Assembly: GCF_030209575.1 (NCBI RefSeq)
Contig: NZ_JARVRS010000001.1
Location: forward strand, 992,001-1,056,000
Direction: 5' to 3'
Source: Leifsonia sp. fls2-241-R2A-40a
GTDB taxonomy: Bacteria; Actinomycetota; Actinomycetes; Actinomycetales; Microbacteriaceae
DNA length: 64,000 nucleotides
Shown here: piece by piece, positions 1 to 64,000 of the stretch
How positions within the stretch are numbered: position 1 is the stretch's first letter
Layout: each line of letters begins with the position of its first letter
Program-made: the position numbers and the translations under genes
The notes under the pieces: generated by a model
What the model was told of the DNA's origin: nothing
Databases searched by the model: none
The model's input: the letters and a program-made list of their open reading frames with translations, nothing else

Positions 1-670
1 GGAAGCCTCGGCCGGCGGTCATGTCCTGGCTGAAGGAGTTGAGGCCGCCGAGCGAGAGCTCGGCGCCGCCCATCGCGATCAGGACGCCTCCTGCGGCGAT
101 GGCCCAGAACCGCACCGTGGTGGGCGACTGACCGGCGCTGCGCGCTGCGAAGGGGAACTCGCCGACTGCGTTCATGACCAGCCCGGCCTGGGTCCGGCGG
201 AGCACGACCCAGACGATGAGGGCGACGACAGGGAGGATCCATACCAGGATGGACATGCCCGCCATGACCTGCATGGGGCCACCACGGGCCGTCGAGGGGA
301 TGGGCTCGGGAAGCGAGACCGGCGAGGTCGCGGTCGCCTGGGAGCCATACAAGACGTTGAGCATGAACACCGTGAGCGCCAGCCCGACTGTCGACAGGCC
401 GATGCCGACGATGATGACGTCGCCTCTGAGGATGGTGATGCAGAGCCAGTAGACGATGGATACGGCCACGGTGACGGCCGCCGTGATCAGCAAGGTCAGG
501 GCGATGCTGCCCGTGGCCTTGGCCGAGGCGACCGCGGTGAACGCGGCGATCGCCATGAGGCCTTCGAGACCGAGGTTGAACACGCCGACCCGGTAGGCCA
601 GGAGGCCGCCCAGCGCCACCCAGAGAAGTGGGGCTGCGTCGCGGATTGCGGTGGCGAGGAACTCATACAT
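1..670 (-). CDS. BMP-type (nucleoside) ABC transporter permease, second subunit, cut by window edge
   Basis: Inner-membrane permease of a YufQ/NupQ-like nucleoside-type importer. About 223 residues are visible and the C-terminus lies beyond base 1. The N-terminus reads MYEFLATAIRDAAPLLWVAL and carries the GVFNLGLEGLMAI motif typical of the BPD_transp_2 family, then several hydrophobic segments. The ATG at 670 overlaps the stop of the preceding permease by 8 bases, so the two are translationally coupled. It is the last gene of the minus-strand operon lipoprotein-ATPase-permease-permease. Family assignment is firm; the substrate (purine nucleosides or related) is inferred from the family. Confidence 0.88.
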   Translation of the reverse strand, partial: MYEFLATAIRDAAPLLWVALGGLLAYRVGVFNLGLEGLMAIAAFTAVASAKATGSIALTLLITAAVTVAVSIVYWLCITILRGDVIIVGIGLSTVGLALTVFMLNVLYGSQATATSPVSLPEPIPSTARGGPMQVMAGMSILVWILPVVALIVWVVLRRTQAGLVMNAVGEFPFAARSAGQSPTTVRFWAIAAGGVLIAMGGAELSLGGLNSFSQDMTAGRGF

Positions 671-1742
671 CTGCTGTCTCCGCTGCTGTCGGGGAAGGTT
701 CGGTTGCGTTCTGATCGGGTTTCGGGACGCGGGCTCGCTTCCGCCAGACGCTGCGCACCTGGAGGGTGATCAGCACGGCGATCAGCCCCTGGATGAGGTC
801 GAGGGCCGAGCGGGGGATGTCGGAGACGGTCGGGAGGTACTGCAGGGCGGCCTGCAAGCCCCCGAAGAGGAGTCCGGCGAGGACCACGCCCGGCACGGTC
901 AGCATGCCGACCAGGGCGACGAGGACGGCGGTGAAGCCGATGTCCGGCGAGAAACCGGCGACGAGCCGGCCGGCGGGGCCGAGCACGTCGAGGCTGCCCG
1001 CGAGTCCGGCAGCTGCGCCCGCGGCGCCGAAGCAGACGAACGCGAGCCGGCCGGAGGAAGCACCCTGCCATCGGACGACGACCGGATTACGGCCGAGCAG
1101 TTCGGTGGTCAGGCCGCTGCGGGTGGAGGACGCCCACACCCAGACCAGGACGACCGCGAGGATGGCGACGATCAGCAGTGTCGGGGAGACGCCGAGCCCG
1201 TTCGAGACTCGGGCGTCTTGGGGGAGTGCCGTGGTGGATGCGACGGCGCTGGACCCGGCCTTGTCGCGGAGCGGGCCGCCGGCGACGTATTGCACCAGCA
1301 GCACGGCGATGAAGTTGAGCATCAGCGTGGAGAGCACCTCGTCGGTGCCGAACACGACCTTCAGCACGGCCGCGATCAGGGCCCACACCGCACCGCCGGC
1401 CATGCCGGCGAGCGCGCAGAGCACGCTCAGCAACGGCCCGGGCGCGGGGACGGCGAGACCCACCACGGTGGCGGTGAGGGCGCCGACGTATATCTGTCCC
1501 TGCGCTCCGACGTTGAAGAACCCGGCGCGGAAGGACACCAGCACGCCTAGTCCGGCGATGACAAGCGGGATGGTCCAGCGCAGCGTGTTCTGCAGCGCGC
1601 CGGGGGCCGAGATGGCGCCCTGCACGGTCCCGCTCCAGATGGAGGAGACGTTGTAGCCGGAGACCAGGAAGACGAGGGAGCCGAGGGCGAAGGCGGCAAT
1701 GACCATCGCCGCCGAGCGCCCGAAGGCGGAGAGCCTATGCAT
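663..1742 (-). CDS. BMP-type (nucleoside) ABC transporter permease, first subunit
   Basis: 359-residue permease (YufP/NupP type, BPD_transp_2 family) that forms the membrane channel with the next permease. About eight to ten hydrophobic helices are visible. The conserved stretch FRAGFFNVGAQGQIYVGALT lies roughly at residues 70-90, and a polar tail ends the protein. The ATG at 1742 was chosen because it overlaps the stop of the ATPase gene by 8 bases, the usual coupling in this operon. The open frame extends far upstream, but that part is antisense or shadow of the ATPase gene. Confidence 0.9.
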   Translation of the reverse strand: MHRLSAFGRSAAMVIAAFALGSLVFLVSGYNVSSIWSGTVQGAISAPGALQNTLRWTIPLVIAGLGVLVSFRAGFFNVGAQGQIYVGALTATVVGLAVPAPGPLLSVLCALAGMAGGAVWALIAAVLKVVFGTDEVLSTLMLNFIAVLLVQYVAGGPLRDKAGSSAVASTTALPQDARVSNGLGVSPTLLIVAILAVVLVWVWASSTRSGLTTELLGRNPVVVRWQGASSGRLAFVCFGAAGAAAGLAGSLDVLGPAGRLVAGFSPDIGFTAVLVALVGMLTVPGVVLAGLLFGGLQAALQYLPTVSDIPRSALDLIQGLIAVLITLQVRSVWRKRARVPKPDQNATEPSPTAAETADV

Positions 1743-3270
1743 GAGCCGCACCGACCATTTCCGTTCCGATTTCGATGAGGGAGGCGGTCGGCGGCATCTC
1801 TGCCACGATGCGGCCGCCGCGAAGGACCAGGATCCGCGTCGAGAGCGCGCGGAGTTCGTCGAGGTCGCTGGAGACGAGGAGGACCGCTCCCCCGCGGCCG
1901 GCGATGTCGGCAAGTGATTTCTGAACGAAGGCGATGGCGCCGATGTCGAGCCCGCGGGTGGGCTGGGCGGCGAGGACCAGCCGAGCGTGCTCGTCGATCT
2001 CGCGGGCGAGGATCGCACGCTGGACGTTGCCGCCGGAGAGCTGCCCTGCGGACTGGTCCACCGACCGGTACGCGACGCTCCAGGTGTCCAGGCGTGCGGC
2101 GACCGCCGCGCGTAGCTTGGACCGGTTGATGAAGCTCTTGGTCTGCATGAGGACGTCGGAGATAGCGACGTTGGCCCAGAGCGGGCTGGTCGAGCTGACC
2201 CCTTCGAGATTGCGCTCGAACGGGACGGCCCTGACTCCGGCCCGGCGGCGACCGACCACCGGCATGTTCCCGATCTCCCTCCCGTCGAGCGTGAGCGAGC
2301 CCGTGACCGGCGTGAGACCGACGATCGCCTCGACGAGCGAGCGCTGGCCGTTTCCCTCCACCCCGGCGATCCCGACGATTTCGCCCGGACGCAGCTCAAG
2401 GTCGATGCCGGCGAGGGCCGCGTCCGTGGAGGAGTCCTTCGTCAACAGGCCGGTGGCCCGCAGCAGCGGCTCGGCGTCGGCCGGCGGCGTTGCAGAGCTG
2501 TAACTGACTCCGCCGCTGTCGACGACCTCCACCGCGTCGTGGGCGGCCTGCCTGCCGATGATGTGCTTGGCCACCGTCTCGGGCGTGAGCTCGCCGGCCG
2601 GAGTCAACGGAAGCGAGACCCTGCCCTTCTCGAGCACTGTCACCGTGTCGGCCACGGCGAACACCTCCGCCAGCTTGTGCAGCACCACGATGATGGTGAG
2701 ACCTTGTGCGGCGAGACCCCGGATGCGCTCGAACAGCGCGGGGATCTCGCTGGCGGGAATGGCGGCGGTGGGCTCGTCGAAGATCAGCACCCGGGCGGCG
2801 CCGACCAGGGCTCGCGTGATCTCCAGCGACTGGCGCTGCGGGACCGACAGGTCGCGCACGCGGGTGCGCACATCGAGCCCGAGGCCTGCCTCGTCGGCGA
2901 GTCGCTGCCAGTGCCGCTCCAGCTTCCGGCGCGAGTAAAGGGGCTTCGGGTCGGCGGCGAAGAGTTCCAGGCACTCGGCGATCGTCATCGACGGCGGCGA
3001 ACTGAAGTGCTGGTGCACCATGTCGACGCCTTGCTTCCGTGCTCCCACGACATCTCCGGCCTGGAGCCGGTCGCCGTCGAGCGAGACCGTGCCGTCCGTA
3101 GGCTCGTAGAGCCCGCAGACGACGCGGGCGAAGGTCGTCTTGCCTGCACCGTTCTGACCGACGACCGCATGGACGGCCCCCGGCTCGAAGCTGACGTTGA
3201 CATCGGAGAGGGCGGCGAAGTCGCCGAACCTCATGGTGACGTCTGTGACGTCGAGACGGGGGCCGAGCAT
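1735..3270 (-). CDS. BMP-type (nucleoside) ABC transporter tandem ATP-binding protein
   Basis: 511-residue ATPase with two ABC modules, the usual form (YufO/NupO, like sugar-importer RbsA). Module 1 has a Walker A GQNGAGKTT near residue 40 and Walker B VLIFDEPTAA. Module 2 starts near residue 270, has the degenerate P-loop GVEGNGQRSL and the signature LSGGNVQ. It energises import by the two downstream permeases. The start at 3270 is preferred because GAGG lies 9 bases upstream; an in-frame ATG at 3285 would add five residues and has no clear ribosome site. It follows the binding protein by about 50 bases. Confidence 0.9.
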   Translation of the reverse strand: MLGPRLDVTDVTMRFGDFAALSDVNVSFEPGAVHAVVGQNGAGKTTFARVVCGLYEPTDGTVSLDGDRLQAGDVVGARKQGVDMVHQHFSSPPSMTIAECLELFAADPKPLYSRRKLERHWQRLADEAGLGLDVRTRVRDLSVPQRQSLEITRALVGAARVLIFDEPTAAIPASEIPALFERIRGLAAQGLTIIVVLHKLAEVFAVADTVTVLEKGRVSLPLTPAGELTPETVAKHIIGRQAAHDAVEVVDSGGVSYSSATPPADAEPLLRATGLLTKDSSTDAALAGIDLELRPGEIVGIAGVEGNGQRSLVEAIVGLTPVTGSLTLDGREIGNMPVVGRRRAGVRAVPFERNLEGVSSTSPLWANVAISDVLMQTKSFINRSKLRAAVAARLDTWSVAYRSVDQSAGQLSGGNVQRAILAREIDEHARLVLAAQPTRGLDIGAIAFVQKSLADIAGRGGAVLLVSSDLDELRALSTRILVLRGGRIVAEMPPTASLIEIGTEMVGAAHA

Positions 3271-3322
3271 GACGGATGACCTCATCGTTTCAGCGGAGGG
3301 ATGGGTGGGTTGCGCGACGGCG

Positions 3323-4360
3323 TCAGATGCCGTCGGTGTCGTACGGCACCTTCACGGAGCCATCGACGATCTTCTTCTTCAGCTCGTCGAGCTTGGGCTG
3401 GAGAGCCTTCACCTCGGCAGCACGGTCGGAACCGCCGTTCAGGAAGCTGTCGGCGATCTGCACCCCGACCAGGTCCTTGTCGAGCGACGCGGCGTAGGTG
3501 CCGAGAGACTTGCCGGACTTCAGAATCTGGGTGACGGCCTCTTTGAGGGCGTCGCCGAACCGCAAGTAGGTCAGGCCGACGACCGTCTTCGGGTTCTGCT
3601 GAGCGACCGAGGCGGAGGCGTCCGTGAAGACGAGGGCGTTGGCGGTGGCGGCCGCCTGGATGATGCCGACCGAGCTGCCACCGGCGTCGGTCTGCAGCAG
3701 GTCCGCCCCCTGGGAGATCATCCCGAGCGCGATGTCACGAGCCTTGGACGGGTCGGAGAAGGAGCCGACGATGCCGCTCAGCACCTTCACATGCGCGTTC
3801 GCGGCCTCGGCGCCGGCCTTGTAGGCGTGGTAGTTCGCGTAGAGGAGCGGCGAGCCGGCGCCGCCGATCCACCCGACCGTGTTCGATTTCGTCAGGGTGC
3901 CTGCCGCGTATCCCGACAGGTACAGGGCCTTGTAGACGTCGAAGCTCACCGTGGTGAGATTCGGGATCGCCTTCTTGGGCGGGTCGGCGAAGATGTGGAC
4001 GAATTGCGTGTCGGGGAAGTCCGGGGCCACGCCGTTCAGCGCGTTCGTGATGTCGGGGAACGCCCCCGCGATCACGTTCGCGCCCGACTGCGCCACGTTG
4101 CGGATCGAGCTCTCGTAGCCGGACGGGTCGGTGGACTCGACGTACTTGGTGTTGACGCCGTCCGCGGTCTTGATCTTCTTCAGCCCGGCGACGAGGTCGT
4201 CGACGCCCGAATCGTCACCCGCGGCCTGGGTGGAGACGAACGCTACGGTTTTCTTGCCGCCCGCCTCTCCCCCTGCGCTGCTCGAGCAGCCGCTCAGAGC
4301 GAGCGAGGCGACGGCGATGGCGGCGACCGCTGTGGCCGCCATCCGAATCTTCTTGGTCAC
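3323..4360 (-). CDS. BMP family ABC transporter substrate-binding lipoprotein
   Basis: 345-residue extracellular binding lipoprotein of the Bmp/Med family (PnrA/BmpA-like), which usually captures purine nucleosides. Residues 1-25 are a lipoprotein signal peptide with lipobox LSGC (C25), then a Ser/Gly linker. The mature part has family features such as KTVAFVSTQAAGDDSG, an IAGAFPDITNA-type strand and VGWIGG. The start is a GTG with AGGAG 8 bases upstream. It is the first gene of the importer operon and lies directly downstream of two palindromic operators (4471-4502) and the LacI-type regulator gene. Confidence 0.93.
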   Translation of the reverse strand: MTKKIRMAATAVAAIAVASLALSGCSSSAGGEAGGKKTVAFVSTQAAGDDSGVDDLVAGLKKIKTADGVNTKYVESTDPSGYESSIRNVAQSGANVIAGAFPDITNALNGVAPDFPDTQFVHIFADPPKKAIPNLTTVSFDVYKALYLSGYAAGTLTKSNTVGWIGGAGSPLLYANYHAYKAGAEAANAHVKVLSGIVGSFSDPSKARDIALGMISQGADLLQTDAGGSSVGIIQAAATANALVFTDASASVAQQNPKTVVGLTYLRFGDALKEAVTQILKSGKSLGTYAASLDKDLVGVQIADSFLNGGSDRAAEVKALQPKLDELKKKIVDGSVKVPYDTDGI

Positions 4361-4470
4361 TGTGGTGCTCCTATTCCTCGTTGAACTCAGGAGGCAGAAG
4401 CGGCGCGGGGATGGGGCTCATTCATCGGGCTGAGCTGCGCCGTTTCATCCGAGTGAGAACGAAGCTATTC

Positions 4471-4502
4471 ACGTTATGCGTATAACGCAATACGTATAAC
4501 GC
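4471..4502. promoter_or_regulatory. Two LacI-type operator palindromes upstream of the BMP importer operon
   Basis: Two 18-base near-palindromes, 4471-4488 and 4485-4502, match the consensus GCGTTATACGTATAACGC at 16/18 and 15/18 positions. They overlap by 4 bases. A third copy lies at 9447-9464. The central CG and the position between a LacI gene and its transporter operon are typical of LacI-family operators. The surrounding gap (4361-4539) is distinctly AT-richer here than the genes around it. Assignment to the adjacent LacI protein is inference. Confidence 0.7.
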
Positions 4503-4539
4503 GAAGATCTTTGTGCCCTTCGAAGAGCCGCGCGAGACT

Positions 4540-5586
4540 CTACGGGATGGTCACCATCCCGGTCGACGCCCGGGGGATGTACTGCGTGGCCACCGCGATC
4601 TCTCGCACGTTCCCCTCCGTCACAAGGTCTTTGAGCGCCTGGCCGGCGGCAGCCCCGATCGCCACAGACGGCAAGCGGATCGAACTCAGAGCCGGGTCGA
4701 CGATCGCCGCCGCATCCGTGTCATTGAACGCGACGAGCGAGAGCTCGTCCGGAATCAGCAGGTTCATCTCCCGAGCGGCCCGGATGACCCCGAATGCGTG
4801 ACGATCGTCGGCGCATAGGACCGCTGTGACGCCCGCAGCCCGCCATTCGGGCCACTTCTGCGCGAACCGTCCGGCGATGGCCACCATGTCCAGGCTCTCC
4901 AACCGCAGGTCGGGTCCGACCACCTTGAGCCCGCGCGCCTTGAAGGCGGCGACCACGGCGGCCCGGCGGCTGGCCAGGGTGAGCGAATTGGCCACGAAGG
5001 ACACATAGCCCACGCGACGATGGCCGAGACGATGAAGATGCTCCGCCACCTCCCGAAGGCTTCCCTCGAGCTCGAAGCTCACCCGGGAGGCGCCCGGGGG
5101 CGCCTCGGGCGAGTCGACGAGCACCGCGGCAGCGCCCACCTTCCCGATCGCCTCCACTTCGGCGGCGGACGGGCTGGCCAGGATGACGCCCGTCGTATCC
5201 GCGAACACCGAGCTGCTGACCACGTTGGGCCGGTCGGGATGGGCACGGCCCGGCCGGGAATCGTGGAACGTCAGCTCCCACGCGTCGTCGAGCACTCCCC
5301 CGACGCCCTCCAGGATCGACCCGAAGAAGTGATACGAGAATCCCGGGAAGATGAACGACACCGATCGCGACGACCCGGCGATGAGCCGGCGGGCGGTGCG
5401 ATTCGGGACATAGCCGAGGTCGGCGACGGCCTTGGCGATGCGCTTCTGGAGCTCATCGCTGAGCCGGCCTTCGTGCTTGCCGGTGACCCAGAGCGAGACG
5501 GCTGCCTGCGAGCAGCCGGCCGCCCTGGCCACGTCGATGGAGGTCACACGGCGCGCCAGATGCGGCAGCGGGTCGACCTGCGTCAT
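4540..5586 (-). CDS. LacI family transcriptional regulator of the BMP importer
   Basis: 348-residue LacI/GalR-family repressor. The N-terminal HTH (about residues 14-60, VTSIDVARAAGCSQAAVSLW) is followed by the hinge helix RTARRLIAGSSRSV and a periplasmic-binding-protein-like effector domain with the family signature near ADDRHAFGVIRAAREMN. It ends 180 bases before the importer operon on the same strand, with two palindromic operators in between, so it probably controls that operon. Effector unknown; a purine or nucleoside would fit the transporter. The upstream UPF0303 gene ends 12 bases before its start, suggesting cotranscription. Confidence 0.92.
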   Translation of the reverse strand: MTQVDPLPHLARRVTSIDVARAAGCSQAAVSLWVTGKHEGRLSDELQKRIAKAVADLGYVPNRTARRLIAGSSRSVSFIFPGFSYHFFGSILEGVGGVLDDAWELTFHDSRPGRAHPDRPNVVSSSVFADTTGVILASPSAAEVEAIGKVGAAAVLVDSPEAPPGASRVSFELEGSLREVAEHLHRLGHRRVGYVSFVANSLTLASRRAAVVAAFKARGLKVVGPDLRLESLDMVAIAGRFAQKWPEWRAAGVTAVLCADDRHAFGVIRAAREMNLLIPDELSLVAFNDTDAAAIVDPALSSIRLPSVAIGAAAGQALKDLVTEGNVREIAVATQYIPRASTGMVTIP

Positions 5587-5598
5587 TCGAATGGACTC

Positions 5599-6087
5599 CT
5601 AATCGGCCGCCGGGCGGCGGAGGAAGTCGCGCAACGACTCGACGATGAAGGCGTGGTCGAGCTCGGGCGGGAGACCGCTGACCGCGATGGTGCCCACCAC
5701 GCCGGCCCCGCGCACCGTGAGCGGGAACCCTCCCCCGCTGCCCGAGTAGAGCCGGGCGTCTACCCAGGGTGCCGTCTCGAGCGAGAAGGGCGGGTTGTAG
5801 AGCGGGAATCGCAGACCGGCGAGGTACGTGCTGGTGCCCCATTCGCGGACCGTACCCTTCTTGCGCTCGATCCACTTGTCGTTGTGCGCGGTCGTCCCGG
5901 GGAGCGCCGCGCGGAAGACGTCCTGCTCGCCGAGGGCGACGTCGATGACGATCCCGAGTCCCGCCTGTGCCGCACGGTCGCGAAGGTGCGTCCCGAGCTC
6001 CCACGCGAGATCGTGGTCCATCCGCTCGAATTGGAGTTCGCGCTCGTGTGCCTCGAGCACCGCGATCAGCTCCTCGGCATCGCTCAT
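5599..6087 (-). CDS. UPF0303 family protein (heme-degrading domain, GlcG/HbpS-like)
   Basis: 162-residue cytoplasmic protein of the UPF0303 family, related to GlcG/HbpS heme-degrading-type domains. Seen: a conserved core AHNDKWIERKKGTVREWG around residues 88-105 and a glycine-rich strand YSGSGGGFPLTVRGAGVVG near 127-145. It is followed after 12 bases by the LacI regulator gene and preceded by a candidate 19-residue ORF whose stop overlaps its ATG. The family has been linked to heme or cofactor binding, but its role beside a nucleoside-type importer is not known. Confidence 0.85.
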   Translation of the reverse strand: MSDAEELIAVLEAHERELQFERMDHDLAWELGTHLRDRAAQAGLGIVIDVALGEQDVFRAALPGTTAHNDKWIERKKGTVREWGTSTYLAGLRFPLYNPPFSLETAPWVDARLYSGSGGGFPLTVRGAGVVGTIAVSGLPPELDHAFIVESLRDFLRRPAAD

Positions 6088-6143
6088 GATGCTGCACCGA
6101 TCGAATCGACGGAGCCGTCTCTCAGCGCTTCGGGACGAGTCAT
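6084..6143 (-). CDS. Candidate 19-residue leader ORF coupled to the UPF0303 gene
   Basis: A 20-codon frame (MTRPEALRDGSVDSIGAAS) whose TGA overlaps the ATG of the UPF0303 gene in an ATGA arrangement. A TAGGTT hexamer (6150-6155, minus strand) stands exactly 6 bases before its ATG, the spacing seen for many apparently leaderless genes here. It would be the first translated codons of the UPF0303-lacI transcript. It has no recognisable family and could be chance. Confidence 0.35.
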   Translation of the reverse strand: MTRPEALRDGSVDSIGAAS

Positions 6144-6183
6144 GTGACGAACCTACTATGGCGGCGGCGGCCGCCGGACGCGT

Positions 6184-6687
6184 TCAGCGTGCAGCGCTGC
6201 GCGCGTGCCGCTCCTCCTGCAGCTGTCGCCGCAGCGGGGAATACGACGCCGTCGGCCTGAGCTCGACCCGGTCGGGCGGGAGCTCCCTTCCGTCTTCTCC
6301 GATGAAGCCGACGTGCACGGACGCCCCCGTCTCCGCATCCACCCGCGTCAGGCTCGGGCCCGCATCGGCGGGGACGTGGCGGTCGCCCCACTGCTGCAAC
6401 GCCGAGAGGGCGACGAACAGCTCAGCGCCGGCCTCGGTTAGCCGATACTCGGAACGACGTCTCTCGCCGGGCTCCTGGTAGTCGACCTTGACCATCACGC
6501 CGTGCTCCACAAGCATCGTGAGCCGGGCCGTCAGGACGTCTGCGGCTACCCCGAGACTGCGGCGGAATTCCTGGAACCGCGTGAAGCCTTCCAGGGCGTC
6601 ACGAATAATCAGCAGCGTCCATCGTTCACCCAGCACGCCCAGGCTCCGCGCGATGGAACAGGTGTCGTCCTCCGGTAGAGCTCCCAT
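6184..6687 (-). CDS. HxlR family winged-helix regulator
   Basis: 167-residue HxlR-type regulator. The winged helix spans about residues 10-100 and has the family hallmark CSIARSLGVLGERWTLLIIR, with a conserved cysteine near residue 9 that in relatives can sense electrophiles or oxidants. The C-terminal 60 residues are a polar extension beyond the minimal domain. The ATG at 6687 is preferred over one at 6714 because TACACT stands 6 bases before it (leaderless arrangement). It diverges from a short-chain dehydrogenase across an 80-base gap with a 27-base dyad, so it probably regulates that gene. Confidence 0.88.
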   Translation of the reverse strand: MGALPEDDTCSIARSLGVLGERWTLLIIRDALEGFTRFQEFRRSLGVAADVLTARLTMLVEHGVMVKVDYQEPGERRRSEYRLTEAGAELFVALSALQQWGDRHVPADAGPSLTRVDAETGASVHVGFIGEDGRELPPDRVELRPTASYSPLRRQLQEERHARSAAR

Positions 6688-6698
6688 CGTTCGAGTGT

Positions 6699-6725
6699 AC
6701 CTGAGTTGTTGCAACCCACTGAGGT
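6699..6725. promoter_or_regulatory. Dyad operator in the HxlR/SDR divergent promoter
   Basis: A 27-base imperfect dyad with outer arms ACCTGAGT and ACTGAGGT (7 of 8 matching) around a central GTTGCAAC palindrome. It abuts the apparent -10 of the HxlR gene and lies in the promoter zone of the divergent dehydrogenase. Binding by HxlR is inference. Confidence 0.5.
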
Positions 6726-6766
6726 GAGCTAGGTTGGATCAAACGACTCAGATGGAGGAGCGGAAA

Positions 6767-7465
6767 ATGAAGCTCGAACGAACGACAGCAGTGGTTACCG
6801 GAGCGAATCGCGGACTGGGGCGGCACATCGCCCAGCAACTGCGCGACAGGGGTGCGAACGTCTTCGCCGGAGCCCGCAACGTCAACTCGGTCGATCTCGC
6901 CGGCGTCACGCCCGTGCAGTTGGACATCACCGACCCGGCCTCCGTTTCCGCCGCGGCTGCCATTGTTGGCGACGCAGCGATCCTGGTGAACAACGCGGGC
7001 GTCGTCACCGGATCCTCGCTGCTGGGCGGCGAGCTCGCCAACATCCGCCACGAGTTCGAGACCAACTTCTTCGGTACCCTTGGCGTCACGCGGGCTTTCG
7101 CACCGCAGCTGGGCGAGCACGGGGAGAGCTACGTGCTCAACATCCTGTCCGCGTACTCCTGGCTCAACGTTCCCTTCATCGGCGGATACAGCGCCTCCAA
7201 AGCGGCGCAATGGTCCCTGACCGACGGTCTCCGCCAGGATCTCGCCGGCCAGGGCACCCGGGTCGGCGGACTCTACGTCGCCCTCATGGACACGGACTTC
7301 TCCCGAGTGTTCGACGCCCCGAAGGAGGACCCGGCGGACGTCGCGCGTCTCGCCGTCGACGCCATCGAGAACCGCCTCTTCGAGGTCTTCGCCGACGAGC
7401 AGAGCCGGAGCATCCGCGCGGGGCTCCCCGGCGGAGTAGCCGCCCTGTACCCGGCCCTGTCGTAG
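6767..7465 (+). CDS. Short-chain dehydrogenase/reductase (SDR)
   Basis: 232-residue NAD(P)-dependent oxidoreductase with a Rossmann fold. The cofactor motif TGANRGLG lies near residues 10-17, the NNAG motif near 80, and the catalytic Ser and YSASK (Tyr and Lys) near 130-155. Length is normal for a classical SDR. The ATG at 6767 has GGAGGAG 6 bases upstream; an earlier in-frame ATG at 6734 lacks this. The gene diverges from an HxlR regulator and is followed after 14 bases by a TetR regulator. Substrate unknown; a redox or quinone-stress role would fit the HxlR neighbour. Confidence 0.9.
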   Translation: MKLERTTAVVTGANRGLGRHIAQQLRDRGANVFAGARNVNSVDLAGVTPVQLDITDPASVSAAAAIVGDAAILVNNAGVVTGSSLLGGELANIRHEFETNFFGTLGVTRAFAPQLGEHGESYVLNILSAYSWLNVPFIGGYSASKAAQWSLTDGLRQDLAGQGTRVGGLYVALMDTDFSRVFDAPKEDPADVARLAVDAIENRLFEVFADEQSRSIRAGLPGGVAALYPALS

Positions 7466-7479
7466 GAGGACCCGGCACA

Positions 7480-8145
7480 GTGAGCAATCCGCATCTCCCC
7501 GAAGTGCCTCCCCCGCTCACCCGGCGGCGTGGGGCAGGCACGGACAGGCATCGGCCCGGGCAGCTGCCACCGCGAGCACGCATCCTCGCGGCGGCAGCGC
7601 ACCTCTTCATCCGGTACGGCGTGGGAGCCGTGGGAGTCGATCGCATCGCACAGGAGGCGCGCGTCTCCAAACGCTCTCTCTATCAGCACTTCCAGACGAA
7701 GGATGCGCTGGTGGCCGCCACACTGAACGAGGTCGGATCCACCGTGTTCGCGCAGTTCTTCGACCCGGACGGCGCCAGGACGCCGCGTCAACGCATCCTC
7801 GACGTCTTCGACGCCCTTTCGGAGATCGCAGACGACGAGTACTACGGATGCCCCTTCGTCAACATTGCGACCGAGGTCCGCAGCAGAGAACATCCGGCCG
7901 TGCTGGTCGCACGACATTACAAGGACCTCTACACCGCCTACTTCGAGCGTGAAGCGACCGCGGCGGGTGCAGACCACCCGCACCAACTGGCCCAGCAGTT
8001 CACCCTGATGTTCGACGGCGCCGCGGCCCACGCCGCGCTCTACTCCGGGTTCCCCGAAAGCGCACGGTCGGCCGTCGTGCACCTGCTGGACACCGCCACG
8101 GGGACGAAGGACGTAGCGCCTCCGCTGAATGAGCCCGTGAAGTAG
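7480..8145 (+). CDS. TetR/AcrR family transcriptional regulator
   Basis: 221-residue TetR-family regulator. The HTH lies about residues 29-75 (ARILAAAAHLFIRYGVGAVG then the recognition helix VSKRSLYQHFQTKDALVAA), after an unusual 27-residue polar N-terminus. The C-terminal domain resembles the YbhD/AefR-type ligand pocket. The GTG at 7480 is supported by AGGAGG 10 bases upstream. It follows the SDR gene by 14 bases and so may share its transcript. The 172-base gap after it shows no gene or clear hairpin. Confidence 0.88.
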   Translation: MSNPHLPEVPPPLTRRRGAGTDRHRPGQLPPRARILAAAAHLFIRYGVGAVGVDRIAQEARVSKRSLYQHFQTKDALVAATLNEVGSTVFAQFFDPDGARTPRQRILDVFDALSEIADDEYYGCPFVNIATEVRSREHPAVLVARHYKDLYTAYFEREATAAGADHPHQLAQQFTLMFDGAAAHAALYSGFPESARSAVVHLLDTATGTKDVAPPLNEPVK

Positions 8146-8317
8146 TCGGCCCTGCCTGCAATCAGGTCCGCGCGGTGCCTGGACTCGCGGCAGGCCATAT
8201 CCTCGCCGAGGTTGCCGTAGACATGACGAACGCTTCCTGTACGCGCTCCGGCCACGCCTGCTCGCATGAGGAATCACTGCTCGGACAGCGCACGCTGATC
8301 GCTGGCCATACCTGAGT

Positions 8318-9349
8318 TCAGCTTTCGCTGGATTGTTGCCAGAGGTTGAGGCCGAGGTCGATGGCGTGTTTGTCGATCTCGGTGAGCTCGTCTGGGGTGA
8401 GGGTGAGGTTGCGGGTGGTGCGGAGGTTGTCCTCGAGCTGGGCGACGCTGGAAGCGCCGACCAAGACGGAGGACACGGTCGAGCGTCGCAGTGCCCACGC
8501 CAGCGCGAGCTGCGCCAGTGTCTGACCGCGGCCCTCGGCGATCGTGTTCAGCGCCCGGACGTGCTCCAGGTTCTCCTCGGTCAGGAAGGCGTGCCGCATC
8601 GATCCGTTATTGGCGGCGGCGCGCGAGTTCGCGGGGACGCCGTTCAAGTACTTCGCGGTCAGCAGCCCCTGGGCGAGCGGAGAGAAGGCGATGATCCCGA
8701 CGCCCAGGTCGTCGGCGACATCGATGAGCTCGTTCTCGATCCATCGGTTGAACATGGAGTACGACGGCTGATGGATCAGCAGCGGCGTGCCCAGCTCGGC
8801 CAGGATGTGCGCCGCTTCCCTGGTGCGGGCCGGGGAGTAGCTGGAGATCCCCGCATACAGCGCTTTGCCGGAGGCCACGGCCGTTTGCAACGCCCCCATC
8901 GTCTCCTCCAGCGGGGTGTCCGGGTCGAACCGGTGCGAGTAGAAGATGTCGACATAGTCGACGCCCAGCCGTTTCAGCGACTGGTCCAAGCTCGCAAGAA
9001 GGTACTTCCGCGATCCCCACTCCCCATACGGTCCGGGCCACATGTCGTAGCCGGCTTTCGTCGAGATGATCAGCTCGTCCCGATACCCCCGGAAGTCCCC
9101 AGCGAGGATCCGCCCGAAATTGATCTCCGCGCTCCCCGCCGGAGGCCCGTAGTTATTCGCCAGATCAAAGTGCGTCACACCCGCATCGAATGCGCGCCGA
9201 ATGATCGCCCGCGGCGACTCTATCGACGTCACATCTCCGAAGTTCTGCCACAGCCCCAACGACACCGCCGGTAACCGCAGTCCACTCCGCCCTACCCGCC
9301 GAAACGGCATCTCCTCATAACGATCACCAGCAGCAACAAAATCAGACAA
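8318..9349 (-). CDS. Aldo/keto reductase, YghZ/glyceraldehyde-3-phosphate-reductase type
   Basis: 343-residue aldo/keto reductase of the YghZ-like group. The N-terminal block AAGDRYEEMPFRRVGRSGL and SLGLWQNFG are typical of this group. Catalytic residues are visible as D..NNYG, STKAGYDMW and YSHRFD (Asp, Tyr, Lys, His). The TTG at 9349 is chosen because the conserved AAGDRYE stretch begins just after it and AGAGGA lies 7 bases upstream; an ATG at 9310 would lose this block. A palindrome like the BMP-operon operators sits about 100 bases upstream, suggesting control by the LacI regulator at 4540-5586. Confidence 0.88.
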   Translation of the reverse strand: MSDFVAAGDRYEEMPFRRVGRSGLRLPAVSLGLWQNFGDVTSIESPRAIIRRAFDAGVTHFDLANNYGPPAGSAEINFGRILAGDFRGYRDELIISTKAGYDMWPGPYGEWGSRKYLLASLDQSLKRLGVDYVDIFYSHRFDPDTPLEETMGALQTAVASGKALYAGISSYSPARTREAAHILAELGTPLLIHQPSYSMFNRWIENELIDVADDLGVGIIAFSPLAQGLLTAKYLNGVPANSRAAANNGSMRHAFLTEENLEHVRALNTIAEGRGQTLAQLALAWALRRSTVSSVLVGASSVAQLEDNLRTTRNLTLTPDELTEIDKHAIDLGLNLWQQSSES

Positions 9350-9446
9350 TCTGCAATCCTCTCTGCATTGATCACAGGCCGACGCGGAACCCCGCGACAT
9401 CGGCCGGGAGCCGGCGACGGCTGCGCTCCCTCTACCGAGGAGTAAC

Positions 9447-9464
9447 GTGTTATACGTATGACGT
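9447..9464. promoter_or_regulatory. Third copy of the LacI-type operator, upstream of an aldo/keto reductase
   Basis: The 18-mer GTGTTATACGTATGACGT matches 15/18 positions of the consensus GCGTTATACGTATAACGC shared with 4471-4502. It lies about 100 bases upstream of the aldo/keto reductase start. This links the reductase to the BMP-importer regulon by inference. Confidence 0.6.
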
Positions 9465-9583
9465 CAAGTCTCTTTTTTGGACGGCCAGTGCACCCGGCGC
9501 GAGTGAACTTCAAAACGGTACGACGCATGCTTGGGCACGCGTCCGCGGAATGAAATTGCGTCCGAATCGCTCTGGAAACCAAA

Positions 9584-9612
9584 GAACGGCGGCTGTTCAT
9601 CAGCCGCCGTTC
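9584..9612 (-). terminator. Terminator hairpin after the tRNA-Thr/tRNA-Met pair
   Basis: A perfect 12-base inverted repeat, GAACGGCGGCTG and its complement, with a 5-base loop. On the minus strand a T-rich stretch follows it, and it lies 20 bases past the 3' end of tRNA-Met. Confidence 0.75.
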
Positions 9613-9631
9613 CCGGTGTTTTCAACCTACG

Positions 9632-9705
9632 TAGCGAGGGCGGGACTCGAACCCGCGACACCACGATTATGAGCCGTGTGCTCTAACCACCTGAGCTACC
9701 CCGCC
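9632..9705 (-). tRNA. tRNA-Met (CAT)
   Basis: A 74-base cloverleaf read on the minus strand. It starts GGCGGGGTAGCTCAG, has anticodon loop CTCATAA (anticodon CAT), T arm GCGGGTTCGAGTCCCGC and discriminator A. No CCA is encoded. The acceptor stem has two G-U pairs. The sequence looks like an elongator tRNA-Met rather than the initiator, because the initiator mismatch and the GGG/CCC anticodon stem are absent. It lies just downstream of tRNA-Thr on the same strand. Confidence 0.93.
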
Positions 9706-9737
9706 GTGGCATCCCCACGTCGCGAGACGGGAGACGG

Positions 9738-9809
<72 letters not shown>

Positions 9810-9927
9810 GTAACCGGGCGCCGGCCGGAGGGCCAGACGTTTTCGGCAACCGTACGAGGATACCATCCAGCGCGGTGTGCTCCGTACCATTGCGGGCGCC
9901 CAGGACGCCCGGCGCCGTCCCCCTGGG

Positions 9928-10884
9928 TCAGGCGGCTTTCGCGGCCTCCGATGCGCCGTCGAGCGCCTCGAGCTCGTCGCGGGACAGCTCCAGCTCGACC
10001 GAGGCCAGCAGGTCAGGCAGCTGCTCGATGGTGCGAGCGCTCGCGATGGGTGCGGTGATCGTCGGCTGGGCGGCCAGCCAGGCGAGAGCGACGGATGCGA
10101 CCGACGCGTCGTGCGCGGCGGCCACCTCGTCGAGGGCGGCGAGGACCGAGCGGCCCGTCTCGTCGAGGTACTTGGCCGCGCCGCCGGCGCGAGCGCTGTC
10201 GACGGTCACGCCGTCGCGGTACTTGCCGGTGAGGAAGCCGGCGGCCAGGGCGAAGTACGGCATGACGCCGAGGCCCTCGCGCTCGGCGATCGGGCGGTAC
10301 TTCGTCTCGTACGCCCGCTCGACCAGGTTGTAGTGGGGCTGGAGTGCGACGGCGCGGTGCAGGCCCTCGCGCTCGGTGATGCGGAACCACTCCTCGATGC
10401 GCTCGGGCGAGTAGTTGGAGATGCCGATGTAGCGGACCTTCCCGGCGTCGACCAGTCCGGACAACGCCGCGACCGTCTCCTCCAGCGGCACGGTCTCGTC
10501 ATCGAAGTGCGCGTAGTACAGGTCGATGTACTCGGACTGCAGGCGCTCCAGCGACGCATCCGCCGCGCGGCGGATGTTGTCGGCGGCGAGGCCCTTGAAC
10601 TCGGGATGCTGGCTGACCTTCGTCGCGAGCACCACCTGGTCGCGGTTGCCGCGGGCGTCGAACCACTCGCCGAGGATCCGCTCCGAGTCGCCGCCCGTGT
10701 TGCCCGGAACCCACGCCGAATACCCGTCAGCCGTGTCGACGAAGTTGCCGCCGGCCGCCGCATAGCGGTCGAGCACGTCGAACGAGGTCTCTCGGTCGGC
10801 CGTCCAGCCGAAGACGTTGCCCCCGAGCGAGAGCGGGTAGACCTCGAGGTCGGACGAACCGATGGCGCGGCGCGGTGCAGTCAT
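9928..10884 (-). CDS. Aldo/keto reductase
   Basis: 318-residue NADPH-dependent aldo/keto reductase. The catalytic tetrad is visible as DTADGYS (Asp, Tyr), LATKVSQ (Lys) and YYAHFD (His). Near the C-terminus PIASARTIEQL is the phosphate-binding segment for NADPH. Length is normal. The ATG at 10884 is preceded by AAGGAG at 8 bases; an upstream in-frame start at 10935 has none. Monocistronic and divergent from the pentapeptide-repeat gene. Substrate not predictable. Confidence 0.9.
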   Translation of the reverse strand: MTAPRRAIGSSDLEVYPLSLGGNVFGWTADRETSFDVLDRYAAAGGNFVDTADGYSAWVPGNTGGDSERILGEWFDARGNRDQVVLATKVSQHPEFKGLAADNIRRAADASLERLQSEYIDLYYAHFDDETVPLEETVAALSGLVDAGKVRYIGISNYSPERIEEWFRITEREGLHRAVALQPHYNLVERAYETKYRPIAEREGLGVMPYFALAAGFLTGKYRDGVTVDSARAGGAAKYLDETGRSVLAALDEVAAAHDASVASVALAWLAAQPTITAPIASARTIEQLPDLLASVELELSRDELEALDGASEAAKAA

Positions 10885-10993
10885 GCTGATCTCCTTCTGT
10901 TGCGTGTCTCTGACGGTAACGCGGTCGTCCGACACCTATTCCGGCTCTCCCTGAGGGTGTGGAAAGATGGGGCTCCGCACGTACTGTGGACGG

Positions 10994-11836
10994 GTGCGAA
11001 CCGCCGACGACCCCCGCCGCGAGCTCAGAGCCGACTGCTCCCGCTGCGTGGGCCTCTGCTGTGTCGCGCTCGCCTTCGCCCGCTCCGCCGACTTCGCCTT
11101 CGACAAGCCGGCCGGCGACCCCTGCGTCAACCTCGACGGGGATGATCGGTGCCGCATCCATCCCCACCTCCGCGAACGCGGCTTCAAGGGATGCACGGTC
11201 TTCGACTGCTTCGGCGCCGGTCAGCAGGTCACGCAGCACACCTTCGACGGCGCGAGCTGGCGGGATGACGCGCAGACTCGCGACGCGATGTTCGCGGTCT
11301 TCCCGCTCATGCGCCAGCTGCACGAGCTTCTGTGGTTCGTCGAGGAGGCGCTGGCGCTGCCCGCCGCGGAACGCCTGCATCCCGCACTCCGGCGCACTCG
11401 CGCGGAGGTGCGGTCGATCGCGGACGCGCCCCCGGCCGAGATCCTGGCGGCCGACATCGAAGAGGTCCGCGCCCCGGCCGCCCAGCTGCTCCGCGAGGCA
11501 GCACGGCTCGCGCGCGAAGTCGGCGACATCGGCACCGGGCCGATCCGGGGGGCGCGGTCGCGCATCCGCCCCGGAGCGGACCTCCTCGGCGCCGACCTCC
11601 GCGGGGCCGATCTGCGGGGTGCCGAACTGCGCGGCGCCCTCCTCATCGCCGCCGACCTGCGCGACGCCGACCTGTCGCGGGCCGAGCTCATCGGTGCCGA
11701 CCTGCGCGATGCCCGTCTGGACGGCGCCGAGCTGCGCGACGCGATCTACCTCACGCAGGTGCAGGTGAACGCCGCCCAGGGCGACCGACGCACCCGCCTG
11801 CCCGCGACCCTCGGCCGCCCCGCCCATTGGACCTGA
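10994..11836 (+). CDS. Pentapeptide-repeat protein with N-terminal YkgJ-like cysteine cluster
   Basis: 280-residue protein in two parts. Residues about 10-75 hold eight cysteines (CSRCVGLCC, then C at [20 protein letters not shown]), resembling the YkgJ-type zinc/iron-chelating domain. Residues about 190-250 are some twelve A(D/E)L-type pentapeptide repeats forming a right-handed beta helix. The middle is helical. The GTG at 10994 is chosen because TACTGT stands exactly 6 bases before it (leaderless arrangement); an ATG at 10967 is possible. Function unknown. The repeat block is too short for a full Qnr-like DNA mimic. Confidence 0.82.
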
Positions 11837-11877
11837 GGCCCGAGCACCGAGCCCGAGCACCGATCGCACGTAACACG

Positions 11878-11957
11878 TGCAAACGCTTCCAGCCCACTCG
11901 CTATACTCCCCCTGTGCACGGTCACATCCGCGGCACTGGCGGAAGCAAGCGCTTCCA
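11878..11957. promoter_or_regulatory. Promoter with two LacI-type operators before the LacI-GH13 fusion gene
   Basis: A TATACT -10 lies at 11902-11907. Two related sites flank it: TGCAAACGCTTCCA at 11878-11891, overlapping the -35 zone, and AGCAAGCGCTTCCA at 11944-11957. The second is part of GGAAGC-4-GCTTCC, a perfect dyad. Both contain the CGCTTCC half typical of LacI-family operators, so the downstream regulator probably represses its own transcription. Confidence 0.65.
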
Positions 11958-11983
11958 CCACGAGCGATTCCGCAGGAGGTGGC

Positions 11984-14800
11984 ATGCCCGGCATCGATGA
12001 CGTCGCGCGGGCCGCCGGAGTCTCCACCGCGACCGTCTCGCGTGCGCTCAGCGGCAAGGGGCCCGTATCGGCACCGACCAGGGCCCGCGTCGTGCAGGTG
12101 GCATCCCGCCTCGGTTACGTCGTGTCGTCCGACGCCTCGAGCCTCGCCTCGGGGCGCACACGCAACATCGGCGCGGTCGTCCCGCACCTCAACCGCTGGT
12201 TCTTCACCTCCGTCATCGAGGGCGCCGAGCGTGTACTGCTGCGCCGCGGCTACGACCTCACCCTCTACAACCTGAGCGGTGACGGCGAAGAACGCCGTCG
12301 CGTGTTCGAGGACCACCTGCTGCGCAACCGAGTGGATGCGGTGTTCACCGTCTCGCTCGAACTGGCCCCGGACGAAGTCGGCCGCCTCCTCGCGATCGGC
12401 AAACCCGTCGTCGGCGTGGGCGGCCCCCTGCCGGGAGTCGGCACCCTCACCATCGACGACGTCGCCGTCGCGCGCCTGGCCACCGACCACCTCATCTCGC
12501 TCGGCCACCGCCGGATCGCCCACATCGGCGGTTCGCACGAGTTCGACCTCGACTTCCACATCCCGACGAGCCGGCGCGCGGGCTACGAGCAGTCGCTGCG
12601 GGATGCGGGGCTCCCGGTCGAGGAGAGCCTGCACCGGGCGTCCGACTTCACGATCCCCGGCGGATACGACGCGGCCAAGCAGCTGCTCGGTTCGCCCCAC
12701 GACCGCCCCACCGCGATCTTCGCCGCGTCCGACGAGATGGCGATCGGCGCCATCCTCGCCGCCCGCGACCTGGGGCTGAACGTTCCGCGGGACGTCTCGG
12801 TCATCGGGATCGACGACCATCCGCTCGCCGACTTCTTCGGCCTCAGCACCGTCGCCCAGCATCCCGTCGGGCAGGGCGAGCACGCCGCGGCACTGCTGCT
12901 CGCCGCACTGGAGCTCCCGCGTCGGGCCGCCGGCGACGAACGCCCCGAGCCCATCAGTCACACCGCCCCGGCGGACCTCATCGTGCGGGCCAGCACCGCC
13001 GTCCATCCCTGTCCACCACCGAATCGAAACGAACACGAGGTGACCACCATCGTCACAACGACCCCCGTCCCCGGAACGACCCCCGGCTCAGCGCTCTCGC
13101 CCTCGGCCCCCGGCCGCGAGTGGTGGCGCTCCGCCGTGATCTACCAGGTCTACCCGCGCTCCTTCGCCGACTCGGACGGCGACGGGATGGGCGACCTCCC
13201 CGGCATCACGCGCCGGCTCCCCGCGCTGCGGGCGCTGGGCGTCGACGCCGTCTGGCTGTCCCCGTTCCAGACCTCGCCGCAGCGCGACGGCGGCTACGAC
13301 GTCTCCGACTACCGCGACGTCGACCCGCGCTTCGGTACGCTCGCCGATTTCGACACGATGCTCGGCGACGCGCACAGCCTCGGCCTCCGCGTCATCATCG
13401 ACATCGTCCCGAACCACTCCTCCAGCGACCACGTCTGGTTCCAGGAGGCGCTGGCCGCCGGTCCCGGAAGCCCCGAGCGGGCGCGGTACATCTTCCGCGA
13501 CGGTGAAGGCGAGAACGGCGACCTGCCGCCGAACAACTGGGAGTCGATCTTCGGTGGCGCGGCCTGGACGCGCGTGACCGAGGCGGACGGCCGTCCCGGC
13601 CAGTGGTACCTGCACCTCTTCGACAAGTCGCAGCCGGACCTCGACTGGGAGAACCCCTGGGTGTGGGATCAGTTCCGCGACATCCTGCGCTTCTGGCTCG
13701 ACCGCGGGGTCGACGGCTTCCGCGTGGATGTGGCCCACGGCATGGTGAAGGAGGCGGGCCTGCCCGACTACACACCGCCCGCCAACATGGGCAGTATGGG
13801 CGGCGGCGCACCGACTCTGGAGACCGGCGGCATCCCGCTCGAACCCGAGATCGCGGCGCACGCCGACCAGGACCCGCCCACTCCGCCGTACTTCGCGCAG
13901 GACGGCGTCCACGCGATCTACCGCGACTGGCACAAGGTCCTGGAGGAGTACGAGGGCGACCGCGTGCTCTGCGGCGAGGCCTGGGTGGAGCCGCTGGACA
14001 AGCTGGCCCGCTGGGTGCGGCGGGACGAGATGCAGCAGACCTTCAACTTCGCGTACCTGGAGACTCCGTGGGACGCGTCCGCTCTCCGCAGCGTGATCGA
14101 CCGCTCGATCGCGGCCTTCAGCAGCGTCGGGGCACCGAGCACCTGGGTGCTGTCGAACCACGACGTGGTCCGCCACGCCACTCGTCTGGCGCTGCAGGGC
14201 GAGAACCTGCAGGGACACGGGATCGGGCCGAAGTCGCAGGGGCTGCCGGACCCGGTGTTCGCGCTGCACCGCGCGCGTGCGGCGACCGCTCTGATGCTGT
14301 CGCTCCCGGGGTCCGCGTATCTCTACCAGGGCGAGGAGCTGGGTCTGCCCGAAGCGATCGACCTCCCCGATGAGGCCCGCCAGGATCCGACGTGGTTCCG
14401 CACCAACGGCGAGCGCTACGGGCGCGACGGCTGCCGCGTCCCCATCCCGTGGGAGGGCGAGACCGCGTCCTACGGCTTCGGCCCAGGCGCAGCGAGCTGG
14501 CTGCCGCAGCCCGCGACGTGGGCCGCGTACACGCGGACGTCGCAGGAGGGCGTGCCCGGTTCGACCCTGACCATGTATCAGGATGCGCTCGAGCTGCGCC
14601 GCCGGCACGACCTCGCGTTCCAGAACCCCGAGTGGATCGACCTGGGCGGCGAGACGCTCGCCTTCCGTTCCGGAGACGTGACCGTGGTGGTCAACTTCGG
14701 CACGGAGCCCGTCGGTCTGCCCGAGGGCGAGCTGCTCCTCGTGAGCGGTGCACTGGAGGATGGGATGCTGCCGCGGGACACCACGGCCTGGCTGATCTGA
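11984..14800 (+). CDS. LacI family regulator fused in frame to a GH13 alpha-glucosidase
   Basis: A single uninterrupted 938-codon frame with two complete parts. Residues 1 to about 340 are a LacI repressor: HTH IDDVARAAGVSTATVSRAL at 3-21, then the sugar-binding-protein-like domain ending TAPADLIVRAST. Residues about 341-378 are a Pro/Thr-rich linker. Residues 380-938 are a GH13 alpha-glucosidase/oligo-1,6-glucosidase starting WWRSAVIYQVYPRSFADSDG, with nucleophile D582 (GFRVDV), acid/base E665 (CGEAW) and D727 (SNHD). AGGAGGT precedes the ATG. Such genes normally sit side by side. An internal GTG at 13040 (codon 353) could start a separate enzyme, but only a weak ribosome site precedes it. 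Whether one or two proteins are made is unresolved. Confidence 0.85.
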   Translation: MPGIDDVARAAGVSTATVSRALSGKGPVSAPTRARVVQVASRLGYVVSSDASSLASGRTRNIGAVVPHLNRWFFTSVIEGAERVLLRRGYDLTLYNLSGDGEERRRVFEDHLLRNRVDAVFTVSLELAPDEVGRLLAIGKPVVGVGGPLPGVGTLTIDDVAVARLATDHLISLGHRRIAHIGGSHEFDLDFHIPTSRRAGYEQSLRDAGLPVEESLHRASDFTIPGGYDAAKQLLGSPHDRPTAIFAASDEMAIGAILAARDLGLNVPRDVSVIGIDDHPLADFFGLSTVAQHPVGQGEHAAALLLAALELPRRAAGDERPEPISHTAPADLIVRASTAVHPCPPPNRNEHEVTTIVTTTPVPGTTPGSALSPSAPGREWWRSAVIYQVYPRSFADSDGDGMGDLPGITRRLPALRALGVDAVWLSPFQTSPQRDGGYDVSDYRDVDPRFGTLADFDTMLGDAHSLGLRVIIDIVPNHSSSDHVWFQEALAAGPGSPERARYIFRDGEGENGDLPPNNWESIFGGAAWTRVTEADGRPGQWYLHLFDKSQPDLDWENPWVWDQFRDILRFWLDRGVDGFRVDVAHGMVKEAGLPDYTPPANMGSMGGGAPTLETGGIPLEPEIAAHADQDPPTPPYFAQDGVHAIYRDWHKVLEEYEGDRVLCGEAWVEPLDKLARWVRRDEMQQTFNFAYLETPWDASALRSVIDRSIAAFSSVGAPSTWVLSNHDVVRHATRLALQGENLQGHGIGPKSQGLPDPVFALHRARAATALMLSLPGSAYLYQGEELGLPEAIDLPDEARQDPTWFRTNGERYGRDGCRVPIPWEGETASYGFGPGAASWLPQPATWAAYTRTSQEGVPGSTLTMYQDALELRRRHDLAFQNPEWIDLGGETLAFRSGDVTVVVNFGTEPVGLPEGELLLVSGALEDGMLPRDTTAWLI

Positions 14801-14804
14801 GCCG

Positions 14805-15617
14805 TCACTCCCAGTCGGCGTAGAACGGCTCGACGCGGGGGTGCAGGCGTTCGAAGAGGTCCGGCGCGGCCGCCACCAGCAGGCGGCGGTCCGCCGGGCC
14901 TTCTCCGATTCCAGCGACGCGCGCGCCGGCCTCCTGCGCGATGAGGGCCCCAGCTGCGTGATCCCACGGGTTCAGACCACGCTCGAAGTAGCCGTCGAGC
15001 CGCCCTGCGGCCACCGAGCAGAGGTCGAGTGACGCCGCTCCGATCCGGCGGATGTCGCGGACCTCGCCGATGAGCTCCTGGACGAGCGTCGCCTGCTTAC
15101 GGCGCACCTCGGCGTCGTAGCCGAATCCCGTGCCGACGAGCGCGAGCGACAGGTCGACGCCCTCGTTCACGTGGATGCGCGCTCCGTTGAGCTGCGCTCC
15201 TCCCCCGGCGTGCGCGGCGAAGGTCTCGCCGGCGATCGGGTTGACGACGGCGCCGGCGAGCGCTCGCCAGGTCGAGGGTTCGGGGTCGCCCTCGACCACG
15301 GCGATGCTGACCGCCCACGCCGGAATGCCGTAGAAGTAGTTCACCGTCCCGTCGATCGGGTCGACGACCCACGTCAGTCCGCTCTGGCTGCTCCCGCCGC
15401 CGGACTCCTCTCCGAGGAACCCGTCGCGCGGACGGGTTGCGGCGAGTGTGTCGCGGATGAGCTGTTCCGTCTCGCGGTCGGCGCGCGTGACGATGTCGCT
15501 CAGCGACGACTTCGACGCGGCGATCTCCACGCCGTCGCGCCGGCGCTGCAGTGCGAATGCGGCGGCACGGCGCGCGACGGTGGTGGCGATCTCGCGGAGT
15601 TCGGCGTTGGAGGTCAT
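14805..15617 (-). CDS. Inositol monophosphatase family protein
   Basis: 270-residue Mg-dependent phosphatase. Metal-binding motifs are visible: GEES near residue 70, WVVDPIDGTVNYFYG near 85-100 and NPWDHAAGALIAQEAG near 215-230. Such enzymes hydrolyse myo-inositol-1-phosphate, histidinol phosphate or related sugar phosphates. Which one applies here cannot be told. The ATG at 15617 has CAGGCT 6 bases before it, close to the leaderless pattern. It converges with the LacI-GH13 gene with a 4-base gap. Confidence 0.9.
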   Translation of the reverse strand: MTSNAELREIATTVARRAAAFALQRRRDGVEIAASKSSLSDIVTRADRETEQLIRDTLAATRPRDGFLGEESGGGSSQSGLTWVVDPIDGTVNYFYGIPAWAVSIAVVEGDPEPSTWRALAGAVVNPIAGETFAAHAGGGAQLNGARIHVNEGVDLSLALVGTGFGYDAEVRRKQATLVQELIGEVRDIRRIGAASLDLCSVAAGRLDGYFERGLNPWDHAAGALIAQEAGARVAGIGEGPADRRLLVAAAPDLFERLHPRVEPFYADWE

Positions 15618-15766
15618 GCGCCCAGCCTGACAGATAGGGGAGGGCGCATCCCCTGCATGTCGGCCTAGAGTCAGCCCCGGCGGCACCACGATCCGACACG
15701 GACCCCGTCTCACGTCATGACGCGGGTCATCCGACTCCGACGACATCGAGAAGAACGGGACAGATC

Positions 15767-16483
15767 ATGACCACTCCGGACCACGACTTCACCGGCCTGC
15801 GGGCCCTGTTCATCAACGGCACCCTGAAGAGGTCGCCGGAGGTCAGCAACACCGAGGGCCTCATCGACGCGAGCGCGGGCATCATGAGGCAGCACGGCGT
15901 CGAGGTCGAGGTGCTGCGCGCCGTCGACCACGACATCGCTACCGGCGTGTACCTCGACATGACGGAGCACGGTTGGGCGACCGACGAGTGGCCGGAGATC
16001 CACAGACGCGTCATGGCCAGCGACATCCTGGTGCTCGCGGGGCCGATCTGGCTCGGCGACAACTCGAGCGTCACCAAGCGGATCATCGAGCGCCTCTACG
16101 CCGGGTCGAGCGAGGTGAACGAGGTGGGGCAGTACTCGTACTACGGCCGCGTCGGCGGCGCGATCATCACGGGCAACGAGGACGGCATCAAGCATTGCGC
16201 GATGGACATCCTCTACTCGCTGCAGCACATCGGCTACACGATTCCTCCGCAGGCCGATGCGGGATGGATCGGCGAGGCCGGTCCCGGCCCCTCCTACCTC
16301 GACCCGGGCAGCGGCGGCCCGGAGAACGACTTCACCAACCGCAACACCACCTTCATGACCTGGAATCTGCTCCACACCGCGAAGCTCCTGAAGGAGAACG
16401 GCGGCATCCCGGCGTACGGGAACCAGCGCACCGCCTGGGATGCCGGTGCGCGCTTCGACTACCCGAACCCCGAGTACCGCTGA
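15767..16483 (+). CDS. NAD(P)H-dependent FMN reductase-like flavoprotein
   Basis: 238-residue flavodoxin-fold oxidoreductase. The N-terminal strand ALFINGTLKRSPEVSNT is the FMN-phosphate-binding loop. Residues about 85-100 (LVLAGPIWLGDNSSVTKRI) and GRVGGAIITGNEDG around 125-140 form the flavin site. It probably reduces FMN, quinones or azo/nitro compounds with NAD(P)H. A long C-terminal extension (about 50 residues) ending NPEYR exceeds the minimal fold. Monocistronic; a bidirectional hairpin follows at 16582. Confidence 0.85.
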   Translation: MTTPDHDFTGLRALFINGTLKRSPEVSNTEGLIDASAGIMRQHGVEVEVLRAVDHDIATGVYLDMTEHGWATDEWPEIHRRVMASDILVLAGPIWLGDNSSVTKRIIERLYAGSSEVNEVGQYSYYGRVGGAIITGNEDGIKHCAMDILYSLQHIGYTIPPQADAGWIGEAGPGPSYLDPGSGGPENDFTNRNTTFMTWNLLHTAKLLKENGGIPAYGNQRTAWDAGARFDYPNPEYR

Positions 16484-16581
16484 AGATGGCGGCTGCCCCT
16501 ACCGCGTTCCGGAGGGGTGTCGTTCCGTCGGAGGTCTGAGGTGGAAGGCCCCCCTCCGACGCTGAGTCCGCTGCACACCGA

Positions 16582-16616
16582 CAACAAGAGCCCGGCCGAT
16601 GGCCGGGCTCTTGTTG
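16582..16616. terminator. Bidirectional terminator hairpin between FMN reductase and tRNA-Tyr
   Basis: A perfect 16-base stem, CAACAAGAGCCCGGCC and its complement, with loop GAT. It lies 10 bases past the 3' end of tRNA-Tyr (minus strand) and about 100 bases after the plus-strand reductase gene. Confidence 0.8.
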
Positions 16617-16625
16617 ACACAGGGG

Positions 16626-16707
16626 TGGCGAGTGAGGGATTCGAACCCCCGAAGTCGTAGACAGCTGATTTACAGTCAGATCCCTTTGGCCGCTTGGGTA
16701 ACTCGCC
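16626..16707 (-). tRNA. tRNA-Tyr (GTA)
   Basis: An 82-base class II tRNA on the minus strand. It starts GGCGAGTTACCC, has anticodon loop CTGTAAA (anticodon GTA), a long variable arm, the T arm around GGGGGTTCGAATCCC and a closing ACTCGCC plus discriminator A. No CCA is encoded. Confidence 0.94.
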
Positions 16708-16819
16708 ATTGGCGCTCCCGACCACCAGTGTTCTCGTGACCGAAGGCGCCACACAAGAATACTGTGCACGCGCCCGCACACGAAATCAGCGGGCGCTCAG
16801 CGGCCATCCGGTCTGCGGG

Positions 16820-17170
16820 TCAGGCTGCGAGGGCGATCGCCCCGGGAGTCTGCGGAGCAGCGGCGACGGCGGCCGGCTGCAGTTCGACGGCGGTCCGGAC
16901 CTCCCGGTCGTCGTCGCGATCCGCGACCAGGCTGAGCACCTGACCCTCGCCGAATTCGGCGGCGACGCGCGTCAGGAGTTCGCCCTCGCTGACGCCGAGG
17001 ACGCGGCACAGCGCGGCGAGGATCTCCGACGAGGCCTCCTTGCGTCCGCGTTCGATCTCCGAGAGATAGGGCACCGACACCCGGGACGTCTCCGAGAGCT
17101 GGCGCAGCGTCGTACCGCGCTCCGTCCGGATCCGGCGGAGCACTGAGCCGATCGCGTGCCTCAGAAGCAT
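16820..17170 (-). CDS. clgR: ClgR-like XRE family regulator of Clp protease genes
   Basis: 116-residue HTH protein. The N-terminal two thirds match ClgR of actinobacteria: [19 protein letters not shown], then [20 protein letters not shown]. ClgR activates clp protease/chaperone genes in relatives. The C-terminus ends GAIALAA, like the ssrA tag and like the -LAA/-AA ends through which ClgR is degraded by ClpP in Streptomyces. The ATG at 17170 follows TAGGCT by 6 bases (leaderless arrangement). Identification is by motif recognition; targets cannot be checked in this window. Confidence 0.8.
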
Positions 17171-17317
17171 GGGGTCAGCCTATGTCGGATGCGGCGCATC
17201 CGCGCCTGCCGTGTTCCGGCGTTCTGCTCTCGGCAGAATGCCCGCGTGGATGCGCGCGATCGCGACACCCCGCGTCGCCTGCCGCCGATGTCGGTGGTCG
17301 GGCGCACAATCGTGGGC

Positions 17318-17461
17318 ATGAGAACGTTGGAGATTTGCGAACGGTGCGACGGCACGGGGGCTGACCCCGCTCAGCACTACGAGGAGATCACCATCTGCGT
17401 CGAGTGCAACGGTGACGGCTGCCACGTCACCTACTACGCCGAACTCGCGCAGACGGCCTGA
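17318..17461 (+). CDS. Small DnaJ-type zinc-finger protein
   Basis: 47-residue protein with two zinc-ribbon half-motifs, CERCDGTG (residues 7-14) and CVECNGDG (about 28-35), each a CxxCxGxG as in the DnaJ central domain. The pair would bind one zinc ion. The ATG at 17318 is preceded by CACAAT at 7 bases. No J domain or partner is nearby. Role unknown; standalone DnaJ-type zinc fingers are common in this group of bacteria. Confidence 0.7.
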   Translation: MRTLEICERCDGTGADPAQHYEEITICVECNGDGCHVTYYAELAQTA

Positions 17462-17475
17462 CCTCCGCCCGCCGC

Positions 17476-18204
17476 GTGGCGACGCCCGAGCCGCGTGCAG
17501 CAGAGGTCGCGCTGCGATTCTGCGACGCCGTGTACCCGGGCGCGACCACGGTGATCCTGGGCGGCAGTTCATCCACCGGACGTCGCACCGCGACCAGCGA
17601 CATCGACCTCCTGCTGATCGGTCCACCCTCGGCACTGGCGCACGCTGGCGCAGACGGGGCCGAGTCGCCGCGAAGTGAGGCTCGGGTCGCGCATCGCTTC
17701 GGGGAACGTTTCGACGCTTTTGCTTACACGGCCGAGGGCTTCCGCGACTGGTCGGAAAGGGATTTCGCCTCGCTGCGTCCCGTCCTCCCCTTCCTCCTCA
17801 CGGAAGGTCACCCGCTGCGGGTCGGCTCGGAGTACGACGAGTTGTACCGCTGGTCCGCCGATCGACTCGAGCTGGGCCCGCAGCAGACGGCGCACCAGCT
17901 GGAGCTGCGGCGCTACGCGATCACCGACCTGATCGACGACCTCATGGATGCGACGGAGCCGCTCGCCGCCGCAGCGATCCGCGCTGACCTCTTCCGCGAC
18001 CTCGCACAGCTCGCCCTCCTCGCCTCCAACTCATGGCTGGGAAGCGGCAAATGGCTGGCGCGGCGCTTGAGCGCGGCCGATCCACTCAGCGCTGAGGCGC
18101 TGCGCGAGTTCGCGCGGACGCCGGACCAGACGGAAGCCGCCGAACGCGCATCCCGCCTGCTCGACCGGCTCGGCGGCCGGGTCGACGGTGACCTGGTCCG
18201 CTGA
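17476..18204 (+). CDS. Nucleotidyltransferase-fold protein
   Basis: 242-residue protein with a pol-beta-type nucleotidyltransferase motif near residues 29-49: GGSSSTGRRTATSDIDLLLI gives the GS plus DxD metal site. The C-terminal half is helical (HEPN-like) and may bind the acceptor substrate. The GTG at 17476 starts 14 bases after the small zinc-finger gene, so they may be cotranscribed. Acceptor and donor unknown; it is not a recognisable aminoglycoside-modifying enzyme. Confidence 0.75.
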   Translation: MATPEPRAAEVALRFCDAVYPGATTVILGGSSSTGRRTATSDIDLLLIGPPSALAHAGADGAESPRSEARVAHRFGERFDAFAYTAEGFRDWSERDFASLRPVLPFLLTEGHPLRVGSEYDELYRWSADRLELGPQQTAHQLELRRYAITDLIDDLMDATEPLAAAAIRADLFRDLAQLALLASNSWLGSGKWLARRLSAADPLSAEALREFARTPDQTEAAERASRLLDRLGGRVDGDLVR

Positions 18205-18223
18205 GCGAAGCCCCGTGTCGCGC

Positions 18224-18871
18224 TCAGGCCGCGATCTTCGCCGCGGCCAGGTCGTCGAACAAGTCGGTGTTGAACTGGAAGGCCAGCGCAACCTCGCCGA
18301 TCACGCGGTCGCGCTCCTCCTCCGTCCACTGCACGGCATCCAGTTGCGACCGGTAGGTGTCCTTGAACAGCTTCGGCTTCGCGATGTCGGCGAACAGGTA
18401 GAAGCCCACGCCGTTGGTCTCGAAGCCGTACTGCCGCTGGAGCAGCGTACGGATGATCTGGCCGCCGGAGAGGTCGCCGAGGTAGCGGGTGTAGTGGTGC
18501 GCGATGAATCCGCCCGGCCACTCCCGGCCGACCTCGCGGATGCGGGCCGTGTAGCGGACGGTCGACGGAAGCGGGGCGATCCGGTCGCGCCAGCTCTCGC
18601 CCAGGAGGAACTCGAGGTCGGTCTCGATGGCCGGCAGACGCGTGAGCTTCGGACTGATGAACAGGGCGGCGACGGGATCGTCGCCCATGCGCACCGCCGC
18701 CTCTTCGAGCGCCTCGTAGATGAAGTAGTGCTGCGAGAGGAGCGAGATGTAATCGTCGCGGCAGCCCTTGCCGCTCATCAGGTCCTGCATGAAGACCGCG
18801 CCCTCGCTCTCCGAGTGCACGGCTCGCGTACGTTCACGCAGCGCTTCGGAGAAAGGGATCGGTTCAGCCAT
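18224..18871 (-). CDS. Heme oxygenase (biliverdin-producing)
   Basis: 215-residue HmuO-type heme oxygenase, which opens heme to biliverdin, CO and iron. The proximal heme ligand is H19 (RTRAVHSESE), and the distal-helix glycine motif LGDLSGGQ lies near residues 130-137. Length matches corynebacterial HmuO. An IdeR/DtxR-type iron box lies just upstream (18885-18903), so it should be induced by iron starvation. The C-terminus ends KIAA, resembling a weak ssrA-like degron. Monocistronic. Confidence 0.93.
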   Translation of the reverse strand: MAEPIPFSEALRERTRAVHSESEGAVFMQDLMSGKGCRDDYISLLSQHYFIYEALEEAAVRMGDDPVAALFISPKLTRLPAIETDLEFLLGESWRDRIAPLPSTVRYTARIREVGREWPGGFIAHHYTRYLGDLSGGQIIRTLLQRQYGFETNGVGFYLFADIAKPKLFKDTYRSQLDAVQWTEEERDRVIGEVALAFQFNTDLFDDLAAAKIAA

Positions 18872-18884
18872 CGGGTCTCCTGAC

Positions 18885-18903
18885 TTAGGGGAGGCTTACC
18901 TCA
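18885..18903. promoter_or_regulatory. IdeR/DtxR-type iron box before heme oxygenase
   Basis: The 19-mer TTAGGGGAGGCTTACCTCA matches 15 of 19 positions of the DtxR/IdeR consensus TTAGGTTAGGCTAACCTAA. It ends 14 bases before the heme oxygenase start codon, a typical repressor position. Confidence 0.8.
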
Positions 18904-18959
18904 GCCTTTCGCATCCCCCGCCTGCCGTCAAGGCGGCCTGGTGGCTGCTGGCTGCGGCC

Positions 18960-19385
18960 CTACGTCAGGGCAGGAACCGAGAACGGCGGCTCCGTCACGC
19001 CGTCGAGGTGATGCGCGTCTGCGGGATCCGACCCGATCGCGACCTGCCGGTTCATCGAGTCGACATGGAGGACGGAAGGCCGGAATGCCCTAGCCTCCGC
19101 GTCTGCGAGCATCGCGTACGTGACGATGATGACCAGGTCGCCGACGCCTGCCAGGTGAGCTGCGGCACCGTTCACGCCGATCACCCCGCTCCCCCGTTCA
19201 CCCTCGATCACGTAGGTCTCGAACCGGGCGCCATTGTTGATGTTGAGCACCGCGACCTGTTCGCCGGGGAGCATATCGGCTGCGTCCATCAAGTCGCGGT
19301 CGACGGTGAGGGAGCCCACATAGTGCAGGTCCGCATGGGAGACAGTCGCCCGGTGGATCTTGGACTTGAGCATCGTTCGAATCAT
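18960..19385 (-). CDS. panD: Aspartate 1-decarboxylase
   Basis: 141-residue PanD proenzyme, which makes beta-alanine for pantothenate. Self-cleavage occurs between G24 and S25 (YVGSLTVD) to form the pyruvoyl cofactor. Other family features are the N-terminal [18 protein letters not shown] and [14 protein letters not shown]. The C-terminus is slightly longer than in E. coli. No other pan gene is in the window. The gap to the divergent tag gene is about 160 bases and holds a TATAAG-like -10. Confidence 0.95.
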
Positions 19386-19547
19386 CGTCTACTCCTCGCA
19401 GCTGAGGCTGATCGGTGGCCCCGGTGTGTCCGGCGTCTTGCCGCATAGCATATAAGTGAGTGATCCTCAGTGTCTCCCCACCTTCGGGGCACAATTCGGG
19501 CGCCGCAGACTATTATTCGGCAACCGGCTCAGGATGGAGGACTCGCC

Positions 19548-20162
19548 ATGGCCGACTGGAGCGCGGGATCGGTGTCACCCGGTCCCGACGGACGGCTGCG
19601 CTGTCACTGGGCCTCGGAGAACGCCGGCGACGCGCAGCTGCTCCGCTATCACGACGAGGAGTGGGGTACACCCACACGCGACGACGCGCCCGTGTTCGAG
19701 GCCCTCTCGCTCGGGGTGTTCCAGGCAGGGCTCAACTGGCTGACCATCCTGCACAAGCGGGATGCGTTTCGCCGGGCCTTCCACGGCTTCGAGCCGTCCC
19801 GCATCGCAGCGATGAGCGAGGCGGAGGTGGACGCCCTCTTCGAGGACGCGGCGATCATCCGCAACCGGGCGAAGATCCTGGCGACCGTCCGCAACGCCCG
19901 GACGATGCTTGCGACTGCAGACGGTCTGGCGGCCTCCGCCCACGCGTTCGCGCCGAAGGAGCGCATCCGGCCGCGCCGCGGATCCGACGTCGCCGCATCC
20001 ACGCCCGAGTCCACGGCGCTCAGCGCGCGCCTCAAGGCGGACGGCTACGCCTTCGTGGGACCCACCAGCACCTACACGTTCATGCAATCGATCGGCGTGG
20101 TGAACGACCACATCGCCGGGTGCTACCGCGGCGACGAAATCGACGGGACCTCCACCGGATAG
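19548..20162 (+). CDS. tag: DNA-3-methyladenine glycosylase I
   Basis: 204-residue base-excision enzyme that removes 3-methyladenine from DNA. The zinc snap residues appear as C19, H35, H188 and C192, matching the E. coli TAG pattern (Cys-His and His-xxx-Cys). Conserved substrate-pocket stretches are HDEEWG, LSLGVFQAGLNWLTIL and IIRNRAKI. The ATG at 19548 has GGAGGA 7 bases upstream. About 15 residues of polar N-terminus precede the usual start. Confidence 0.93.
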   Translation: MADWSAGSVSPGPDGRLRCHWASENAGDAQLLRYHDEEWGTPTRDDAPVFEALSLGVFQAGLNWLTILHKRDAFRRAFHGFEPSRIAAMSEAEVDALFEDAAIIRNRAKILATVRNARTMLATADGLAASAHAFAPKERIRPRRGSDVAASTPESTALSARLKADGYAFVGPTSTYTFMQSIGVVNDHIAGCYRGDEIDGTSTG

Positions 20163-20227
20163 GACTGTCATCGCGCCTTATCGTGTGCGCAATCGCCACG
20201 AAACACGCGGCTCGTAGCGTGGTGACC

Positions 20228-20476
20228 ATGATCCTGGCCACCTTGCTCGCCGTCGCCAGCGTGGTGCTGCTCGCCGTCGCCGGGATCGCGCACCTGGCGC
20301 TCTTCCCCTACGCGACCGAGAAGACGGTCGTCCGGTGGCTCCTCCCGGTCATGGCCGTTCCTGTCGCCGGCCCGCTCGCGTGGTTCGTCTTCGCCCTCGC
20401 CACGACCGTCCGCGTCCGGTGGGCCATCGGCCGGATGACCCGGCTCACGGGCATCCCCCCGGTGCAGCAGCGGTAA
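20228..20476 (+). CDS. Small two-helix membrane protein
   Basis: 82-residue hydrophobic protein with two predicted membrane helices (about residues 2-22 and 35-57) and a basic C-terminus RVRWAIGRMTRLTGIPPVQQ. The ATG at 20228 is chosen because TAGCGT stands 7 bases before it. No family recognised. It sits between tag and the YajQ gene on the same strand, 54 bases before the latter. Confidence 0.6.
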   Translation: MILATLLAVASVVLLAVAGIAHLALFPYATEKTVVRWLLPVMAVPVAGPLAWFVFALATTVRVRWAIGRMTRLTGIPPVQQR

Positions 20477-20530
20477 TCGCCGTAGAATCGTTCGACACCA
20501 GTACCGTCTCAAGCTAGTGGAGCGATTAAC

Positions 20531-21019
20531 GTGGCAGACTCCTCGTTCGACGTCGTCAGCAAGGTCGACAAGATGGAGGCGGACAACGCCGTCAACCAGG
20601 CCCGCAAAGAGGTCGACCAGCGCTACGACTTCAAGAATGTCGGCGCATCCGTCGAGTGGAGCGGCGAGAAGGTCCTCCTCAAGGCCAACACCGAGGAGCG
20701 CGTGAAGGCCGTCCTCGAGGTCCTCGAGTCGAAGTTCATCAAGCGCGGCATCACCCTGAAGTCCCTCGATGAGGGCAAGCCCTACGCCTCCGGCAAGGAG
20801 TTCCGGCTCGAGGTGGGCCTGAAGGACGGCATCGAGCAGGACGCCGCAAAGAAGATCTCGAAACTGATCCGCGACGAGGCGCCCAAGAGCGTCAAGGCCC
20901 AGATCCAGGGCGACGAGCTCCGCGTCAGCTCCAAGAGCCGCGACGACCTCCAGGCCACGATGGCGCTGCTGAAGGGTGCCGACCTGGACGTCGCCCTGCA
21001 GTTCGTCAACCTGCGCTGA
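20531..21019 (+). CDS. YajQ family nucleotide-binding protein
   Basis: 162-residue YajQ-family protein of two ferredoxin-like domains. Hallmarks are FDVVSKVDKMEADNAVNQA at the N-terminus, QRYDFKNVGASVEW, and the C-terminal LQATMALLKGADLDVALQFV. Relatives bind cyclic di-GMP or nucleic acid. Length matches the family. The start is GTG with GGAG about 9 bases upstream. Its 3' end overlaps the convergent hydrolase gene by 14 bases. Confidence 0.93.
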   Translation: MADSSFDVVSKVDKMEADNAVNQARKEVDQRYDFKNVGASVEWSGEKVLLKANTEERVKAVLEVLESKFIKRGITLKSLDEGKPYASGKEFRLEVGLKDGIEQDAAKKISKLIRDEAPKSVKAQIQGDELRVSSKSRDDLQATMALLKGADLDVALQFVNLR

Positions 21020-22007
21020 GGTAGCCCCGCATCCACCGCGTGATTGCGGCGTAGGCCGCCTGCCGCACCGGCGGCCGGGACAGGAAGACGTCGTGGAGCG
21101 CATCCTCGACCCACGAGACGGTGACCGTCGGCGCGAGTTCGAGGGCACGCTGCGCGATATCGCGGACGACGAGCACGACGTCCGAACGGAGCATGTCCGG
21201 CGTCCAGTACGGCAGCAGCGTTGAGCGTGCGGACAGCAGGGTGAGCACCGGCGCATCGATGTGGAGGCCCGCCGCCACGCGGGCGTGCCCCGCGAGGATC
21301 GCGGTCAGCCACGCCGGGTGGACGGTGAAGCCGCGCACCGGACGCCAGGCCAGGTCGTAGTCCCATTCGCCGTCCATCGTCCGGGAGACGGTGCGCGTGT
21401 AGAAGCCGAGGTCGACGTTCGGCATCGCCGCTTTGGGGTCGAGCCGCGCCCGGAGGTCCACGAGCGGGGTCAGCGCGGCTCGCCCGACCGAGCGTGCCTG
21501 GAACTCCAGCCACGGGCTGTTGAGCACCAGTGCGTCCACCCGCCCGGGATGCCGGTCCGCCCACAGGCTGAGCGTCAGGCCGCCGGTCGAATGGCCCAGC
21601 AGGATGAGGCGCCGGCCGTCCGCGCGGGAGGTGCCCTCACCGTGACCGATCGCCGTCAGTGCCGCTTCGATGTCCTCGTCATACACGGCGAGGTCGTTGA
21701 CGAAGCCCGGCGTCTGGCCCTTTCGGAGGCTGCGCCCGTACTTCCGCAGATCGAGCGCGTGGAAGCGAGCCCCCTGGTCGTGCCAGAAGCGGGCCAGCTC
21801 CGTCTGGAAGAAGTAGTCCGACCAGCCGTGCACGTAAAGGACGTCGGCGTCGGCCGCCGGTCCGCGGTGCAAGTGCAGGTGCGGCGGAGGAGAGAAGCGG
21901 ACGAGGGTCGCGACGACGTCGCCCTCTGCGTCGGGGCTCATCGGCAGCGTCAACTGCTCGAAGGGCTCGCCGAGGACGTCCGTCCGCCACTCTCCCCTGT
22001 TCGCCAT
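21006..22007 (-). CDS. Alpha/beta hydrolase (monoacylglycerol-lipase-like)
   Basis: 333-residue serine hydrolase. The oxyanion strand is VLYVHGWSDYF near residue 60, the nucleophile elbow is GHSTGG near 139, and the catalytic His is in EDALHDVFLS near 305. The size and HGW motif resemble lysophospholipase/monoacylglycerol lipases. It is the last gene of the minus-strand run menG, polyprenyl synthase, ferredoxin-NADP reductase, hydrolase, starting 14 bases after the reductase. Substrate unknown. Confidence 0.85.
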   Translation of the reverse strand: MANRGEWRTDVLGEPFEQLTLPMSPDAEGDVVATLVRFSPPPHLHLHRGPAADADVLYVHGWSDYFFQTELARFWHDQGARFHALDLRKYGRSLRKGQTPGFVNDLAVYDEDIEAALTAIGHGEGTSRADGRRLILLGHSTGGLTLSLWADRHPGRVDALVLNSPWLEFQARSVGRAALTPLVDLRARLDPKAAMPNVDLGFYTRTVSRTMDGEWDYDLAWRPVRGFTVHPAWLTAILAGHARVAAGLHIDAPVLTLLSARSTLLPYWTPDMLRSDVVLVVRDIAQRALELAPTVTVSWVEDALHDVFLSRPPVRQAAYAAITRWMRGYLSAG

Positions 22008-22021
22008 GTCCCCCGGACCGC

Positions 22022-23407
22022 TTAGTCGGCGGCCGGCCCGCTGGCCACGGATTCAGGGTTCGACACCCGCACCATCTCGTCCCGCGGGACCACCTTGACG
22101 CGAGCGCGCCCGCGCTCGGAGCCGAGGGCCTGCTCGTGGGCGTCGAGGTTGTGCCAGCCGTCGAGTGTCGTGAACTCCACACCCCGCTCGCGCAGGAGGT
22201 TCTCCACAGATTGCTCGTCGGGGTCTGCGGGAGACCACCAGTTTCCCTGATCGTTGATCACATGCTTGATCGTTTCCATGGCGTCCGACTTCGTGTGACC
22301 GATGAGTCCGACCGGACCGCGCTTGATCCACCCTGTCGCGTACACGCCGTACATGCGCTCGTTGTCGCCCTTGCGCAGCACCTGGCCCTCATGGTTCGGG
22401 ATCACACCGTGCTTGCGGTCGAAGGGGATGCCCGGGAGCGGCGACCCGAAGTAACCGACGGCGCGGTACAGCGCGTCGATCTCGAGCTCGCGGATCTCGC
22501 CGGTACCGCGCACGCCGCCCTCGCCGTCCGGAGCGGTGCGCTCATAACGGAAGGCGCGCACGTTGCCGTTCTCGTCGCCCACGACCTCCAGCGGCTTCGC
22601 GTAGAAGTGGAGGTGCAACCGGCGCGAGGCGTTTCCGACCTCCCGCTGCCGCCACTGCTGCAGCACGCGATCGATCACCATCACCTGCTTGTTGCTGGCG
22701 ACCGCCGCCTTCGACTGCTCGTCGTAGTCGAAGTCCTCGTCGTACAAGATCATGTCGACGTCGCGCAGCTCGCCGAGTTCGCGCAGCTCGAGCGGAGTGA
22801 ACTTCACCTGAGCCGGGCCGCGACGGCCGAAGACGTGCACGTCGGTGACCGGCGACGCCTTCAGGCCCTCGTAGACGTTGTCCGGGATCTCGGTCGGAAG
22901 GAGGTCGTCGGCGTGCTTCGCGAGCATGCGGGAGACGTCGAGCGCGACGTTGCCGTTGCCGATGACGGCGACGGACTTGGCCTCCAGCGGCCAGGTGCGC
23001 GGGACATCCGGGTGTCCGTCGAACCAGCTGACGAAGTCGGCCGCGCCGTAGGAGCCCTTCAGTTCGATGCCGGGGATCTCGAGGTCGGCGTCGCGCACCG
23101 CGCCGGTGGAGAAGATGACCGCGTTGTAGTGACGCTTCAGGTCCTCGAGCGTGATGTCACGGCCGTACTCCACGTTGCCGAAGATCCGGATGTCGCCACG
23201 GTCGAGCACATCGCGCAGCGCCGTGATGATCCCCTTGATGCGCGGGTGGTCGGGCGCCACGCCGTAGCGGACGAGGCCGTACGGGGCGGGCAGCTGCTCG
23301 AACAGGTCGATCGACACGTCGAAGGCGCGCTCGGCCTTCAAGAGGATGTCGGCGGCGTAGATGCCCGCCGGTCCGGCGCCGACGATGGCCAGTCGGAGTT
23401 TGGTCAT
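22022..23407 (-). CDS. Ferredoxin/adrenodoxin-type NADP+ reductase (FprA-like)
   Basis: 461-residue FAD enzyme of the adrenodoxin-reductase/FprA type. The FAD site is VGAGPAGIYAADILLK (about residues 9-24), followed by PYGLVRYGVAPDHP. The NADP site is VIGNGNVALDVSRML (about 150-164), and ATGWIKRGPVGLIGHTKSDA near 380 is the usual C-terminal motif. It passes electrons between NADPH and ferredoxin, as for cytochrome P450 or Fe-S enzymes. It follows the polyprenyl synthase gene by 30 bases. Confidence 0.93.
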   Translation of the reverse strand: MTKLRLAIVGAGPAGIYAADILLKAERAFDVSIDLFEQLPAPYGLVRYGVAPDHPRIKGIITALRDVLDRGDIRIFGNVEYGRDITLEDLKRHYNAVIFSTGAVRDADLEIPGIELKGSYGAADFVSWFDGHPDVPRTWPLEAKSVAVIGNGNVALDVSRMLAKHADDLLPTEIPDNVYEGLKASPVTDVHVFGRRGPAQVKFTPLELRELGELRDVDMILYDEDFDYDEQSKAAVASNKQVMVIDRVLQQWRQREVGNASRRLHLHFYAKPLEVVGDENGNVRAFRYERTAPDGEGGVRGTGEIRELEIDALYRAVGYFGSPLPGIPFDRKHGVIPNHEGQVLRKGDNERMYGVYATGWIKRGPVGLIGHTKSDAMETIKHVINDQGNWWSPADPDEQSVENLLRERGVEFTTLDGWHNLDAHEQALGSERGRARVKVVPRDEMVRVSNPESVASGPAAD

Positions 23408-23437
23408 GCGTTGCTTCCTTCTGAGGTTGCTCGTCGC

Positions 23438-24514
23438 TCAGCTCGAGCGCTCGACGATCGTGTCCGCGAAACGGACAAGAGCCTTCTTCACCGGGCCGTC
23501 CGGCAGGGGTGCCAGCGCCTCCACGGCTTCACGCGCCCAGCGGTGCGCCTCCTCCAGCGTCTGACGCGTCACTTCGTGCTCGCGCAGCGCAGCAATGGCG
23601 TCCATGGCGGCGGGAGTCACCTCGCCGTCCTCGGCCGAACCCATCACGTCGCGCTCGAGGCGCTCGAGCAGCTCCGCGGCGTCCGGCTCGGTGGCCGCGC
23701 GTTCGCGCAGGCGCAGGACGGGCAGGGTGGCGACGCCCGCACGCAGGTCGTTGCCCGGAGTCTTCCCCGTCTCGGACACGCCCTGGGACGAGAGATCGAT
23801 GACATCGTCGATGAGCTGGAAGGCGACGCCGATCTTCTCACCGAAGACGACGACGGGCTCCTCGTACTCCGTGGGCGAGTTCGAAAAGACGACGCCCATC
23901 TGGGCGGCGACGGCGATGAGCGAACCGGTCTTGTCCTTGAGCACGCCGATGTAGTGCTCCACCGGGTCCTCGCCGTCCTGCGGGCCGATGGTCTCGTGCA
24001 GCTGCCCCAGGCAGAGCCGTTCGAACGTATCGGCCTGCAATTGGATGGCGCGCTCGCCCAGCGCCGAGACCAGTTTGCTGGCACGGGCGAAGAGCAGGTC
24101 TCCAGTAAGCACGGCCACGGAGTTGCCCCAGACGAATTGTGCGCTGGGGACGCCGCGGCGCATCTGCGAGTCGTCCATGACGTCGTCGTGGTACAGCGAA
24201 GCGAGGTGCGTGATCTCGACGGCTTCCGCCGCCTGGATGACGTCGGCGTTGGTGCCGGTCCCCAGTTGCGCGGCCAGCAGGGTCAGCATCGGCCGGACGC
24301 GCTTGCCGCCGGCCTCGAGCAGGTAGCGGGCGGTGACGTCGGCCAGGTTGTCGGCGAAGCGCATCTCACGATGCAGACCCTCCTCGACCTGCGCCAGCCC
24401 GGCATCGACGGCGTTCGCGAGCTCGCGGTCCTCGCCGCGGATGAAGATCCGCTCGGTGAAGCCGAGTTGGCCGGTCAGCGACTGGCGTCGCACGGCCGGG
24501 ACACTTCGTGGCAC
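23438..24514 (-). CDS. Trans-isoprenyl (menaquinone side chain) diphosphate synthase
   Basis: 358-residue polyprenyl diphosphate synthase that extends allylic diphosphates with isopentenyl diphosphate. Both Asp-rich motifs are visible: LYHDDVMDD near residue 115 and FQLIDDVIDL near 240, with GGKRVRPML near 70. Being directly coupled to menG (its GTG shares one base with the menG stop) it probably makes the menaquinone side chain. The GTG at 24514 is preceded by GGGGGAG. A long upstream extension of the frame is antisense noise within menG. Confidence 0.9.
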   Translation of the reverse strand: MPRSVPAVRRQSLTGQLGFTERIFIRGEDRELANAVDAGLAQVEEGLHREMRFADNLADVTARYLLEAGGKRVRPMLTLLAAQLGTGTNADVIQAAEAVEITHLASLYHDDVMDDSQMRRGVPSAQFVWGNSVAVLTGDLLFARASKLVSALGERAIQLQADTFERLCLGQLHETIGPQDGEDPVEHYIGVLKDKTGSLIAVAAQMGVVFSNSPTEYEEPVVVFGEKIGVAFQLIDDVIDLSSQGVSETGKTPGNDLRAGVATLPVLRLRERAATEPDAAELLERLERDVMGSAEDGEVTPAAMDAIAALREHEVTRQTLEEAHRWAREAVEALAPLPDGPVKKALVRFADTIVERSS

Positions 24515-25533
24515 TACTCCCCCTCGGGCGGGACGGTCGACGCAGGATCTTCGGAACGGGCGGGCCCGGTGGATGCCGAGCCGGTGGACTCCGGGGCGGC
24601 CTTCGGCGGGGCGGCCTTCGGCTTCCGCGGCGTGGACGACGCGGGCTTGGGCTTCGCGGTGGCCGGCGTCTTCGCACGCGCGGAGGCAGCGGGCTTCGGC
24701 GCGGTCGCGGACGGCGCCTTGGGGCTTGCGGCTTTTGTCGTCTTCGGCTTCGCGGCAGGCGACGAGGACGCCGCTTCGGCGGCCGGCGCCGGGGCCGGCG
24801 CCGGGGCCGGGGAAACGGGCAGCTCTGCAGGCAGCGGCTTGAAACCGCGGTGGAGCGCGACGATTCCGGCCGTGAGGTTGCGGTACGCGACCCGCTCGAA
24901 GCCGGCCTCGCGCATCCACTCGGCCAGAGCGCGCTGGTCCGGCCACGCCTGGATGGACTCCATCAGGTACTCGTACGCAGCCGGGTTGGAGCTCGCCACG
25001 CGTGCGAGCACGGGCATCCCGTACTTGAGATATGCGGCGTACCCGGCGCGAACGGGAGCGAGGGGCGGCTGCGAGAACTCGCACACGACGACCCTGCCGC
25101 CGGGCTTGACCACCCGGAAGAATTCGGCGAGCGCCTTCTTCGGGTCGACGATGTTCCTCAGGCCGAACGAGATCGTCACCGCGTCGAACGAATCGTCGTC
25201 GAAGGGAAGCGCCGTCGCGTCCGCCTGCACGAACCGGATGAAGGGGTTGCCGGCCTGTCGCTCGCGACCCACGTCGATCATCCCGGCGGAGAAGTCCGCC
25301 GCGACGACGGACGCGCCGTTGCGGGCCAGCGACGCGCTGGAGGTGCCGGTGCCCGCCGCGACATCGAGGATCGACTCGCCGACCTGGGGGTCGACGGCGC
25401 GCGTCGTCGCCACACGCCAGAGCGCCGCGTTGCCGACGGACAGGACGGCGTTGGTCCGGTCGTAGCGCGTCGACACCTGGTCGAACATGGCGGCGACCTG
25501 GGCGGGCTGCTTGCTGAGGTCGGCCTTACTCAC
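24514..25533 (-). CDS. menG: Demethylmenaquinone methyltransferase with long basic Ala/Pro-rich tail
   Basis: 339-residue UbiE/MenG methyltransferase, the last step of menaquinone synthesis. Residues 1-230 are a normal MenG: VSTRYDRTNAVLS, SAM motif ILDVAAGTGTSSASLA near 54, FGLRNI and PGGRVVVCEFS. Residues about 235-339 are an added low-complexity tail rich in Ala, Pro, Lys and Thr, like a histone H1 tail. The GTG start follows TAAGCT by 6 bases (leaderless). It begins the operon with polyprenyl synthase and FprA-like reductase. Confidence 0.92.
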   Translation of the reverse strand: MSKADLSKQPAQVAAMFDQVSTRYDRTNAVLSVGNAALWRVATTRAVDPQVGESILDVAAGTGTSSASLARNGASVVAADFSAGMIDVGRERQAGNPFIRFVQADATALPFDDDSFDAVTISFGLRNIVDPKKALAEFFRVVKPGGRVVVCEFSQPPLAPVRAGYAAYLKYGMPVLARVASSNPAAYEYLMESIQAWPDQRALAEWMREAGFERVAYRNLTAGIVALHRGFKPLPAELPVSPAPAPAPAPAAEAASSSPAAKPKTTKAASPKAPSATAPKPAASARAKTPATAKPKPASSTPRKPKAAPPKAAPESTGSASTGPARSEDPASTVPPEGE

Positions 25534-25612
25534 CCCACCAGCTTAGGCTGCGGCGTCTGCGAGGCGCATTTCCGCCCCCGGATGCACGCCGAACGGTCAG
25601 CCATCGGGTTGG

Positions 25613-25999
25613 TCAGAACCGCTGACCCAGCGCTTTCGCGCGCAGCGCGTCGAACTCGCCCTGACTGATCACGCCACGATCGAGCAGACTCTGCGCCTGC
25701 TCGATGTCCGAGGCCGGCGTTGCCGACCCCGTCGGATGCTGACCCCAACTGTCGTCCTCCGGCACCGTCTGATTCCTCGCCAGGTTGCGCTCCGCCATCC
25801 CGCGGCCCCGCGCGATCAGGTAGATCAGCAAGCCGAGCACCGGGAAGAAGACCAGGAAGATCACCCACAGCGCCTTGGCCCAGCCGTTCAGCGCCGGATC
25901 CCGGAACAGGTCCACCAGCACGGTGAACAAGACCATCAGGAACGCGACGAACGCGAAGATGTAGAACGCGAACAGGAAGGCACTCCAGAAGGTGTTCAT
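25613..25999 (-). CDS. SHOCT-domain membrane protein with PLDc_N-type anchor
   Basis: 128-residue protein with two membrane helices (about residues 8-30 and 42-64) in a cardiolipin-synthase-N-like arrangement (WVIFLVFFPVLGLLIYLIAR). The C-terminal SHOCT motif spans about residues 97-124 (IEQAQSLLDRGVISQGEFDA). Such proteins are common in actinobacteria and of unknown role. It ends 80 bases before menG on the same strand. Confidence 0.8.
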   Translation of the reverse strand: MNTFWSAFLFAFYIFAFVAFLMVLFTVLVDLFRDPALNGWAKALWVIFLVFFPVLGLLIYLIARGRGMAERNLARNQTVPEDDSWGQHPTGSATPASDIEQAQSLLDRGVISQGEFDALRAKALGQRF

Positions 26000-26142
26000 C
26001 TCAGTCCTCTCTCATCGGCCACACCGTAATGGGGTGCGAGAGCCCGTGGCTAGAAGGAACTTCCGGCGCCACCGGGACTACCATGGGCGCTCCCGGGAGG
26101 GCGCGATGACGGACATCCGGCTTGCGCGGCGAGGAGGCGACG

Positions 26143-26997
26143 GTGAACCACGACACGCACTGGACGGCGGATCCCGACGAGCTGCTGAGGGTGGGGCCGG
26201 GATTCCGGCTCTCCGAACAGCCCACCGATGGGACCCCCGGCTTCGATGGCGGCAAGAAGGAGGGGCGCAAGGCGCTCTCCCACGGCGCGGACGTCCTCGC
26301 CGGACTCCAGGAGAAGCTCTTCGCGTGCGGGCGGCTGGGAGAGTCGCGGTCCATACTCCTGGTGCTGCAGGCCATGGACACGGCAGGCAAGGGCGGGATC
26401 GTCTCCCACGTCATCGGCGCGATGAACCCCGGCGGCGTGCACTACGCGGGCTTCGGCAAGCCCACCCCGGAGGAGCTGGCCCACGACTTCCTGTGGCGGG
26501 TGTGGCGGGAAGTGCCCGCGGCGGGCCAAGTCGCGGTGTTCGACCGTTCGCATTACGAGGACGTCCTGATCGGCCGGGTCCGGCGCCTCGCCGACCCCGA
26601 CGAGATCGAGCGGCGCTACGGCGCGATCACCGCGTTCGAGAACGAACTGACGGAGTCGGGGACCGCCGTCATCAAGGTGATGCTGCACCTGGGCAAGGAC
26701 CAGCAGAAGAGGCGTCTCGCGTCCCGCCTCGAACGTCTCGACAAGCTGTGGAAGTTCAACCCGGCCGATGTCGACGAGCGACTGCTCTGGGACGAGTACC
26801 AGGACGCGTACCAGATCGCGCTCGAGCGGACGAACAGCGTCCAGGCACCCTGGTTCGTCGTCCCCGCCGATCACAAGTGGTACGCGCGGGCCGCCGTGCA
26901 GGAGCTTCTGATCCGGCAGCTGCAGCGCCTGCAGCTCGAATGGCCCGCGCCGGACTACGACGTGGAGGAGCAGAAGCAGCGCTTGGCGGCCTCCTAG
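26143..26997 (+). CDS. Polyphosphate kinase 2 family protein
   Basis: 284-residue PPK2 that transfers phosphate between polyphosphate and nucleotides. Walker A is LVLQAMDTAGKGG near residue 72, Walker B FDRSHYEDVLIGRV near 133, and the basic lid is DQQKRRLASRLERLDKLWKF near 185-205. Length fits a single-domain PPK2. The GTG at 26143 has GAGGAGG 5 bases upstream. Its stop overlaps the convergent menF stop by 4 bases. Whether it favours NMP or NDP cannot be decided. Confidence 0.92.
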   Translation: MNHDTHWTADPDELLRVGPGFRLSEQPTDGTPGFDGGKKEGRKALSHGADVLAGLQEKLFACGRLGESRSILLVLQAMDTAGKGGIVSHVIGAMNPGGVHYAGFGKPTPEELAHDFLWRVWREVPAAGQVAVFDRSHYEDVLIGRVRRLADPDEIERRYGAITAFENELTESGTAVIKVMLHLGKDQQKRRLASRLERLDKLWKFNPADVDERLLWDEYQDAYQIALERTNSVQAPWFVVPADHKWYARAAVQELLIRQLQRLQLEWPAPDYDVEEQKQRLAAS

Positions 26998-28256
26998 CCG
27001 AAGGCCTCCACGATCGGCCGGAACTTCATCGTGGTCTCCGCCAGCTCCCGCTCGGGGTCCGAATCGGCCACGATCCCCGCGCCGGCGTACGCCGTCAGGT
27101 CGCCTTCGGCGGTGACCTGGGCGCAGCGGAGTGCGATCGCCCACTCGCCGTCCCCGTCGCCGCCCACCCAGCCGACCGGCCCTGCGTAACGACCGCGGTC
27201 GAACGGCTCGAGCTCGCGGATCAGCGCGAGGGCCTCGTCGCGCGGCGTCCCCGCGACGGCGGCGGTCGGATGCAGGGATGCGGCCAGATCGAGCGAACTC
27301 GACCCGTCGCTGAGCAACCCCGCGATGTCCGTCGCGAGATGCCACAGGTTCGGGAGCTTCAGCGTGAAGGGCTCGTCGCTGGCGGCGAGGTCTGCGCTGT
27401 GCGGGCGGAGCGCATCCATCACGCTGGTCACCGCGAAGCGGTGCTCACCCTGATCCTTCTCGCTGGCCGCCAGCTCGGCGGCGGCCGCCGCATCCAGACG
27501 CGCATCGGAACCGCGCGAGATCGTGCCCGCGAGGACCCGTGCGGTCACCGTGCCGTGATGGACGCGGACAAGCGTCTCCGGGGAGGAGCCGACCAGCCCA
27601 TCCACCGCGAAGGTCCAGCAGTCGGGATAGCCGAGCGCGAGCTCGACGAGGGCGCGCCGGAGGTCGGATTCAAGGGGCAGGTGACCGCGGAGATCGCGGG
27701 CGAGCACCACCTTCGACAGGTCGCGCTCGCGGATCCGCTTCACCGCCCCGGCGACAGCCGACCGGTAGCCGTCGGCGTCCATCTCCCCGGGCAGCAGGGT
27801 CAGGCGATACTCGTCGCCGAACGGAGTGGGGCGCGGCGCCGTGTCGGATCCCGGCTCGCCTGCTCGGCGGATGCGGGTGATCCAGCTGCGGCTCCCCCGG
27901 CGGCCCACCACGATCTCGGGCACGATCAGCGTGCTCGTGGCGGTGCTCTCGTCGTCGAAGGCGAAGGTGCCGAACGCGACCAGGCCGGTTCCCGGCGTCC
28001 GCACGGCGTCGTCCACGACAGCGGCCTCAGCGGTCGCGCGCCAGGCGGCCGACGCCTGCTCGATGCGGTCCGGGCCCGTGAACTCCAGCCGGAGGACCTC
28101 GCCGAGGCCGGCCATCCCCTCGCCTTTGCGCAGCCAGAGCAGGGGCGTGCGGGAGTCGAGGAAGGGGATGAGCTGGCGGACGTCATCGAGGGGTGCGGTC
28201 TCGGCCTCGAGGACCGTCACGCCAGTCTCCCGCCGAGCGGTGGGGGCTGATCTCAC
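26994..28256 (-). CDS. menF: Isochorismate synthase
   Basis: 420-residue chorismate-binding enzyme, first step of menaquinone synthesis. The C-terminal catalytic domain shows FAVDGLVGSSPETLVRV, AGTISRGSD, LHPTAAVAGTPRDEAL and RYAGPVGWV. The N-terminus is divergent. The start is GTG, 6 bases after TAGGCT (leaderless). An anthranilate-synthase alternative is unlikely because no glutamine amidotransferase partner is adjacent and menG is 1.5 kb away. Confidence 0.9.
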   Translation of the reverse strand: MRSAPTARRETGVTVLEAETAPLDDVRQLIPFLDSRTPLLWLRKGEGMAGLGEVLRLEFTGPDRIEQASAAWRATAEAAVVDDAVRTPGTGLVAFGTFAFDDESTATSTLIVPEIVVGRRGSRSWITRIRRAGEPGSDTAPRPTPFGDEYRLTLLPGEMDADGYRSAVAGAVKRIRERDLSKVVLARDLRGHLPLESDLRRALVELALGYPDCWTFAVDGLVGSSPETLVRVHHGTVTARVLAGTISRGSDARLDAAAAAELAASEKDQGEHRFAVTSVMDALRPHSADLAASDEPFTLKLPNLWHLATDIAGLLSDGSSSLDLAASLHPTAAVAGTPRDEALALIRELEPFDRGRYAGPVGWVGGDGDGEWAIALRCAQVTAEGDLTAYAGAGIVADSDPERELAETTMKFRPIVEAFG

Positions 28257-28408
28257 GGGTCCAGCCTACGCCCGCGACGCTGTGCTCCCGTTGGGCGGCG
28301 GGTGAGCACCTGCTGGGATGATCCGGGCCGTTAACAGCGTCATTGCGCGCTTTCGACACTCTGCGTATCACCCCCGTCACCCTTGCACCCGGGATGTAAC
28401 ATTCATTT

Positions 28409-29077
28409 ATGCCCGTTCCCGTGACCGGAGCCGCCAGCCCGCGGCGCCTCATCCGAGACGAAGTCTTCCTGCGCCTGCTCGATGCGATCGTCGACGGCGA
28501 CCTCCTCCCCGGAGAGCAGCTGTACGACGCGGAGATCGAGCGCTGGGTCGGAGTCTCGCGCACGCCCGTCCGGGAGGCGCTCAACCAGCTGGCGGCGATG
28601 GGCCTGGTCGAGATCCTGCCGCAGCGACGGACGCGTGTCACCCCGATCGAACCGGAACGGCTGCGCGCCTTGATCACGACGGTCGGCGTGCTCGTCTCCG
28701 GCGTCGTGCGCGACGCGACTCCCCTGCTGACCGACGTCGACCGCGAAGCGCTGAAGCGCGCTGATGGGGACGACGCGGCGTCGATCGTCCGCACCGGTCT
28801 CTCCTCGGACGGTTTCCTCGGCGTCTTCGTGCGGAGGCTCGACAACGCCACCGTCGCCCGCCTGCTCAAGCGCCACCTGCCCGAGGTGCAGCGCGCCCTG
28901 AAGGCATCCGCATCCGACGCGTCGCTGGCGAAGGCGGTCCCGCTCAAGGGCTCCCTGATCGACGCAGCTGTCGCCGGGAAGGCGGACAAGGCGGCCCGTG
29001 CCGCCGCCGACCTGTTCGAGAAGGCGCTCGTCACGATCGCCGACGGCTTCGCCACGCCCGAGAAAGGTACCCGCTGA
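28409..29077 (+). CDS. GntR family regulator, first of tandem pair
   Basis: 222-residue regulator. The winged helix (about residues 13-80) reads RLIRDEVFLRLLDAIVDGDL, then WVGVSRTPVREALNQLAAMGL. The C-terminal domain is helical and shorter and less conserved than a typical FCD domain; the metal-binding His/Asp set of FCD is not evident. The ATG follows TAACAT by 6 bases (leaderless). Its TGA shares one base with the ATG of a second GntR gene, so the pair is translationally coupled. Confidence 0.88.
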   Translation: MPVPVTGAASPRRLIRDEVFLRLLDAIVDGDLLPGEQLYDAEIERWVGVSRTPVREALNQLAAMGLVEILPQRRTRVTPIEPERLRALITTVGVLVSGVVRDATPLLTDVDREALKRADGDDAASIVRTGLSSDGFLGVFVRRLDNATVARLLKRHLPEVQRALKASASDASLAKAVPLKGSLIDAAVAGKADKAARAAADLFEKALVTIADGFATPEKGTR

Positions 29078-29778
29078 TGCCATTGCCCGTGAGCGATACC
29101 GCCCCGGTCGAGCGCCGGCTGCTGCGCGACGTCGTCTACAACCGCCTGTACGACGGGATCCTCGACGGCACGCTCGAGCCCGGGGAGACGCTACTCGATG
29201 AGAAGCTGACCGCGTGGCTCGGCGTCTCGCGCACCCCGATCCGCGAGGCGTTGATGAAGCTCGCCGACATCGGCCTGGTCGAAATGGCACCGAACCGCTA
29301 CACGCGCGTGGCGCCGATCGACCTGAAGGCGATCGACGAGGCCATCTACACGACCGGCCTGCTCCACGAGTACGCAGCGCGCGCCTTCGTCCCGTCCCTG
29401 GACAACGCGGCGGTGGCGCGGCTCGACAAGGCGCAGAAGCAGGTCAAGAAGAGCGCGAAGGCGCGTGACCTGCCCGCGCTGGGCCACGCCTTCAACGACT
29501 TCTTCCTCGAACTCGCGCGCGCCGGAGGCAACGACGTGCTCGTGAGCGTCAGCGAAGGCCTCAGCCCGCAACTGCTCCGCTACATCTCGGTCTGGAAGAC
29601 GCCGTTCGGCATCGACGACCTCCCCGGCGCACTTGCCGGCGTGGTCGCGGCCGCGAAGGAGCGAGACGGGGCAACGGCCGGCGACCTCGTGAAGGCGCTG
29701 TACGCGGGCACCCTGACGCAGTTCCTCGACGACTACCGCCGGAACGACGCCGACATCGCCCAGGCGCCCGTCTTCTGA
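29077..29778 (+). CDS. GntR family regulator, second of tandem pair
   Basis: 233-residue paralogue of the preceding protein. The HTH region (RRLLRDVVYNRLYDGILDGT, then WLGVSRTPIREALMKLADIGL) aligns residue for residue with the first copy. The C-terminal helical domain has PSLDNAAVARLDKAQKQVKK and ends with a Tyr-rich stretch. Its start overlaps the upstream stop by one base. Tandem coupling suggests the two proteins act together, perhaps as a heterodimer. Targets unknown. Confidence 0.88.
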   Translation: MPLPVSDTAPVERRLLRDVVYNRLYDGILDGTLEPGETLLDEKLTAWLGVSRTPIREALMKLADIGLVEMAPNRYTRVAPIDLKAIDEAIYTTGLLHEYAARAFVPSLDNAAVARLDKAQKQVKKSAKARDLPALGHAFNDFFLELARAGGNDVLVSVSEGLSPQLLRYISVWKTPFGIDDLPGALAGVVAAAKERDGATAGDLVKALYAGTLTQFLDDYRRNDADIAQAPVF

Positions 29779-29808
29779 CGCTCCGTCTGACCTCGCTGTT
29801 CGGGCCGC

Positions 29809-30108
29809 TCAGACCTCGAAGTCGACGGCGGCGCGCGCGCCGACCACCGAACGGATGAACGCCGCCACCTCGAGGTGCGCGGGGTGCTGCTGATACACCT
29901 GGATGTCCTCCAGGCTGTCGAAATCGCTGATCAGCACCACGTCGAAGTCGTCGCCCGGCACGACGGTGACGCCCACCTCGAGGCTGCGCAGCTGCGGGAT
30001 CACGGCGGGAAGCGACTCCAGCCCGCTCTTGATGCGCGCGGCCTGCTCGGCCCGTTCCGACTCGTCGGCGGTCGCGAGCTTCCACGAGACGACGTGGCGG
30101 ATGGTCAT
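29809..30108 (-). CDS. Dabb (stress-response A/B barrel) family protein
   Basis: 99-residue dimeric alpha/beta-barrel domain. Family features are MTIRHVVSWKLA at the start, the middle LRSLEVGVTVV and YQQHPAHLEVAAFIR near residue 72-86. Such proteins are enzymes or stress proteins of varied or unknown function. Its start overlaps the glutaredoxin gene stop by 4 bases, so the two are cotranscribed. Confidence 0.88.
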   Translation of the reverse strand: MTIRHVVSWKLATADESERAEQAARIKSGLESLPAVIPQLRSLEVGVTVVPGDDFDVVLISDFDSLEDIQVYQQHPAHLEVAAFIRSVVGARAAVDFEV

Positions 30109-30368
30109 ACGGCCTCCAGGAGTGCGGTGCGCAGGCGGCCCGGATCGACGCGCCAGTAGGTGTGGACGCGCCCAGCGATGAGCACGACCGGGATCTCCTC
30201 GACGTACTTGTCGTGAAGCTCCGGCTCCTGCAGGATGTCGCGCTCATCCACGGCCACGGTCGGAGCACCGTCCGGCAACTCCGCGATCACCGAGTGGATG
30301 ACGTCCCTCGCGTCATCGCAGAGGTGACAGCCCGGCTTGCCGATCAGAGTGAGGGAGACGGTGGACAC
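30105..30368 (-). CDS. Glutaredoxin family protein
   Basis: 87-residue thioredoxin-fold protein with active site C14-H-L-C17 (GKPGCHLCDDA) and cis-proline region EIPVVLIAGRV near residue 58-68. It resembles the DUF836/glutaredoxin-like thiol oxidoreductases of actinobacteria. The GTG at 30368 follows TAGAGT by 6 bases (leaderless). Cotranscribed with the Dabb gene. Confidence 0.88.
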   Translation of the reverse strand: MSTVSLTLIGKPGCHLCDDARDVIHSVIAELPDGAPTVAVDERDILQEPELHDKYVEEIPVVLIAGRVHTYWRVDPGRLRTALLEAV

Positions 30369-30425
30369 GCATCCACTCTAAACGGAGCGAACGCGGCCAA
30401 CCCAGCGAACGAGGCGCAGACAAGA

Positions 30426-30455
30426 CAAGCGCCGGACCGTGAGGACCGACGCTTG
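30426..30455 (-). terminator. Terminator hairpin after the bS22 gene
   Basis: Two 13-base arms, CAAGCGCCGGACC and GGACCGACGCTTG, pair with two imperfect positions around a 4-base loop. On the minus strand a T-rich TCTTGTCT follows. It lies 18 bases after the bS22 stop. Confidence 0.6.
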
Positions 30456-30472
30456 AACTGCAGACTCGGGGT

Positions 30473-30571
30473 CTACTTCTTGTTGCGACGCTGGTGGCGC
30501 GTCTTGCGAAGAAGCTTGCGGTGCTTCTTCTTCGCCATACGCTTGCGACGCTTCTTGATAACGGAACCCAC
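30473..30571 (-). CDS. Small ribosomal subunit protein bS22 (AURKAIP1/COX24 domain)
   Basis: 32-residue, extremely basic protein MGSVIKKRRKRMAKKKHRKL plus LRKTRHQRRNKK. It matches the actinobacterial protein known from Mycobacterium (Rv0500B) and named bS22 in mycobacterial ribosome structures. The start is GTG with GAGG 5 bases upstream. The excisionase-like HTH gene (Rv0500A-type) lies 70 bases upstream on the same strand, the same order as in Mycobacterium. Confidence 0.93.
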   Translation of the reverse strand: MGSVIKKRRKRMAKKKHRKLLRKTRHQRRNKK

Positions 30572-30641
30572 GTAGACCTCACAAAGATTCAGGGGTATGC
30601 CGCGGGGCGCGCGGCGACACGAGGTGACAGTCTACCGGACG

Positions 30642-30854
30642 TCAGGCAGAGTCCGCGACGCCGCCCTCCGGGAAGGTGGCCGCCTGCAGCAGGTGCTCGA
30701 CGGCGGACTCGGGAACGCGGAACGAGCGACCGAAGCGGATCGCCGGAAGCTCGCCGGAATGGACGAGCCGGTACACGGTCATCCGGGAGACGCGCATCAT
30801 GTCGGCCACCTCGGCGACCGTCAGGAAGCGGACATCCCGCAGATCGTGTGCCAT
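30642..30854 (-). CDS. Excisionase/MerR-like HTH protein (Rv0500A type)
   Basis: 70-residue DNA-binding protein with a single winged HTH: RFLTVAEVADMMRVSRMTVY then RLVHSGELPAIRFGRSFRVP. It is the homologue of the small HTH gene found beside bS22 and proC in mycobacteria and resembles BldC. The ATG at 30854 is chosen because GGAGGG lies 9 bases upstream; an earlier in-frame ATG is less likely. Role unknown, perhaps developmental or stress regulation. Confidence 0.85.
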   Translation of the reverse strand: MAHDLRDVRFLTVAEVADMMRVSRMTVYRLVHSGELPAIRFGRSFRVPESAVEHLLQAATFPEGGVADSA

Positions 30855-30895
30855 GGTGCCGCCCTCCCTCTTTCCGGTCATCGTACTCGGGACGG

Positions 30896-31321
30896 TCAGT
30901 CCTTGCGCCACTTCTTCGGAGTGACCCTCTCGGTCGCCGACGAGACGCGGTGCCGGGTGTCGGCGAGGACCTTGCCGACCGTGCTCGCGAACTCCCGGGT
31001 CTCCTCCGCCAGGCGGGCGGTCAGCTCCAGGTCCTCATCGGATGCCGTGAACGGAATGACCCAGTCCTCGACGGCCTCCAGGGGTCCCGCGTCGAGGCGG
31101 TAGTAGCGATGCTGCCCCTCCTCGCGGACCGAGACGAGGCCTGCTTCGCGCAGCACTTTGAGGTGCTTGGACACCGTCGGCTGGCTCAGCTCGAGGGTGG
31201 CGACGATCTCGGACACGGATATCTCGCCGACGGAATGCACCGCATCCGAGTTGCGGTCCAGGAGCACCCGCAGGATCTCGCGCCGCGTCGGGTCGGCGAT
31301 CACGTCGAAGATGTCGGCCAT
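30896..31321 (-). CDS. ArsR family regulator
   Basis: 141-residue ArsR/SmtB winged-helix protein. Features are MADIFDVIADPTRREILRVL at the start, recognition helix SQPTVSKHLKVLREAGLV near residue 48-65 and wing EEGQHRYYRLD. No Cys cluster for metal sensing is present, so metal control is unlikely. The ATG follows TAGCCT by 6 bases (leaderless). It lies upstream of the HTH and bS22 genes on the same strand and diverges from the potassium transporter. Confidence 0.88.
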   Translation of the reverse strand: MADIFDVIADPTRREILRVLLDRNSDAVHSVGEISVSEIVATLELSQPTVSKHLKVLREAGLVSVREEGQHRYYRLDAGPLEAVEDWVIPFTASDEDLELTARLAEETREFASTVGKVLADTRHRVSSATERVTPKKWRKD

Positions 31322-31402
31322 GTCCCCAGGCTAGCCATTCCCCCGGCGCAGTACCATGTCCGAAGCCCGCCCGACATTCGCAGACGACGGGAAGGACCAG
31401 AC

Positions 31403-32839
31403 ATGAGCGCCACCCGGGCGGTCGCCGGCCAGTCCGCTTCGCCGGCGGGACGCGTCCGCGCTGCGATCAACGAATTCGCCGCACGCAGTCCCTCTCGCTT
31501 CGCGATCCTCGTGTTCGCGCTGCTCATCCTCGTCTTCACGCTGCTGTTCTCGCTCCCGATCTCTTCGTCGAGCGGTCGCTGGACTCCGCTCGCGGACTCG
31601 CTCTTCACCGCGACCTCGGTGATCTGCGTGACCGGGCTCGCGACGGTGGACATGGCGACGCACTGGTCGATGTTCGGGCACCTGCTCGTCTACATCGGCG
31701 TGCAGGTTGGTGCCGTCGGCGTGCTGACCATGGCCTCCATCCTGGGTCTGGTCATCTCGCGCAAGCTCGGCCTCCGGGCCAAGCTGATGGCCGCGAGCGA
31801 CAGCAATCCGTTGCGCATCCACGCGGGTCCGGTCGCCGAGGGGCAGGCGGTGCGGCTCGGGGAGGTGGGCAAGCTGCTGACGACCGTCGCAGCCAGCCTG
31901 GTCGTCATCGAACTGCTCGTGGCACTGCTGCTGTTCCCCCGCATGCTCATCGCGGGGATCGACGTGGGCACCGCTGCATGGGAATCCCTCTACTACGCGG
32001 CAATGGCGTTCACGAACACGGGATTCACGCCGAACGTGGAAGGCATCCAGGCGTTCGCGACGGACTACTGGTTCCTCAGCGCGCTCATGATCGGGGTGCT
32101 GCTCGGAGCGATCGGCTTCCCGGTCATCTTCGCGATCGCCTCCAACCTGCGCGAGAAGCGGCGCCGCTGGTCCATCCACGTCAAGCTCACGGTGATCACC
32201 TCGCTCGTCCTCCTGGTCGCGGGCGCGGTGCTCTACATCGTCCTGGAATACGACAACCCGAAGACCTTCGGGCATCTCGACGCCGGGCACACGATCTTCC
32301 AGTCGTTCTTCCTGTCCACCATGGCGCGATCGGGCGGCTTCTCCACGATCTCGATCGACGACCTGCACGGCTCGAGCATCCTCGTGACCGACATGCTGAT
32401 GTTCATCGGCGGCGGCTCCGCATCCACGGCGGGCGGCATCAAGGTGACCACCCTGGCCGTCCTCTTCCTGGCCGCTTTCGCCGAGGCGCGGGGCGTGGAC
32501 TCGATGGATGCGTTCCGCCGGCGCATCCCGATCGACGTGCTACGCCTCTCGGTCTCCGTCGCCCTGTGGGGCGCGACCATCGTGGCGGTGTCGAGTGTGC
32601 TCATCCTGCAGATCACGAAGGCGCCGCTCGACCACGTGCTGTTCGACGTCATCTCCGCCTTCGCGACCTGCGGTCTCTCGACGGGCCTGACCGAGCGCCT
32701 CCCGGACGCCGGCGTCTACGTCATGGTCGCCACGATGTTCTGCGGGCGCGTTGGTACAGTGACTCTCGCCGCGGCGCTGGCCCAGAGTCAACGGCGACAG
32801 CTGTACCAGAATCCCGAGGAGAGGCCGCTCGTTGGTTGA
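31403..32839 (+). CDS. Trk/Ktr potassium uptake membrane subunit (TrkH/KtrB-like)
   Basis: 478-residue K+ channel-like transporter with four M1-P-M2 repeats. The four pore loops with their conserved glycines are visible: TSVICVTGLATVD, MAFTNTGFTPN, MARSGGFSTIS and FATCGLSTGL. The size and loop sequences match KtrB rather than the longer TrkH. Its stop overlaps the start of the cytoplasmic TrkA-like subunit by 8 bases, giving a complete two-subunit system. Confidence 0.93.
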   Translation: MSATRAVAGQSASPAGRVRAAINEFAARSPSRFAILVFALLILVFTLLFSLPISSSSGRWTPLADSLFTATSVICVTGLATVDMATHWSMFGHLLVYIGVQVGAVGVLTMASILGLVISRKLGLRAKLMAASDSNPLRIHAGPVAEGQAVRLGEVGKLLTTVAASLVVIELLVALLLFPRMLIAGIDVGTAAWESLYYAAMAFTNTGFTPNVEGIQAFATDYWFLSALMIGVLLGAIGFPVIFAIASNLREKRRRWSIHVKLTVITSLVLLVAGAVLYIVLEYDNPKTFGHLDAGHTIFQSFFLSTMARSGGFSTISIDDLHGSSILVTDMLMFIGGGSASTAGGIKVTTLAVLFLAAFAEARGVDSMDAFRRRIPIDVLRLSVSVALWGATIVAVSSVLILQITKAPLDHVLFDVISAFATCGLSTGLTERLPDAGVYVMVATMFCGRVGTVTLAAALAQSQRRQLYQNPEERPLVG

Positions 32840-33503
32840 CCGGATCAGACACAACGCGCCGGTGATCGTCATCGGCCTCGGACGGTTCGGGGCGGCGACG
32901 GCGGGCGAGCTGGATCGGCTGGGCCGCGAGGTGATGGCGATCGACACGGACCAGAACCTCGTCCAGAAGTGGGCCGACCGCGTCACGCACGCTGTGCAGG
33001 CGGATGCGCGGTCCATCGAGACGCTCCGCCAGGTCGGCGCGGAAGACTTCTCGATCGCGGTGGTGGCCGTCGGCTCCTCCATCGAGGCGAGCGTGCTCAT
33101 CACGGCCAACCTCGTCGACCTGAAGGTGCCGCAGATCTGGGCGAAGGCGATCTCGAAATCGCACGGCAAGATCCTGGAGCGGATCGGCGCCAACCACGTC
33201 ATCTACCCGGAGGCGGAGGCGGGCGAGCGCGCGGCGCACCTGGTGTCCGGGCGGATGCTGGACTTCATCGAGTTCGACGACGACTTCGCGCTCGTGAAGA
33301 TGTACCCGCCGAAGCCGATCCGCGGGATGCGCCTCGGCGCCTCGGGAGTGCGCTCGAAGTACAACATCACCGTCGTCGGTGTGAAGAGCCCGGGCAAGCC
33401 GTTCACGTACGCCACGGCCGAAACGGTGGTCTCCGATCACGACCTCGTCATCGTCTCCGGTGCCTCCGCCGACATCGAGCGCTTCGCCGCCCTCGAGCCC
33501 TAG
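32832..33503 (+). CDS. Potassium uptake regulatory subunit (TrkA/KtrA-like)
   Basis: 223-residue gating subunit with one RCK unit: an N-terminal Rossmann domain (VIVIGLGRFGAATAGELDRL, with Asp of AIDTD near residue 37) that binds NAD or ATP, and a C-terminal RCK-C domain (about residues 140-220). It forms an octameric ring on the membrane subunit. The start is the TTG at 32832, overlapping the KtrB-like gene by 8 bases; no ATG or GTG fits. Convergent with proC. Confidence 0.92.
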   Translation: MVDRIRHNAPVIVIGLGRFGAATAGELDRLGREVMAIDTDQNLVQKWADRVTHAVQADARSIETLRQVGAEDFSIAVVAVGSSIEASVLITANLVDLKVPQIWAKAISKSHGKILERIGANHVIYPEAEAGERAAHLVSGRMLDFIEFDDDFALVKMYPPKPIRGMRLGASGVRSKYNITVVGVKSPGKPFTYATAETVVSDHDLVIVSGASADIERFAALEP

Positions 33504-33510
33504 CCCCGGG

Positions 33511-34356
33511 TCAGCCGGCGGAAAGCTCGCGCGAGCGGGCGAGGGCCGCGTCGGTCGCGCGGGTGAAGAGCGCCGGGAGGTCGGCGTCCGCGAGGACGGC
33601 GATCGCGCGCTCGGTGGTCCCGTTCGGGCTCGTCACGCGGCGGCGGAGCTCGGCGGGGTCCTCGCCCGAGGACACGAGCAGCTCGGAGGCGCCGAGGAAG
33701 GTGCCGTTCACGAGGGTGGCCGCCTGCTCGCGGCTGAAGCCCTTCTGCACGGCCGCCTCGGTCAGCGCCTCGATGAGGAAGAAGACGTACGCCGGGCCCG
33801 AGCCCGAGATGGTGCCCAGCGCATCCAATTGCGACTCCGGCACCTCGACGACCTCGCCGACCGTCTCGAAGAGGGTACGCACGACGGCGAGGTCCTTGGG
33901 GTCGGTGCCGGATCCGGCGCTGATCCCCGTGACGGCCTTGCCCACCACCGCGGGCGTGTTCGGCATCGCGCGCACGACGGACACGGTGTCGGGCAGCAGC
34001 GACTCCATCGTCTCGGTGGTGACACCGGCCGCGACGCTGACGACGACCGTTCCCGGGGCCAGCGAGGCGGAGATCTCACCCAGCAGGTCGCGGACCATCG
34101 CCGGCTTGACGGCCACGATCACGACCTGGGCGCCGTCGACGGCGAGGCGGTTAGCCTCCGCGGTGGTCTCCGTCGCATACGCGGTCACGCCCGGCGTTCC
34201 GGCGAGCTCCGCAGCGCGCGCCTCCGACCGGTTGGTCACCCGGATCCCGGCCACCTGCACGCCGGGCGCAAGCAGCCCGCTGAGGATCGCGCGGCCCATC
34301 GAACCCGCGCCCAGCATGGCGATCGTCGGAAGCGTCACGTTCTGCGTGTCATCCAT
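33511..34356 (-). CDS. proC: Pyrroline-5-carboxylate reductase
   Basis: 281-residue ProC, last step of proline synthesis, NAD(P)H-dependent. The Rossmann motif is AMLGAGSMGRAILSGLL near residue 13-29. VKPAMV, RAMPNTPA and the C-terminal signature SGSGPAYVFFLIEAL are present. The ATG follows TAGGAT by 6 bases (leaderless), and that hexamer belongs to a palindrome that also serves the divergent cation exporter gene. It lies close to bS22 and its HTH gene, as in Mycobacterium. Confidence 0.95.
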   Translation of the reverse strand: MDDTQNVTLPTIAMLGAGSMGRAILSGLLAPGVQVAGIRVTNRSEARAAELAGTPGVTAYATETTAEANRLAVDGAQVVIVAVKPAMVRDLLGEISASLAPGTVVVSVAAGVTTETMESLLPDTVSVVRAMPNTPAVVGKAVTGISAGSGTDPKDLAVVRTLFETVGEVVEVPESQLDALGTISGSGPAYVFFLIEALTEAAVQKGFSREQAATLVNGTFLGASELLVSSGEDPAELRRRVTSPNGTTERAIAVLADADLPALFTRATDAALARSRELSAG

Positions 34357-34362
34357 GCGGCC

Positions 34363-34372
34363 ATCCTAGGAT
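34363..34372. promoter_or_regulatory. Palindromic bidirectional -10 for proC and cation exporter gene
   Basis: ATCCTAGGAT reads TAGGAT on both strands. On the minus strand the proC ATG follows after 6 bases; on the plus strand the exporter ATG follows after 7 bases. The two leaderless promoters would share the central bases, so only one polymerase can occupy the site at a time. Confidence 0.6.
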
Positions 34373-34379
34373 GAGGTGC

Positions 34380-35342
34380 ATGAGCGCATCCGGCGGAAAC
34401 AGAGCGATCATCGCGGCCTTCGCAGCCAATCTGGGGATCGCGCTGACGAAGTTCATCGCGTGGGCGTTCTCCGGTTCGTCGTCGATGCTCGCGGAGGGTG
34501 TGCACTCGCTCGCCGACTCCGGCAACCAGCTGCTCCTGCTGCTCGGCGGCCGGCAGTCGCGCCGCCAGGCGGACCGCGAGCACCCCTTCGGCTACGGCCG
34601 CGAGCGCTACGTCTACGCCTTCGTCGTCTCGATCATCCTGTTCTCGGTCGGCGGCGTCTTCTCGATCTACGAGGGCATCGAGAAGCTCACGCACCCGCAT
34701 CCGCTCGAGAACGCGTGGCTGCCCATCCTCGTGCTCCTGATCGCGATCGGACTGGAGTCGTTCTCGTTGCGCACCGCGGTGAAGGAGTCGCGCCCGCACA
34801 AGGGCAGCCTGTCGTGGCCGCAGTTCATCCGCCGGGCGAAGGCACCCGAGCTGCCCGTCGTGCTGCTGGAGGATGTGGCCGCCCTGACCGGTCTGGTCTT
34901 CGCTCTCCTCGGTGTCGGGCTGACCGTCATTACGGGCAACAGCGTGTGGGATGGCGTGGGCACCGTCCTCATCGGCGCACTGCTCGTCTCCGTCGCGGTG
35001 GTGCTGGGCATGGAGACCAAGAGCCTCCTCGTCGGCGAGGGCGCGACGGATGCCGACCTGGCCGCGATCGAGCACGCCGTGACCGCCGGTCCGGAGGTCG
35101 AGCGGATCATCCACATGAAGACGCTGTACCTGGGGCCGGACGAGCTGATGGTCGCCGCGAAGCTGGCGTTCTCCGGCGAGCACCGCCTGGCGGATGTCGC
35201 GGCGGCGATCGATGTGGTCGAGCGCCGCATCCGCGACGCCGTCCCCGCCGCCCGGGTCATCTACATCGAACCGGATGTGTGGGTCGACCCGAACGAAGCC
35301 GCACCCGCCACCGACACCATCGTCATCAAGGGACTCGAGTGA
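34380..35342 (+). CDS. Cation diffusion facilitator family exporter
   Basis: 320-residue CDF transporter (Zn/Fe/Mn/Co class). About six membrane helices fill residues 8-210, with SMLAEGVHSLADSGNQLLLL near 35-54 carrying the HxxxD-type metal site and HPFGYGRERY after it. The C-terminal cytoplasmic domain contains ERIIHMKTLYLGPDELMVAA. The ATG at 34380 is preferred over 34371 because TAGGAT precedes it by 7 bases. Its stop overlaps the amidotransferase start (GTGA). Confidence 0.9.
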   Translation: MSASGGNRAIIAAFAANLGIALTKFIAWAFSGSSSMLAEGVHSLADSGNQLLLLLGGRQSRRQADREHPFGYGRERYVYAFVVSIILFSVGGVFSIYEGIEKLTHPHPLENAWLPILVLLIAIGLESFSLRTAVKESRPHKGSLSWPQFIRRAKAPELPVVLLEDVAALTGLVFALLGVGLTVITGNSVWDGVGTVLIGALLVSVAVVLGMETKSLLVGEGATDADLAAIEHAVTAGPEVERIIHMKTLYLGPDELMVAAKLAFSGEHRLADVAAAIDVVERRIRDAVPAARVIYIEPDVWVDPNEAAPATDTIVIKGLE

Positions 35343-36040
35343 CCCGCACCGCCGTCATCCTGCAGCACGATCCGAGCATCCATCTCGGCAACATCGGTCC
35401 AGTGCTCGTCGAGCACGGCTACGACCTGCGGATCGTGGATGTGACCACCGAGGATGTCGCGGCCATCGATCCCGCAGAGGCGGACCTCGTGGTCGTCCTG
35501 GGCGGCGAGATGGGCGCGTACCAGACCGACGAGTTCCCTTTCCTCGACCGAGAGAAGGATCTGCTGCGCGCCCGCATCGGAGCGCAGCGTCCGACCCTCG
35601 GCGTGTGCCTGGGCGCCCAGCTGATGGCCGGCGCGCTGGGCGAGCGCGTCTACAAAGGCGAAACCATGCAGATCGGTTACCGGCGCGTCGAGGCGACCGA
35701 CGCCGGCGCGGAGTCGCCGATCCGCCACTTCGACGGCGTTCCCGTGGTCGAGTGGCACGGCGACACCTTCGAGCTGCCGAAGGAGGCGACCCTGCTCGCG
35801 TCCTCGAGCGACTACTCGAACGAGGCGTTCGCGATCGGCGACTTCGCTCTCGCGGTGCAGTTCCATCCGGAGGTCACCGACGAGATGCACGAGACGTGGG
35901 TCTCCGACGGCTACAACGAGTTGGACGAGCACGCCATCGACCCGGATGCGATGCGGCGCGACCGCGAGGTGTACTCGGCAGCGATGCAGGAGGCCTCGCG
36001 CCGCGCGTTCTCCGAGTGGCTGGACGGGCTCCCCGCGTAA
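35339..36040 (+). CDS. Class I glutamine amidotransferase (GATase1)
   Basis: 233-residue stand-alone glutaminase-type protein. The nucleophile cysteine is in LGVCLGAQLMAGAL near residue 85, and the His-Glu of the triad are in VQFHPEVTDEM near 178-183. It resembles GuaA-type or YfeJ-type amidotransferases lacking a synthase partner. It starts with GTG overlapping the CDF stop (GTGA), so they are coupled. Acceptor unknown. Confidence 0.85.
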   Translation: MTRTAVILQHDPSIHLGNIGPVLVEHGYDLRIVDVTTEDVAAIDPAEADLVVVLGGEMGAYQTDEFPFLDREKDLLRARIGAQRPTLGVCLGAQLMAGALGERVYKGETMQIGYRRVEATDAGAESPIRHFDGVPVVEWHGDTFELPKEATLLASSSDYSNEAFAIGDFALAVQFHPEVTDEMHETWVSDGYNELDEHAIDPDAMRRDREVYSAAMQEASRRAFSEWLDGLPA

Positions 36041-36068
36041 GCGGGCCCCCGCGCACGAACCGCCCGCG

Positions 36069-36536
36069 TCAGCGCTTGGCGCGGAAGAAGTTGAGCAGCA
36101 CGTCGCCGCACTCCTCCGCGAGCACGCCCGCGAACACTTCGACGCGGTGATGCAGCCGCCGGTCGCGCAGCACGTCGTAGACCGAGCCGGCGGCGCCGGC
36201 CTTCTCGTCCCACGCGCCGAACACGACGGTCGGGACGCGCGCGGCCAGCACCGCGCCCGCGCACATGACGCACGGCTCGAGCGTGACGACGAGCGTGCAT
36301 CCTTCGAGGTGCCAGTCCTCGCGCGACGCCGCCGCCTCCTGCAGGGCGAGCACCTCGGCGTGCGCCGTCGGGTCGTGGCGCAGTTCGCGCTCGTTCCGGC
36401 CGGTGCCGATGACCTCGCCGTTCTCGTCCACGACGATGGCGGCGACGGGCACGTCGCCCGTGTCGAAGGCGAGCCGCGCGTCCGCCAGGGCGCGACGCAT
36501 CCACTGCTCGTAGGCGGCGGGCACGGTGAGGCTCAC
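36069..36536 (-). CDS. tadA: tRNA-specific adenosine deaminase
   Basis: 155-residue zinc deaminase that makes inosine at the wobble position of tRNA-Arg(ACG). Zinc ligands H59, C89 and C92 and proton shuttle E61 are visible in [11 protein letters not shown] and [24 protein letters not shown] near 125-138 is typical of TadA. It is divergent from upp across 50 bases, an arrangement common in actinobacteria. Confidence 0.93.
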
Positions 36537-36586
36537 GGCGGGACCTCCGGGGATCGCGTCGGGGATGTTCGGCTAGCCTTGAGCCT

Positions 36587-37219
36587 ATGCGAGTGCACGT
36601 TGCGGACCACCCACTCATCACCCACAAGCTGACGGTGCTCCGCGACAAGCGGACCCCGTCGCCGGTGTTCCGCCAGCTGACCGAGGAGCTCGTCACACTG
36701 CTCGCCTACGAGGCGACGCGCGGCGTCCGTGTCGAGCCGGTCGAGATCGAGACGCCGGTCACCACGACGATGGGTGTCGCGCTCAGCGAGCCGCGTCCGC
36801 TGGTCGTCCCCATCCTGCGCGCCGGGCTCGGGATGCTCGAGGGCATGGTGCGCCTGATGCCCACGGCCGAGGTCGGGTTCCTCGGCATGGTCCGCAACGA
36901 GGAGACCCTCGAGCCGACCACTTATGCGGAGCGCCTTCCGATGGACCTGTCGGACCGGCAGTGCTTCGTGCTCGACCCGATGCTCGCGACCGGCGGGTCG
37001 CTCGGTGCCGCCATCGAGTTCCTGTTCGCACGCAACGCGGTGGACGTGACGGCCATCTGCCTGCTCGCCGCACCCGAGGGCCTGGAGGCGCTGGAGAAGG
37101 CGACAGAAGGCCGCAACGTGACGATCGTCCTGGGCGCGCTCGACGAGCGCCTGAACGAGAACGGCTACATCGTCCCGGGTCTCGGCGACGCCGGAGACCG
37201 CCTCTACGGCACCGTCTAG
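36587..37219 (+). CDS. upp: Uracil phosphoribosyltransferase
   Basis: 210-residue pyrimidine-salvage enzyme making UMP from uracil and PRPP. The PRPP loop is [18 protein letters not shown] near residue 126-143, and the uracil-binding C-terminus [16 protein letters not shown] is complete. [10 protein letters not shown] near 80 is conserved. The ATG follows TAGCCT by 7 bases (leaderless). Confidence 0.96.
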
Positions 37220-37244
37220 CACCGCCGCAACATTGCGTAATGAT

Positions 37245-37274
37245 TTGACACGTCGAGTCATCGTCGGTTTTACT
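37245..37274 (+). promoter_or_regulatory. Strong promoter before the Cys-rich leader ORF
   Basis: A consensus TTGACA -35 (37245-37250) is followed after 18 bases by TTTACT (37269-37274). The leader ATG at 37282 comes 7 bases after this -10, so the transcript probably starts at or within a base or two of the start codon. Confidence 0.65.
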
Positions 37275-37281
37275 AACGAGC

Positions 37282-37386
37282 ATGACTGACAACTCGCGTA
37301 CCCTGACCTCCTTCGAGGCCCCTGGGGATGCCGGCATGATGATGCCCGGCCGCGACTCGGTCATGTGTTGCCGAAAGTGTCGCTGA
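37282..37386 (+). CDS. Leaderless 34-residue leader peptide ending in a Cys cluster
   Basis: A 34-codon frame MTDNSRTLTSFEAPGDAGMM then MPGRDSVMCCRKCR, ending 212 bases before the winged-helix regulator gene. Three Cys codons fall in the last six sense codons. A consensus promoter places the start codon at the 5' end of the mRNA. A 13-base palindrome (37447-37459) and a small GGCCC/GGGCC hairpin (37485-37502) follow. It could be an attenuation leader sensing cysteine or Cys-tRNA, as described for mycobacterial Cys-rich uORFs, or a small metal-binding peptide. No family recognised. Confidence 0.55.
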   Translation: MTDNSRTLTSFEAPGDAGMMMPGRDSVMCCRKCR

Positions 37387-37598
37387 TCTGACGACCCTTC
37401 GCCGAACAGCACCCCACCGACGCCATCCCGTCGTGATCGGGCGCATGTTCCCCGGGAACGCCACACTCACGCTCCCGCGCACCCGGCCCGCTCTCTAGGG
37501 CCACAACACAACACTTCCCGCAGAATCCCTCCTCTGCCGTACCCGCGGAGGCTTCAGCACAGGGATGCGGCGCATCATCACTTAAGGACTCGATTCCC

Positions 37599-38354
37599 AT
37601 GTCTCTGGCCACCGTCGACACCGCCTTCACCCGCACCTCCGCCGTCTCGCCCGTCAGCCCCGTCCGCGCCGCAGCGCCGACGCCGGCCGCAACCGCTCCC
37701 GCTCCCGCCGCCGAGGCCGCTCCTCGCATCCGCGCCGTTCCCGAGGGAACCGAGGCCCGCGGCTTCGTCCTCTACGTCGGCATCGACGAGGCGAAGGCCG
37801 CTGAAGCCGGCACCGACCTCGGCCGCATCGTGGAGGCGCTGAAGCGCCTCACCGCGGAGCTGGCCCCCGCGGCGGAGACCTACGCCGCCGTCGCCCTGGC
37901 CCCGGCCGGCTCCGGCGGACGGGACGTGGATGTGGTCCGTCTCGCCCTGCAGGACCCGGCGGCCATCGCGAAGCACCGGCACGCCGCCACGGTCGACGAA
38001 GACGAGGACCGTGCGGCCTCCGGCGTCGTCGTCGACATCTCGCGCAAGCGGCTCGTGCTCGACAACCAGACCGTCGCGCTCACGTACAAGGAGTTCGAGC
38101 TGCTGCAGTACCTGGTGCTGCGCGAGGGCCGCACGATCGAGCGCTCCGAGTTGATCAGCTCGCTGTGGAGCGCCGCCGACGAGGACGAGATCCCGAACGA
38201 GCGCACCATCGACGTGCACGTCCGCCGCCTGCGCGCGAAGCTCGCCCGCTACGAGGACATCGTGCGGACGGTGCGCGGCGTCGGCTACCGCTTCGACCGC
38301 CACGCGGACGTCTCGATCCGCTACGCGAGCGCCCCCTCCCCCGACCTGTTCTAG
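37599..38354 (+). CDS. Winged-helix (OmpR-type) regulator without receiver domain
   Basis: 251-residue protein. Residues about 20-45 are an Ala/Pro-rich linker, 50-130 an unassigned alpha/beta domain (GFVLYVGIDEAKAAEAGTDL onward), and 145-240 an OmpR/PhoB-type winged helix (VALTYKEFELLQYLVLREGR, then NERTIDVHVRRLRAKL and VRGVGYRF). No phospho-acceptor receiver pattern is visible, so control is likely by ligand, redox or expression level. The ATG has AAGGA about 11 bases upstream. A 212-base leader and Cys-rich ORF precede it. A long hairpin follows. Confidence 0.85.
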   Translation: MSLATVDTAFTRTSAVSPVSPVRAAAPTPAATAPAPAAEAAPRIRAVPEGTEARGFVLYVGIDEAKAAEAGTDLGRIVEALKRLTAELAPAAETYAAVALAPAGSGGRDVDVVRLALQDPAAIAKHRHAATVDEDEDRAASGVVVDISRKRLVLDNQTVALTYKEFELLQYLVLREGRTIERSELISSLWSAADEDEIPNERTIDVHVRRLRAKLARYEDIVRTVRGVGYRFDRHADVSIRYASAPSPDLF

Positions 38355-38378
38355 CCGCCGAGCACTAGCCCCCGAGCA
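38351..38378. repeat. 14-base tandem repeat across the regulator stop codon
   Basis: CTAGCCGCCGAGCA (38351-38364) is directly followed by CTAGCCCCCGAGCA (38365-38378), one mismatch. The first copy contains the regulator's TAG stop; the second begins the left arm of the long hairpin. Confidence 0.7.
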
Positions 38379-38438
38379 CAGGAAAAACGGTCACGTTTCA
38401 CGCCGAAACGCGACCGTTTTCCTGTGCTCGGGGGCTAG
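38365..38438. terminator. Very long CTAG-bounded bidirectional hairpin
   Basis: Arms of 35 and 34 bases, 38365-38399 and 38405-38438, pair almost perfectly (one bulged A, one mismatch) around a 5-base loop. Both ends are CTAG. The stem contains AAAA/TTTT, so either strand offers a GC-rich stem beside T residues. It lies between convergent genes and probably terminates both. Confidence 0.8.
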
Positions 38439-38451
38439 GACCGGGCTGGGG

Positions 38452-39281
38452 TCAGGCGGAGCGCTGGTAGACGCGGAAGGCGCTGGTCGCCCAGGCCGCC
38501 ATCACGACGGCCAGCGCGGCCAGCAGTCCCGCGTGCAGCCACAGGGTCGCCCAGTCGGGGTGCGCGCTCAGCGCCTGGCGCCCGACGATCACCGCCCACT
38601 CGAACGGGTTGTATGCCGAGACGTTCTGCACCCACTCCGGCGACAGCTTCGTGTTCATGATGGCCGAGCTGAGGAACATCAGCGGCAGCGTCAGCAGCTG
38701 CGAGATGCCGATCAGCGCGGTCTGCTCGCGGGCCAGCAGCGCGACCGCGTTCGACAGCGAGCAGAACACCGCGGTGAGCAGCACGACCCCCAGCAGCAAC
38801 AGCAGGATGCCGACCACTCCGCCGTCGAAGCGGGCACCCGCCCAGAGTGCGATCCCCACGACGACGAGCGACTGCACGACGGCGAGGATCGACTGGTACA
38901 CGAGCGTGGACACGATCATCGCCGCACGGTTCGTGGGCGACGTGAGGAACCGGTCCATCACCCCACGGTCCATGTCCTGGATGTACACGGTGCCCGACCA
39001 CGCGCTCCCGAACAGCGCGAGCATCATCACGACACCCGGCGTCAGGTACTCGAGATAGGTCTGACCCGCGGCGCCGAAGCCGGGGATGTTGATCACCGAC
39101 TTGAACAGTTCGCCGAAGAGCAGCAACCAGATGATCGGCTGGACGAGGTTCATCACCAGGAACACGGGCAGGCGCCAGGCTGCGCGCAGCTGACGACCGG
39201 TCAGTAGCAGCGTGTGCGTGAGGAAGGTCGGGCCGCTCCGGCGGAGCGACGGCGACGTGGACGGAGTGAGGACTGCGGCGG

Positions 39282-39285
<4 letters not shown>
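38452..39285 (-). CDS. ABC-2 type exporter permease (DrrB-like)
   Basis: 277-residue membrane subunit with about six helices between residues 35 and 270. The ABC-2 signature LTSPTNRAAMIVSTLVYQSI lies near 110-130. It pairs with the DrrA-type ATPase, whose stop overlaps its start by 4 bases. The family exports drugs, lipids or polysaccharide precursors. Substrate unknown. Confidence 0.9.
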
Positions 39286-40295
<1,010 letters not shown>

Positions 40296-40402
40296 GGTGG
40301 CTTTCTCTCTTTCTGGTTGGGCAGCCACCGGCGCGGGTATCCTTGAAGACAGCCCTCGGTGACTGTTGACGCAGGTTCCTTGACGGAACGACTGAAGGTC
40401 TT

Positions 40403-40434
40403 GATGGCCGGAGAGTTGCCGCTCTCCGGCCATC
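40403..40434. terminator. Hairpin between PadR gene and ABC exporter
   Basis: A perfect 13-base stem, GATGGCCGGAGAG and its complement, with a 6-base loop. It lies 33 bases after the PadR stop on the minus strand and would separate padR from the exporter operon. Confidence 0.65.
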
Positions 40435-40466
40435 GTTCTGCGGCGCCGCTGTCGGGCGCCGCCGGC

Positions 40467-41141
40467 TCACGGTGTGAACAGCGCGGCCGCCTCCTCTCCG
40501 AAGGCGCCGTCGGCGATGCGGCCGCGCAGCTCCTCCATGGTGATGCCCTGATCGAGCAGACGGTGCAGTTGCTCCCACCACTCGTAGCCGCCGACGGAGC
40601 GGTCGCGGATGCGGGACGCGAGGTCGGCGACGTAGGCGCGCTCCGCCTCCAGGACAGCCATCCGGTAGTGGAACTCGACCATGAACAGTTCGGGGAGCTC
40701 GCCGGACTGCGCGAGCAGTTCGCGGCGTGCGGCCAGGTCGGCGTCCAGCCGGTCGCGGCGCCCCTCGAGCAGGTCGGCGGCGACCGCCGGCGGAAGCATT
40801 GGGAGCAGGGAGAGGCCGGTCTCGATGGCCGGGTACTCCTTGACGGGCACGGCCACGAGCTCGCGCAGCCACTCCTCTGCTTCTCGTCGGCCGGCGGCGG
40901 TGATGGCGTAGACGACCCGCTCGGGGCGGTTGCCCTCGCGCTCGGTCTGGGCGACCTCGATGAAGCCGTTCTTCTCGAGCGACTTGATGACCGAGTAGAG
41001 AGAGCCGAAGTTGAGGCGGATGCTGTCCTCCTTGCCCCGCTCCTTCATCGTCGTCGTCATCTCGTACGGGTACATCGGTCGCTCCCAGAGGCAGGCCAGC
41101 ACCGCGAGCGCCAGCGGGTTGGCCACCGCGCGTTTCGCCAT
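40467..41141 (-). CDS. PadR family regulator
   Basis: 224-residue PadR-type repressor. The winged helix is ALAVLACLWERPMYPYEMTT then LNFGSLYSVIKSLEKNGFIE, and the long C-terminal helical domain (about residues 100-215, VirR/AphA type) dimerises. PadR proteins often control adjacent multidrug ABC exporters, and this one lies just upstream of the DrrAB-like pair. Inducer unknown. Confidence 0.92.
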   Translation of the reverse strand: MAKRAVANPLALAVLACLWERPMYPYEMTTTMKERGKEDSIRLNFGSLYSVIKSLEKNGFIEVAQTEREGNRPERVVYAITAAGRREAEEWLRELVAVPVKEYPAIETGLSLLPMLPPAVAADLLEGRRDRLDADLAARRELLAQSGELPELFMVEFHYRMAVLEAERAYVADLASRIRDRSVGGYEWWEQLHRLLDQGITMEELRGRIADGAFGEEAAALFTP

Positions 41142-41509
41142 AGGACTGCTCCTCTCCGATCGATTACTCGAATCAGAGTATTCGCTTTCGGATAGGCATG
41201 TCCACCCCGAAAAGTACGCATAGCGAATTCGCAGAAAAAATAACGACTTGATAACTAGATGCCGTTACCTCTTCGTTATATAGTTCAAGAGCAATGGTTG
41301 TTTGCTGTGGCAGCCATCGCGGAATGTGATTGCAGGACACTCTTGGTGCAAGGGAGAGGGCCGGCCGCTAGCCTCTGCGGTCGGCCCTCAATCTGTTAAG
41401 CGCCGCCTCCGGCCGTCCCCTTATTTCCGCCCCGTGGTGGCACGGATGCCGCTCCCCGCGCATGATGAGAAGATGCGAATGCATCGAGCTCGCAGAGGGA
41501 GGACCGGTC
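41142..41509. other. AT-rich divergent intergenic region with a tiny Cys-Cys frame and a terminator-like hairpin
   Basis: The 368 bases between padR and marR hold no normal gene. About 41210-41300 is clearly AT-rich, including TTGATA (41248) and TATATA (41277). A 12-codon frame MVVCCGSHRGM runs 41294-41329. A near-perfect 13-base stem follows at 41356-41389 (arms GAGGGCCGGCCGC and GCGGTCGGCCCTC) with AATCTGTT after it. This looks like a short terminated transcript, either an attenuated leader of marR or a small RNA, but nothing proves expression. Confidence 0.45.
41356..41389 (+). terminator. Terminator-like hairpin in the padR-marR gap
   Basis: Two 13-base arms with one mismatch around an 8-base loop, followed on the plus strand by AATCTGTT. 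No annotated plus-strand gene ends here, so it would terminate a leader or small RNA started near 41285. Confidence 0.5.
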
Positions 41510-41977
41510 ATGGCGGAGAGCGCGACAGCATCGGCACCCACCAATCGTTCCCGTATCAGCGCTGTCGGCGCGTGGGAGTCGCTGTTCCGGGCCCAGGTCG
41601 CGGTGATGCGCACACTGGCGGCGGAGTTCCCGACGCGGGACATCTCGTTCAACGAGTACGACGTGCTCTTCAACCTCTCGCGGCAGCCGAACCGCGAACT
41701 GCGCCTGCGCGACCTGAACAAGCACGTGCTGCTCACCCAGCCGAGCGTCAGCCGCCTGATCGACCGGCTGGTGGCGCGCGGTCTGGTCGACAAGGGACCG
41801 GAGCCCTCCGACGCGCGCGGCAGCGTGATCCGTCTCACCGACACGGGATTCGAGATGTTCCGGCGCGTGGCCGTCGATCATATGAAGACCATCACAGATC
41901 GGGTCGGCGGGCGGCTGACACCGGAAGAGCTGGAGACACTGGCCCAGCTCTGCGACAAGCTGCGCGACGCCTCCTGA
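41510..41977 (+). CDS. MarR family regulator
   Basis: 155-residue MarR-type dimeric repressor. Features are DISFNEYDVLFNLSRQPNRE, recognition helix LTQPSVSRLIDRLVARGLV near residue 78-96 and wing SDARGSVIRLTDTG near 106-119. The ATG at 41510 has GGGAGG about 8 bases upstream; an earlier in-frame ATG at 41462 is less likely. It lies upstream of the penicillin-binding protein gene on the same strand but 130 bases apart. Confidence 0.88.
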   Translation: MAESATASAPTNRSRISAVGAWESLFRAQVAVMRTLAAEFPTRDISFNEYDVLFNLSRQPNRELRLRDLNKHVLLTQPSVSRLIDRLVARGLVDKGPEPSDARGSVIRLTDTGFEMFRRVAVDHMKTITDRVGGRLTPEELETLAQLCDKLRDAS

Positions 41978-42107
41978 CGGGCTCCGTCCACAGGCACGCC
42001 CGGCCTTCGCTCCGCCCACAACCTGAGCGCCGAGGTCCCGAACCCGTCACCGCCGACGCGTAGTATTGCGGCCACGGTCGAATGGTTGCACTACGAGGAG
42101 AAGACGC

Positions 42108-44375
42108 ATGAGATGGGGATGGGCGCCTGCCCTTGTGGGGTTCGTCGCACTGAGCGGACTGGCGGGTGTGCTCGCCGCAGCGGCGGTGACGCCCGCGGTC
42201 GCGCTCACGGGTAGCGCGGCGGATTCGACCATCAGCGTGTTCGACGGCCTCCCCGAGTACATCAAGGTAGAACCGCTCGCGCAGGCCTCCACGATGTACG
42301 CGCTCAGCAACGGCCAGCAGGTCCCCATCGCGACCTTCTACTCGCAGAACCGCATCGAGGTCGGCTGGGACGGCATCTCGCAGAACCTGAAGGACGCCGC
42401 GATCGCGACCGAGGACCCCCGGTTCTACGAGCACGGCGGCGTCGACGTCAGCGGCACCTTGCGCGGCGCGGTGCTCACCGCTCTGCACAAGTCGGTGCAG
42501 GGTGGTTCATCGATCACCCAGCAGTATGTGAAGAACATCCTGGTGCAGCGCTGCGAGAACAAGCAGCCCGACACGACCGCGACGGCGGCGGTGCAGAAGA
42601 AGCAGCTCACCGCATACGAGACCTGCTACGACGACGCGACCAAGGTCGACCCGTCGCGCAAGCTCAAGGAGATGCGTTACGCCATCGGGCTCGAGAAGGA
42701 GTACTCGAAGAACGACATCCTGCAGAGCTATCTGAACATCGCGCTCTTCGGCGGTCGGGTCTACGGCGTGCAGTCGGCGGCGGAGTACTACTTCGGCGTG
42801 GGCGCGAAGGACGTCAACCTGCAGCAGGCGGCGACGCTCATCGCCATCCTGAACAACCCGGACAACCTGCGCATCGACCGGCCGACCAGCAAGGAGAACG
42901 GCGCAGCGAACGGGTACAAGGAGACCCTCGACCGACGCAACTACGTGCTCGACCGGATGCTCGCCAATGGCAAGATCACCCCGGAGGAGCACGCCGCCGC
43001 CCGCGCCACCAAGGTGGAGCCGAAGATCACTCCCACGCAGAACGGGTGCATGACCGCGCAGCAGTACAACGCCGCGTTCTTCTGCGACTACGTCGAGCGG
43101 ATCATCGACCAGGACGGCATCTTCGGCAAGACCGAGGACGACCGCTCCAACTTCCTCACCCGCGGCGGCCTGAAGATCTACACCACGCTCAACCTCGACC
43201 TGCAGAACCAGGCGCAGGCGGCCGTCAGCGCGTACATCCCGCCGGCCCACCCCAACCTCGACCTCGGGTCCTCGAACGTCTCGGTGGAGGTCGGTACGGG
43301 GCGTGTCGTCACCATGGTGCAGAACCGGCCGTACGACAACACTGCCGACCCGGCGCCGTACACGACCGCGGTGAACTACAACACCGATTACGACTACGGC
43401 GCCTCCGAAGGCTTCCAGACCGGATCGGCGTACAAGGTCTTCGACCTGCTCGAATGGCTGCAGGAAGGCCACTCCCTGTACCAATCGGTGAACGGGACGC
43501 AGCACCTCTTCCCGCAGAACCAGTTCCACGCCAGCGACCCGTGCAACGACATCGGTGGGGCTCCGTGGCCGGTGTCCAATGACGAGGGCGAATCGGTGAC
43601 CTCCACGACGGTCATGAACGCGACGGCGGAGTCGATCAACACGATCTTCGCCAAGATGGCGACGCAGCTCGACCTGTGCGGCATCAAGCAGCGGGCCAAG
43701 GACCTCCTCGTGCACGGCGCGGACGAAGCGGCGAACCCGTTCATGGCGAACCCGTCGTCCGTGCTCGGCACGAACTACATCGCACCGCTGACGATGGCCA
43801 CGGCATATGCGGGCCTCGCCAACAACGGAGTCGCCTGCAGCCCGGTCGCAATCGACAAGATCGTCGACGCGAGCGGAACAGCGCACCCCGTCCCCAAGTC
43901 GCAGTGCTCCACCACCCCGATCGACCCGCAGGTCGCCGCCGCAGCCATCTTCGCGCTGCAGGGCGTGCTGCGCGGCGGCGGGACGGCGGCATCCGCCAAC
44001 CCGGGCGACGGCGTCCCGATCTTCGGCAAGACCGGCACCACGGACAACTCGGTCGAGAACTGGCTCGTCACCTCGACGACGAAGGTCGCCCAGGCGACCT
44101 GGGTCGGCAACGTGCAGGGCGGGGTCGCGCTCCGGAGCCAGAGCTTCCAGGGCATCGGCGGCGGCAACGTGAAGTTCGCGATCGCGAAGCGCATCCTGAC
44201 CGCACTGGATGCGGTCTACGGTGGCAGCGCCTTCCCGTCGCCCAGCGGCAAGTTCACGACTGCTCCTCCCGCGCCGAAGCCGCCGAAGCCGGCGACCCCC
44301 GCCGCCCCGGCCGCGCCGGCGGCCCCGGCACCCGCTCCCGGACCGGGCAACGGGAAGGACAAGGGGGGCCACTAG
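42108..44375 (+). CDS. Bifunctional penicillin-binding protein (transglycosylase/transpeptidase)
   Basis: 755-residue class A PBP for peptidoglycan polymerisation and cross-linking. A signal anchor spans about residues 3-33. The GT51 domain begins near 80, with catalytic E102 (TEDPRFYEHGG) and GGSSITQQYVKN. The transpeptidase has S440-A-Y-K443, S509-I-N511 and K641-T-G643. The last 40 residues are an Ala/Pro-rich tail ending in Gly/Lys. The ATG at 42108 has GAGGAG about 9 bases upstream. Confidence 0.95.
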   Translation: MRWGWAPALVGFVALSGLAGVLAAAAVTPAVALTGSAADSTISVFDGLPEYIKVEPLAQASTMYALSNGQQVPIATFYSQNRIEVGWDGISQNLKDAAIATEDPRFYEHGGVDVSGTLRGAVLTALHKSVQGGSSITQQYVKNILVQRCENKQPDTTATAAVQKKQLTAYETCYDDATKVDPSRKLKEMRYAIGLEKEYSKNDILQSYLNIALFGGRVYGVQSAAEYYFGVGAKDVNLQQAATLIAILNNPDNLRIDRPTSKENGAANGYKETLDRRNYVLDRMLANGKITPEEHAAARATKVEPKITPTQNGCMTAQQYNAAFFCDYVERIIDQDGIFGKTEDDRSNFLTRGGLKIYTTLNLDLQNQAQAAVSAYIPPAHPNLDLGSSNVSVEVGTGRVVTMVQNRPYDNTADPAPYTTAVNYNTDYDYGASEGFQTGSAYKVFDLLEWLQEGHSLYQSVNGTQHLFPQNQFHASDPCNDIGGAPWPVSNDEGESVTSTTVMNATAESINTIFAKMATQLDLCGIKQRAKDLLVHGADEAANPFMANPSSVLGTNYIAPLTMATAYAGLANNGVACSPVAIDKIVDASGTAHPVPKSQCSTTPIDPQVAAAAIFALQGVLRGGGTAASANPGDGVPIFGKTGTTDNSVENWLVTSTTKVAQATWVGNVQGGVALRSQSFQGIGGGNVKFAIAKRILTALDAVYGGSAFPSPSGKFTTAPPAPKPPKPATPAAPAAPAAPAPAPGPGNGKDKGGH

Positions 44376-44448
44376 GGCTCGGATCCTTCAGGTCAGCGGG
44401 CCACAACTGTCTAGCCATGCTGCGCGATATTCGGACTAGTGTTATCGC

Positions 44449-45033
44449 GTGGGACGCACTCCAGACCCGAACCGAAAGCCGGAACTCCTCGGCCGCATCA
44501 TGGTGCACGTCGCGACCGAGCCGCTCTCGCGGATGACCTTCCGCAGCCTGGCGAGCGCGCTGGGCGTGAGCACGTATTCGTTCGTCTACCACTTCGGCTC
44601 CCGCCAGGAGATGATCGACGCCATCCTCGAAGAGGGCGTGCGGCAGCAGTCCGAGTCGCTGAACGGCGTGGATGTGACGGCGTTCGGCCGCGACCAGTTC
44701 CGCGACTGGTACAAGGAGGCGTTCCGCCATTCGCTGCGCGAGAACAACCGGACCGGTCTGCGGCTGCAGTTCGAGGCGGGCGCGCTCGAGCCGATCGACC
44801 CCGACATCGGCAAGCGCGTCACCACGTCGTTCACGCACTGGCGCGACACCGTCAAGAGCTGGCTCAAGAAGCAGGGCATCGAGACCCGGCGCGCCGGCGT
44901 CCTCGCGCACTGGCTGGTCGACTCCGCCGCCGGACTGCACTTCGGCTTCCTGATGACCGGCGACCGCACGGCGACGGTGCAGGCGTTCGACGTCTTCCTG
45001 AACGCCTTCCTTCGCGAAGCGTTCGGCGACTGA
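44449..45033 (+). CDS. TetR family regulator
   Basis: 194-residue TetR-like regulator. HTH about residues 12-58, MTFRSLASALGVSTYSFVYH then FGSRQEMIDAIL. The C-terminal ligand domain is helical, with a conserved-looking AHWLVDSAAGLHFGFLMTGD near 150-169. The GTG at 44449 follows TAGTGT by exactly 6 bases (leaderless). It is 70 bases after the PBP gene. Target unknown. Confidence 0.85.
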   Translation: MGRTPDPNRKPELLGRIMVHVATEPLSRMTFRSLASALGVSTYSFVYHFGSRQEMIDAILEEGVRQQSESLNGVDVTAFGRDQFRDWYKEAFRHSLRENNRTGLRLQFEAGALEPIDPDIGKRVTTSFTHWRDTVKSWLKKQGIETRRAGVLAHWLVDSAAGLHFGFLMTGDRTATVQAFDVFLNAFLREAFGD

Positions 45034-45049
45034 CCCCTAGCGCGGCCGT

Positions 45050-45493
45050 CTAGCGCGTCCCGCGCTCCGCGACGGTCTTGACGCCCTCCAGCATCTGCGC
45101 CCAGTTGGCCTGCGAATGCTCCGCGGCCTCCCGGGTCGGGTTGTTGTCCTGGTCGAGCGTAATGCGCGTGCCGCCGCGGATCTCATCCAGCTCGTACCGC
45201 AGGGTGTGGTAGTTCTCGGGCTCGTCCGGCAGCCCGCTCAACGGGCTGAAGTGGGTGACGACGATCCGCCACGGCTCCAGCAGATCCTCCAATTCGATCA
45301 CGCGACCGTGGTCCTCGAACGTCTTGCCCTGCCACTCGCCGCGCCAGACGATCTTCGAGCCGAGCCGCCAGTCCGAGACGATCTCGGCGCCGTACAGGAT
45401 CTCCGGCCGCGACCCGTTGGAGGTGAGCAGCTCCCAGACCGCGCGCCGCGGCGCCTTCACGTCGATCTCGGCCCGCGCCACGTAGTTGCCCAT
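45050..45493 (-). CDS. SRPBCC/START-domain protein
   Basis: 147-residue helix-grip protein of the AHSA1/polyketide-cyclase-like SRPBCC group: ARAEIDVKAPRRAVWELLT at the start, then GSKIVWRGEWQGKTFEDHGR and the long C-terminal helix. It forms a hydrophobic cavity for lipids or aromatic ligands. The ATG at 45493 has GGGAGG 5 bases upstream. Function unknown. Its 3' end faces the TetR gene with a 16-base gap. Confidence 0.82.
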   Translation of the reverse strand: MGNYVARAEIDVKAPRRAVWELLTSNGSRPEILYGAEIVSDWRLGSKIVWRGEWQGKTFEDHGRVIELEDLLEPWRIVVTHFSPLSGLPDEPENYHTLRYELDEIRGGTRITLDQDNNPTREAAEHSQANWAQMLEGVKTVAERGTR

Positions 45494-45563
45494 CGTCGCC
45501 TCCCGGTTCGTGACGCCCATCCCACACCCCCGGGACGTCCCGCGCAAGGCGCGATCGCCGGGC

Positions 45564-47267
45564 TCAGCCGCGCGAGTAGACGACCGCCTCCCAGGGGCGC
45601 AGCGTGCCCGAGGCTGCGGACGTCTCCCCGTCCATGTTGCCGAGCACGACCTCTGCGCCGTCCCAGCCGGGCAGCGAAGCCGGCTCGAACGTCGCCACCG
45701 ACCCGCTGAGGTTCGCGAGCACGAGGAGGGACTCGCCACCCAGGCTGCGCGTGTAGGCGAAGATCTGCGGATGCTCGGGCAGCACCAGGGTGTAGTCGCC
45801 GGTCGCCACCACCTCCGACCGGTGCCGCAGGTCGATCAGGGCACGGTAGTGCGCGAACACGGAGTCGCCGTCCGCCACCTCCGCCTCGGCATTGACCTCG
45901 TCCGCGTTCGGGTTGGCCGCGATCCACGGCGTCCCGCTCGTGAACCCGGCGTTCGGGCCGGCGGTCCACTGCATGGGCGTACGAGCATTGTCCCGGCTGG
46001 TCCGGCGCAGGGCCGCGAGCACCTGCTCCGCCGGCGCCCCGAGGATGTCGACCGCCTCGGCGTAGTGGTTCAGCGACTCGATGTCGCGGAAGTCGTCGAT
46101 GGCGGCGAACGCCACGTTCGTCATCCCGAGCTCCTCGCCCTGGTAGACGTACGGGGTCCCGCGCATCAGGTGCAGCACCGTACCGAGCGCCTTCGCAGAC
46201 GGGATGCGGTACTCGCCGTCGTCGCCGAAGCGGCTGACCACGCGCGGCTGGTCGTGGTTGTTCCAGTACAGGCTGTTCCAGCCGACCTCGGCGAGGCCCT
46301 CTTGCCACTTGGACAGGTTCCGCTTGAGGTCGAGCACGCTCGCCGGCCGGTAGTCCCACTTGCCGCCGGGCCCGTGGTCGAGGTCGACGTGCTCGAACTG
46401 GAACACCATGTCGAGCTCGTGGTTGCGCGGGTCCGTGAAGCGCTGCGCCTGCTCCACGTCCACCCCCGGCATCTCGCCCACCGTGAGGTACCGGTCGCCG
46501 CGTCCGGCGAACACCCGCTCGTGCATCTCGCGGATGAACTCGTGGATGCGCGGGCCGTCGACGAAGAACGGGAACGCGTCACCGTACAGGGCGCCAGCGG
46601 GCACCTCTCCGTCGGGCAGCTCGGTGACCTTGGAGATGAAGTTGATGACGTCCATCCGGAAGCCGTCGACCCCGCGGTCGAGCCACCAGTTCATCATCTC
46701 GTAGACCGCGTCGCGCACCTCCGGGTTCTCCCAGTTGAGGTCTGGCTGCTTGCGGGAGAAGAGGTGGAGGTAGTACTCGCCGGTCTGCGCATCCAGCTGC
46801 CAGGCGGGGCCGGAGAAGAAGGAGCCCCAGTTGTTCGGCTCGGCTCCGTGCTCCCCCGCCTGCTTCCCGTCGCGCGGCGCGCGCCACCAGTACCAGTCGC
46901 GCTTCGGGCTGTCGGTGGAGGACGCCGACTCGATGAACCACGGGTGCTCATCGGACGTGTGGTTCACCACGAGGTCCATGACGAGCTTCATGCCGCGGGC
47001 GTGCAGCCCGGAGAGCAGCTCGTCGAAGTCGTCGAACGTGCCGAACAGCGGGTCGATCGCGCGGTAGTCGCTGATGTCGTAGCCATTGTCGTCGTGAGGT
47101 GACGCGTAGATCGGCGACAGCCAGACCACATCGACGCCGAGCTGCTTGAGGTAGTCCAGATGCTGGATGATGCCCTGCAGGTCGCCGATGCCGTCACCGT
47201 CGCTGTCCGCGAAGCTCCGCGGATAGACCTGATAGACGACCGCCGACTGCCACCACTTGTCGCTCAC
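45564..47267 (-). CDS. GH13 alpha-glucosidase (oligo-1,6-glucosidase type)
   Basis: 567-residue cytoplasmic glycoside hydrolase acting on short alpha-glucosides. The N-terminus WWQSAVVYQVYPRSFADSDG is nearly identical to the enzyme half of the fusion at 11984-14800. Catalytic residues are D206 (GFRMDVINF), E265 (TVGEMPG) and D339 (NNHDQPR). The C-terminal beta domain is complete. The GTG follows TAGGGT by 6 bases (leaderless). It lies 9 bases after the oxidoreductase gene region on the same strand, in a sugar-related cluster. Confidence 0.93.
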   Translation of the reverse strand: MSDKWWQSAVVYQVYPRSFADSDGDGIGDLQGIIQHLDYLKQLGVDVVWLSPIYASPHDDNGYDISDYRAIDPLFGTFDDFDELLSGLHARGMKLVMDLVVNHTSDEHPWFIESASSTDSPKRDWYWWRAPRDGKQAGEHGAEPNNWGSFFSGPAWQLDAQTGEYYLHLFSRKQPDLNWENPEVRDAVYEMMNWWLDRGVDGFRMDVINFISKVTELPDGEVPAGALYGDAFPFFVDGPRIHEFIREMHERVFAGRGDRYLTVGEMPGVDVEQAQRFTDPRNHELDMVFQFEHVDLDHGPGGKWDYRPASVLDLKRNLSKWQEGLAEVGWNSLYWNNHDQPRVVSRFGDDGEYRIPSAKALGTVLHLMRGTPYVYQGEELGMTNVAFAAIDDFRDIESLNHYAEAVDILGAPAEQVLAALRRTSRDNARTPMQWTAGPNAGFTSGTPWIAANPNADEVNAEAEVADGDSVFAHYRALIDLRHRSEVVATGDYTLVLPEHPQIFAYTRSLGGESLLVLANLSGSVATFEPASLPGWDGAEVVLGNMDGETSAASGTLRPWEAVVYSRG

Positions 47268-47276
47268 CCCGCCACC

Positions 47277-48185
47277 CTACCCGGCGAGTTCCACCCGTCG
47301 TCCGGTGCGCGCGGAGTCGCGCGCAGCGAGTGCCACGCGCAACGCTTCGACCGCCGCGGACACGGGCGCTCGGCTGGGCGGGGACCCGGCGCCGACGCAT
47401 TCCAGGAAGTAGCGGGCCTGCTCGGCGAAGGCGTCCCCCGCATCCGGCGATGCCGCATCCACCCCGGTGTCGCCGACCACCTCGAAGCTCGTGCGGAACG
47501 GCTGCCCCGCGGGCAGATCGGAGACGCTGAGCAGCTGTGCGATCCCGCCGTCGGCGTATTCGATAGTGGTGGCGACGGGCAGGCCGAACCCGGTTCCGCC
47601 GAGCGGCACGCTGCTGACGGCGACGGCACGTCCGAGGTAGGAGGCTGCCTGGTCGATGTCGTGGATCGCGAAATCGACGAGCATCCCGCCCGAGCGCTCC
47701 TCATCAGCCAGCCAGTCGTAGCCGGCGGGCGAGGCGGAGATGCGCGACGCCCGGACGACGCGTGGGCGCCCGACGGAACCTGCGGCGACCCGCTCGGCGA
47801 GGGCCGCGTACCCGGGGAAGAATCGCACGACATGGGCGACCATGAGCGTCCCAGCGGCCGGGGATGCGGCCGCCGCGACCCGCGCGGCATCCTCCAGCGT
47901 CAGCGCGATCGGCTTCTCGAGCAGGACGCTGCGCCCGGCCTCGAGCGCCTCGATGGCCAGGTCCGCGTGCGAAGGAGTCGGAGTGCAGATCGAGACGATC
48001 GTCACCGCCGGGTCGGCCAGTGCCTCGGACAGTTGCGTGGCCCAGCGGGCGCCTGCCGCATCCTCCAGCGACGGACGTCGTCGGGGCGAGACGACCCAGC
48101 GCACCGGTACCCCGTTCGCGGCCCACGCCGACGCGTGAGCCTGCCCCATCCGCCCCGCGCCGACGATCGCGACGCCGTGGGTCAC
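47277..48185 (-). CDS. Gfo/Idh/MocA family oxidoreductase
   Basis: 302-residue NAD(P)-dependent sugar oxidoreductase. The Rossmann motif is GVAIVGAGRMGQAHASAW at the N-terminus. The family EKP motif is VLLEKPIALTLEDAA near residue 95, and FAIHDIDQAASYL near 175-187 supplies the catalytic Asp/His. Inositol dehydrogenase, glucose-fructose oxidoreductase or anhydro-sugar activities are possible. The GTG at 48185 gives the usual family start. It follows the ROK regulator by 26 bases, so they are cotranscribed. Confidence 0.88.
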   Translation of the reverse strand: MTHGVAIVGAGRMGQAHASAWAANGVPVRWVVSPRRRPSLEDAAGARWATQLSEALADPAVTIVSICTPTPSHADLAIEALEAGRSVLLEKPIALTLEDAARVAAAASPAAGTLMVAHVVRFFPGYAALAERVAAGSVGRPRVVRASRISASPAGYDWLADEERSGGMLVDFAIHDIDQAASYLGRAVAVSSVPLGGTGFGLPVATTIEYADGGIAQLLSVSDLPAGQPFRTSFEVVGDTGVDAASPDAGDAFAEQARYFLECVGAGSPPSRAPVSAAVEALRVALAARDSARTGRRVELAG

Positions 48186-48211
48186 CGCACGCCGGTCCAC
48201 CGCATGACGCG

Positions 48212-49402
48212 TCACCGCACGACGAGGTCGACCCGCGCGGGATCGAACACCGAGTCGAGGATGAGACGGCCGGCGCCCCGAATTCCGGCGTTCTCCTTCG
48301 CGGTGCTGACCGCGATGTCCAGCTGGTCCGTGATCATCGGCAGGCAGTCCGAGTAGATGGCCGAGCGGACGCCGGCGACGAACGCCTCCGCCTCCCCGAG
48401 GATGCCGCCGAGCACCAAGCGCTGCGGGTTGAAGAAGTTCATGATCGTCGCGAGCACGCCGCCGGTGCGGAGTCCCGCTTCGCGGAGCTCCTGCGTTGCG
48501 CGGGGATGCGCGTCGCGGGCGAGCGCGAGCACGTCGCGGGTGTCGTCGACCTCGACGCCTGAGGCGCGCAGCGCCTGGACGATCGCGGCACCGCCGGCCA
48601 CCGCATCCAGGCAGCCGATGCGACCGCACGAGCACAGCACCGCCGGCGCACCGGGCACGGTGACGTGGCTGATGTCGCCGGCCATGCCGTGGTGGCCGCG
48701 GTAGACGCCGCCGAACGCGACGATCCCGCACCCGATGCTGGATCCCGCCTTGACGAAGACGAGCTCGCCGACATCCCCGCCCAGGGCGTCGTACTCGCCG
48801 AGCGCCATCAGGTTCGCGTCGTTGTCCGCCGCGGCTGGGAGCCCGGTGATGGCGCTCAGCTCGGCGGCGACGTCCACGCCGTTCCACCCGGGCATGCGCG
48901 ACGGCGAGACCATGCGGCCCGTCGTCGAATCGACCGGCCCGGGCAGGCCGATGCCGAAACCGCGGAGGGTCTGGCCGGGCTGTGCGTGCTCCGCGACGAG
49001 CTCGCGGGCGACGTCGGCGATCCAGCCGAGGACGGCGCCCGGGCCGGTCCCGATGTCCATCTGCTCCGTGCGCGCGACGAGGATGCGGCCGCTCAGGTCG
49101 ATCAGGCCGAAGGTCGCGTGGTGGGAGCCGAGGTCGGCGGCGCAGACGACGCCGGTCGACGCATCCACTTCGAGGGCCCGCGGCCGCCGTCCGCCGTGCG
49201 ACACCCCGGCGCCCGCCTCGCGGAGATAGCCGGCGGCGATGAGCGCGTCGACGCGCTGCGACACGGTGGACGGGGAGAGCCCGGTGCTGCGGGCCAGGTC
49301 GGCGCGGGAGCGCGAGCGGCCGGACCGGACGAGGTCCAGGATGCCGCCCGGGGTCCCGGGGCCGGCTGCGAACGGATTCGCCGCCTCGACCGTGCTCGTC
49401 AT
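48212..49402 (-). CDS. ROK family transcriptional regulator
   Basis: 396-residue NagC/XylR-like repressor. N-terminal winged HTH about residues 20-75 ([20 protein letters not shown]). The ROK domain has [18 protein letters not shown] and zinc motif [12 protein letters not shown], where Asp replaces the usual Glu at the end of the motif. Such regulators sense amino sugars or other hexoses. The ATG at 49402 is chosen at the family start. It diverges from the ABC importer operon across a gap with two direct operator repeats. Confidence 0.9.
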
Positions 49403-49482
49403 CGCCGCATTCCCATCGCCGCATCCCCTCCGGGCGGAGGCTCCGTGCGCCCCGCTGCGTTGAGAATACTGTACCGACTTCG

Positions 49483-49514
49483 TTCGATATCGCATTAACT
49501 AATTTCGATATTGC
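49483..49514. promoter_or_regulatory. Paired direct repeats in ROK/importer divergent promoter
   Basis: TTCGATATCGC (49483-49493) and TTCGATATTGC (49504-49514) are 21 bases apart start to start, two helical turns. The 173-base gap between ROK regulator and importer genes is AT-richer than its surroundings. The repeats are good candidates for the ROK regulator's binding sites, controlling both directions. Confidence 0.6.
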
Positions 49515-49575
49515 GGACAACGCGAGACACTTAGTACGCTCGTCGAAACCTGCCCGACAACGATGCGAGGAACCG

Positions 49576-50328
49576 ATGACAGCAACGGACGCCCAGCCGA
49601 TGGTGAGCCTGCGCGCGGTCGACAAGTACTTCGGCGACCTCCACGTGCTGCAGAACATCGACCTCGACGTCGCCGAGCGCGAGGTCGTCGTCGTCGTCGG
49701 GCCGTCGGGTTCCGGCAAGTCGACGCTCTGCCGGTCCATCAATCGCCTCGAGACGATCGACGCGGGCGAGATCCGCGTGGACGGCGAACTCCTTCCGGAC
49801 GAGGGCGCGCCGCTGGCGAGGCTCCGGGCCGAGGTCGGCATGGTCTTCCAGTCGTTCAACCTCTTCGCGCACCGCACGATCCTCGAGAACGTCATGCTCG
49901 CTCCCCTGAAGGTCCGCAAGCTCGGCAAGGAGGCCGCGCGCGCCCAGGCGATGCAGCTCCTCGACCGCGTGGGCATCGCCGACAAGGCGGACAGCCACCC
50001 GGCGCAGCTCTCCGGCGGACAGCAGCAGCGCGCCGCGATCGCCCGCGCGCTCGCCATGCAGCCCAAGGTGATGCTCTTCGACGAGCCCACCAGCGCACTC
50101 GACCCCGAGATGGTCGGCGAGGTGCTCGACGTGATGACCTCCCTCGCCAAAGAGGGCATGACCATGATCGTGGTCACCCACGAGATGGGCTTCGCCCGCC
50201 GCGCGGCAGATCGCGTCGTCTTCATGGACCGCGGTCAGATCGTCGAACAGGCGCCGCCCGCACAATTCTTCGACTCGCCGGCCACCGCGCGGGCGCAGTC
50301 GTTCCTGGCCGCCGTGCTGTCGCACTGA
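49576..50328 (+). CDS. Polar amino acid-type ABC transporter ATP-binding protein
   Basis: 250-residue GlnQ/GluA-type ATPase. Walker [20 protein letters not shown] lies near residue 38-56, signature [16 protein letters not shown] near 145, and Walker [20 protein letters not shown] near 165. It energises the importer formed with the downstream lipoprotein and two permeases. First gene of the plus-strand operon. Confidence 0.94.
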
Positions 50329-50400
50329 CACGCGCCCGCGCGAGGCCGCGCACCACCGTTCCACATCACACCCCGCCCACCTAAGAAAGGGATGCATCCC

Positions 50401-51339
50401 ATGACCCGCAGCATTCGCAGGAAGAGCGCCGTCGCCGGCGTCCTGCTCGCGGCCGTGACGCTGGCCGTCACCGCCTGCTCCGGAAACACGGCACTGCCCG
50501 GCAGCGACGCCAGCTCGACCGCGTCCGGAGACTCCGTGCTCGCCGGCGCGCCCGTCGCGAAGTCCGACCTCATCATCTCCGGCTCGACCATGGAGAAGAT
50601 CAAGAAGCGCGGCAAGCTCATCGTCGCCGAGGCGCTCGACGCCCCGCTGCTGTCGCAGCAGGACCCGACCGACCCCTCCCAGGTGAACGGCTTCGACGCC
50701 GAGCTCGCCAAGCTGCTCGCCACCTACATCATCGGCAAGCCGAACGTCGAGATCGTGCCGCCGGCGTCCGAGACGCGCGAGGCGATGCTGCAGAACGACA
50801 CCGTCGACGTGGTCTTCAACACGTACACGATCACGGAGGAGCGGGCCAAGCAGGTCGACTTCGCCGGACCGTACTTCGAGTCGGGCCTGGCCGTCGCGGT
50901 CAAGAGCGACAACAAGGACATCAAGAGCTACAAGGACATCGACGGCAAGAACGTGATCGTCGGCGCCAACACGCCTGCCGTCACCGAGGTGCCGAAGATC
51001 GCCCCGAAGGCGACCGTCACCGCGTTCGGCACCGACCCGGCCGCCGTCCAGGCCCTGATCCAGGGCCGCGGCGACGCCTACGTGCAGGACTACACCCTGC
51101 TCGCCAGCGACGCCGCCAGCGAGAAGCAGATCAAGGTCGTCGGCAACCCCTTCACGAAGGAGCCGTACGGCATCGGCCTCAAGCACGGTGACGACGACTT
51201 CAAGAAGTTCGTCAACGAGTGGCTGAAGACCATCCAGAAGGGCGGCCAGTGGGGCAAGGCGTGGAAGACCACGCTCGGCACCGTGACCGACTCGGATGTG
51301 CCCACGGCACCGGAGATCGGGTCCGTCCCCGGCTCCTGA
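50401..51339 (+). CDS. Polar amino acid-type substrate-binding lipoprotein
   Basis: 312-residue extracellular binding protein (SBP_bac_3 family, GluB-like). Signal peptide 1-26 with lipobox VTAC (C26). The mature part has LIVAEALDAPLLS, NGFDAELAKLLATYI and VDVVFNTYTITEERAKQVDF, typical of this family. The ATG at 50401 has AGAAAGGG about 9 bases upstream; an in-frame ATG at 50392 is too close to it. Ligand is unknown, glutamate/aspartate or an amino-acid conjugate by family. Confidence 0.92.
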   Translation: MTRSIRRKSAVAGVLLAAVTLAVTACSGNTALPGSDASSTASGDSVLAGAPVAKSDLIISGSTMEKIKKRGKLIVAEALDAPLLSQQDPTDPSQVNGFDAELAKLLATYIIGKPNVEIVPPASETREAMLQNDTVDVVFNTYTITEERAKQVDFAGPYFESGLAVAVKSDNKDIKSYKDIDGKNVIVGANTPAVTEVPKIAPKATVTAFGTDPAAVQALIQGRGDAYVQDYTLLASDAASEKQIKVVGNPFTKEPYGIGLKHGDDDFKKFVNEWLKTIQKGGQWGKAWKTTLGTVTDSDVPTAPEIGSVPGS

Positions 51340-51471
51340 GCCGGCGGGCTTCTGAACCGTAGGGTTCCGAGCCCTTCTGCACCAGACCGGTCGGATGCGC
51401 GTGGAGGCGACCCCCACGCCCGCGCGCATCCGGCCTTCCCCTCCCCACCCGATCTGTCGGACGAGAGAACG

Positions 51472-52116
51472 ATGAACCCCCTGATCGACAACCTGGGACC
51501 GTTGGTCCAGGCGCTGGGCACGACCCTGCTGATGGCCGTGGTGGCCGGCGTCGGGTCCATCGTGCTCGGCGTGCTGGTGACGATCGCTCGCGTCAGCCCC
51601 ATCCCGGTGCTGCGCGCCGCGGCGTTCCTCTACGTCCAGTTCTTCATCAACGTGCCGCTGCTGGCACTACTGCTGCTCGCGGTCTTCGCGCTCCCGGATG
51701 CGGGCATCCTGCTGCCGCTGACGCCGACCGCGATCATCGTGCTCACCGTCTACGAGGCGGCGTACGTCGCCGAAGCCGTCCGCTCGGGTGTGAACACCGT
51801 CCCCGTCGGGCAGGTCGAGGCGTCCCGCGCGCTCGGCCTCACCCTCTGGCAGTCGCTGCGGTACGTCGTCGTCCCGCAGGCGCTGCGCGCGGTCGTGCAG
51901 CCGATCGGCAACGTGATGATCGCGCTCGCGATGAACACCGCCCTCGCGGCTGCCGTCGGCGTCGTCGAACTCACCGCCGAGGTCAACAAGGTGAACCTCG
52001 TCGCGGCGCAGCCCATCCTGATCTTCTCCAGCGCAGGACTCCTCTACATGGCCATCGCCCTCGCCATCGGCCTCGCCGCCGGCTGGGTCGAGCGGAAGGT
52101 GGCGATCGCCCGATGA
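51472..52116 (+). CDS. Polar amino acid-type ABC transporter permease 1
   Basis: 214-residue HisM/GluC-type permease. Five hydrophobic helices; the EAA loop, which contacts the ATPase, is EASRALGLTLWQSLRYVVVP near residue 123-142. TYEAAYVAEAVRSG near 96 is the family motif. Its stop overlaps the next permease start by 4 bases. 132 bases separate it from the binding-protein gene; I see no gene in that gap. Confidence 0.93.
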   Translation: MNPLIDNLGPLVQALGTTLLMAVVAGVGSIVLGVLVTIARVSPIPVLRAAAFLYVQFFINVPLLALLLLAVFALPDAGILLPLTPTAIIVLTVYEAAYVAEAVRSGVNTVPVGQVEASRALGLTLWQSLRYVVVPQALRAVVQPIGNVMIALAMNTALAAAVGVVELTAEVNKVNLVAAQPILIFSSAGLLYMAIALAIGLAAGWVERKVAIAR

Positions 52117-53075
52117 CCGCGCAGCTCATTCCGGATCGCCCGGCGCCCGTGCGCGCCCGCCGGACCAAGCGCCGCTACGACGCCGCCTTCATCTACGACG
52201 TGCCCGGCCCGCGCGGCCGGCGCAACATCCTGCTCGGCTCGATCGTCAGCGTTGTGCTGTTCGCGGTCGTCGTGGGCCTGGGGCTCTGGCAGTTCGCCGC
52301 CCACGGCCAGCTCGCACCCGAGCGCTGGGCTCCGTTCACCGAGTGGGCGATCTGGCAGTACCTGCTGGTCGGCCTGCTCGGCACGCTGGAGGCGGCGGCG
52401 ATCGTCGCTGTGCTCGGTGCGGTGCTCGGCGTGCTCCTCGCGCTCGGCCGCGTCAGCCACGTGCGCTGGGTGCGCATCCTGTGCGGGCTCTACATCGAGA
52501 TCGCCCGCACGGTGCCGGTGCTGCTGGTGATCTACCTCATGCTCTTCGGCCTCCCGCAGCTCGGCATCAACCTGCCGACGCTGTGGAAGCTGGTCGTGCC
52601 GCTCACCATCGCCAACGCGGCCGTGTTCGCGGAGATCGTGCGCGCCGGCATCCTGAGCCTCCCGCGCGGACAGCGCGAGGCCGCGCTCAGCCTCGGGATG
52701 CGCCCGGTGCAGGCCATGACGTACGTCGTGCTCCCCCAGGCTGTCCGCAATGTCACGCCGTCCCTGGTCACGCAGTTCGTCAGCCTTCTGAAGGACACCT
52801 CGCTCGGCTACATCGTCGCGTTCACCGAACTGCTGTATCGCGGTCAGGTGCTGGCGTCGTACCTGCACCTGCTCATCCCGACCTATGTCGCGGTCACCGT
52901 CATCTACCTCGTCGTCAACGGCAGCCTGTCGGCGTTCGCGTCGCGGCTGCAGCGCGGCTCCCGGCGCCGGTCGGCTCCCGCGCCGGTCGTCGCGGCGCTT
53001 CCCGTCCTGCCCGCCGTCGCCGCCGTGGAGCACGAGGCCGACGACACCGATACAACGAAAGCCGACCATGTCTGA
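52113..53075 (+). CDS. Polar amino acid-type ABC transporter permease 2
   Basis: 320-residue GluD-type permease with a cytoplasmic N-terminus of about 45 residues and a charged C-terminal tail rich in Pro/Val. EAA loop: REAALSLGMRPVQAMTYVVL near residue 188-207. NAAVFAEIVRAGILSLPRGQ is the family motif. Coupled to the first permease (ATGA) and to the amidase gene, which starts 8 bases before its end. Confidence 0.92.
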   Translation: MTAQLIPDRPAPVRARRTKRRYDAAFIYDVPGPRGRRNILLGSIVSVVLFAVVVGLGLWQFAAHGQLAPERWAPFTEWAIWQYLLVGLLGTLEAAAIVAVLGAVLGVLLALGRVSHVRWVRILCGLYIEIARTVPVLLVIYLMLFGLPQLGINLPTLWKLVVPLTIANAAVFAEIVRAGILSLPRGQREAALSLGMRPVQAMTYVVLPQAVRNVTPSLVTQFVSLLKDTSLGYIVAFTELLYRGQVLASYLHLLIPTYVAVTVIYLVVNGSLSAFASRLQRGSRRRSAPAPVVAALPVLPAVAAVEHEADDTDTTKADHV

Positions 53076-54102
53076 CGCCGCCCCCACCGTCTCCATCCCG
53101 ACCTCCGTGGGCTTCGACGAGCTCGCTGAACTCGCGGTCGTCCGCCGCTCCGGCCTCATCGAGAGCCGGCACTTCGGCAGCCTCATCGCGCTCGACCCGT
53201 CCGGGTCGCCGCTTCTCGAGCTCGGCCGGCCGGATGCGGTGATCCTCCCGCGCAGCACGGTCAAGCCGCTGCAGGCGCTGGCCTGCCTCACCGCCGGCGC
53301 GCCGCTGGCCGGCCTGGAGCTGGCCATCGCGGCCGGCAGCCACACGGGCGAGGACGAGCACGTACGTCTGGTCCGCGAGCTGCTCGCGCGGGCGGGCGTG
53401 GACGACTCCGCACTCGGCTGCCCGGTCGACCGGCCGGAGGACGAGGCGACGTTCGAGCGGATGCTGCGCGACGGCGAAGGACGTTCGCGCGTGCGGATGA
53501 ACTGCTCCGGAAAGCACGCGGCCATGCTTCTCGCCGCGGCGACCAACGGCTGGCCGACCGACGGCTACCTCGACACGGCGCATCTCCTGCAGCAGCACAT
53601 CCGCGACACGATGGCCGAGGTGACCGGCGTGCCGGTCGGCCACGACGCGATCGACGGCTGCGGAGCCCCGCTGTTCGGGACGAGCGTCCGCGGGATCGCC
53701 CGCGCGTTCGGTCGGCTCGTGCAAGCCGAGCCGGGGACCCCGGAGCGAGCGGTCGCGGACGCCATGCGCGCGCATCCGTACTACGTCGGCGGTTCGGGCC
53801 ACCAGAACACCACGCTCATGGAGACGGTGCCCGGAGCGCTCGCCAAGGGCGGCGCCGAGGGCGTCATCGGGGTCGCGGCGGCCGACGGTACGGCGGTGGC
53901 CATGAAGATCGTGGACGGCAGCCCGCGGGCGACCACTCTGCTCGCGCTGCGGGTGCTCGAGGCGCTCGGCACTCCGATCGCCGGCGCCCGAGCGCTGGTC
54001 GACCTGCCGGTGCTCGGCGGCGGCGTGCCGGTGGGCGCGATCGAGGTCGGGGCCGACCTGGCGGCGGCGCTGGAGCGCCTCGCGCCGGAGCGCCTCGCGT
54101 GA
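53068..54102 (+). CDS. L-asparaginase II-type amidohydrolase
   Basis: 344-residue protein of the Asparaginase_II family (PF06089 type, unlike the classic E. coli AnsB fold). Family motifs are SHFGSLI-like SRHFGSLIALD near residue 32, TVKPLQALACLTAG near 65 and RMNCSGKHAAMLLAA near 145. The start overlaps the permease gene by 8 bases, placing it in the importer operon, so the imported molecule may carry an amide or asparagine. Substrate is inferred, not shown. Confidence 0.88.
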   Translation: MSDAAPTVSIPTSVGFDELAELAVVRRSGLIESRHFGSLIALDPSGSPLLELGRPDAVILPRSTVKPLQALACLTAGAPLAGLELAIAAGSHTGEDEHVRLVRELLARAGVDDSALGCPVDRPEDEATFERMLRDGEGRSRVRMNCSGKHAAMLLAAATNGWPTDGYLDTAHLLQQHIRDTMAEVTGVPVGHDAIDGCGAPLFGTSVRGIARAFGRLVQAEPGTPERAVADAMRAHPYYVGGSGHQNTTLMETVPGALAKGGAEGVIGVAAADGTAVAMKIVDGSPRATTLLALRVLEALGTPIAGARALVDLPVLGGGVPVGAIEVGADLAAALERLAPERLA

Positions 54103-54854
54103 CCCTCGTAGAGATCTGCCTCGACGACCTGGCGGGTGTCCGCGTGGCCGAGGAGGCCGGAGCGGATCGCATCGAACTCTGCGCGGCGCTCGGCGACGGA
54201 GGCATCACCCCGTCGATCGGCACGGTCGCAGGCGCCCTGCGGGCGGCATCCCGGATCGGCATCCAGGTGCTCATCCGCCAGCGTCCCGGCGACTTCGTGT
54301 ACAGCGACGACGAACTGCAGGCGATGGTGGACGACATCCACTCGATCCGCGCCCTGCCGAACCCTGCCGGTGTGGCGCTCGGATTCGTCGTGGGCGCGTT
54401 GCGGCCCGACGACCGGATCAACGTGGATGCGACCCGGCGTCTGGTCGCCGCGTGCGGCGACGCGCCGGTGACGTTCCATAAGGCGTTCGACCAGGTGCCG
54501 GACCGCAGTGAAGCGCTGGAACAGCTGGCGGACCTCGGCGTCGCACGCGTGCTCACCTCGGGTGGAGCGATGACGGCGCTCGATGGAGCCGAGGAGCTCG
54601 CGCGGCTGGTGGAGCAGGCCGGCGACCGCGTGGCGATCCTCGCCGGGGGCGGCGTGCGGCCGGCGAACGCGGCGGAGGTCGTCGAGCGCTCGGGAGTGTG
54701 CGAAGTGCACCTGCGTGCGATGGCGCGGGTGGCGACAGCGGGAGCGGGGACGCCCACGGCGTACGACTCCGGCGAGCGCGAGGTCACGTCCGGCGAGGTC
54801 GTGCGGGCGGTCGTCGCGGCGGTGCGCGCCGTGCGAGCGGAGCGCACCGCATGA
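54099..54854 (+). CDS. cutC: CutC family protein (TIM barrel)
   Basis: 251-residue CutC homologue. Hallmarks: VEICLDDLAGVRVAEEAGAD near the N-terminus, RIELCAALGDGGITPS, VLIRQRPGDFVYSDDE and TFHKAFDQVPD. The family was named for copper homeostasis in E. coli, but that role is doubtful, and its TIM barrel suggests an enzyme. The GTG overlaps the amidase stop (GTGA), and its own stop overlaps the ROK kinase start, so here it is firmly part of a catabolic operon. Confidence 0.9.
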   Translation: MTLVEICLDDLAGVRVAEEAGADRIELCAALGDGGITPSIGTVAGALRAASRIGIQVLIRQRPGDFVYSDDELQAMVDDIHSIRALPNPAGVALGFVVGALRPDDRINVDATRRLVAACGDAPVTFHKAFDQVPDRSEALEQLADLGVARVLTSGGAMTALDGAEELARLVEQAGDRVAILAGGGVRPANAAEVVERSGVCEVHLRAMARVATAGAGTPTAYDSGEREVTSGEVVRAVVAAVRAVRAERTA

Positions 54855-55753
54855 GCGCGCTTCCGGTCGTCCTCGCGGTCGACCTGGGCGGAACCGCGAT
54901 GAAGGGCGCCGTGGTCGGCGAGGACGGCGCGGCCGCGGCCGAGTCGATCCTCGCAACTCCGACCGACGACATCCTGCCCGCGCTCGTCCGTCTGCTCGAG
55001 GACCTGCGGCGGACCGCGATGGACGACGGACACGACGTCGTCGGCGCCGGTGTCGTCACGCCCGGGATGCTGGATGAGCAGCGCGGTGTGGTCCACTACG
55101 CCTCCAATCTGGGGTGGCGCGACGTGCCGCTGCTCGACATCCTGCGCGCGGAGCTGCGGCTGCCGGTCGCGGTCGGCCACGACGTGCGCGCCGCAGGGCT
55201 GGCCGAGCGCAACACCGGCGCCGCACGCGGCTTCGGCGATTTCACCCTCGTGCCCATCGGCACCGGGGTCGCGGCCGCGCTCGTCTCGGCCGGCGGCGCC
55301 GTCACCGGCGCGACCGGCGCTGCGGGCGAGTTCGGGCACATCCCCGTCATCCCCGGCGGAGAGCCCTGCACGTGCGGGCAGCGCGGGTGCCTCGAGGTCT
55401 ATATGTCCGGCGCCGGCGTCTCGCGGCGGTACCAGGCGGCCGGCGGCGAGCCGCTCAGCACGCGGCGGATCGTCGAGCGGCTGGGCGGCGACGCGCTGGC
55501 CGACCGGGTGTGGTCGGAGGCGCTGGATGTGCTCGCGCAGGGGCTCAACATCCTGACGCTGCTGCTCGATCCCGGACTGATCGTGCTCGGCGGCGGGGTC
55601 TCCCACGCGGGCGACGCGTTGTTCGGGCCGCTGAGCGACCGCATGTCGGCCGGCCTCGCCTGGCGCGACCGGCCGCCGGTCGTGCGCAGCGCGCTCGGCG
55701 GCGACGCCGGCCGCACGGGCGCCGCGCTGCTCGCCTTCGACGCCGCGCGCTGA
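54851..55753 (+). CDS. ROK family sugar kinase
   Basis: 300-residue ROK protein without HTH, so a kinase for glucose, N-acetylglucosamine, ManNAc or similar. Phosphate loop VLAVDLGGTAMKGAVV at the N-terminus, catalytic region GHDVRAAGLAER near residue 110, and zinc motif CTCGQRGCLEVYMSG near 177 with GEFGHIPV before it. Its ATG overlaps the CutC stop (ATGA). Last gene of the importer operon. Confidence 0.9.
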   Translation: MSALPVVLAVDLGGTAMKGAVVGEDGAAAAESILATPTDDILPALVRLLEDLRRTAMDDGHDVVGAGVVTPGMLDEQRGVVHYASNLGWRDVPLLDILRAELRLPVAVGHDVRAAGLAERNTGAARGFGDFTLVPIGTGVAAALVSAGGAVTGATGAAGEFGHIPVIPGGEPCTCGQRGCLEVYMSGAGVSRRYQAAGGEPLSTRRIVERLGGDALADRVWSEALDVLAQGLNILTLLLDPGLIVLGGGVSHAGDALFGPLSDRMSAGLAWRDRPPVVRSALGGDAGRTGAALLAFDAAR

Positions 55754-55787
55754 CGCGCCCGCTCCCGCCCCCGCCCCCGCTCCCGCT

Positions 55788-55853
55788 CCATCTAGTTGAC
55801 GCAACACGCCGTTCCAGCACCCCGCCACACGGCGTGTTGTGACCACTAGATGG
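55788..55853. terminator. Long CTAG-containing hairpin after the ROK kinase operon
   Basis: Two 25-base arms (55788-55812 and 55829-55853) match at 22 of 25 positions around a 16-base loop. Both arms contain CTAG and the core CAACACGCCGT. It lies 35 bases past the operon's last stop. The style resembles the hairpin at 38365-38438. Confidence 0.65.
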
Positions 55854-55884
55854 CCACGACCGCCCGCAGTGAGAGGATGTGGCG

Positions 55885-57354
55885 GTGAACTCGCCGTCCG
55901 CCCAACGTCTCGCACGTGACGGCTTGGTGGCTCTCGTCGTGACGGCCGCCGCCGCCGGGGCGTGCGCGACGATGTGGTGGGCGGGGACAGCGATCGCATC
56001 CGACGGCTCCGCAGCCGTGCTCACCACGGTCGTCGCCCTGTCGCTGGGGCGCCGCACGTTCGGGACGCGGTTGGAGTTCGCGCGCTCGGCGGCACTGCTC
56101 CCGGTGATCGGCCTCTTGGCCGGGGCCATCGGGTGGCTGCTCCTCGTCCTTCCTCCTCTCGGTGCCGCGCTCTTCGTCGCGGGGATGAGCGTGCCGATCT
56201 GGATGCGCCGCTTCGGTCCCCGCGTCGCTCACCTCGGCGCGCTGATCGCCCTCCCACTGACGGCCGTCCTCGTCGCACCGGTCTCCCCCAGCCCCGGCGT
56301 ACCGGCGTGGGTCACGGCGTTGCTCGTGCTGGTTGCGGGCGTCGTCGCCTCGTTGTGGGTCACCGTGGCCCGCGAGGTGCTCCGGCTGATCCCGGCGGAG
56401 CGGGGACGCATGCAGCAGGCCGAAGTGCTCCGCGCACAGGAGGCCGGCGTCCCAGCGCCTCGCGCAGGTCGGCGCCTGCCTGCCAGCACACGAATGGCTC
56501 TGCAGATGGCGGCCGCGCTGACGGCGGCATTCCTCGTCGGCTGGGCGATGTTCCCCGGCCATGTCATGTGGGTCGTTCTCACGGCCTTCCTGGTGTGCGC
56601 GGGCAATAGGGGGCGAGCGGATGTGGTGCACAAGAGCGCGCTCCGCGTCGTGGGGGCGCTCGGGGGGACGCTCGGCGCGCTAGCCGTGATCGCGCTGCTC
56701 CCGGGCGCGACGGGCCCGGGGGTCGTCATCGCGATCTTCGTCGCGTTGCTGGTGGGCACCTGGCTCCGACCGATCAGTTACGCGTTCTGGGCGGTGGCCG
56801 TCACCCTGGTGCTTTCGCTGCTGCAGGAGCTGACCGGCATGGTCACGCTGACCGCCGAGACCGGGATGCTCGCGGAACGCCTGGCCGCCATCGTCGTCGG
56901 CGCGATTCTCGGCATCGCGGCCAGTTGGTTCCTCCTGCCGGTACGGAGCACGGATGTGCTGCGGCGTCGCCTGTCCGACATGCTGCTCGCTCTGGGCGCG
57001 GTCGTCGCACCGGCACAGGAGGCCGCGGCGGACCAGGATGCGCTGGTCGCGGAATTTCGAGCAGCGGTCGGGCGCGTCGAGCAGCTAGCGCCGGCGAACC
57101 GGGCGGCGCGTCTGGTGCGCGGTCGTCGCCGCCCGCTGGCGATCGACTGCATAGAAGCGGCGGCCGCTCTGCCCGCGGCGCTGGACCTCCACCTCGCCGA
57201 TGGTCCGGCGGCGGCGGCCGCGGGCGCCTCGGACAGGCTCCGGGTCGCGATCGGTCGAGCGCGTCGGTCTCTGGCCGCGCCGGTCGACTTCGAGCGGACG
57301 CACGCCGCACTCACGTCCCTCGCCGCCGTCTTGCGAGGTCCCGCCGCACCCTGA
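55885..57354 (+). CDS. FUSC family membrane protein (aromatic acid exporter-like)
   Basis: 489-residue membrane protein with two sets of about five hydrophobic helices (residues about 15-150 and 195-340) and a cytoplasmic C-terminal helical domain, the FUSC/YccS/AaeB arrangement. The second set contains GWAMFPGHVMWVVLTAFLVC and the FUSC-type GNRGRADVVHKSALRVVGAL. The GTG at 55885 has AGAGGA 7 bases upstream. Substrate unknown. Confidence 0.85.
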   Translation: MNSPSAQRLARDGLVALVVTAAAAGACATMWWAGTAIASDGSAAVLTTVVALSLGRRTFGTRLEFARSAALLPVIGLLAGAIGWLLLVLPPLGAALFVAGMSVPIWMRRFGPRVAHLGALIALPLTAVLVAPVSPSPGVPAWVTALLVLVAGVVASLWVTVAREVLRLIPAERGRMQQAEVLRAQEAGVPAPRAGRRLPASTRMALQMAAALTAAFLVGWAMFPGHVMWVVLTAFLVCAGNRGRADVVHKSALRVVGALGGTLGALAVIALLPGATGPGVVIAIFVALLVGTWLRPISYAFWAVAVTLVLSLLQELTGMVTLTAETGMLAERLAAIVVGAILGIAASWFLLPVRSTDVLRRRLSDMLLALGAVVAPAQEAAADQDALVAEFRAAVGRVEQLAPANRAARLVRGRRRPLAIDCIEAAAALPAALDLHLADGPAAAAAGASDRLRVAIGRARRSLAAPVDFERTHAALTSLAAVLRGPAAP

Positions 57355-57376
57355 GCATCCCGGGGCCTGCGCATTA

Positions 57377-57404
57377 AGTTGTGCACAACTGAATTGCGTG
57401 CAAT
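57377..57404. promoter_or_regulatory. Double palindromic operator before ohrR
   Basis: AGTTGTGCACAACT (57377-57390) and ATTGCGTGCAAT (57393-57404) are both perfect palindromes, 16 bases between starts. They lie in the promoter of ohrR. The TTG/CAA half sites resemble known OhrR boxes, so autoregulation is likely. Confidence 0.7.
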
Positions 57405-57413
57405 GATCGGGAT

Positions 57414-57869
57414 ATGCCGGTAACCGATGAGATGGTGTGCTTCTCGCTGTACGCCGCCACGCGTGCCACCACGCAGGCGTACCGCACGCTGCTGGAGCCC
57501 TGGGGGCTCACGTACCCGCAGTACCTGGTCCTCGTGACCCTGTGGATGGAGGGCGAGCAGACCGTCGGGTCGCTCGGCGACCACCTGCAGCTCGACTCGG
57601 GCACCCTCTCCCCGCTGCTGCGCCGCATGGAGCAGGCCGGTCTCGTCCGGCGCGAGCGTCGCCCCGGCGATGAGCGGGTCGTGACCGTGACCATCGGCGA
57701 GCGCGGGCAGGAGCTCCGCCCGCAGCTGGCCCACATCCCCGGGCGCATCGCCGCGGGCACCGGCCTGCCCGACGAGCAGGCGGCCGCCGCCCTCATCGAC
57801 ACGCTCCACCGGCTCACGGAGACCATGCACGCCGCAACGGCGGAGCAGCCGGTCTCCGCGACGAACTGA
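57414..57869 (+). CDS. ohrR: Organic hydroperoxide-sensing regulator OhrR (MarR family)
   Basis: 151-residue MarR-type repressor. The peroxide-sensing cysteine is C9 (DEMVCFSLYAATRATTQ), and the following LTYPQYLVLVTLW is typical of OhrR. HTH SGTLSPLLRRMEQAGLV near residue 62-78; wing RRPGDERVVTVTIGERG. No second distal Cys is present, so it is the one-Cys type that reacts with a low-molecular-weight thiol. It is 24 bases before ohr. Confidence 0.92.
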   Translation: MPVTDEMVCFSLYAATRATTQAYRTLLEPWGLTYPQYLVLVTLWMEGEQTVGSLGDHLQLDSGTLSPLLRRMEQAGLVRRERRPGDERVVTVTIGERGQELRPQLAHIPGRIAAGTGLPDEQAAAALIDTLHRLTETMHAATAEQPVSATN

Positions 57870-57893
57870 ACGAAACATCCACGAAAGGCACCG

Positions 57894-58316
57894 ATGAACG
57901 TCCTCTACACCGCAGAAGCACTCTCCACGGGCGCCGGCCGCGACGGCCGTGTCGCCACCAGCGACGGCACGTTCGCGCTCGACCTGGCCGTCCCGAAGGA
58001 GATGGGCGGTTCCGGCGCCGGCACGAACCCCGAGCAGCTGTTCGCCGCCGGATATGCGGCCTGCTTCCACTCGGCGCTGCAGGCGGTCGCCCGCAGCCAG
58101 AAGGTGAAGCTCGATGACTCGTCCGTCGGCGGCCGCGTGCAGATCGGCCCGAACGGTGACGGCGGCTACCAGCTGTCCGTGCTGCTCGAGGTCGTGCTGC
58201 CCGGCCTGGAGTCGGAGAAGGCGCAGGCGCTGGCGGATGCGGCGCACCAGGTGTGCCCGTACTCGAACGCCACGCGTGGCAACATCGACGTGACCATCAC
58301 CGTCTCGGAGGACTGA
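57894..58316 (+). CDS. ohr: Organic hydroperoxide reductase Ohr
   Basis: 140-residue Ohr/OsmC-family peroxidase that reduces organic hydroperoxides. The catalytic cysteines are C57 (GYAACFHSAL) and C121 (HQVCPYSNAT), both present. Length matches the family. Downstream of its repressor ohrR with a 24-base gap; an alcohol-dehydrogenase-like gene follows after 2 bases, so it shares this transcript. Confidence 0.95.
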   Translation: MNVLYTAEALSTGAGRDGRVATSDGTFALDLAVPKEMGGSGAGTNPEQLFAAGYAACFHSALQAVARSQKVKLDDSSVGGRVQIGPNGDGGYQLSVLLEVVLPGLESEKAQALADAAHQVCPYSNATRGNIDVTITVSED

Positions 58317-58318
58317 TC

Positions 58319-59308
58319 ATGTCGGACACCATGAAGGCACTCGTCCACCAGCAGTTCGGCGACCCCGCCGAGGTGCTCGCCGTCGAGGAGCGACCGCTCC
58401 CGCAGGCCGGACCGGGCGAGGTCCGCGTGCGGATGCTGCTCTCCCCCATCCACAACCACGACCTGTGGACGGTCCGCGGCACCTACGGCTTCAAGCCGGA
58501 GCTCCCCGCAGCGGCCGGCACCGAGGCGCTCGGCGTGGTGGATGCGCTCGGCGACGGCGTCGAGGGGCTGACCGTCGGTCAGCGGGTCGTCACGGGCGGC
58601 ACCTTCGGAGTGTGGGGCGAGTACTTCGTCACCCGCGCCGCCGGGCTCATCGCCGTGCCGGACGAACTCCCCGACGAGTCCGCCGCCCAGCTCGTGTCGA
58701 TGCCGTTCAGCGCGATCAGCCTGTTGGAGTCGCTGGGCCTGAGCGAGGGCGACTGGCTCATCCAGAACGCCGCGAACGGCGCGGTCGGCCGGATGGTCGC
58801 CCAGCTGGGTGCCGCTCGCGGCCTCAACGTCGTGGGGCTCGTGCGCCGCGCCGCCGGCGTCGAAGAGCTGCGCGCGCAGGGCATCGAGCGCGTCATCGCG
58901 ACCGACGACGAGGGATGGCGCGAGCAGCTCGCCGAGATCACCGGCGGAGCCCCCATCACCTCGGGCGTCGACTCCGTCGGCGGCTCCGCGGCGGGCGACG
59001 TTCTGTCGACCCTCGCCGAGAAGGGGACCCTGGTCGTCTTCGGCGCCATGGCGTCCCCGACGCTCGAGCTGTCGTCCGGCGACATCATCTTCAAGCAGAC
59101 CACCGTCAAGGGATTCTGGGGCAGCGTGGTCAGCCGCGAGATGCCCGCCGACCAGCGCGGCCGGCTCTTCCAGGAGCTGTTCGCGCGCCTGCTCGACGGC
59201 ACGCTGACGCTCCCGGTCGCCGGCACCTTCGGGCTGGACGACATCGCAGCAGCGGTCGCCGCCAGCGGCGAGCCGGGCCGCGTGGGCAAGGTGCTGCTGC
59301 GGCCCTGA
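58319..59308 (+). CDS. Zinc-type medium-chain dehydrogenase (quinone oxidoreductase-like)
   Basis: 329-residue MDR enzyme. N-terminal barrel MKALVHQQFGDPAEVLAVEE, and the NADPH site is AANGAVGRMVAQLGAARGL near residue 143-160. No structural zinc Cys cluster is visible, so it is the quinone oxidoreductase (QOR/enoyl reductase) type. It starts 2 bases after ohr and probably clears reactive carbonyls or quinones formed by lipid peroxidation. Confidence 0.88.
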   Translation: MSDTMKALVHQQFGDPAEVLAVEERPLPQAGPGEVRVRMLLSPIHNHDLWTVRGTYGFKPELPAAAGTEALGVVDALGDGVEGLTVGQRVVTGGTFGVWGEYFVTRAAGLIAVPDELPDESAAQLVSMPFSAISLLESLGLSEGDWLIQNAANGAVGRMVAQLGAARGLNVVGLVRRAAGVEELRAQGIERVIATDDEGWREQLAEITGGAPITSGVDSVGGSAAGDVLSTLAEKGTLVVFGAMASPTLELSSGDIIFKQTTVKGFWGSVVSREMPADQRGRLFQELFARLLDGTLTLPVAGTFGLDDIAAAVAASGEPGRVGKVLLRP

Positions 59309-59346
59309 CCGGTTCCGGGGTGGGCGGCGGCCGGTAGCCTGAGGGC

Positions 59347-61485
59347 ATGCTCACCCCGCCGGCCACCCCGAAGAAGCCTGTCGAACGCATCCACCACGGC
59401 GACGTCTACGTCGACGATTACGAGTGGCTGCGGGACAAGGACGACCCGGCGGTCGTCGCCCACCTGCACGAGGAGAACGCGTACACCAACGCGCGCACGG
59501 AGCACCTCGGCGTGCTGCGCGAGCAGATCTTCGACGAGATCAAGGCCCGCACTCGCGAGACCGACATGAGCGTGCCCGTCCGCGAGGGCGACTGGTGGTA
59601 CTACACCCGCACGGTCAAGGGAAAGCAGTACGGCATCCACTGCCGGGCGCCGATCACGTCGGCCGACGACTGGGTGCCGCCGGTGCTCGACGAGGAGGCC
59701 CAGCGCACCGGCCTCCCGGGCGAGCAGATCCTGCTCGACGACAACGCCGAAGCCGAGGGCCACGACTTCTACGCGCTCGGCAGCTTCGACGTCAGCGCGG
59801 ACGGGTCCCGGCTGCTCTGGGCCGTCGACACCGAAGGCGACGAGCGCTACACGGTCCGCGTCCGGTCCCTGGTGGACGACGGCGCAGCCTTCCCCGACGA
59901 GATCGAGGGGACCGGCGCCGGAGCGCTCTTCGACCAGACCGGCGCCTTCGTCTTCTACACGACCGTCGACGAGTCGTGGCGACCCGACACCGTCTGGCGC
60001 CACCGGGTCGGCGACGGCCCGGAGGTCGACGACGTCCAGGTATTCCACGAGCCGGACGAGCGGTACTGGATCGGCGTGGGCCTCACCCGCAGCCGCCGGT
60101 TCCTGGTGATCGAGGCCGGCTCCAACATCACCAGCGAGACCCGGCTGCTGCGCTCGGACGACCCGACCGGCGACTTCGCCGTCGTCTGGCCCCGCGTCGA
60201 GGGCGTCGAGTACGACGTCGAGCACGCCGTCGTGGGCGGCCACGACCGGCTGCTGATCGTCCACAACGACGGCGCCGTCAACTTCGAACTGGTGAGTGTC
60301 TCGGCCGACGACCCGCAGGGCCAGCGGCGGGTGCTGCTCCCCCACGACCCCGCCGTGCGCTTGGAGGGAGTGGATGCGTTCCGCGACTTCATCAGCGTCG
60401 AGTACCGCCGCGACGGGATGACGCGCGTGGCCGTCGCGCGAGTACCCGACCGCGACGGCGAGCGGGCCGCGGACGACACCCCGCACGAGCTGCACTTCGA
60501 CGAGGAGCTCTTCACCGTCGGGGTCGGCGGCAACCCCGAGTGGACGCAGCCGTTCCTCCGCCTCGGCTACGGCAGCTTCGTCACACCGTCCTCGGTCTAC
60601 GACTACGACGTGCGGACCGGGGAGCTCGCGCTGCGCAAGCAGCAGCCGGTGCTCGGCGGCTTCGACCCGTCGCTGTTCGAGCAGCGCAGGGAGTGGGCGA
60701 CCGCCCCGGACGGCGCGCGCATCCCGATCTCGCTGGTCTACCGCCGCGACCTGGTGACGCCGGGCGAGCCCGCCCCGCTGGTGCTCTACGGCTACGGATC
60801 GTACGAGGCGAGCATGGATCCGTCGTTCGGCATCCCGCGCCTGAGCCTGCTCGACCGCGGCGTCGTCTTCGCGATCGCGCACGTGCGCGGCGGCGGAGAG
60901 CTGGGCCGGCTCTGGTACGAGAACGGCAAGAAGCTGCACAAGAAGAACACGTTCACCGACTTCGTGGCGGCGGCACGTCATCTCGTCGACCGCGGCTGGA
61001 CGGAGCCGTCCCGGATGGCCGCTCAAGGCGGCAGCGCCGGCGGCCTGCTGATGGGCGCCGTCGCGAACCTGGCCCCGCGCGACTTCGCCGGAATCCTCGC
61101 CGAGGTGCCGTTCGTGGATCCGCTGACCAGCATCCTCGACCCCTCCCTCCCGCTCACGGTGATCGAGTGGGACGAGTGGGGCGACCCGCTGCACGATGCA
61201 GAGGTCTACGACTACATGAAGTCGTACTCACCGCTGGAGAACGTGCACGCCACGCACTATCCGCGCATCCTCGCCGTCACGAGCCTCAACGACACCCGCG
61301 TGCTGTACGTCGAGCCGGCCAAATGGGTGGCGAAGCTGCGCGAGGTGGATGCGGACCCCCTGCTCAAGATCGAGATGGCCGCGGGCCATGGAGGCGTCTC
61401 CGGGCGGTACGCCGCCTGGCGCGAGCGGGCGTTCACGCTCGCCTGGCTGCTCGACGTGGTGGGAGCGCATCCCTCGGGTGAGTGA
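59347..61485 (+). CDS. Oligopeptidase B (S9 family prolyl oligopeptidase fold)
   Basis: 712-residue serine peptidase cutting small peptides after Arg or Lys. An N-terminal beta propeller (about residues 75-420) precedes the alpha/beta hydrolase domain. The triad is S563 (QGGSAGG), D649 (SLNDTRV) and H681 (AAGHGG). GEPAPLVLYGYGSYEASMDP and RGGGELGRLWYENGK are PtrB hallmarks. The ATG follows TAGCCT by 6 bases (leaderless). Confidence 0.94.
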   Translation: MLTPPATPKKPVERIHHGDVYVDDYEWLRDKDDPAVVAHLHEENAYTNARTEHLGVLREQIFDEIKARTRETDMSVPVREGDWWYYTRTVKGKQYGIHCRAPITSADDWVPPVLDEEAQRTGLPGEQILLDDNAEAEGHDFYALGSFDVSADGSRLLWAVDTEGDERYTVRVRSLVDDGAAFPDEIEGTGAGALFDQTGAFVFYTTVDESWRPDTVWRHRVGDGPEVDDVQVFHEPDERYWIGVGLTRSRRFLVIEAGSNITSETRLLRSDDPTGDFAVVWPRVEGVEYDVEHAVVGGHDRLLIVHNDGAVNFELVSVSADDPQGQRRVLLPHDPAVRLEGVDAFRDFISVEYRRDGMTRVAVARVPDRDGERAADDTPHELHFDEELFTVGVGGNPEWTQPFLRLGYGSFVTPSSVYDYDVRTGELALRKQQPVLGGFDPSLFEQRREWATAPDGARIPISLVYRRDLVTPGEPAPLVLYGYGSYEASMDPSFGIPRLSLLDRGVVFAIAHVRGGGELGRLWYENGKKLHKKNTFTDFVAAARHLVDRGWTEPSRMAAQGGSAGGLLMGAVANLAPRDFAGILAEVPFVDPLTSILDPSLPLTVIEWDEWGDPLHDAEVYDYMKSYSPLENVHATHYPRILAVTSLNDTRVLYVEPAKWVAKLREVDADPLLKIEMAAGHGGVSGRYAAWRERAFTLAWLLDVVGAHPSGE

Positions 61486-61495
61486 GGAGGAGACG

Positions 61496-62110
61496 GTGAA
61501 GGCCGACCTGAAGAAGGAGCTGCCGTCGTACGTCGCGAAGCGCGGGCGCTTCGACATCATCACGGTGCCGCCCCTGCGCTACCTGACGATCGACGGGCAG
61601 GGGGATCCCAACACGTCGGACGCGTACCGGGATGCTCTGCAGACGCTCTACCCCGTCGCCTACGCGGTCAAGTTCCTCAGCAAGCGCTCGCTCGACCGCG
61701 ACTACACGGTCATGCCGTTGGAGGCGCTGTGGTGGGCCGACGACATGGAGGCGTTCACGTCCGCGCGCGACAAGTCGCAGTGGCACTGGACCGTGCTCAA
61801 CCTCCTCCCGGACTGGATCACGGACGAGCACCTGGCGGAGGCGCGCGAAACATCGGCCCGCAAGCGCGGAGTGCTGCCCCTGGCCGCTCTCCGGATCGAG
61901 ACGCTCGACGAGGGCTTGTGCGTCCAGACGCTCCACCTCGGCTCGTACGACGACGAAGCATCGGTGCTCGACGCGATGCACAACTCGTTCATCCCCGAGT
62001 CGGGCCTGCGGATGACGGGACGACACCACGAGATCTACCTCAGTGACGCCCGCCGCACCGCGCCGGAGAAGCTGCGCACCATCCTGCGCCAGCCCGTCGA
62101 GCGCGTCTGA
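61496..62110 (+). CDS. GyrI-like small-molecule-binding domain protein
   Basis: 204-residue stand-alone GyrI-like domain protein, with the typical start KADLKKELPSYVAKRGRFDI, then VPPLRYLTIDGQGDP and EIYLSDARRTAPEKLRTI near the C-terminus. Such proteins bind or hydrolyse hydrophobic drugs. No DNA-binding part. The GTG at 61496 has GAGGAGG about 6 bases upstream; an in-frame GTG at 61478 would add six residues. It follows oligopeptidase B by 10 bases. Confidence 0.85.
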   Translation: MKADLKKELPSYVAKRGRFDIITVPPLRYLTIDGQGDPNTSDAYRDALQTLYPVAYAVKFLSKRSLDRDYTVMPLEALWWADDMEAFTSARDKSQWHWTVLNLLPDWITDEHLAEARETSARKRGVLPLAALRIETLDEGLCVQTLHLGSYDDEASVLDAMHNSFIPESGLRMTGRHHEIYLSDARRTAPEKLRTILRQPVERV

Positions 62111-62132
62111 AGCGGCGGCGCCGCGCGCCCGC

Positions 62133-62957
62133 TCAGCCGAGGTCGTCCGGGTCCTTACCGGTCCGCTCCCCCGTCTCGAGCGAGGCGATCGCGGCGAGGT
62201 CGTCCGCATCCAGCTCGAAACCGAACACGTCGAGATTGGTTCGGATGCGCTCCGGAGAGGTGGACTTCGGGATGACCACGTTGCCCAGCTGCAGCTGCCA
62301 GCGGATGACCACCTGCGCCGGTGTGACACCGTGCTTCTCCGCGAGCCGGTCGAGCGTCGGATCGCCGAGGATACGTCCGCGGGCGAGCGGCGACCACGCC
62401 TCGGTCCCGATCCCATGGGCGGAGTCGTAGGCGCGCACCTCGGACTGCGGCAGCCACGGGTGCAGCTCCACCTGGTTCACCGCCGGGACGGTCCCGGTCT
62501 CACGGGCCAGCCGGTCGAGGTGGTGGGTGTGGAAGTTGGCGACGCCGATCGAGCGCGCGCGCCCCTCATCCCGCACGCGCTCCAGCGCCCGCCAGGTGTC
62601 CACGTACCGGTCGCTCTTCGGGGCGGGCCAGTGGATGAGGAAGAGGTCGACCGTGTCGAAGCCGAGCCGTTCGAGGCTCGCATCGAAGGAGCGCAGCGTC
62701 GACTCGTAGCCGTTTTCGGTCCACCACACCTTGCTGGTGACGAACACCTCCGAGCGGCCCAGGCCGCTGCGCCGCACCCCCTCACCGACGCCGCGCTCGT
62801 TCTCGTAGAACGCCGCCGTGTCGATGTGGCGGTACCCGGCCTCCAGCGCCGCGACCACCGCGTCCGCCGTCTCGGTCTCCGGGATCTTGTACACGCCGAA
62901 GCCCAGCTGGGGGATGGTGTTGCCGTCGTTGAGAGTCAACTGCGGGATGCTCGCCAT
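62133..62957 (-). CDS. Aldo/keto reductase (2,5-diketogluconate reductase-like)
   Basis: 274-residue AKR5-type reductase. The tetrad is visible: HIDTAAFYENE (Asp, Tyr), VFVTSKVWW (Lys), LFLIHWP (His). The NADPH-binding end VVIPKSTSPERIRTNLDVF is complete. ATG at 62957 with CAGAAT 6 bases before it, close to the leaderless pattern. Substrates of this class include diketogluconate, methylglyoxal and other aldehydes; not predictable here. Confidence 0.92.
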   Translation of the reverse strand: MASIPQLTLNDGNTIPQLGFGVYKIPETETADAVVAALEAGYRHIDTAAFYENERGVGEGVRRSGLGRSEVFVTSKVWWTENGYESTLRSFDASLERLGFDTVDLFLIHWPAPKSDRYVDTWRALERVRDEGRARSIGVANFHTHHLDRLARETGTVPAVNQVELHPWLPQSEVRAYDSAHGIGTEAWSPLARGRILGDPTLDRLAEKHGVTPAQVVIRWQLQLGNVVIPKSTSPERIRTNLDVFGFELDADDLAAIASLETGERTGKDPDDLG

Positions 62958-63015
62958 GGGTTCATTCTGCCGCGCCTCGCGCGTACAGGTGGGGTGACCG
63001 AAAGGAGAAGGACAC

Positions 63016-63558
63016 ATGGCATTGAATGACAAGACCATCGCGTTCCTGGTCGGACCGGAAGGCATCGAGCAGGCGGAACTGGTGGAACCGTGGAAGGCCG
63101 TCAGCGACGCCGGCGGCACGCCCAAGCTGATCTCCCAGGAGGAGGGCGAAGTCCAGGCGTACAACCACCTCACCCCGGCCGACACGTTCCCGGTGGATGC
63201 GAGCCTCGGTTCGGTGAGCGCTGACCAGTACGACGCACTGGTGCTCCCGGGAGGGGTCGCCAACGGCGACCAGGTCCGCACGTTCCCCGAGGCGGTGTCG
63301 CTGGTGAAGGCGTTCGCCGACGCCGGCAAGCCGATCGCGGTGATCTGCCACGGTGGGTGGGTGCTCGTCGAGGCGGGCGTGGTCGATGGTCGCACTCTGA
63401 CGAGCTGGCCCAGCCTGAAGACCGACTACCGCAACGCGGGCGCGACCTGGGTCGACGAGGAGGTCGTGGTCGACGACGGACCGTTCACGCTCGTCTCCTC
63501 GCGCAAGCCCGACGACCTCCCGGCGTTCAACCGCGAGCTGCTGAAGGCGTTCGAGTAG
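63016..63558 (+). CDS. DJ-1/PfpI family protein
   Basis: 180-residue PfpI/YhbO-type protein. The nucleophile cysteine is in IAVICHGGWVLVEAGVV near residue 112-128, with the elbow CHGG. TLTSWPSLKTDYRNAGATWV is the usual following stretch. The family includes glyoxalases and deglycase or protease-like proteins involved in carbonyl stress. The ATG has AAAGGAG about 7 bases upstream. Near an aldo/keto reductase, divergent. Confidence 0.92.
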   Translation: MALNDKTIAFLVGPEGIEQAELVEPWKAVSDAGGTPKLISQEEGEVQAYNHLTPADTFPVDASLGSVSADQYDALVLPGGVANGDQVRTFPEAVSLVKAFADAGKPIAVICHGGWVLVEAGVVDGRTLTSWPSLKTDYRNAGATWVDEEVVVDDGPFTLVSSRKPDDLPAFNRELLKAFE

Positions 63559-63662
63559 AGGCCCGTGGGCGTTCCCTGGCAAACGCCTCCACGCGGGTTG
63601 CGTCGTGGTCGGAGCTGCGGGAACGTAGGCGACTCCTGGAACATCGAAAGGAAGGAGAGCAC

Positions 63663-63944
63663 ATGCTCACCCTCACTGAGAACGCCAGCACGATCGTCAA
63701 GACGCTGACCGAGCAGTCCCCGGACGAGTCCGCGGGCCTGCGCATCAGCAGCAACAACCCCGACAACACCGCCTTCGCGGCGGCGGTCACCCCGGAGCCG
63801 GAAGCCTCCGACCGGGTGGTCGAGTCGGGCGGGGCCCGCATCTTCCTGGAGACGCAGGCCGCGGAGGTTCTCGACGACAAGGTCCTCGACGCACAGGTCG
63901 ACGACCAGGGAGCCGTCAGCTTCGCCATCGGCGTCACCGCATAG
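63663..63944 (+). CDS. HesB/IscA-like protein lacking cysteines
   Basis: 93-residue protein with the HesB/IscA-type fold outline (LTENASTIVKTLTEQSPDES, AGLRISSN, IFLETQAAEVLDDKVLDAQV) but no cysteine at all, so it cannot bind a cluster as IscA does. Such proteins are found in this bacterial group and are often annotated as Fe-S biogenesis proteins. AAGGAGAG lies about 4 bases before the ATG. Function unknown. Confidence 0.75.
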   Translation: MLTLTENASTIVKTLTEQSPDESAGLRISSNNPDNTAFAAAVTPEPEASDRVVESGGARIFLETQAAEVLDDKVLDAQVDDQGAVSFAIGVTA

Positions 63945-63960
63945 CGGACGCCGCGCGCAG

Positions 63961-63993
63961 AGAAGGCCCGGAGCCAGAGGCTCCGGGCCTTCT
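63961..63993. terminator. Terminator hairpin after the HesB-like gene
   Basis: A perfect 15-base stem, AGAAGGCCCGGAGCC and its complement, with loop AGA, lies 17 bases after the stop. TCTCTGTG follows on the plus strand. Confidence 0.8.
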
Positions 63994-64000
63994 CTGTGTC

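Follow-up and report, generated by a model that had tools for sequence, protein, structure and literature searches.

A leaderless upstream open reading frame (uORF) of 34 codons precedes an orphan winged-helix regulator in Leifsonia and in most of the Microbacteriaceae genera tested. It may well form part of a cis-acting attenuator, in which the position of the ribosome on the uORF would control the start site of the regulator (probability roughly 0.5). The suggestion of a new attenuation leader came from a preliminary description of the window, by which is meant the whole 64,000-nucleotide stretch of DNA that was analysed. It is well supported by leaderless geometry, by conservation both family-wide and at the nucleotide level, and by complementarity to the region of the regulator's ribosome-binding site (RBS).

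The uORF, its promoter and the regulator

The uORF occupies positions 37282 to 37386 of the forward strand, as indicated by the ORF call, cross-genus conservation and constraint at 4-fold degenerate sites. Its product is MTDNSRTLTSFEAPGDAGMMMPGRDSVMCCRKCR, with the C-terminus SVMCCRKCR (the asterisk marks the stop codon). As the preliminary description had it, this Cys-Cys-x-x-Cys end stands ahead of a winged-helix regulator, all three Cys codons falling within the last six codons and 212 untranslated nucleotides separating the stop codon from the regulator ATG at 37599.

A promoter had also been proposed at the ATG of the uORF, and its boxes are present on the forward strand: a -35 box TTGACA (37245 to 37250) and, after an 18-nt spacer, a -10-like box TTTACT (37269 to 37274) that ends 7 nt 5' of the ATG. 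The automatic sigma-70 scan of the window did not list this promoter because position 2 of the -10 box is not A. Of the 95 loci compared, 90 have a TTGAC-like box ahead of the uORF ATG, and in 85 of those 90, from about 30 genera, it starts 36 or 37 nt 5' of the ATG. The -10-like position reads TTTACT, CATAAT or GATAGT in other genera, and the sequence between the two boxes is not conserved across genera. Because the spacing from TTGAC to ATG is held at 36 or 37 nt in 85 of 90 loci, the transcript very probably begins at or very near the ATG and would thus be leaderless. Dyads of the form TGTCA-N5-TGACA or TTGACAC-N5-GTCA surround the -35 box in several genera (positions 37245 to 37263 of the window; loci of g100 and g106 such as L035 and L077), and could be a candidate operator, perhaps for autoregulation.

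The regulator gene (37599 to 38354, forward strand) encodes a PhoB/GlnR-type protein of 251 amino acids whose only Pfam domain is Trans_reg_C, at residues 157 to 232. Its Shine-Dalgarno sequence, AAGGA (37584 to 37588), is conserved in the Leifsonia alignment. No receiver domain was found in the protein, as Pfam shows Trans_reg_C only and the N-terminal region is too short, in keeping with the earlier assignment to OmpR-type regulators that lack this domain. Alignment defines a conserved N-terminal region of about 67-84 amino acids (37758 to 38009), which is modeled as four helices with moderate confidence (mean pLDDT 77). The closest solved structures are GlnR DNA-binding domains, and the best 50 Foldseek matches of the full regulator model are all to winged-helix domains. 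The DNA-binding domain is shared with GlnR, itself an orphan OmpR/PhoB-type regulator, at about 41-43% identity in structural alignment, whereas the receiver-like N-terminal domain of GlnR is replaced by the short conserved region.

The genes upp and tadA lie upstream of the regulator, the genes downstream vary, and the neighbourhood gives no functional hint; a gene-neighbourhood survey found no sulfur gene adjoining the regulator. A long near-perfect inverted repeat lies between the regulator and a convergent ABC-2 transporter gene (38364 to 38439) and is likely a bidirectional terminator. The Rfam matches in the window are miRNA models on this repeat, 3' of the regulator and not in the leader, and were discarded as false.

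Conservation across genomes

In loci retrieved by the regulator alone, the uORF stands ahead of the same regulator gene in all 28 of 28 Leifsonia genomes, and it is also present in two other genera whose loci were retrieved only by the regulator. A degenerate MCCRMCR* pattern matches 110 of 199 Microbacteriaceae genomes, and the reversed control pattern gave few matches. Thirty further loci were retrieved by the regulator, most of them picked for absence of the strict nucleotide pattern, and 24 of these have a uORF with either the usual end or a variant derived from it. Five of the 24 belong to a second family of the order, where the matches are weaker and the ends include MRCCRMHA*, RCRRMHA* and GRRMPR*. 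A DNA-pattern scan of the whole collection placed the uORF before the regulator in Microbacterium, Agromyces, Cryobacterium, Herbiconiux and Humibacter, and likewise in Naasia, Mycetocola, Labedella, Compostimonas and Subtercola. This distribution places the uORF in most of the Microbacteriaceae genera examined and indicates that it is no product of chance. Alignment across other Microbacteriaceae, which the preliminary description had proposed, shows the peptide end conserved in most genera tested.

A class-wide exact search for TGYCGAATGTGYMGNTRR gave few matches outside Microbacteriaceae, mostly chance. Neither the Rfam RNA families nor the NCBIfam leader peptides include a plausible match to the uORF or its leader, and a literature search found no published description of the leader.

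Codons rather than cysteines are conserved

The uORF consensus is MTxNAxxLTSxEAxGTAGMMMPxxxVMCCRMC[RA]*, with a near-invariant core, CGA-AUG (Arg-Met), at the fourth and third codons before the stop. CGA encodes the core Arg in 36 of 37 genera, a count that includes some loci selected by a pattern that fixes CGA. By contrast, CGA accounts for 2.7% of the Arg codons when the regulator genes at these loci are counted. CGA is also found in all 23 loci that were recovered only via a protein-level search for the Arg-Met end. Differences at 4-fold synonymous sites amount to 4.7% in the uORF versus 33% in the regulator gene in Leifsonia, and to 19% versus 37% and 17% versus 37% in two other genera. 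Since synonymous sites are constrained and CGA is kept, selection acts on the nucleotide sequence of the uORF and not on the peptide only.

The emphasis first placed on cysteine has to be revised: three Cys codons do close the ORF in the window, but Cys codons vary among genera, and it is CGA-AUG that forms the near-invariant core. Several genera have Arg, Asn, Ser, His, Gln or Pro codons in place of the Cys codons, giving ends such as RRRM, RNRM, CRMHA and CRMSA, with CGA-AUG and the synonymous sites retained. The window strain alone has AAG (Lys) three codons before the stop (37375 to 37377), a position held by Met (AUG) in every other genus; this may be a real change or a sequencing error. 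In a small-genome member of the Microbacteriaceae the uORF ends in MMPCSMCMCMCMCR*, with alternating Met and Cys codons and without CGA (locus L132, uORF end at about 1376 on the minus strand of the locus).

RNA structure and complementarity to the leader

The uORF contains a hairpin, H1, of sequence GCCGGC-AUGAUGAU-GCCCGGC (37330 to 37350, forward strand), which is built from A-G-M-M-M-(A/P)-G codons and carries AUGAUGAU in its loop. When the same peptides are recoded synonymously, the resulting RNA is less stable than H1 (for H1, mean z -0.69; below zero in 28 of 35 genera; Wilcoxon p=4e-4). Compensating base changes are seen in the H1 stem: in Leifsonia UA takes the place of CG, and in the alignment of another genus four sequences have AU instead of GC. 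The stems of other genera include GCUGGC..GCCAGC, ACGGC..GCCGU and CAGGG..CCCUG.

Complementarity was assessed by taking each 7-mer within the 3'-terminal 66 nt of the uORF and counting the genera with an exact complement in the untranslated leader, with the expectation drawn from dinucleotide shuffles. Only two segments exceed the shuffles by a wide margin. For the AUGAUGAUG loop, complements occur in up to 9.6 of 36 genera versus 1.3 expected (z about 8); for GUCGAAUG(UG), close to the ORF end, they occur in about 5 genera versus 0.6 expected (z about 6-8). Both peaks coincide with the two conserved segments of the uORF. Segment A is the AUGAUGAUG loop, which encodes Met-Met-Met (37336 to 37344). 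Segment B, delimited by the constancy of CGA as well as by its complements, is the uORF end that encodes Met-Cys-Cys-Arg(CGA)-Lys-Cys in the window and reads AUGUGYUGYCGAAUGUG in relatives (37363 to 37379).

The putative partner of segment A, termed A' (CAUCAUCA, 37573 to 37580), lies directly 5' of the Shine-Dalgarno sequence; it is near-invariant in the Leifsonia alignment and is among the few conserved pieces of an otherwise diverging untranslated region. Thirteen genera have A', as CAUCAU(C), and 11 of them carry it in one of two places: at -20 to -26, immediately 5' of the Shine-Dalgarno sequence, or at -7/-4, where it touches the start codon. The whole window, 128 kb of strand, contains 15 copies of CATCATC, so the chance of a match in one 212-nt leader is about 2.5%. 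A candidate partner of segment B, termed B' (CAACACA, 37504 to 37510), is weak and is confined to some members of the genus. In some genera, then, uORF segments are complementary to the RBS region, as in a translational attenuator, and this enriched complementarity suggests that the uORF can pair with the leader. MMM and CGA-AUG are kept even in the roughly half of the genera without an exact A' or B'; therefore, pairing is not the whole reason for the conservation of the uORF.

In folding calculations with a ribosome-sized mask on MMM, the start region becomes more open in g106 (13 loci; 0.42 to 0.60), g48, g67 and g69. The mean effect over genera is small, with no clear change in RBS accessibility, as calculated by a program that does not model loop-to-leader pseudoknots, and Leifsonia itself shows no effect of the mask on RBS accessibility in these calculations. 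The consensus folds of two genera had suggested that the 5' end of the uORF pairs with the start of the regulator, but such pairing was not enriched across genera and was rejected. No intrinsic terminator was detected in positions 36500 to 38500 (0 sites), nor was a terminator with a U-run, of the trp, ilvB or whiB7 type, found in the leader.

Related uORFs before sulfur genes

Outside Microbacteriaceae, similar endings precede sulfur genes. In Cellulomonadaceae-type genomes, including Actinotalea solisilvae, a uORF of seven codons, MFCRMCR* or MYCRMCR*, is located about 120-180 nt before metY, the gene for O-acetylhomoserine sulfhydrylase (TIGR01326; loci L061, L062, L063, L064, L178 and L214). 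Codons 3-7 and the stop of this uORF are embedded in a 12-13 bp hairpin, UGCCGAAUGUGUCGC..GCGCACGUUCGGCA. The uORF is probably leaderless and looks like a minimal Cys/Met attenuator. Similarly, in another actinobacterial family a uORF ending in CRMCR*, with CGA or CGC, lies about 250-290 nt before a metN-type ATPase gene (L108, around 1217-1520 on the minus strand; L146, 1430-1765). The top NCBIfam match of this gene is TIGR02314, below the cut-off of that model, and a NIL domain is present.

Proposed mechanism and alternatives

In the proposed attenuator, transcription would start at the uORF ATG, and the AUGAUGAUG loop of H1 and the MCCRMC-coding end would pair with the region before the regulator, the loop mostly with the RBS. 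The uORF RNA would mask the regulator start, and a ribosome on the uORF would relieve or shift this masking: a ribosome that occupies the Met- and Cys-rich codons, or waits in line behind them, may block pairing of the segments and alter translation of the regulator. Because segments A and B are about 29 nt apart, close to one ribosome footprint, it can be speculated that a ribosome stalled at the Cys/Arg/Met end and another waiting behind it would together span both segments.

The cue, tentatively, would most likely be slowed decoding under a shortage of Met- or Cys-tRNA, and stalling would most likely open the start site of the regulator. Met codons are as prominent in the uORF as Cys codons, and both coincide with segments A and B; the alternating Met and Cys codons of the small-genome member also fit such a cue. 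By analogy, Met/Cys supply is a plausible signal, and it is the leading candidate because the same ending precedes sulfur genes outside Microbacteriaceae; Cys starvation is possible. The link of the uORF to sulfur is an indirect one, through the related uORFs before metY and the metN-type gene, and it speaks against an attenuator that the regulator is not itself a sulfur gene.

A more elaborate version of this mechanism is tentative. The leader would be a family-wide two-site sensor of ribosome position, in which the Met cluster and the Cys/CGA-Met cluster double as the RNA segments that mask the start. Shortage of either sulfur amino acid, or a queue of footprint length, would then induce an undescribed regulator of a sulfur or translation-stress regulon, and the CRMCR* module would have been reused before metY and the metN-type gene.

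A different and rather unlikely explanation is nascent-peptide arrest, in which the MCCRMC[RA]* end would stall the ribosome that makes it, possibly aided by a small ligand, and thereby set regulator expression; the signal need not be an amino acid. In TnaC- and SpeFL-type leaders a stalled ribosome sets downstream expression. The near-invariance of Arg-Met at codons four and three before the stop fits such an arrest, as does the recurrence of Cys-Arg-Met-Cys-Arg before metY and the metN-type gene, with CGA or CGC. However, a peptide alone requires neither CGA itself, in place of any Arg codon, in 36 of 37 genera nor the constraint on synonymous sites, and the window strain has Lys instead of Met.

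Still less likely is a general sensor of translation stress like that of whiB7/wblC, in which any slowing of ribosomes on the uORF, for example by antibiotics, would induce the regulator of a stress regulon. The controlled gene is indeed a transcription factor and not a biosynthetic gene, and a uORF with leader structures and pairing before a regulator is the whiB7 layout (PMC13236596). On the other hand, the gene is a different one, no intrinsic terminator was found in the leader, and the uORF is leaderless, biased toward Met and Cys codons and related to uORFs before sulfur genes. Finally, the metal- or thiol-sensing peptide of the preliminary description, a trans-acting small protein binding its ligand via Cys-Cys-x-x-Cys and Met residues, would account for the Met- and Cys-rich C-terminus kept in many genera, but it is very improbable given that several genera keep CGA-AUG but have Arg, Asn, Ser, His or Gln in place of Cys, that synonymous sites are constrained, and that the uORF was never seen away from the regulator except as a sulfur-gene leader.

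Comparison with Cys-responsive leaders

Mycobacterial attenuators with polycysteine leaderless small ORFs (Canestrari et al. 2020, doi 10.1111/mmi.14498) are described in PMC4633059 and PMC9094748. The Leifsonia leader shares with them a conserved leaderless short ORF, Cys codons near the stop and a place as the first gene of the transcript. It differs in preceding a single orphan transcription factor instead of a sulfur or cysteine gene, in having Cys codons that are not invariant, with Met codons and the CGA-AUG core dominating, and in the complementarity of the uORF RNA to the RBS. Because conservation does not extend to the Cys run itself and the target is a transcription factor, the leader is not classed with these attenuators. 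Cys leader peptides have also been predicted in Actinobacteria ahead of cys operons or cbs (Seliverstov et al. 2005, PMC1262725). They resemble the Microbacteriaceae uORF in having Cys codons near the stop and no obvious terminator, but the Microbacteriaceae uORF precedes a regulator, and the portions of that article consulted describe no such leaders.

Implications

The leader points to an undescribed regulator that is conserved across Microbacteriaceae; translation of the 34 codons of the leader probably sets how strongly this regulator is expressed. Confirmation would mean that control by Cys/Met-linked leaderless uORFs reaches beyond metabolic operons to a transcription factor, and would provide a clear case of joint selection on codon identity and RNA pairing. 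It would also open a way to the regulon of this large family of environmental and plant-associated bacteria.
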